From positions 1-18,475 of the forward strand of contig CAJBVC010000142.1 of the NCBI GenBank assembly GCA_903958915.1: 18,475 bases of DNA, given 5' to 3'. Positions 1-18,475 of this stretch are shown in pieces. The notes below the pieces were generated by a model. The model did no database searches. It had not been told where the DNA came from and worked only from the letters and a program-made list of their open reading frames with translations. Position 1 is the stretch's first letter; every line of letters starts with the position of its first letter. The translations under genes were made by a program, and so were the position numbers. This DNA is from an uncultured beta proteobacterium (GTDB lineage Bacteria > Pseudomonadota > Gammaproteobacteria > Burkholderiales > Burkholderiaceae_C).

Positions 1-779
1 ACGTTTTTCAGGCGTTCTTCAAACTCGCCACGAAACTTCGCGCCCGCGAGCAAAGCCGCCATGTCCAGGCTCAGTACCCGTTTGCCTTTGAGTGACTCGG
101 GCACGGCGCCGTCCACAATGCGCTGCGCCAGCCCTTCCACGATCGCGGTCTTGCCCACGCCTGGCTCGCCAATCAGCACCGGGTTGTGCTTGGTGCGGCG
201 CTGCAGCACCTGGATGGCGCGGCGGATTTCATCGTCACGGCCTATGACCGGGTCAAGCTTGCCCATGCGTGCCCGCTCGGTGAGGTCGATGCAGTACTTT
301 TTGAGTGACTCGCGTTGGTCTTCGGCATCGGCACTGTCGACCTTTTGGCCGCCACGCACCGCATCGATGGCGGCTTCCAGGCTCTTGCGCGTCATGCCAT
401 TGCTGCGGACGAGATTGCCTACCTCGACCTTGCTGTCGGCGAGGACCAGCAGGAACAGTTCTCCGGCGACAAACTGGTCGCCGCGTTTGATGGATTCTTT
501 CTCTGCCGCCTGAAGCAACACACCCATGTCACGGTCCACCGTGATCTGCTCCTGGCCCTGCACCTGGGGCTGTTTCTTCACGTAGCCTTCAGCCGCCGCA
601 AGCAACTGCGCCACATTGACACCGGCGCGTTGTAACAGTGCTTGGGGGCCGTCGGCTTGCCGCAGCATGGCGACCAGCACATGCGCCGGCGTGATGTAGG
701 CGTGGTCATTGCTCAGAGCCAGTGTCTGCGCCTCGCCCAAAGCTTCCTGAAATTTGGTGGTGAGTTTTTCGATTCGCAT
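1..779 (-). CDS. clpB: ATP-dependent disaggregase chaperone ClpB, N-terminal part (gene runs off the left edge)
   Basis: ClpB is a cytoplasmic Hsp100 AAA+ hexamer that, with DnaK, pulls polypeptides out of aggregates. 259 complete codons are present from an ATG at 779, preceded by an AAGGA ribosome site about 6 bases upstream. Residues 1 to about 145 are the repeated Clp N domain (starting [14 protein letters not shown], with the typical [12 protein letters not shown] stretch). The first AAA+ module follows, with [17 protein letters not shown] near 167-182 and the Walker A box GEPGVGKT at 204-211. The pore-loop segment [12 protein letters not shown] lies at the cut edge. The middle coiled coil and second AAA+ module lie outside the window. 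No frameshift is visible. The gene is divergent from the 891-1478 gene, and a sigma-32 promoter candidate precedes it, as expected for a heat-shock chaperone. Identity is near certain. Confidence 0.97.
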
Positions 780-803
780 AAGAATGTCCTTTGATTGCCT
801 CAG

Positions 804-833
804 ACGTTGGGCACTTTCAGGGCATTTCAAGGG
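804..833 (-). promoter_or_regulatory. Candidate sigma-32 (heat-shock) promoter of clpB
   Basis: Read on the minus strand, CCCTTGAAA (833 to 825) matches the sigma-32 -35 element exactly. After a 14-base spacer from CTTGAA comes GCCCAACGT (812 to 804), a partial match to the CCCCAT-type -10 element. Predicted transcription would start about 20 bases upstream of the clpB ATG. The -35 half is strong and the -10 half imperfect. The position in front of clpB, a classic RpoH target, supports the call. Confidence 0.6.
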
Positions 834-878
834 CGCAGTCCCCAAGCGCATAAGTTCAGCGGCTGGGGTTGGCTTCAA

Positions 879-884
879 TACAAT
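879..884 (+). promoter_or_regulatory. Candidate -10 element of the 891 gene, placed for a leaderless transcript
   Basis: TACAAT (5 of 6 matches to the -10 consensus) ends seven bases before the A of the ATG at 891, so transcription would start at or next to the initiation codon. The -35 region is poor (TTCAGC at 855-860, 18-base spacer). No purine-rich ribosome site lies in front of the ATG, which fits leaderless translation. Confidence 0.35.
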
Positions 885-890
885 GGCGCC

Positions 891-1478
891 ATGGATATCC
901 ACCAGCTTTCCGTTGATTACAGTGAGGAGCAGGACCGCATCTTGATTCGCATCAATACGAGTCAAGCCGAAGAATTGCGGTTTTGGCTAACACGCCGCAT
1001 GACGCACAAATTTTGGCCAACCTTCAACCAGGTGGTGGCCAGCCACACGGTGCGTTTTGGCAAGTTGATGGACACGCCCAATCCACATCCGGGGACGCTG
1101 GACGATTCAGCCCAATCCCTGATGGCCGACTTTCACCGCAACGAGGCGCTCAGGCGTGCCGACTTCAACACCCCCTATAACAGCGACGCCAGCAGTTTGC
1201 CGTTGGGCGAGTCACCTTTGCTGGTGACGGAAGTCAAGCTCACGTCGTTGGGAACCGGGCAATTGCAAATCAAACTCAGCGAGCAACTGGTGGGTAAAGC
1301 CAGTCAGCGGTCCTGCCAATTGGAAGTCCCCACACATCTTGCACACGGCCTGATGCATTTGTTGGAGCAATGTCTGGCCCGCTCCGGCTGGAACGACCTG
1401 GCACCTCGTGAGGCCGCACAGCCTGATGAGCCAGAAGCGGCAGCGATGGAAGAAAAACGCCCGCGATATCTGAACTGA
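891..1478 (+). CDS. Conserved hypothetical protein, 195 residues
   Basis: I do not recognise a named domain. The ORF is open upstream, but the ATG at 891 ([18 protein letters not shown]) is the best start: the preceding in-frame residues look like translated promoter DNA. The protein is soluble, without signal peptide or membrane segment. It has an early beta-rich part ([20 protein letters not shown]), a middle with many His, Asn and Asp residues, and a second beta-rich part near residues 108-135 ([20 protein letters not shown]). A helix with [13 protein letters not shown] follows, then an acidic tail rich in Ala, Glu and Pro. I recall similar uncharacterised proteins beside clpB in other Burkholderiales, but cannot assign a function. 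It is divergent from clpB and converges on moaE with a 20-base gap. Confidence 0.8.
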
Positions 1479-1498
1479 CGCAACTGTTTCCCGTGTTG

Positions 1499-1993
1499 TC
1501 AGGCGTTGCGCGCCTGGATGCCCCAACGGACCAGTGCAGCGTCATCGGACACCCGGGCGTCCACCCAATGGGCACCGTCCGCTGTCTGCTCTTTCTTCCA
1601 GAAGGGTGCCTGGGTTTTGAGGTAGTCCATAAGAAACTCGCAGGCCTGAAAGCTCTCGCCGCGGTGGGCTGAACTCACCGCCACCAGCACAATCGGGTCG
1701 CCCGCCTGCAACACGCCCACCCGATGAACGACGCGGGCAGCATAGATGTCGAACCGCGCGTGGGCGGCGTCGATCATTGCTTCGATCGACTGCTCGGTCA
1801 TGCCGGGGTAGTGCTCGAGTTCGAGCGACTGGACCGTGCTGGCTTGCGACTCCGCTGGGATGTTACGGTCACGCACGGTCCCCAGAAAGCTGCAGACCGC
1901 ACCCACCCGAAAGTCTCCTGCGCGCAAGGCAGCGAGTTCAGCCGACACGTCAAATGCGTGCGTTTGAATGGAAACCCGTTGCTGCAAAGTCAT
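1499..1993 (-). CDS. moaE: Molybdopterin synthase catalytic (large) subunit MoaE
   Basis: MoaE, with thiocarboxylated MoaD, adds two sulfurs to cyclic pyranopterin monophosphate to make molybdopterin in the cytoplasm. The 164-residue product is close to the family length of about 150. Family signatures are FLGTVRDRN (36-44), LELEHYPGM (57-65), HRVG (90-93), SSAHRGESFQAC (107-118) and YLKTQAPFWKKE (124-135). Lys126 and Lys133 fit the two conserved active-site lysines. The ATG at 1993 has no close ribosome site: only GAGG about 12 bases upstream. It is the last gene of the alaA-to-moaE block, separated from moaD by 70 bases that hold a repeat-like element. Confidence 0.96.
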   Translation of the reverse strand: MTLQQRVSIQTHAFDVSAELAALRAGDFRVGAVCSFLGTVRDRNIPAESQASTVQSLELEHYPGMTEQSIEAMIDAAHARFDIYAARVVHRVGVLQAGDPIVLVAVSSAHRGESFQACEFLMDYLKTQAPFWKKEQTADGAHWVDARVSDDAALVRWGIQARNA

Positions 1994-2001
1994 ACAGGAA
2001 A

Positions 2002-2052
2002 AAGGCCTCTAGCGATTGACAGGCTTGCGTAAGCAGCTATTGAAAGCATAGC
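2002..2052 (-). repeat. REP-like intergenic element between moaD and moaE
   Basis: Read on the minus strand, the gap contains ATAGCTGCTTACGCAAG followed by CGCTAGAGGCC and a run of T. This layout (AGCTGCTT-CGC ... GCTAGAGGCC) matches a short dispersed intergenic repeat that I recall from several Comamonadaceae genomes. That assignment is from memory, not from a search. Part of it (2027-2052) matches a segment inside moeA (2523-2548) at 21 of 26 bases. It separates two otherwise tightly packed genes and may act as an RNA structure or processing site, which is inference. Confidence 0.5.
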
Positions 2053-2063
2053 GTTTGACATCA

Positions 2064-2315
2064 TTAGCCACCTGTGACCGGGGGGAAGAAGGCCACCTCA
2101 CAATCTTCGCTCAGCGCGGCAGTGTCGTCCACCAGGGTCTGGTTCAGGGCAGCCCTCAGCGAACGACCACCGGCCAACACCCGCGCATAGGCGCCGCCAC
2201 GTGCCACCAATGCGTCTCGCAGTTCCGCCACCGTGCTGGCGTTGCAATCGAACACCTCGCTGCCAGTTTCCAGCGCCTCGCGGACGGAGGCGAAATAGCG
2301 CAATCGAATCTTCAT
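2064..2315 (-). CDS. moaD: Molybdopterin synthase sulfur-carrier (small) subunit MoaD
   Basis: MoaD is a ubiquitin-fold sulfur carrier. Its C-terminal glycine is adenylated by MoeB, converted to a thiocarboxylate, and inserted into the MoaE active site. The 83-residue product has the usual length, starts MKIRLRYFASVREAL and ends in VAFFPPVTGG, the diagnostic Gly-Gly tail. Its ATG at 2315 overlaps the TGA of moeA by four bases (ATGA), indicating translational coupling. No moeB, moaA or moaC homologue lies in this window, so the rest of the pathway must be encoded elsewhere. Confidence 0.96.
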   Translation of the reverse strand: MKIRLRYFASVREALETGSEVFDCNASTVAELRDALVARGGAYARVLAGGRSLRAALNQTLVDDTAALSEDCEVAFFPPVTGG

Positions 2316-3550
2316 GCCAACAACTCCGAGACGGCTACGTAACGCACTGAATCGCCGACTGCGATGGTTTGCCCACCCGGATTGTCGACCAGCCCATCAG
2401 CCCATACCACCGACGTCAGCACGCCCGAACTCTGGTTCGGGAACAAATCCAGGCCGCCGTTGGCATTTCGGCGTACCCGCAAAAATTCCTGGCGTTTATC
2501 TGCTTTAGGCCAGCAGAAATCAGCGCGAGCAGCTACAGAATGCATAGCAACATCCGCAACGCCCTGCAAGCGCAGCAAAAATGGACGCACCAACAGCAAA
2601 AAAGTCACCAGACTGGACACCGGATTACCCGGCAAGCCAATGAAATGGGTCCGATCCACCTGGCCGTAGGCAAAGGGTTTGCCAGGTTTGATGGCGATCT
2701 GCCACAGGTCCAATGCGCCAAGTCTTTGCACAGCGGGCTTGATATGGTCTTCCTCTCCCACCGACACGCCGCCGCTGGTGAGTATCAGATCGTGCTCCTG
2801 CGCCGCGTCACGCAAAGCCGCGACCGTAGCATCGAGTCGATCCGGCACGATCCCGAAATCGGTCACGATGCAGCCCAGGCGCTTAAGGAGTGCGGCCAGA
2901 AAGAACCGGTTGGAGTTGTAAATGGCACCGGGTCGCATGTCCTGTGGCGCCACGGCACCCGGCATGACAAGCTCGTCTCCGGTGGAAAAGAGGGCGACAC
3001 GCGGCCGCTTTGCCACCGTCAGGCTGTTCAAGCCGATACTGGCAGCCAACCCGAGTTCCGCCGGACCGAGCCTTTGTCCGGCTCGAAGCACAAGCTGACC
3101 ACGCGCTACATCCTCACCGGCACGCCGGATATGTTGGCCTGGAACGGGAATAGTCTCGATCCGCACGCCGCCTTCGCAGTCATTGACCAGGCGGCAGTCT
3201 TCCTGCATGACCACTGCGTCGGCTCCAGGGGGAATCGGCGCGCCAGTAAAGATGCGGGCGCAGGTGAAGGGCTCGACCGACTGGCCGCTGCTGCCAGCGG
3301 CAATCCGCTGGGTAACCGAAAACACCGCCCCGCTTTGGGTGACATCGGTGCATCGGACTGCATAACCGTCCATGGCGCTGTTGTCCTGGGGCGGAACGTG
3401 CAATTCGGAAGCCACATCCTGCGCCAGAACACGGCCATCGGCGTCAAGCGTGGCGACCGTTTCCACGCCCAGCCCGGATTCCGCTGCAACCAGCAGCGAC
3501 TCAAGCGCCTGGGGCAAAGGCATCAAAGCGGCACGGACCATGGTGGACAT
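2312..3550 (-). CDS. moeA: Molybdopterin molybdotransferase MoeA
   Basis: MoeA inserts molybdate into adenylylated molybdopterin to complete the molybdenum cofactor. From the ATG at 3550 the product is 412 residues, typical of the family. Motifs include PPQDNSAMDGYA near residue 50, the LTSGGVSVGEEDHIKPAV segment of the MoaB/Mog-like molybdopterin-binding fold, IKPGKPFAYG and GLPGNPVSSLVTF. The C-terminal domain ends LVDNPGGQTIAVGDSVRY. The frame remains open to a TTG at 3586, which would overlap thrC by 23 bases. ATGs at 3550 and 3541 are also possible, none with a clear ribosome site. I prefer 3550, 13 bases after the thrC stop. The stop overlaps the moaD start. A 26-base segment (2523-2548) resembles the moaD-moaE intergenic repeat. 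Confidence 0.95.
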   Translation of the reverse strand: MSTMVRAALMPLPQALESLLVAAESGLGVETVATLDADGRVLAQDVASELHVPPQDNSAMDGYAVRCTDVTQSGAVFSVTQRIAAGSSGQSVEPFTCARIFTGAPIPPGADAVVMQEDCRLVNDCEGGVRIETIPVPGQHIRRAGEDVARGQLVLRAGQRLGPAELGLAASIGLNSLTVAKRPRVALFSTGDELVMPGAVAPQDMRPGAIYNSNRFFLAALLKRLGCIVTDFGIVPDRLDATVAALRDAAQEHDLILTSGGVSVGEEDHIKPAVQRLGALDLWQIAIKPGKPFAYGQVDRTHFIGLPGNPVSSLVTFLLLVRPFLLRLQGVADVAMHSVAARADFCWPKADKRQEFLRVRRNANGGLDLFPNQSSGVLTSVVWADGLVDNPGGQTIAVGDSVRYVAVSELLA

Positions 3551-3563
3551 GGAAAATGGCGGT

Positions 3564-4994
3564 TCAGTAACCGCAATGATCGGCAATCAACCGCTTGACC
3601 GCATCCACATCGGCTTCCATGACGTGAACACGCTTGGGCAAGCCCTCAATCCCCTCAAACTTGGGCGGACGATCCGGCTCACGGCCCAAAGCTTCAACAA
3701 TGGTTTCCGAAAATTTGATGGGCAAGGCCGTCTCCAGTACGATCATGGGTACGCCAGACTCACGGTGGGCCTGCGCGACCTTCAAGGCATCGGCAGTATG
3801 GGTATCGATCATCACCTCATGGCGCTGCCACGTATCGCGAATCGTGGCCAGACGGTCTGCATGCGTGCTCTTGCCGCTCACAAATCCATAGCGGTCTGCA
3901 GCAGCCCCGAAGGCCGTGTCGCCACTGAGGTCAAACTGACCCGCGCTGTTCAGTGCATCTGAGAACAGGGACTTGACGCGAGCACCGTCGCGCCCCAGCA
4001 AATCAAACACGAAACGCTCAAAATTGCTGGCCTTGGAAATATCCATCGAGGGGCTGGAGGTTTCGAACGTGTCGGCCGTTCCACGCACCCGGTACACACC
4101 GGTGCGGAAAAATTCGTCCAGTACGTCGTTTTCGTTGGTCGCCACCACCAGTTTGTGGATCGGCAAACCCATCATGCGGGCGACATGCCCGGCACAGACG
4201 TTGCCAAAATTTCCGCTGGGCACCGCGAAACTCACCTGCTGGCTGTTAGCTTCTGTCGCCTGGATGTAACCCGCAAAGTAGTACACAACCTGTGCAAGCA
4301 AACGCGCCCAGTTGATGGAATTGACGGTACCAATCTTGTACTTGCGTTTGAAGGGCAAATCGTTGCTGACTGCCTTGACGATGTCCTGGCAATCATCAAA
4401 CACGCCTTTGACGGCAATGTTGAAAATATTGGCGTCCATCAGGCTGAACATTTGCGCTTGCTGAAACGGGCTCATGCGTCCGAACGGGCTGGTCATGAAG
4501 ACCCGCACCCCCTGCTTGCCGCGCATGGCGTACGCGGCGGCGCTGCCGGTATCGCCACTGGTGGCACCCAGGATGTTCAGTTCCTCGCCACGTCTGGCCA
4601 ATTCGTACTCGAACAAATTGCCGAGCAACTGCATGGCCATGTCCTTGAAGGCCAAGGTGGGGCCGTTGGACAGGCCCTCCAGCCAGAGCCCCTCTTCGAG
4701 GTGGCGCAACGGAACAATTTCTCCAGTGCCAAATATGGCTGCTGTATAGGTCTTCTCGCACAGCGCACGCAGGTCTGCAGCAGGAATGTCGTCGATGTAC
4801 AACGACAGAATCTCGAAGGCCAGCTCTGCATAACCCTGGCGGTGGTAGACACTGCGCCAGCGGGTCAGGGTGGCATCGTCGACTTGCGGATACGACTCAG
4901 GCAGGTACAAACCCCCGTCGGGTGCCAGACCTTCGAGAAGGATTTCACAAAAGCGCTTGCGATCCGGGTGGCCACGCGTCGACAGGTACCTCAT
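3564..4994 (-). CDS. thrC: Threonine synthase ThrC
   Basis: ThrC is the PLP enzyme that converts O-phosphohomoserine to threonine, the last step of threonine synthesis. The ATG at 4994 (MRYLSTRGHPDRKRF) overlaps the hom stop by four bases (ATGA) and gives 476 residues, the length of the long proteobacterial class. A longer frame to 5090 exists but only translates the hom tail. Features are the N-terminal RYLSTRG segment, the PLP-binding lysine in GPTLAFKDMAMQLL (Lys117), the glycine loop ATSGDTGSAAAYAM and PSGNFGNVCAGH. The coupled start downstream of hom and the pathway order (Hom, then kinase, then ThrC) support the call. A homoserine kinase gene (thrB) is absent between them, as is common in betaproteobacteria. 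Confidence 0.97.
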   Translation of the reverse strand: MRYLSTRGHPDRKRFCEILLEGLAPDGGLYLPESYPQVDDATLTRWRSVYHRQGYAELAFEILSLYIDDIPAADLRALCEKTYTAAIFGTGEIVPLRHLEEGLWLEGLSNGPTLAFKDMAMQLLGNLFEYELARRGEELNILGATSGDTGSAAAYAMRGKQGVRVFMTSPFGRMSPFQQAQMFSLMDANIFNIAVKGVFDDCQDIVKAVSNDLPFKRKYKIGTVNSINWARLLAQVVYYFAGYIQATEANSQQVSFAVPSGNFGNVCAGHVARMMGLPIHKLVVATNENDVLDEFFRTGVYRVRGTADTFETSSPSMDISKASNFERFVFDLLGRDGARVKSLFSDALNSAGQFDLSGDTAFGAAADRYGFVSGKSTHADRLATIRDTWQRHEVMIDTHTADALKVAQAHRESGVPMIVLETALPIKFSETIVEALGREPDRPPKFEGIEGLPKRVHVMEADVDAVKRLIADHCGY

Positions 4995-6349
4995 GCCAAC
5001 TCTTCCTTGCGGATACGGGTAATAGGAGCAAGCACGGTCGATAAAGCCTGCATCTGTGCCATGGCGGCATTCATCCTGGCTTCGACACAATCGTGCGTCA
5101 GGATGATGAGATCGGTCTGATTGGACCCTTCACCACCCACTTCATCGGCTTCACGCTGCAGGACTGCATCGATGCTGATACCTGCCTCGGCCAGAATGCC
5201 TGTCACACGGGCCAGCACGCCCGCTTCATCCGCCACACGCAGGCGAAGGTAATAGCTGGTCACGATTTCACCCATGGTGAGCACCGGCAGCGCACTCATG
5301 GCCTCATCCAAGGTGTGAGGCTGGAACGCCAAATGGGGCACGCGTTGTGCGGCGTCTGCCGTGTGCAGCCGGGCAATGTCCACCAGATCGGCAATGACCG
5401 CACTGGCGGTAGGCTCAGCCCCAGCGCCTTTACCGTAATACAAGGTGGTTCCGACCGCGTCACCTTGCACCACGACTGCATTCATGGCGCCCTCCACGTT
5501 GGCGATCAGGCGTTTGGCGGGAATCAATGCCGGATGCACCCGCAACTCGATGCCTTCACGGGTCTGCGCCTGTGCATCCGCCTGACGGCGCTTGGTGATA
5601 CCGAGCAACTTGATGCGGTAGCCCAGTTGCTCGGCATACTTGATGTCTGCCGCCGACAATTTGGTGATGCCTTCTACATAGGCCTTGTCAAACTGAACCG
5701 GGATGCCAAAGGCGATGGCCGACATGATGGTGGCTTTGTGTGCGGCATCAACGCCCTCAATATCAAAAGTAGGGTCCGCTTCGGCGTAGCCCAGGCGCTG
5801 TGCCTCCTTCAACACCACGCTGAAATCCAGTCCCTTGTCACGCATTTCAGACAGGATGAAATTGGTTGTTCCGTTAATAATGCCGGCGATCCACTGGATA
5901 CGGTTGGCCGTCAATCCTTCGCGCAGCGCCTTGATGATGGGGATGCCACCTGCAACCGCTGCCTCAAACGCCACCATCACCCCTTTGGCAGACGCTGCGG
6001 CAAAAATCTCGGTGCCATGCACTGCCAGCAACGCCTTGTTGGCGGTGACTACATGCTTGCCAGCCGCAATGGCCTCCAGCACCAGCGTTTTGGCAATTCC
6101 ATAACCACCAATCAGCTCGATCACGATGTCGATCTCCGGGTTGGCGATCACAGCGCGCGCATCGGCCACCACCTGTACCCCATCTCCTACGATCGACTTC
6201 GCGCGGGCCACATCGAGATCGGCCACCATCGTAATGGCAATACCCCGACCGGCACGCCGCTGGATTTCTTCCTGATTGCGTTGCAGCACATTAAACGTAC
6301 CCGCACCCACCACCCCAATGCCCAAAAGCCCTACTTGAATCGATTTCAT
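4991..6349 (-). CDS. hom: Homoserine dehydrogenase with C-terminal ACT domain
   Basis: Hom reduces aspartate semialdehyde to homoserine, the branch point to threonine and methionine. The product has 452 residues. The Rossmann fingerprint is near the start (GLLGIGVVGAGT). The family signature AFEAAVAGGIPIIKALREGL is followed by AGIINGTTNFIL and GYAEADPTFDIEGVDAAHK, whose Asp and Lys residues belong to the catalytic site. The last about 90 residues form an ACT domain (YYLRLRVADEAGVLARVTGI), which in this family mediates feedback by threonine. It is a monofunctional enzyme with no aspartokinase fusion. The ATG at 6349 follows the alaA stop by 16 bases, with GAGA about 9 bases upstream as a weak ribosome site. 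Confidence 0.97.
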   Translation of the reverse strand: MKSIQVGLLGIGVVGAGTFNVLQRNQEEIQRRAGRGIAITMVADLDVARAKSIVGDGVQVVADARAVIANPEIDIVIELIGGYGIAKTLVLEAIAAGKHVVTANKALLAVHGTEIFAAASAKGVMVAFEAAVAGGIPIIKALREGLTANRIQWIAGIINGTTNFILSEMRDKGLDFSVVLKEAQRLGYAEADPTFDIEGVDAAHKATIMSAIAFGIPVQFDKAYVEGITKLSAADIKYAEQLGYRIKLLGITKRRQADAQAQTREGIELRVHPALIPAKRLIANVEGAMNAVVVQGDAVGTTLYYGKGAGAEPTASAVIADLVDIARLHTADAAQRVPHLAFQPHTLDEAMSALPVLTMGEIVTSYYLRLRVADEAGVLARVTGILAEAGISIDAVLQREADEVGGEGSNQTDLIILTHDCVEARMNAAMAQMQALSTVLAPITRIRKEELA

Positions 6350-6365
6350 ATTGCAGTCTCGTTAA

Positions 6366-7592
6366 TCAGTTGCTGTGCCGCTTGCGATAGTCATTCAGGA
6401 ATTTGGCAACCCGTGCAATGGCCTCGCGCAAATCGTCTTCGTGTGGCAGAAAGACGATGCGAAAGTGATCGGGCGCGGGCCAATTGAACCCGGTGCCTTG
6501 CACCAGCATGACCCGGGTTTCCTGCAACAGTTCTAGAAAGAATAACTGGTCATCCTTGATCGGATAAATGGCCGGATCCAGACGCGGGAACATATACAGC
6601 GCAGCCGTTGGTTTTACGCAGGTCACGCCAGGAATGGCGGTTATCAGTTCATAGGCCAGATCGCGCTGGCGGCGCAGGCGCCCCCCCTCTCCGACCAATT
6701 CGTTGATGCTTTGATGCCCGCCCAACGCCGTCTGAATCGCCCACTGGCCTGGAACGTTGGAGCACAGCCGCATATTCGAGAGCATGTTGAGCCCTTCGAT
6801 GTAATCGCGGGCAGGCTTTTTGTCGCCCGACACGACCATCCAGCCGGCACGGTAACCACAGGACCGGTAGCTTTTCGACAAGGAGTTGAAGGTCAGCGTC
6901 AGTACGTCGTCGCAAAGGGAAGCAATGGCGGTGTGCTTGGCGCCGTCGTACAAGACCTTGTCGTACACCTCGTCTGCGAATATCACCAACCCGTGTTGGC
7001 GGGCGATCGCCACGATGGAGAGCAAGAGTTCATCTGAGTAAAGCGCCCCGGTGGGATTGTTGGGATTGATGACCACGATGCCCTTGGTTCTGGGGGTTAT
7101 CTTGGCGCGAATATCGTCGAGACGCGGCATCCAGCCATCGTCCTCGTCACACATGTAGTGCACTGGAGTGCCGCCGGACAGGCTCGCCGCAGCGGTCCAC
7201 AGAGGATAATCCGGTGCTGGCAGCAGAATCTCGTCGCCGTCGTCGAGCAAGGCATTGGTGGCCATCACGATCAATTCGCTCGCGCCATTTCCCAGGTAAA
7301 TGTCGTCGAGCGTGACGCCTTTAATGCCCTGCTTCTGGGTTTCGTGCATTACTGCCTTGCGCGCGGCAAATATGCCCTTGCTGTCGGAATATCCGGCCGA
7401 ATTGGGCAAATTGCGAATCATGTCCTGCTGAATTTCTTCAGGTGAATCGAACCCGAACACAGCCAAGTTACCGATGTTGAGCTTGATGATCTTTTGCCCT
7501 TCTTCTTCCATCTGTCGCGCACGGTCCATGATGGGGCCGCGAATGTCGTAACACACAGAAGCCAATTTGGCAGATTTCAGAATAGGTTTCAA
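6366..7592 (-). CDS. alaA: Glutamate-pyruvate (alanine) aminotransferase AlaA, TTG start
   Basis: AlaA (YfbQ) is a class I/II PLP aminotransferase that makes alanine from pyruvate and glutamate. The frame is open to 7742, but the alignable protein begins at KPILKSAKLASVCYDIRGP. This fits a TTG at 7592 with GGAGGG three bases upstream, giving 408 residues against about 405 for E. coli AlaA. Other matching segments are YLGNGASELIVMA, APDYPLWTAA, VVINPNNPTGALYS and IFADEVYDKVLYD. The PLP lysine is in FNSLSKSYRSCGYRAGWM, and WPAPDHFRIVFLP lies near the C-terminus. The usual IGNPAPFGF motif reads IGNLAVFGF here. It heads the alaA-hom-thrC-moe/moa block, so alanine and threonine synthesis probably share regulation. 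Confidence 0.93.
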   Translation of the reverse strand: MKPILKSAKLASVCYDIRGPIMDRARQMEEEGQKIIKLNIGNLAVFGFDSPEEIQQDMIRNLPNSAGYSDSKGIFAARKAVMHETQKQGIKGVTLDDIYLGNGASELIVMATNALLDDGDEILLPAPDYPLWTAAASLSGGTPVHYMCDEDDGWMPRLDDIRAKITPRTKGIVVINPNNPTGALYSDELLLSIVAIARQHGLVIFADEVYDKVLYDGAKHTAIASLCDDVLTLTFNSLSKSYRSCGYRAGWMVVSGDKKPARDYIEGLNMLSNMRLCSNVPGQWAIQTALGGHQSINELVGEGGRLRRQRDLAYELITAIPGVTCVKPTAALYMFPRLDPAIYPIKDDQLFFLELLQETRVMLVQGTGFNWPAPDHFRIVFLPHEDDLREAIARVAKFLNDYRKRHSN

Positions 7593-7606
7593 AGTCCCTC
7601 CAGCAG

Positions 7607-7633
7607 GTGACAGCACACGGCGAAACCTATAAT
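7607..7633 (+). promoter_or_regulatory. Candidate sigma-70 promoter for the Mth938-like gene
   Basis: A perfect TATAAT lies at 7628-7633. GTGACA at 7607-7612 is a 5/6 match to the -35 element, but the spacer is only 15 bases. Transcription would start near 7640, about 55 bases before the ATG at 7695. The -35 half also lies just outside the alaA ribosome site on the other strand, so the 102-base gap must serve both genes. I could not identify a clear minus-strand promoter for alaA. Confidence 0.35.
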
Positions 7634-7694
7634 TTGACCACAGTTCTGCGCACATTTGGTGCACTGCAACACCCATATTCAGCGAGAAAGCAGA

Positions 7695-8060
7695 ATGAAA
7701 TTCCATCCCGATGCCCGCGCCAGTCAGTCCATTACCGCCCATGGGGAGGGTTGGATCGAGGTGAATCGGGAAAGGTATACCTCAAGCCTGATCGTCAGTG
7801 CCATGGGTGAGCGACTCGACTGGCCATGTCAATCCTTTGAAGAGTTGCAATCTGCCGACTTTGAGCGGATTCTGACCCTGGATCCAGAACTGGTGCTATT
7901 TGGTAGTGGAGCGCGTTTGCGCTTTCCCAATCCGCAATGGCTGGCGCCGCTGTATGCGCGCCGTATTGGGGTTGAAACGATGGACACTGGGGCGGCATGC
8001 AGAACCTACAATTTCCTGGCTGCTGAAGGGCGGCGGGTGGTCGCAGCTCTTTTGTTGTAA
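7695..8060 (+). CDS. Mth938-like domain protein (NDUFAF3/DUF498 family)
   Basis: The 121-residue product fits the compact Mth938 fold shared by archaeal Mth938 and the mitochondrial complex I assembly factor NDUFAF3. Characteristic segments are an N-terminal ITAHGEGWIEVNRERYTSSL, DPELVLFGSGARLRFP near residues 68-83, and the C-terminal GVETMDTGAACRTYNFLAAE, with the family's Thr-AAC-T-Y-N pattern. The ATG at 7695 was chosen because the family usually begins close to this point and GAGAAAG lies about 7 bases upstream. The bacterial role is not established, and a link to respiratory complex assembly is only an analogy. It has no signal peptide. It is divergent from alaA and 138 bases upstream of bcp, a gap in which I see no convincing promoter or terminator. 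Confidence 0.85.
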   Translation: MKFHPDARASQSITAHGEGWIEVNRERYTSSLIVSAMGERLDWPCQSFEELQSADFERILTLDPELVLFGSGARLRFPNPQWLAPLYARRIGVETMDTGAACRTYNFLAAEGRRVVAALLL

Positions 8061-8198
8061 CCCGTGCTTACCCTGATTCCGATTGGGGCTCATTTCAGAG
8101 TAAAATCATGGGTTGCAGTCGGAGATCAATCAAACGCTGTCACGTTTGAAGTCCAAAGTTTTGACTGACACATTCAGCACCCGAGAATTAAGTACCTT

Positions 8199-8684
8199 AT
8201 GGCGATCGTTGTCAACAAACCCCTCCCAGAATTTGAAGCAAATGCCACCAGTGGCATCAAAGTCAGCAACACCACCCATGTGGGCAAGACTATGGTGCTG
8301 TACTTTTATCCCAAGGACAACACCCCGGGATGTACCACCGAGGCGATGCAATTTCGGGACAAGTACAAGGATTTTGTCAAGGCGGGCGCTACCGTGTTCG
8401 GTGTGTCGCGCGACAACATGAAATCACATGATGAATTCAAGGCGAAACTGGAACTACCCTTTGAGTTGATCGCCGACACCGAAGAAAAGATGTGCCATAT
8501 GTTTGGCGTGGTCAAAAACAAGATCATGTATGGCAAAAAGGTGAAAGGCATTGAGCGCAGCACATTTTTGGTCGGCGCAGACGGCATCCTGAAGGAAGAA
8601 TGGCGCGGGTTGAAGGTTCCTGGCCATGTGGACGATGTATTGAAGGCCGTTAAGGGTTTGAAAACGCTCAAGAAAGCAGCCTGA
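8199..8684 (+). CDS. bcp: Thioredoxin-dependent peroxiredoxin, Bcp/PrxQ type
   Basis: This cytoplasmic thiol peroxidase reduces hydrogen peroxide and organic hydroperoxides at the expense of thioredoxin. The 161-residue product has the standard AhpC/TSA fold: YFYPKDNTPGCTTEAMQFRD carries the peroxidatic Cys45, and VFGVSRDNMKSHDEF and FLVGADGILKEEW are typical Bcp segments. The Cys found five residues later in E. coli Bcp is replaced by Met50. The only other Cys is Cys99 (EEKMCHMFGV), in the helix used as resolving site by the PrxQ subclass with widely spaced cysteines. An atypical 2-Cys mechanism with Cys45-Cys99 is therefore inferred. The ATG at 8199 has a weak ribosome site. phoH follows after 21 bases, so co-transcription is likely. 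Confidence 0.96.
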   Translation: MAIVVNKPLPEFEANATSGIKVSNTTHVGKTMVLYFYPKDNTPGCTTEAMQFRDKYKDFVKAGATVFGVSRDNMKSHDEFKAKLELPFELIADTEEKMCHMFGVVKNKIMYGKKVKGIERSTFLVGADGILKEEWRGLKVPGHVDDVLKAVKGLKTLKKAA

Positions 8685-8705
8685 CGCAGGGGTGACGCAA
8701 GGCCC

Positions 8706-10385
8706 ATGCATAATGGGAACATGCCATTGCCACCCGCCCCCACCAAACCTGCAGATCGCCTTACCGCCAAGGCTTTTGATGTAAAAGCCCGTAGTACTGC
8801 CCGAGTTCGCAAGGTCGACCCAACTGAAGCAGAAAATGCACCTCAACCCGAAGCAGTATCGGTGAAACGTCCTGCGCGCGGAGTAAACGACCGACCATCC
8901 ATTGCGACCTCGCCTTCTGCCGCGACGAAGGTTGTAGTCCCAACCCAACGTCTAGCGGCACCGGTAGCCTCTCGGCTTAGAAAGAGCGCCCATCCGGGCC
9001 CCGCAAAACTGTTTGTTCTCGACACAAACGTGCTTTTGCATGATCCGATGTCATTGTTCCGATTTGAAGAGCATGACATTTACCTTCCTATGATTGTTCT
9101 GGAAGAGTTGGATGGGCACAAAAAGGGGATGACGGAGGTTGCGAGAAATGCAAGGCAAACCAGCCGAACTTTGGATGCACTGGCAGGCGCACCGGGAGCC
9201 GACATTACCGCTGGGTTCCAGCTTGATAGCACCGGGCAGAGAGATGCTCGCGGAAAACTGTTGTTTCAGACCCAGCCGCTAGATTACTCGCTGCCAACCA
9301 GCCTCCCACAGGGCAAGGCCGACAATCAAATACTGGGGGTTGTTGAGGCGTTGCGCAAGCAACACCCGGCGCGCGAAGTTGTTCTGGTTTCCAAGGACAT
9401 CAATATGCGCGTCAAGGCGCGCGCATTGGGATTGGCGACTGATGACTACCAGAATGACAAGACGCTGGAGGACGGCGACCTGCTGTACGCTGGATCTTTG
9501 GCGTTGCCTACAGATTTCTGGGCTACTCACGGGCAAACAGTTGAAAGTTGGCAGCAAGGTCAGCACACCTTCTACAAGGTGGATGGTCCGACGGTACCGA
9601 ATATGATGGTGAATCAGTTTGTCTATTTTGAGTCCCCGGGCGAGCCAAGTCTGTACGCCCGGGTGTCCGAGATTCGGGGCAGTTCCGCTGTATTGAAAAC
9701 CCTGCGTGACTTCAATCACCTGAAAAATGCCGTTTGGGGCGTGACGACCCGCAACCGAGAGCAGAATTTCGCGATGAATTTGCTGATGGATCCGGAGGTG
9801 GATTTCGTCACCCTTACCGGTACCGCTGGCACCGGGAAAACCTTGATGGCGTTGGCAGCCGGACTCACACAGGTTCTTGATGATCGCCGCTACACAGAGA
9901 TTATCGTGACGCGCGCTACGGTAAGTGTCGGCGAGGACATTGGTTTCTTACCCGGCACCGAAGAGGAAAAAATGGGTCCGTGGATGGGCGCGTTGGATGA
10001 CAATTTGGAAGTGCTTGGCAAAACCGACACCAGTGCTGGCGAATGGGGGCGTGCGGCGACCAATGAACTCATTCGCAGCCGCATCAAAATCAAAAGCATG
10101 AACTTCATGCGTGGACGCACGTTCCTGAACAAGTACGTCATCATTGATGAGGCCCAGAACCTGACACCAAAGCAGATGAAAACACTCATTACGCGCGCAG
10201 GTCCGGGGACCAAGATCATTTGCATGGGCAACCTGGCGCAGATTGATACACCCTACCTCACCGAAGGCTCCTCGGGCCTCACTTTTGCAGTCGACAGATT
10301 CAAGGGTTGGCCACATAGCGGACATATCACACTAGCGCGTGGCGAGCGTTCGCGCCTGGCGGATTTCGCTAGTGAAGTGCTTTGA
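8706..10385 (+). CDS. PIN domain-PhoH ATPase fusion (PhoH2/YlaK type)
   Basis: This family joins an N-terminal PIN ribonuclease fold to a PhoH-type P-loop ATPase. Studied PhoH2 proteins unwind and cleave RNA, and the cellular role here is unknown. The 559-residue product begins with about 100 residues of low-complexity, basic, Ala/Pro-rich sequence. The PIN domain follows at about 101-265 with its acidic residues in FVLDTNVLLHDP (Asp106), VLEELDG, ADNQIL (Asp206) and SKDINMR (Asp231). The PhoH domain contains Walker A GTAGTGKT (372-379), VGFLPG-like DIGFLPGTEEEKMGPWM, and Walker B YVIIDEAQN (478-485). ATGs at 8706 and 8721 are both possible, each with only modest ribosome sites. No antitoxin-like small gene precedes it, unlike mycobacterial phoAT-phoH2. 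It ends convergently with the ferritin-fusion gene. Confidence 0.95.
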   Translation: MHNGNMPLPPAPTKPADRLTAKAFDVKARSTARVRKVDPTEAENAPQPEAVSVKRPARGVNDRPSIATSPSAATKVVVPTQRLAAPVASRLRKSAHPGPAKLFVLDTNVLLHDPMSLFRFEEHDIYLPMIVLEELDGHKKGMTEVARNARQTSRTLDALAGAPGADITAGFQLDSTGQRDARGKLLFQTQPLDYSLPTSLPQGKADNQILGVVEALRKQHPAREVVLVSKDINMRVKARALGLATDDYQNDKTLEDGDLLYAGSLALPTDFWATHGQTVESWQQGQHTFYKVDGPTVPNMMVNQFVYFESPGEPSLYARVSEIRGSSAVLKTLRDFNHLKNAVWGVTTRNREQNFAMNLLMDPEVDFVTLTGTAGTGKTLMALAAGLTQVLDDRRYTEIIVTRATVSVGEDIGFLPGTEEEKMGPWMGALDDNLEVLGKTDTSAGEWGRAATNELIRSRIKIKSMNFMRGRTFLNKYVIIDEAQNLTPKQMKTLITRAGPGTKIICMGNLAQIDTPYLTEGSSGLTFAVDRFKGWPHSGHITLARGERSRLADFASEVL

Positions 10386-10582
10386 GAAGTTGAACTAGCC
10401 TCTTCGCTTGAACTTGGCATGCTGCTCCGTTGGGTTTGTCGTCTTAACGGTGCTGTCGGTTTGTAAGGCCTCCCGGTCCTTCGACCGAAATCCCGACCCT
10501 CGATCGGACAGGCAGGATATCTAGTCCACCGCGAGGTAGCCTCCATGGCCCCTAGACACACGTGGGGCTCAGGCCCATTGTT
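10386..10582. other. 197-base convergent gap, no gene seen
   Basis: This gap separates the 3' ends of the PhoH gene and the ferritin-fusion gene. The only compact structure I see is CGGTC-CTTC-GACCG at 10474-10487, a 5-base stem, without a clear T run on either side. It could be a weak bidirectional termination hairpin. No small ORF with a ribosome site stands out. Confidence 0.4.
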
Positions 10583-12568
10583 TCACGGGTCCGAACGAAA
10601 CCCGATGCGTGCATGCGTGTTGTCGCAGAATGGTTTGTTGGAGGACCCGCCGCAGCGGCACAATCGTGCGGTCTGGACTCTCTGTATCGTGTGACCGGTA
10701 CCCCCGCAAATCTCCAAATTTCCGGTGAACTCCAGTGGTCCATTGGGGGTCGGGACTATCGTCAACTCCCCAGCGCGGTTCTCCAGCGGTTCAGAGTCAA
10801 TCACAGCCCTCTCTCCTGTAGCGGCAAAACCGACCTCCAAATGGGTGCTGTCACAAAACGGTTTATTTCGGGATTTCCCACAACGGCAAAGCGTTACTCG
10901 GAACATCGGCTCTTGTCCTTCAAGCGCGATCGTGGCCCGCACTGCATAGGGTCCGTTTTCCCGAACCCGCAAGACATTGACTTCTGGCGCCTGCTCCTGG
11001 GGTCCTCCATCCAGACGCTTGTAGGTGATCGCGCCTGAGCAACAATCCTGAGCAATCTCGGCCATATGGTCTGGCGTGGTCATTTCAGGATGAAGCCAAG
11101 GGCCAACAACGTTGGCGAGGAAAACCCGTGGCGCATTTAGGACGCAATTGCGCGAGTGAATGCAACGCTTGGTGTCGTAATCGATATGAATCTTGTCGGT
11201 ACTTGCCGAGTTCGGACTGTCCGGGTCGACCTTGAGCTCAGTACTTGGTGCAACTACGGACACGGGTATCGCTCCAACTGTCGCCGGCACCTTGGCTATT
11301 TCGTGCAACGCAACTTGGCCGGCATAGGCCTCGTGCAACTTCGCCAACTTACCTGCCACCGCTTTCAAACTGTCGGCCACCCCGGGGAGAGCTGCAGCCC
11401 CTTCTAACTCCAGGGCGACTTCGGAGAGTTCCAAGGCGCGCTCACTCAGAATCTGTGCCGCGCAGCGCTCTACCAGTGGCCCGATGGAGCCAGGCATTTC
11501 AAAACTCAGGCCGGCCCTGATCGAACCTCCCTCGCGTCGCAGAGCAATCAAGCTTGCAGCATCACCCACGGTGGTCAATGCGTACATCATCGAAGTAGCC
11601 GCTTGTGCCAGACCCGTGCGCATAGGCTGTGGGAGGGCGCTGGGTGCATAGACTTGGGCAAACGTTCGCAACATGAGTGTGTATAGACAATTTCCCAGGT
11701 CAACCACACGCATTGCCAAGGGATGTGTGATGCACTCCGGATCCGAGGCGCGTAGCGGATCTAACAACACCGGATTTACAGCCACTGGACGCGCTGGCTC
11801 GAACTCAGGCCGAGCCGATTTCATTTGTCGAAATTCTTCCAGTACCGAGCGAAACCTTGCGTAGTGCGAGTCCTCACTGTGTGCGGGTGCCCCCTCACCC
11901 TGCACCACAATTTCCTCGATGGCACGATGTGCGGAAGCGAGATCCGTCACGGCAAATAGACCAGGAAGGGCAAAATGTGCCCCACTGACTTGTGCCACAC
12001 CGTGACCGGCAAAAAGAACCTCCTCGCCCATCCTTTTCGCCAATGTATCGAGACCGTCAGCAATCGTATGGTAGAGATGCCCCTGCGAAGGGTAATCCAT
12101 CGGAGTCGGCGAGAACAGTTCGCGACGAATCTCACGGCGATAGTGAAGCAAGTGGCGAAAAGCCGTTCCATCCGGAATATCGATCTCCAGAGGCTTCTCG
12201 ATGAACATGAAGTGTTGTAGAGAGGACTCGTCAAACGCAGCGAGATTCAGCTCGATATCTGCTGGGAAGCGCCCTGGAGGTATAGGAAAGTTGGGACGTG
12301 AAAAATGCGCGGAAGAACCCAGCGCAGTCAGAATATTGTTCACCAGGCTAAGGTGCAGCATTTCCTGGAGTGCTACGGTTCGAATTTCCCTGCGCCAGCG
12401 TTCGATGGCCTCCAATTCCGATGCGCTCACGCCTTCCTCCAGCGAACGCTTGAGGCTCATCGCCGTGTACAAATAGCTGCACATCACCGCATGCTCAAAC
12501 TCCGCTGCTTCTGCCAATAGGAAGAACAGTTCCTCGCGGTCCCGAATAGCGTCTACGTGAGTTGTCAT
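10583..12568 (-). CDS. Ferritin-like (VioB/RebD-type) + Fer4_19 + two CDGSH iron-sulfur domains, 661-residue fusion protein
   Basis: The ATG at 12568 (MTTHVDAIRDREELFFLL) has GGGAG six bases upstream. The frame continues to 12781 but that extension looks non-coding. Residues 1 to about 240 match the ferritin-like domain of VioB/RebD/StaD enzymes, with likely metal ligands in EAAEFEHAVMCSYLYTA (20-36) and LQEMLHLSLVNNIL (67-80). Residues 270-430 are a helical part without a recognised name. A divergent ferredoxin-type domain follows: KRCIHSRNC (Cys469, Cys475) and DCCSGAITY (Cys509/510). Two CDGSH modules end the protein: CRCGKSRNKPFCDSTH (561-576) and CRCGGSSNKPFCDNTH (637-652), each with the three Cys and one His ligands. 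No signal peptide is seen. Neither a violacein nor a rebeccamycin gene set is present, so the substrate is unknown; a redox or oxidative role is inferred. It is divergent from the ankyrin gene. Confidence 0.88.
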   Translation of the reverse strand: MTTHVDAIRDREELFFLLAEAAEFEHAVMCSYLYTAMSLKRSLEEGVSASELEAIERWRREIRTVALQEMLHLSLVNNILTALGSSAHFSRPNFPIPPGRFPADIELNLAAFDESSLQHFMFIEKPLEIDIPDGTAFRHLLHYRREIRRELFSPTPMDYPSQGHLYHTIADGLDTLAKRMGEEVLFAGHGVAQVSGAHFALPGLFAVTDLASAHRAIEEIVVQGEGAPAHSEDSHYARFRSVLEEFRQMKSARPEFEPARPVAVNPVLLDPLRASDPECITHPLAMRVVDLGNCLYTLMLRTFAQVYAPSALPQPMRTGLAQAATSMMYALTTVGDAASLIALRREGGSIRAGLSFEMPGSIGPLVERCAAQILSERALELSEVALELEGAAALPGVADSLKAVAGKLAKLHEAYAGQVALHEIAKVPATVGAIPVSVVAPSTELKVDPDSPNSASTDKIHIDYDTKRCIHSRNCVLNAPRVFLANVVGPWLHPEMTTPDHMAEIAQDCCSGAITYKRLDGGPQEQAPEVNVLRVRENGPYAVRATIALEGQEPMFRVTLCRCGKSRNKPFCDSTHLEVGFAATGERAVIDSEPLENRAGELTIVPTPNGPLEFTGNLEICGGTGHTIQRVQTARLCRCGGSSNKPFCDNTHARIGFRSDP

Positions 12569-12627
12569 GCTGGCTCCCAAGAGGTTGTACGAACACTTGC
12601 CACGTAACAAGGATATAGCGAATGCGC

Positions 12628-12657
12628 TTTCCATGCATTGCGCGAAGGAATTATGAT
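12628..12657 (+). promoter_or_regulatory. Candidate sigma-70 promoter of the ankyrin gene
   Basis: TTTCCA (12628-12633, 4/6) and TATGAT (12652-12657, 5/6) are separated by 18 bases. Transcription would start near 12665 and leave a leader of about 138 bases containing an inverted repeat. The match is moderate. Confidence 0.3.
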
Positions 12658-12672
12658 CGGAAGCACCAGCCC

Positions 12673-12692
12673 GCTTGCACCAGGCTGCAAGC
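12673..12692. promoter_or_regulatory. Perfect inverted repeat in the ferritin-fusion/ankyrin gap
   Basis: GCTTGCA-CCAGGC-TGCAAGC is a perfect 7+7 base inverted repeat with a 6-base centre. It lies between the divergent genes, just left of the second copy of the 12-base direct repeat. It could be an operator for a dimeric regulator, or a leader hairpin in the ankyrin transcript. Confidence 0.4.
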
Positions 12693-12802
12693 GCCTCCCA
12701 AGAGGTCAAGCCCCAAGTCAAGAGGCGGCGTGTACACAGTTTTCGGGCGCCCAAATTCTGGGTCTGAGGGGCCTGATCCATGAACCTATGAAGGAGCCTT
12801 CA

Positions 12803-13309
12803 GTGACAGCCTTGATGAATGCCGTCGTAAACAACAACACTGAGCTGGTCAAACAACTGATTCAAGATGGCGCAAATGTGGATGCGCTGGACGAAAGTCT
12901 CGATTCACCACTTGTCATCGCGTCCTACAAGGGCTTTACGCCAATCGTGCAGTTGCTATTGAATGGCGGAGCAAGTGTGGTTGCCGTTGATCCCGACATG
13001 AAGGCGACTGCTCTGCACGCAGCGGCGTATGCGGGGAATGCCGACGTAGCGATACTGTTGATTCGGCACCATATTGACATCAACAAGCAGGGGCCAAAAA
13101 ACGGCTACACGGCATTGCATGATGCGATCTGGCAAGGTCACGCAGATGTGGTGAAGGTACTCTTAGAAGCAGGTGCCGACCTGACTCTTAAGACTCACCG
13201 TGGTGAGACGCCAATTATGTTTGCCCAGGCGAGCCACCATGCAGACATTGCTGCACTGATCGCGCAAAAAATGAAGCTCAGCGGTGAAAAAATAGGGCGG
13301 GCTGAATAA
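12803..13309 (+). CDS. Ankyrin-repeat protein, GTG start
   Basis: The GTG at 12803 is preceded by AAGGAG at a 6-base spacing, clearly better than the in-frame ATGs at 12788 (no ribosome site) or 12815. It gives 168 residues. About five ankyrin repeats fill the protein: LMNAVVNNNTELVKQLIQDG, then units beginning at DSPLVIASYKGFTPIVQLLL, ATALHAAAYAGNADVAILLI and YTALHDAIWQGHADVVKVLL, then a closing GETPIMFAQASHHADIAALI. There is no signal peptide, membrane segment or catalytic domain, so it is probably a cytoplasmic protein-binding adaptor. The partner is unknown. The divergent ferritin-fusion protein is a candidate on position alone. It converges on the 13324-14124 gene with a 14-base gap. Confidence 0.88.
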   Translation: MTALMNAVVNNNTELVKQLIQDGANVDALDESLDSPLVIASYKGFTPIVQLLLNGGASVVAVDPDMKATALHAAAYAGNADVAILLIRHHIDINKQGPKNGYTALHDAIWQGHADVVKVLLEAGADLTLKTHRGETPIMFAQASHHADIAALIAQKMKLSGEKIGRAE

Positions 13310-13323
13310 GAAACGGCCACTCT

Positions 13324-14124
13324 CTATGGCAGGGCGTCGATTTCCTTGAGACCTGCATTGACTAGTTCCAGGTAGGCGTTGTAGGGAAAGCCCTCTTCAA
13401 TATAGATCTCTGATGTCAGGAGGGCGGTTGCTTCGAGTGATCGTGGCGCAGCTCGCAGTGCATCGATACGCGCTCCTACATGCGTCGCGTCGCTCTGAGT
13501 TGCAGTTCGAAATTGCCCCGTTGTACCGCCCGCCGCGTTGCGAATTCGCCAACGGTAGCGCTCACCCGATCGCAACAACTTGGGAAACACAGCAACCTGA
13601 CCAGTCACTTCCGCAGTAATCACTTCATGATCCGGGCTATCCAAGGCTTCAACGCTTAACGATTCAACGCTGCTGCGCATCGATGTCGAAAGGGGGACTG
13701 CCAAGTTCCTGTCCGCCAGCAGCCTTCCGTAAGGCATCCCCGCAACTTGACCCAGATCCCTGGTCTGCCCAAATTTGGTCCTGGCGTCTCCTTTGGCAAT
13801 GGCCAACAGGCTCGATCCGAAAGAATCGTCTCCAGCCACATCAGATGCGTTTGGCATATTCCAGACCGCCCCCATTGCGATTTCGGAACAGGTCCGTTGG
13901 CCGCCCCGGGGTACGTAGCAAACACTGACCTGACCAGTCTCCACCTTGAGCTGCTCGCACTTGGAAAATCTCATGGGGTTCTTCCCCAGGACCTTGACGG
14001 TCGAATCGCCCACACGGACAACGGCATCTCGGGTCGAAACGACAACGCAGCCCGCGAACGATGAGAAATGCACCATCGCGCACAGTGCAGCGGCGAGGGG
14101 CCGGCGAATGTAGTTGGTGTTCAT
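13324..14124 (-). CDS. Exported protein of unknown function, linked to the CHASE2 gene
   Basis: I do not recognise the family with confidence. The 266-residue product starts MNTNYIRRPLAAALCAMVHF, a signal peptide with a positive start and a hydrophobic core. FAGC at 23-26 resembles a lipobox, but Phe at -3 makes lipoprotein processing uncertain. The mature part has a beta-rich N-terminal section (DAVVRVGDSTVKVLG) faintly like FecR-type periplasmic domains, and four cysteines (Cys56, 69, 79 and, if uncleaved, 26). A section near 175-205 (FPKLLRSGERYRWRIRN) resembles beta-sandwich modules. It ends in a helical tail (TALLTSEIYIEEGFPYNAYL) like the last TPR-style helices of some envelope proteins. 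It lies 11 bases after the CHASE2 gene, so it is very probably co-transcribed with it. Confidence 0.75.
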   Translation of the reverse strand: MNTNYIRRPLAAALCAMVHFSSFAGCVVVSTRDAVVRVGDSTVKVLGKNPMRFSKCEQLKVETGQVSVCYVPRGGQRTCSEIAMGAVWNMPNASDVAGDDSFGSSLLAIAKGDARTKFGQTRDLGQVAGMPYGRLLADRNLAVPLSTSMRSSVESLSVEALDSPDHEVITAEVTGQVAVFPKLLRSGERYRWRIRNAAGGTTGQFRTATQSDATHVGARIDALRAAPRSLEATALLTSEIYIEEGFPYNAYLELVNAGLKEIDALP

Positions 14125-14135
14125 GAAATCAGGTC

Positions 14136-15527
14136 TCAGTGGAATACAAGTAGCGCCGCCCAGAATACGATAGGCAGAAACAACAGCTGATCGAGGTGGG
14201 ACATCAAGCTGTGGAGCACCGAATGGGGTTGCGCCAACTCCTTTGCATGCGCCACGTGGGGGCGACTGGCGATGAGGGTTTTCACAAAAAACCCCGCAAT
14301 CATCGGTCCGGGGTTATTCCAGAGATTATGACGAAAGAGCCATGCACTGCTGAGGGTCACCAGCACGACCGAAGCCAGGAAGATCAGGCAACTGGCCAGT
14401 AGCCAGCCCCGCGCAGCAAAGTAATGCGAAGGGGGCCAATTCCCCAGTTCCCTGGAACGTTGCTGGTTCCAGTGAAATCGGTGCCAGACCGCATGAAATA
14501 TGAAGCCGGCCGCGATTCCAAGGACGAGATCCAGAAGTATTGAGAAAGTATGCGACACGTGGGTCGGGCGCATCTCACTGAAGATCGTCGCTGCATGCAA
14601 GACCGCGCCCTTCTTGGGTCCGAACGCCGTGTTGAACTGATCGTTGGGATTGAATCCTGCACCAAGTACAACAATGCAACCTGACAGGTCCAATGATGCT
14701 AAATCCGATTGCTGCGAAATCTGCACAGACTGCACGTCATCAAAGAACGCGGGATTGAGTGGCCTTTGCATCGCAAGATCATCAAAATGCGAAGACAGAT
14801 CCACCGGAAACTCCTTGCTGAGAAACGCCGCATGCTCCACCCCCTGTTTAGACAGGTTGCACAGCGAATCCGCACGTTGCACCTGGGTCAAAGTTTTTGC
14901 GGTTACCGGTCCGAGTGTCTCCAAATCCACTGGATACCTCAGAACGGTGCCCTGCATTTCAAGAAGGTAAGGGTAGGCAAATTCAACGCCCGCATCACAC
15001 AGCTTGCGCATCCATGTGTACTTCTCCAAAACAATGCTATCCATCGATACAGGAAATGGCGCCGTGACAACGATTTTGTGCCCACTTCGCGCACCCTGCA
15101 TGAGAACGTCATCCATTCGGTGCTGCCGGACATCATTGCCAAGCCCCGGGCCAGGCGACAGGTCCAGATCAATCGCCAATGCCACGGGTTTAGAAGCGAG
15201 TATCGATCCCATGAGGTCTGCGAGTGCGCCACGATCAAGGGGAGAAGCCTGGCCAAAGTCCCGTTCGTACATCTCGTCGGAAATAAGGAGCGTCATGGGA
15301 CGCTCTTTCTCGATCGCAGTCCCAGTCTTACGTCCCTCCTGAATACCGAGTGTGACGCTGCTCGCAACCCTGAGCGACAGCGAATCGAGCCAGTTTACCC
15401 AGCCATGGTGCTCCAGAATCAATGTAATCGCGACAAGCACCAAGGCCACGTATCCGTGGTGGAGGACCTCGCCAAAGACCCGGCGCATCGATGAGGGAGA
15501 GGAATGCGGGTGGTGCGATTGAGTCAA
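14136..15527 (-). CDS. CHASE2-domain membrane protein without output domain, TTG start
   Basis: The TTG at 15527 has GGGGGAG at a 6-base spacing; the in-frame ATG at 15488 has no ribosome site. This gives 463 residues. A first membrane helix (about 24-40, YVALVLVAITLILEH) is followed by a periplasmic CHASE2 sensor domain (about 45-325). Its hallmarks are MTLLISDEMYERDFGQ with PLDRGALADLMGSILASK, VALAIDLDLSPGPG, and GCIVVLGAGFNPNDQFNTAF ending GAVLHAATIFSE. Further membrane helices are at about 328-349 and 374-397, probably near 405-420, and 447-462. In many CHASE2 proteins these lead to a kinase, cyclase or GGDEF domain. Here the protein ends after the membrane part, so signalling must go through partners. 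Neighbours are an exported protein downstream and a divergent exported caspase. Confidence 0.88.
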   Translation of the reverse strand: MTQSHHPHSSPSSMRRVFGEVLHHGYVALVLVAITLILEHHGWVNWLDSLSLRVASSVTLGIQEGRKTGTAIEKERPMTLLISDEMYERDFGQASPLDRGALADLMGSILASKPVALAIDLDLSPGPGLGNDVRQHRMDDVLMQGARSGHKIVVTAPFPVSMDSIVLEKYTWMRKLCDAGVEFAYPYLLEMQGTVLRYPVDLETLGPVTAKTLTQVQRADSLCNLSKQGVEHAAFLSKEFPVDLSSHFDDLAMQRPLNPAFFDDVQSVQISQQSDLASLDLSGCIVVLGAGFNPNDQFNTAFGPKKGAVLHAATIFSEMRPTHVSHTFSILLDLVLGIAAGFIFHAVWHRFHWNQQRSRELGNWPPSHYFAARGWLLASCLIFLASVVLVTLSSAWLFRHNLWNNPGPMIAGFFVKTLIASRPHVAHAKELAQPHSVLHSLMSHLDQLLFLPIVFWAALLVFH

Positions 15528-15660
15528 AGGCTACTCCCCCTTGAGGCAATAGCGGTGCCATTCATCACACATTTGCAAGGCTCCTTCTCGCTTGAGAGAT
15601 GCTGTCGAACAAGGTGACAAGACCAGGTGCGGCGACCATGCACCACAATTTGCAGGTCGT

Positions 15661-15674
15661 GAATTGGTCAATTC
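15661..15674. promoter_or_regulatory. Perfect palindrome between the CHASE2 and caspase genes
   Basis: GAATTG-GT-CAATTC is a perfect 6+6 inverted repeat with a 2-base centre, ending 35 bases before the caspase ATG. It overlaps TTGGTC, a weak -35-like hexamer with ACTAAT at 15689-15694 as a poor -10 (19-base spacer). An operator role is inferred. The rest of the 182-base gap shows no other clear signal apart from the CHASE2 ribosome site. Confidence 0.35.
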
Positions 15675-15709
15675 GAGCGTCGTTTTGCACTAATCGGTAA
15701 GATCATGCC

Positions 15710-17566
15710 ATGATTCCAGCATCATGCCTGATCCTCGCCCGCTGTGCGTTACTAGTGTGTGGCGCACTCTGCATCGCATTCTCAAACGCGCATGCGGCGC
15801 GCATCGCATTGGTCATGGGCAACGACAACTACCACTTCGTCAGCAAACTTCGAAAGGCGGGCAATGATGCCGAGGCAATGGCAATTGAATTGCGCGCTGC
15901 AGGTTTCGACGTCAGTCTGCACCGCGATCTGGACTACCGGGGAATGATCAAGGCGACTGAGTCGCTGTACGGCAAGATTCAGGGTGGCGACGAAGTCGTG
16001 GTGTTCTTCGCTGGTCACGGGCTGCAAATCAAGAGTGGAAACTATATTTTGCCGATCGACATTGAGGCGAATACCGAGTCAGCGGTTGAAAAGACCTCCT
16101 ACTCGCTCAATGATCTGAGTGAAAGACTTGAAGCCACCAAGGCCGGCTTCAGTCTGGTGATGATTGATGCCTGCCGTGACAACCCGCTGAAATCCAGAGG
16201 TCGCTCCGTCGGTGCTGAACGTGGCCTGAGCCCGCCCGACCCAGCGATTGGTCAAATGATTGTTTACTCGGCAAGTCGAGGAGAACAGGCACTGGATCGT
16301 TTGACAGACAGCGATACCAATCCCAACAGCGTGTTCACGCGTGAATTCATCGCACGAATGCGCAAGCCCGGCGTCAAGGTGGACGAACTGGTTCGTGAAA
16401 CACAGGTTTCGGTCGAAAAACTTGCATCGAGTGTCGGGCACAAACAGCGGCCTGCGCTTTACAACGAAGCCCGTGGTAGTTTCTATTTTTTCGGTCCGAC
16501 CACTGTGGTGACTCCAGCGCCAACCGTGAATTCGGTGGCGATGTATGAAGCGCAACGCGAGGATCGCTTTTGGGAGGATGCCAAAGTCACCGCCAATCGG
16601 GATGGCTTTAATGCCTATCTTGAGCAGTACCCTAATGGTCGCTACGCCAGTCTTGCCCGAGCCAACATCAATCGGCTATCTGGCAGCAAGACCGAGACGT
16701 CCAGTTCCCCTGTGCAGGGCGCCTCTGCAGTAGTCCGCGCGCCCCCCCTGAAAGAACCGGGAACCCCTGTGCCCTCTATCACGCTTACGAGTGTGGTTGC
16801 CAAGCCCAACAGCCAACCTTCCCCGTCCAGTGCAACTGTTCCCATTCTGGCGCCTGCAACCGAAAAAACCGCAGTTCCTGCAGCCATTCCCACGTCTGAG
16901 CCCAGTTTGCTCGCTTCTGCACCAAAGGCATTGACGACAAGGCCTGTTGAAGTTGCTGCGATTCCTGCGGCAGCGGCACCTGAGGTGGCACGAGAGATTC
17001 CAACCGTGACGAAAAGCAGTTTCACGTTGCCGAACGGAGATCGTTACGAAGGTCAGGTCGTCGGCGTTACACGTACCGGAGTTGGGAGTTATATCTTTGC
17101 TAACGGAGATCGATACGACGGTGACTTTGTCAATGACCAATTTCAGGGGCATGGCATTTTTCGCGCGGCCAGCGGTGAAGTTTTTGAAGGGAATTTTGAG
17201 CACGGCCTGAAGAACGGGCAAGGGATCTACAGTTTTGTCAACGGTGATCAGTACGAGGGCAAATTTGTAAAGAACATTTTTACCGGAAAAGGTGTCATAA
17301 AGCTTGCGAACGGTGACCGCTATGAAGGCGAAATTCTCAATGGCGTCAAGCATGGTCAGGGGATTCACTTCTTTGCCAACAAGGACCGATACGAGGGAGG
17401 ATTTGTCGCGGGGATGCAGGACGGAATCGGAACGCACTACTACAGCAACGGGGACAAGTACCAAGGCGGATTCAAGGGTGGCGTTCGTCATGGCAAAGGC
17501 ACCTATAGATTCGCAAGCGGTCTTGAAAAGGCGACAGAGTTTAACAACGGCATCGAGAAGGAATAG
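15710..17566 (+). CDS. Exported caspase-like (C14) protease with seven MORN repeats
   Basis: The 618-residue product starts with a signal peptide (residues 1 to about 29, core LILARCALLVCGALCIAF, cleavage probably after AHA). Residues 30-262 are a caspase/orthocaspase p20-like domain: RIALVMGNDNY, the catalytic His in VVFFAGHGLQIKSGNYILP (His103) and the catalytic Cys in VMIDACRDNPL (Cys155), then QMIVYSASRGEQALD. A helical segment common in bacterial caspases follows (DRFWEDAKVTANRDGFNAYL, YPNGRYASLARANINRL). Next come about 115 residues of Pro/Ala/Thr/Ser-rich linker, then seven 23-residue MORN repeats to near the C-terminus. Both catalytic residues are intact, so activity, probably after Arg or Lys as in other orthocaspases, is plausible. 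Export to the periplasm or surface is inferred. The start ATG at 15710 has only a weak GGTAAG ribosome site. It is divergent from the CHASE2 gene. Confidence 0.92.
   Translation: MIPASCLILARCALLVCGALCIAFSNAHAARIALVMGNDNYHFVSKLRKAGNDAEAMAIELRAAGFDVSLHRDLDYRGMIKATESLYGKIQGGDEVVVFFAGHGLQIKSGNYILPIDIEANTESAVEKTSYSLNDLSERLEATKAGFSLVMIDACRDNPLKSRGRSVGAERGLSPPDPAIGQMIVYSASRGEQALDRLTDSDTNPNSVFTREFIARMRKPGVKVDELVRETQVSVEKLASSVGHKQRPALYNEARGSFYFFGPTTVVTPAPTVNSVAMYEAQREDRFWEDAKVTANRDGFNAYLEQYPNGRYASLARANINRLSGSKTETSSSPVQGASAVVRAPPLKEPGTPVPSITLTSVVAKPNSQPSPSSATVPILAPATEKTAVPAAIPTSEPSLLASAPKALTTRPVEVAAIPAAAAPEVAREIPTVTKSSFTLPNGDRYEGQVVGVTRTGVGSYIFANGDRYDGDFVNDQFQGHGIFRAASGEVFEGNFEHGLKNGQGIYSFVNGDQYEGKFVKNIFTGKGVIKLANGDRYEGEILNGVKHGQGIHFFANKDRYEGGFVAGMQDGIGTHYYSNGDKYQGGFKGGVRHGKGTYRFASGLEKATEFNNGIEKE
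17045..17527 (+). repeat. Seven tandem MORN-repeat units (69 bases each) in the caspase gene
   Basis: Seven in-frame units of exactly 69 bases begin at 17045, 17114, 17183, 17252, 17321, 17390 and 17459. Each encodes a YEG-F-G--G-G-Y-F-NGD type MORN repeat (for example YEGKFVKNIFTGKG). The units are diverged at DNA level. Unit 1 lacks the usual Phe and unit 7 has a degenerate end (ASGLE). MORN arrays bind lipids or act as elongated protein scaffolds in studied proteins; the ligand here is unknown. Confidence 0.9.
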
Positions 17567-17575
17567 GCGGCCTTC

Positions 17576-17611
17576 GACGCTGGCCGGGCATGCAATCCCG
17601 GGACCGGCGTC
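17576..17611 (+). terminator. Possible termination hairpin after the caspase gene
   Basis: Ten bases after the stop codon, GACGCTGGCCGGG and CCCGGGACCGGCGTC form a long GC-rich stem with a wobble pair, a small bulge and an 8-base loop. No run of T follows, so it is not a standard intrinsic terminator. It may act with Rho or protect the 3' end. Confidence 0.4.
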
Positions 17612-17778
17612 TGCGCTGACCCCTGGCAGAACGGGATAGCCACAGGCAAGCTCAACACGTAGCTGGTCCACTGCTTGGAAAGCCACTTTGCTGCCGACAC
17701 CCGGGCTAGCTGCACATGAGCGTCAATTTGTGGGGCTTTTTGAAAAGCAGGTGGTGGACAAGCGTTGCTTCGGGTTCC

Positions 17779-17827
17779 CGCCAGTGCAGGTGCGCCAGCC
17801 CCGAATGCGCCAGAATATGCGCTGGCA
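17779..17827. promoter_or_regulatory. Cluster of CGCCAG motifs upstream of the SDR gene
   Basis: CGCCAG occurs at 17779, 17793 and 17808, spaced 14 and 15 bases apart. The last two are inside the longer repeat TGCGCCAG (17791-17798 and 17806-17813). An inverted copy, GCGCTGGCA, follows (17819-17827), making GCCAG-8-CTGGC with the third unit. Its position 30 to 80 bases before the ATG suggests an operator. The rest of the 292-base gap shows no gene and no recognisable promoter. Confidence 0.35.
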
Positions 17828-17858
17828 CATCAATGCGATCGAATCTGGAGCTTCTACG

Positions 17859-18475
17859 ATGGAAAGAAAACTGCGCGTCGGTATCACCGGTGCAGGCGGA
17901 AACTTGGGGTCGACCCTATTCAGGGGTCTTCAATCCAAGTTTGATTTGGAGCTTCTTGACATCAGGAAACCGTCAAGCATAAGTGACCACCCGTTCAAGA
18001 TCATTGATCTTGCCGTGCCCGAGCAGATGTCAGAAGCATTTGTTGGCCTCGATGCACTCATCCACCTGGCTGGCAACCCAAGTCCCGCGGCGCGTAAAGC
18101 GGACACAATGCGCAACAATTTCTTGGCCACAAGCCTGACCTTTGAGCAGGCCAAGAAGGACGGAGTCAAGAAGATTGTCTTTGCCAGTTCCAATTTCTAC
18201 CACCAGCGTGACATCACCGCCGCGTTGAGGAGCGGCGGCAAAATACGTATTGGTCTGGACAGCGTTGCAACCCCAGACTGCACCTATGGGGAGTCCAAAG
18301 TGTTCGGCGAGAACCTAGGGTTTCACTATGCTTGTCTCGGAATGCGCTTTGTCGCGCTGCGCATTGGTTGGAGCGTCCCCGAGGACTCCCCAATCCCCTA
18401 CGATAGCCCCTACATGCGTGCCATGTTTTGCAGTAAACGTGACTTGGTTCATTGCTTTGAGCGAGCGCTGCTGAC
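17859..18475 (+). CDS. NAD-dependent epimerase/dehydratase-type SDR, uronate-dehydrogenase-like (runs off the right edge)
   Basis: The ATG at 17859 has TGGAG about 8 bases upstream, and 205 complete codons are present with no stop. The protein is an extended short-chain dehydrogenase. The Rossmann fingerprint GAGGNLG is at 11-17, the second-strand acidic residue (LLDIRKP) suggests NAD(H), and ALIHLAGNP is the usual fourth-strand motif. The catalytic set is Ser110/Ser111 in IVFASSNFYH with Tyr143 and Lys147 in YGESKVFGENL. The arrangement of FASSN, YGxSKxFGE and LRIGWSVPE is like bacterial uronate dehydrogenases, which oxidise glucuronate or galacturonate to lactones. A sugar-nucleotide or other substrate cannot be excluded. 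It has no evident link to the caspase gene, which ends 292 bases upstream. Confidence 0.88.
   Translation, partial: MERKLRVGITGAGGNLGSTLFRGLQSKFDLELLDIRKPSSISDHPFKIIDLAVPEQMSEAFVGLDALIHLAGNPSPAARKADTMRNNFLATSLTFEQAKKDGVKKIVFASSNFYHQRDITAALRSGGKIRIGLDSVATPDCTYGESKVFGENLGFHYACLGMRFVALRIGWSVPEDSPIPYDSPYMRAMFCSKRDLVHCFERALL

Follow-up and report, generated by a model that had tools for sequence, protein, structure and literature searches.

A candidate envelope signalling module comprising a CHASE2-type membrane protein, an MtxA-like protein and a predicted-exported caspase with MORN repeats

What CHASE2 domains bind, as ligands or as partners, and what exported caspases do in bacteria are two questions touched by a locus in which a CHASE2-type gene is flanked by genes for two predicted-exported proteins, one of them a caspase. 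Do the three genes belong to one envelope system, and how would a sensor devoid of a cytoplasmic output domain act within it? The locus is part of the window, the whole stretch of DNA that was analysed (18,475 nucleotides of contig CAJBVC010000142.1, GenBank assembly GCA_903958915.1, from an uncultured beta proteobacterium). The initial annotation had read the locus as a possible envelope stress or self-digestion module in which CHASE2 senses a signal and gates the protease. The three ORFs on which it relied are present, and 11 bases were indeed counted between the stop of the CHASE2 gene and the start of P266. The features of the locus are as follows.

13324..14124, minus strand: P266, a 266-residue predicted-exported MtxA-like protein with a predicted signal sequence, N-terminal β-domain, Ig-like domain and three C-terminal helices (ORF list)
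13507..13731, minus strand: predicted Ig-like domain of P266, residues 132-206 (structure prediction and match)
14136..15527, minus strand: 463-aa membrane protein of divergent CHASE2 type, lacking a cytoplasmic output domain (ORF list, PF05226 homologs, AF2 model)
14142..14552, minus strand: C-terminal membrane helices of the CHASE2-type protein, residues 326-462, reaching the protein end (hydropathy, AF2 model)
14571..15320, minus strand: predicted periplasmic CHASE2-like α/β domain, residues 70-319 (AF2 model, conserved columns)
15710..17566, plus strand: 618-aa C14 caspase, predicted to be exported, with MORN repeats towards its C-terminus (ORF list, Pfam, structure match, alignment)
15710..15796, plus strand: predicted signal peptide of the caspase, residues 1-29, ending in AHA (hydropathy; cleavage between AHA and AR placed by eye)
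15800..16483, plus strand: Peptidase C14 domain, residues 31-258 (Pfam)
16016-16018 and 16172-16174, plus strand: putative dyad His103 and Cys155 (alignment)
17021..17521, plus strand: MORN repeat array, residues 438-604 (Pfam; match to the solved MORN1 structure 6t4r, 2.5e-39)

The caspase gene is divergent from the CHASE2-P266 pair and lies on the opposite strand. A mobility search found no plasmid match, and a promoter and terminator scan gave counts not above those of shuffled sequence. When the three proteins were compared with PADLOC models the caspase alone matched; of two neighbouring proteins also compared, one with ankyrin repeats and one ferritin-like, the former hit models that contain repeats.

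The membrane protein is, as judged by its sequence relatives, a divergent relative of CHASE2 proteins. PF05226 does not match the window protein itself in Pfam, where a sub-threshold DUF5671 is the sole signal, and is precomputed in 17 of 21 listed database homologs (one of the 21 being the window protein). It also scores above the Pfam cut-off in the homologs of loci L005 (1.1e-15) and L003 (3.3e-7) and below it in that of L007 (24.4 versus 26.3 bits). The CHASE2 label of the initial annotation is therefore upheld through the homologs, while the window protein is too divergent for the Pfam model. Hydropathy and the AF2 model (pLDDT 78.8) predict one N-terminal helix, then the α/β domain, then three or more membrane helices with which the chain ends; these predictions display the N-terminal helix, extracytoplasmic domain and three membrane helices of CHASE2 topology. 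The absence of an output domain, already noted in the first reading, is borne out, as the predicted model terminates in membrane helices and no cyclase, kinase or other output domain was found. A PDB fold search with the model gave no match at E<=0.001, a result that rules out no known fold. The gene probably starts at ATG 15488 (450 aa) rather than at TTG 15527 (463 aa), because P0001, a database entry of 99% identity, is 450 aa long.

P266 has no match in Pfam, NCBIfam or PADLOC, and the CHASE2-type protein likewise has none in NCBIfam. The best structural match of the predicted P266 C-terminus (Ig domain plus helices) is the C-terminal domain of MtxA, and no sequence-level match between the two proteins was found. 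In terms of modelled structure, P266 is thus no orphan but a member of an Ig-plus-helices family with MtxA as its best structural match. In magnetotactic bacteria the gene for MtxA is followed by a CHASE2-adenylate cyclase gene (PMC4439547). As described there, MtxA is exported and has a β-rich N-terminus and an Ig-like and TPR-like C-terminus, an arrangement that P266 may share; its gene, like that of P266, adjoins a CHASE2 gene. The two systems differ in that the passages on MtxA mention no caspase and the window CHASE2-type protein carries no cyclase (PMC4439547).

The third protein is, on sequence grounds, a caspase with an intact His-Cys dyad, and proteolytic activity is predicted. Peptidase_C14 (PF00656) matches at 3.3e-29 (102.7 bits versus a cut-off of 21.4) and MORN at 4.1e-31, with six stretches passing. 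His103 and Cys155 are invariant in a three-sequence alignment (A7), and both motifs are present in 16 of 16 ORFs that combine C14 and MORN. Export is a prediction from the hydrophobic N-terminus and, for the caspase, from the signal ahead of the C14 domain; that of P266 is likewise predicted from its hydrophobic N-terminus. The PADLOC “caspase” model matches at 1.8e-10 over the C14 region only, the caspase_w_EACC1 model reaches 45 of 140 bits, far under its cut-off, and no window protein has an EACC match above cut-off.

The neighbours of the window-type CHASE2 gene were compared among its relatives. Searching species genomes with an alignment of CHASE2 proteins yielded nine loci. The CHASE2 gene is followed by one of the P266 type in L003 and L004, where a profile detected it, and in L005 and L007, where it was identified first by position and alignment and then recovered by a profile lacking both seeds (1.7e-14 and 6.6e-9, respectively). 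The peptidase beside the CHASE2 gene varies: trypsin-CHAT in L003, with a P266 homolog; C14 in L005, giving the trio C14-CHASE2-P266; TPR-CHAT in L006, beside a shorter CHASE2 gene with an adjacent transposase-like gene (by eye) and no P266 seen; M48 in L007, with a P266 homolog; and M48 in L008 and L010, with no clear P266 homolog. L009 and L011 carry M48 look-alike genes, so called by resemblance and unscanned, and the small protein encoded between CHASE2 and M48 in L008, L010 and L011 resembles P266 no more than marginally (0.03 to 0.09). In L004 the sequence ahead of the CHASE2 gene amounts to 284 bases, and beyond P266 lie one small ORF and the incomplete gene of a TPR protein. A peptidase-type gene therefore lies within two genes of CHASE2 in 8 of 8 loci with enough flank, two of them by resemblance (unscanned). 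Since trypsin-CHAT, CHAT and M48 also adjoin window-type CHASE2 genes, the protease beside them is exchangeable. The CHASE2-type proteins of the window, L003, L005 and L007-L011 comprise 450-610 residues; those of the window, L003, L007 and L008 end in membrane helices (L005 is less clear), and no output domain was detected in the four scanned (window, L003, L005 and L007). In a weak survey of 399 genomes of the order, with at most four candidates scored in each, window-type CHASE2 was found in its own genome only; in sets of 121, 150, 99 and 119 genomes centred on four other carriers it was found in the seed genome only (best 10 to 16 candidates per genome).

The complete gene set recurs in the Usitatibacter palustris family, where a C14-MORN profile finds matches in 21 of 28 genomes. 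U. palustris itself (G058) encodes a CHASE2-cyclase, a P266-like protein and a C14-MORN protein, with gaps of 14 and 21 bases. From 40 matches listed in the search of this family, 23 (21 loci, L111 included) served as tests and 10 as controls, and seven were left out (three of G1297, three of G400 and one of G374); L184 and L186, contig-end fragments without a C14 start, and L185, which is MORN-only, were excluded from the count. In all 18 fetched loci with the C14 start on the contig (18 genomes), CHASE2/cyclase, one or two P266-like genes (two in nine loci) and C14 succeed each other in this order on one strand. The CHASE2 part is visible in 16 of the 18, L176 and L177 showing the cyclase end only at the contig end. 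MORN repeats are part of the C14 ORF in 15 loci; a stop precedes them in L177, and they fall outside the contig in L183 and L187. The gene beside CHASE2 is of the P266 type in the window, L003, L004, L005, L007 and 16 of the 18 family loci, the contigs of the remaining two ending within the cyclase part. Two further loci, L190 and L197, present CHASE2-cyclase and P266 followed by tandem C14 genes without MORN, bringing the lineages with the trio to about five (window, U. palustris family, L005, L190 and L197). No P value is attached to the 18 loci because they share descent. The initial annotation would have been abandoned had the three genes failed to co-occur in other genomes; they do co-occur, in 18 of 18 family loci and, with a C14 protein of different architecture, in L005, L190 and L197.

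The equivalence of the P266 genes across these lineages was assessed by profiles. The first profile applied to the 18 loci contained one U. palustris-family sequence (L111). A window-type profile without any sequence of that family (A3) was searched against 4645 ORFs of 102 loci, a set rich in trio loci by design, and at E<=0.05 returned the five seed loci and 18 further ORFs, all of them P266 genes located between CHASE2/cyclase and C14; these 18 non-seed matches come from 12 of the 18 family loci. Of the 18 family loci, a seven-seed profile omitting L005 and L007 retrieved 10 at E<=0.001, and a profile seeded with the window and four close homologs retrieved eight at E<=0.01, with L111 best (3.8e-5). 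Detection of P266 in six loci (L176, L177, L179, L180, L182 and L187) needs a family-containing profile. The reverse search is weak: a family-only profile reaches the window P266 at E 0.076 and misses those of L005 and L007, and it detects P266 in L197 (1.7e-21) and L190 (7.5e-21). Direct comparison of A3 with the family profile A8 gave a probability of 93 (E 2.6e-7) over the Ig-plus-helix part.

Weak family-profile matches were also observed beside C14 in L227 (3.2e-4) and L198 (1e-3), in a second L197 gene on the other strand (5.5e-6) and in L074 (0.011), and the seeds from the window and its four homologs score one short L059 ORF at 0.026. The UniRef name of the U. palustris P266 homolog is “FecR family protein”. 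Assignment of P266 to FecR (PF04773) was rejected, as neither P266, nor its four homologs (L003, L004, L005 and L007), nor 13 members of A8 have a Pfam match, and profile comparison with five FecR proteins (A5) returned a probability of 0.8. A relation to DUF928 was suggested by L198, where a DUF928 protein is encoded beside a C14 gene; A8 matches that protein at E 1e-5 over the Ig part, but the window-type A3 reaches a probability of only 11.

Among 42 control loci in which C14 lacks MORN (L108-L110, L114-L116, L188-L191 and L196-L227, several of them short through contig ends), two, L190 and L197, have CHASE2-cyclase and P266. The sampling was hand-picked, with 30 listed places in other families and L107-L116 (including L111). 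C14 paralogs within the U. palustris family (L208-L217) combine with CHASE2 and P266 in none of 10 loci, the MORN-only loci L112, L113 and L192-L195 have trio partners in none of six, and the MORN-only locus of the U. palustris family (L185) contains no C14, CHASE2 or P266. CHASE2 genes without a cyclase match occur in controls L209, L210, L216 and L218; in L209 the gene near C14 encodes a CHASE2-protein kinase, and the type of the other three is unscanned.

Together, the CHASE2-type, MtxA-like and caspase-MORN proteins probably constitute a signalling module of the envelope, a reading to which we assign a probability of about 0.55; the sensor and the MtxA-like protein would sense a periplasmic state and control the caspase. 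All three proteins are predicted to face the periplasm. By analogy with MtxA, whose gene precedes a CHASE2-cyclase gene, the MtxA-like protein is predicted to be the soluble partner that the CHASE2 domain binds. A periplasmic complex of CHASE2 and P266 would control the exported caspase. In the Usitatibacter form the same complex may signal inward through cyclic nucleotide and outward through proteolysis; the outward output alone would remain in the window form, which would argue that the caspase is linked to the CHASE2/MtxA-like complex and not to the cyclic nucleotide. In the window, L003, L005 and L007-L011 a peptidase gene stays beside CHASE2 although no cyclase was seen on the CHASE2 protein (scanned in the window, L003, L005 and L007), which suggests that the peptidase is tied to the periplasmic side. 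Its MORN array may hold the caspase on a membrane or on a partner, and the most likely action would be restricted cleavage of envelope proteins, of which the MtxA-like protein may be one. The module originally proposed is retained in that its gene set recurs, and is modified in that the output-less sensor is not the sole form (18 loci carry a cyclase) and the protease is exchangeable. Extended further, and at somewhat below even odds, caspase-fold proteases might serve CHASE2 sensors in general as an outward output: a periplasmic adaptor of the MtxA type, bound to CHASE2, would switch on an exported envelope caspase, the cyclic nucleotide would be an optional second, inward output absent here, and CHAT, trypsin-CHAT and M48 would plug into the same sensor type. 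If the protease is gated from the periplasm, bacterial caspase signalling extends beyond the cytoplasm. The recurrent set offers a candidate soluble partner for the sensor and a possible wider family and role for MtxA, and U. palustris is a named species open to experimental tests of the module.

The same gene association would arise if the caspase acted upstream, trimming the MtxA-like protein or the periplasmic domain of CHASE2 and thereby setting the sensor, so that the protease is the input. Proteolysis sets the sensor in anti-sigma and FecR-type circuits, and in the cyclase-bearing relatives, where the sensor already has an output, a protease would complete the circuit. The output-less CHASE2 proteins of the window, L003, L005 and L007-L011, however, give a purely upstream protease nothing to drive, and because the window sensor has no output left we regard this order of events as unlikely. 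The window caspase-MORN protein could also be an independent neighbour of the CHASE2-P266 pair whose divergent layout is coincidental. Its closest relative, in G012, is 64% identical and has no CHASE2 or P266 profile match within 17 kb; it adjoins a divergent, FecR-like gene whose PF04773 match (0.0067) falls short of the cut-off. The caspase-MORN query matches in 22 of 61 relatives, compared with two of 61 for the A1 CHASE2 query (the own genome and one weak match). The absence of CHASE2 and P266 neighbours in G012 disfavours a fixed unit, and the divergent orientation in the window also speaks against a strict one. Nevertheless, coincidence is quite improbable given the one-row trio in 18 of 18 loci of another family and in L005, L190 and L197, with a control frequency of 2/42.

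Two further explanations concern the role of the caspase-fold protein. MORN arrays are membrane or protein binding modules, and the protein might be a MORN-tethered periplasmic pseudo-protease or scaffold that uses the C14 fold for binding. Pseudo-forms of bacterial caspases are among those described in print (PMC6426788), but the His and Cys motifs retained in the 16 C14+MORN ORFs and in the window make this very unlikely. The PADLOC “caspase” match (1.8e-10) would fit a caspase-type phage-defence or cell-suicide system. That match spans the C14 region only and has no counterpart for CHASE2 or P266. Predicted export together with a cyclase-linked sensor in the relatives is a poor fit to a cytoplasmic caspase defence; a defence role is the most remote of these explanations.

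Several components of the proposed envelope module are already in print separately, namely a caspase-CHASE2 fusion, MtxA with a CHASE2-cyclase, FecR with a CHASE2 kinase and MORN-caspases, according to the relevant sections of the respective reports. No description of the three-gene set as an envelope module of separate genes was found in the literature searched, which mostly excluded subscription journals and preprints. A metacaspase-CHASE2 fusion of Trichodesmium erythraeum (PMC2853523, PMC3501461) likewise links a C14 caspase to a CHASE2 receptor; as portrayed there it is one chain with a caspase predicted to be cytoplasmic, whereas the window has separate genes, a caspase predicted to be exported and a third, MtxA-like protein. 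EACC2-caspase systems, which have a variable C-terminus that is CHASE2 in some, combine caspase and CHASE2 in one kind of system (PMC8195603), in contrast with the window proteins, for which no EACC match reached the cut-off. A count of MORN-metacaspase architectures from metagenomes of the Baltic Sea (PMC4933709) also joins MORN and caspase in one protein, with MORN N-terminal of the caspase in the architectures listed and C-terminal in the window; gene neighbours are not mentioned in the passages concerned. The BiofilmReg operon, as outlined in PMC5192318, encodes a LysM-FecR protein and a CHASE2 histidine kinase and thus resembles the window in placing an exported protein beside a CHASE2 sensor; it differs in its two-component output, in the absence of a caspase from that outline and in that P266 is not recognised as FecR. 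Among 22 loci whose neighbours were partly scanned, FecR proteins are encoded within two genes of CHASE2 in L060, L066, L070, L071 and L074.

Homologs, in the Usitatibacter palustris family, of the window's 266-residue, predicted-exported MtxA-like protein (P266) resemble, over an Ig-like region, a DUF928-DUF4384 ORF in another fetched locus, L198:

4264-5328, minus strand: DUF928-DUF4384 ORF; a divergent caspase (Peptidase C14) ORF starts within it, at 5306

The Ig-like stretch of this ORF matched the 13-member alignment of these P266 homologs with an E-value of 1e-5, and P266, MtxA and DUF928 may belong to one superfamily. A marginal P266 match was also given by the small ORF between the CHASE2 and M48-type genes in L008, L010 and L011. 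In L008-L011 (about 9700-13100), the Pseudomonas CHASE2 proteins, in which an output domain was not recognised, are followed by a gene for an M48-type lipoprotein. L003 carries two unassigned genes (6357-8245) upstream of a trypsin-CHAT gene; Pfam models gave no hit to either of them at E<=0.1.

Outside the Usitatibacter palustris family, L190 and L197 encode a CHASE2-cyclase and a P266 homolog, followed by tandem C14 genes (L190 5181-8730, L197 4693-8404); the L190 C14 copies display, as read by eye, a twin-arginine-like N-terminus. L071 (3272-7748) presents the cyclase as a separate ORF, together with a 508-residue CHASE2 ORF and a FecR protein. A FecR-like gene is divergent from the same-genus caspase-MORN gene of L107 (7928-11420), with 37 bases between the longest ORFs, and its product may be a further exported partner of a caspase. 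The window's genome encodes a second long MORN protein:

G000:C148, L113 2144-4063: long MORN protein without a C14 match

Two window genes neighbour the trio:

within 12638-13309, plus strand: ankyrin-repeat protein (Pfam Ank_2, 1e-29)
10583-12781, minus strand: single protein with ferritin-like, 4Fe-4S mono-cluster and CDGSH (two stretches) domains

The latter resembles VioB over part of its length, with a score far below the VioB cut-off. The ankyrin-repeat and P266 genes are convergent, with 14 bases from stop to stop.
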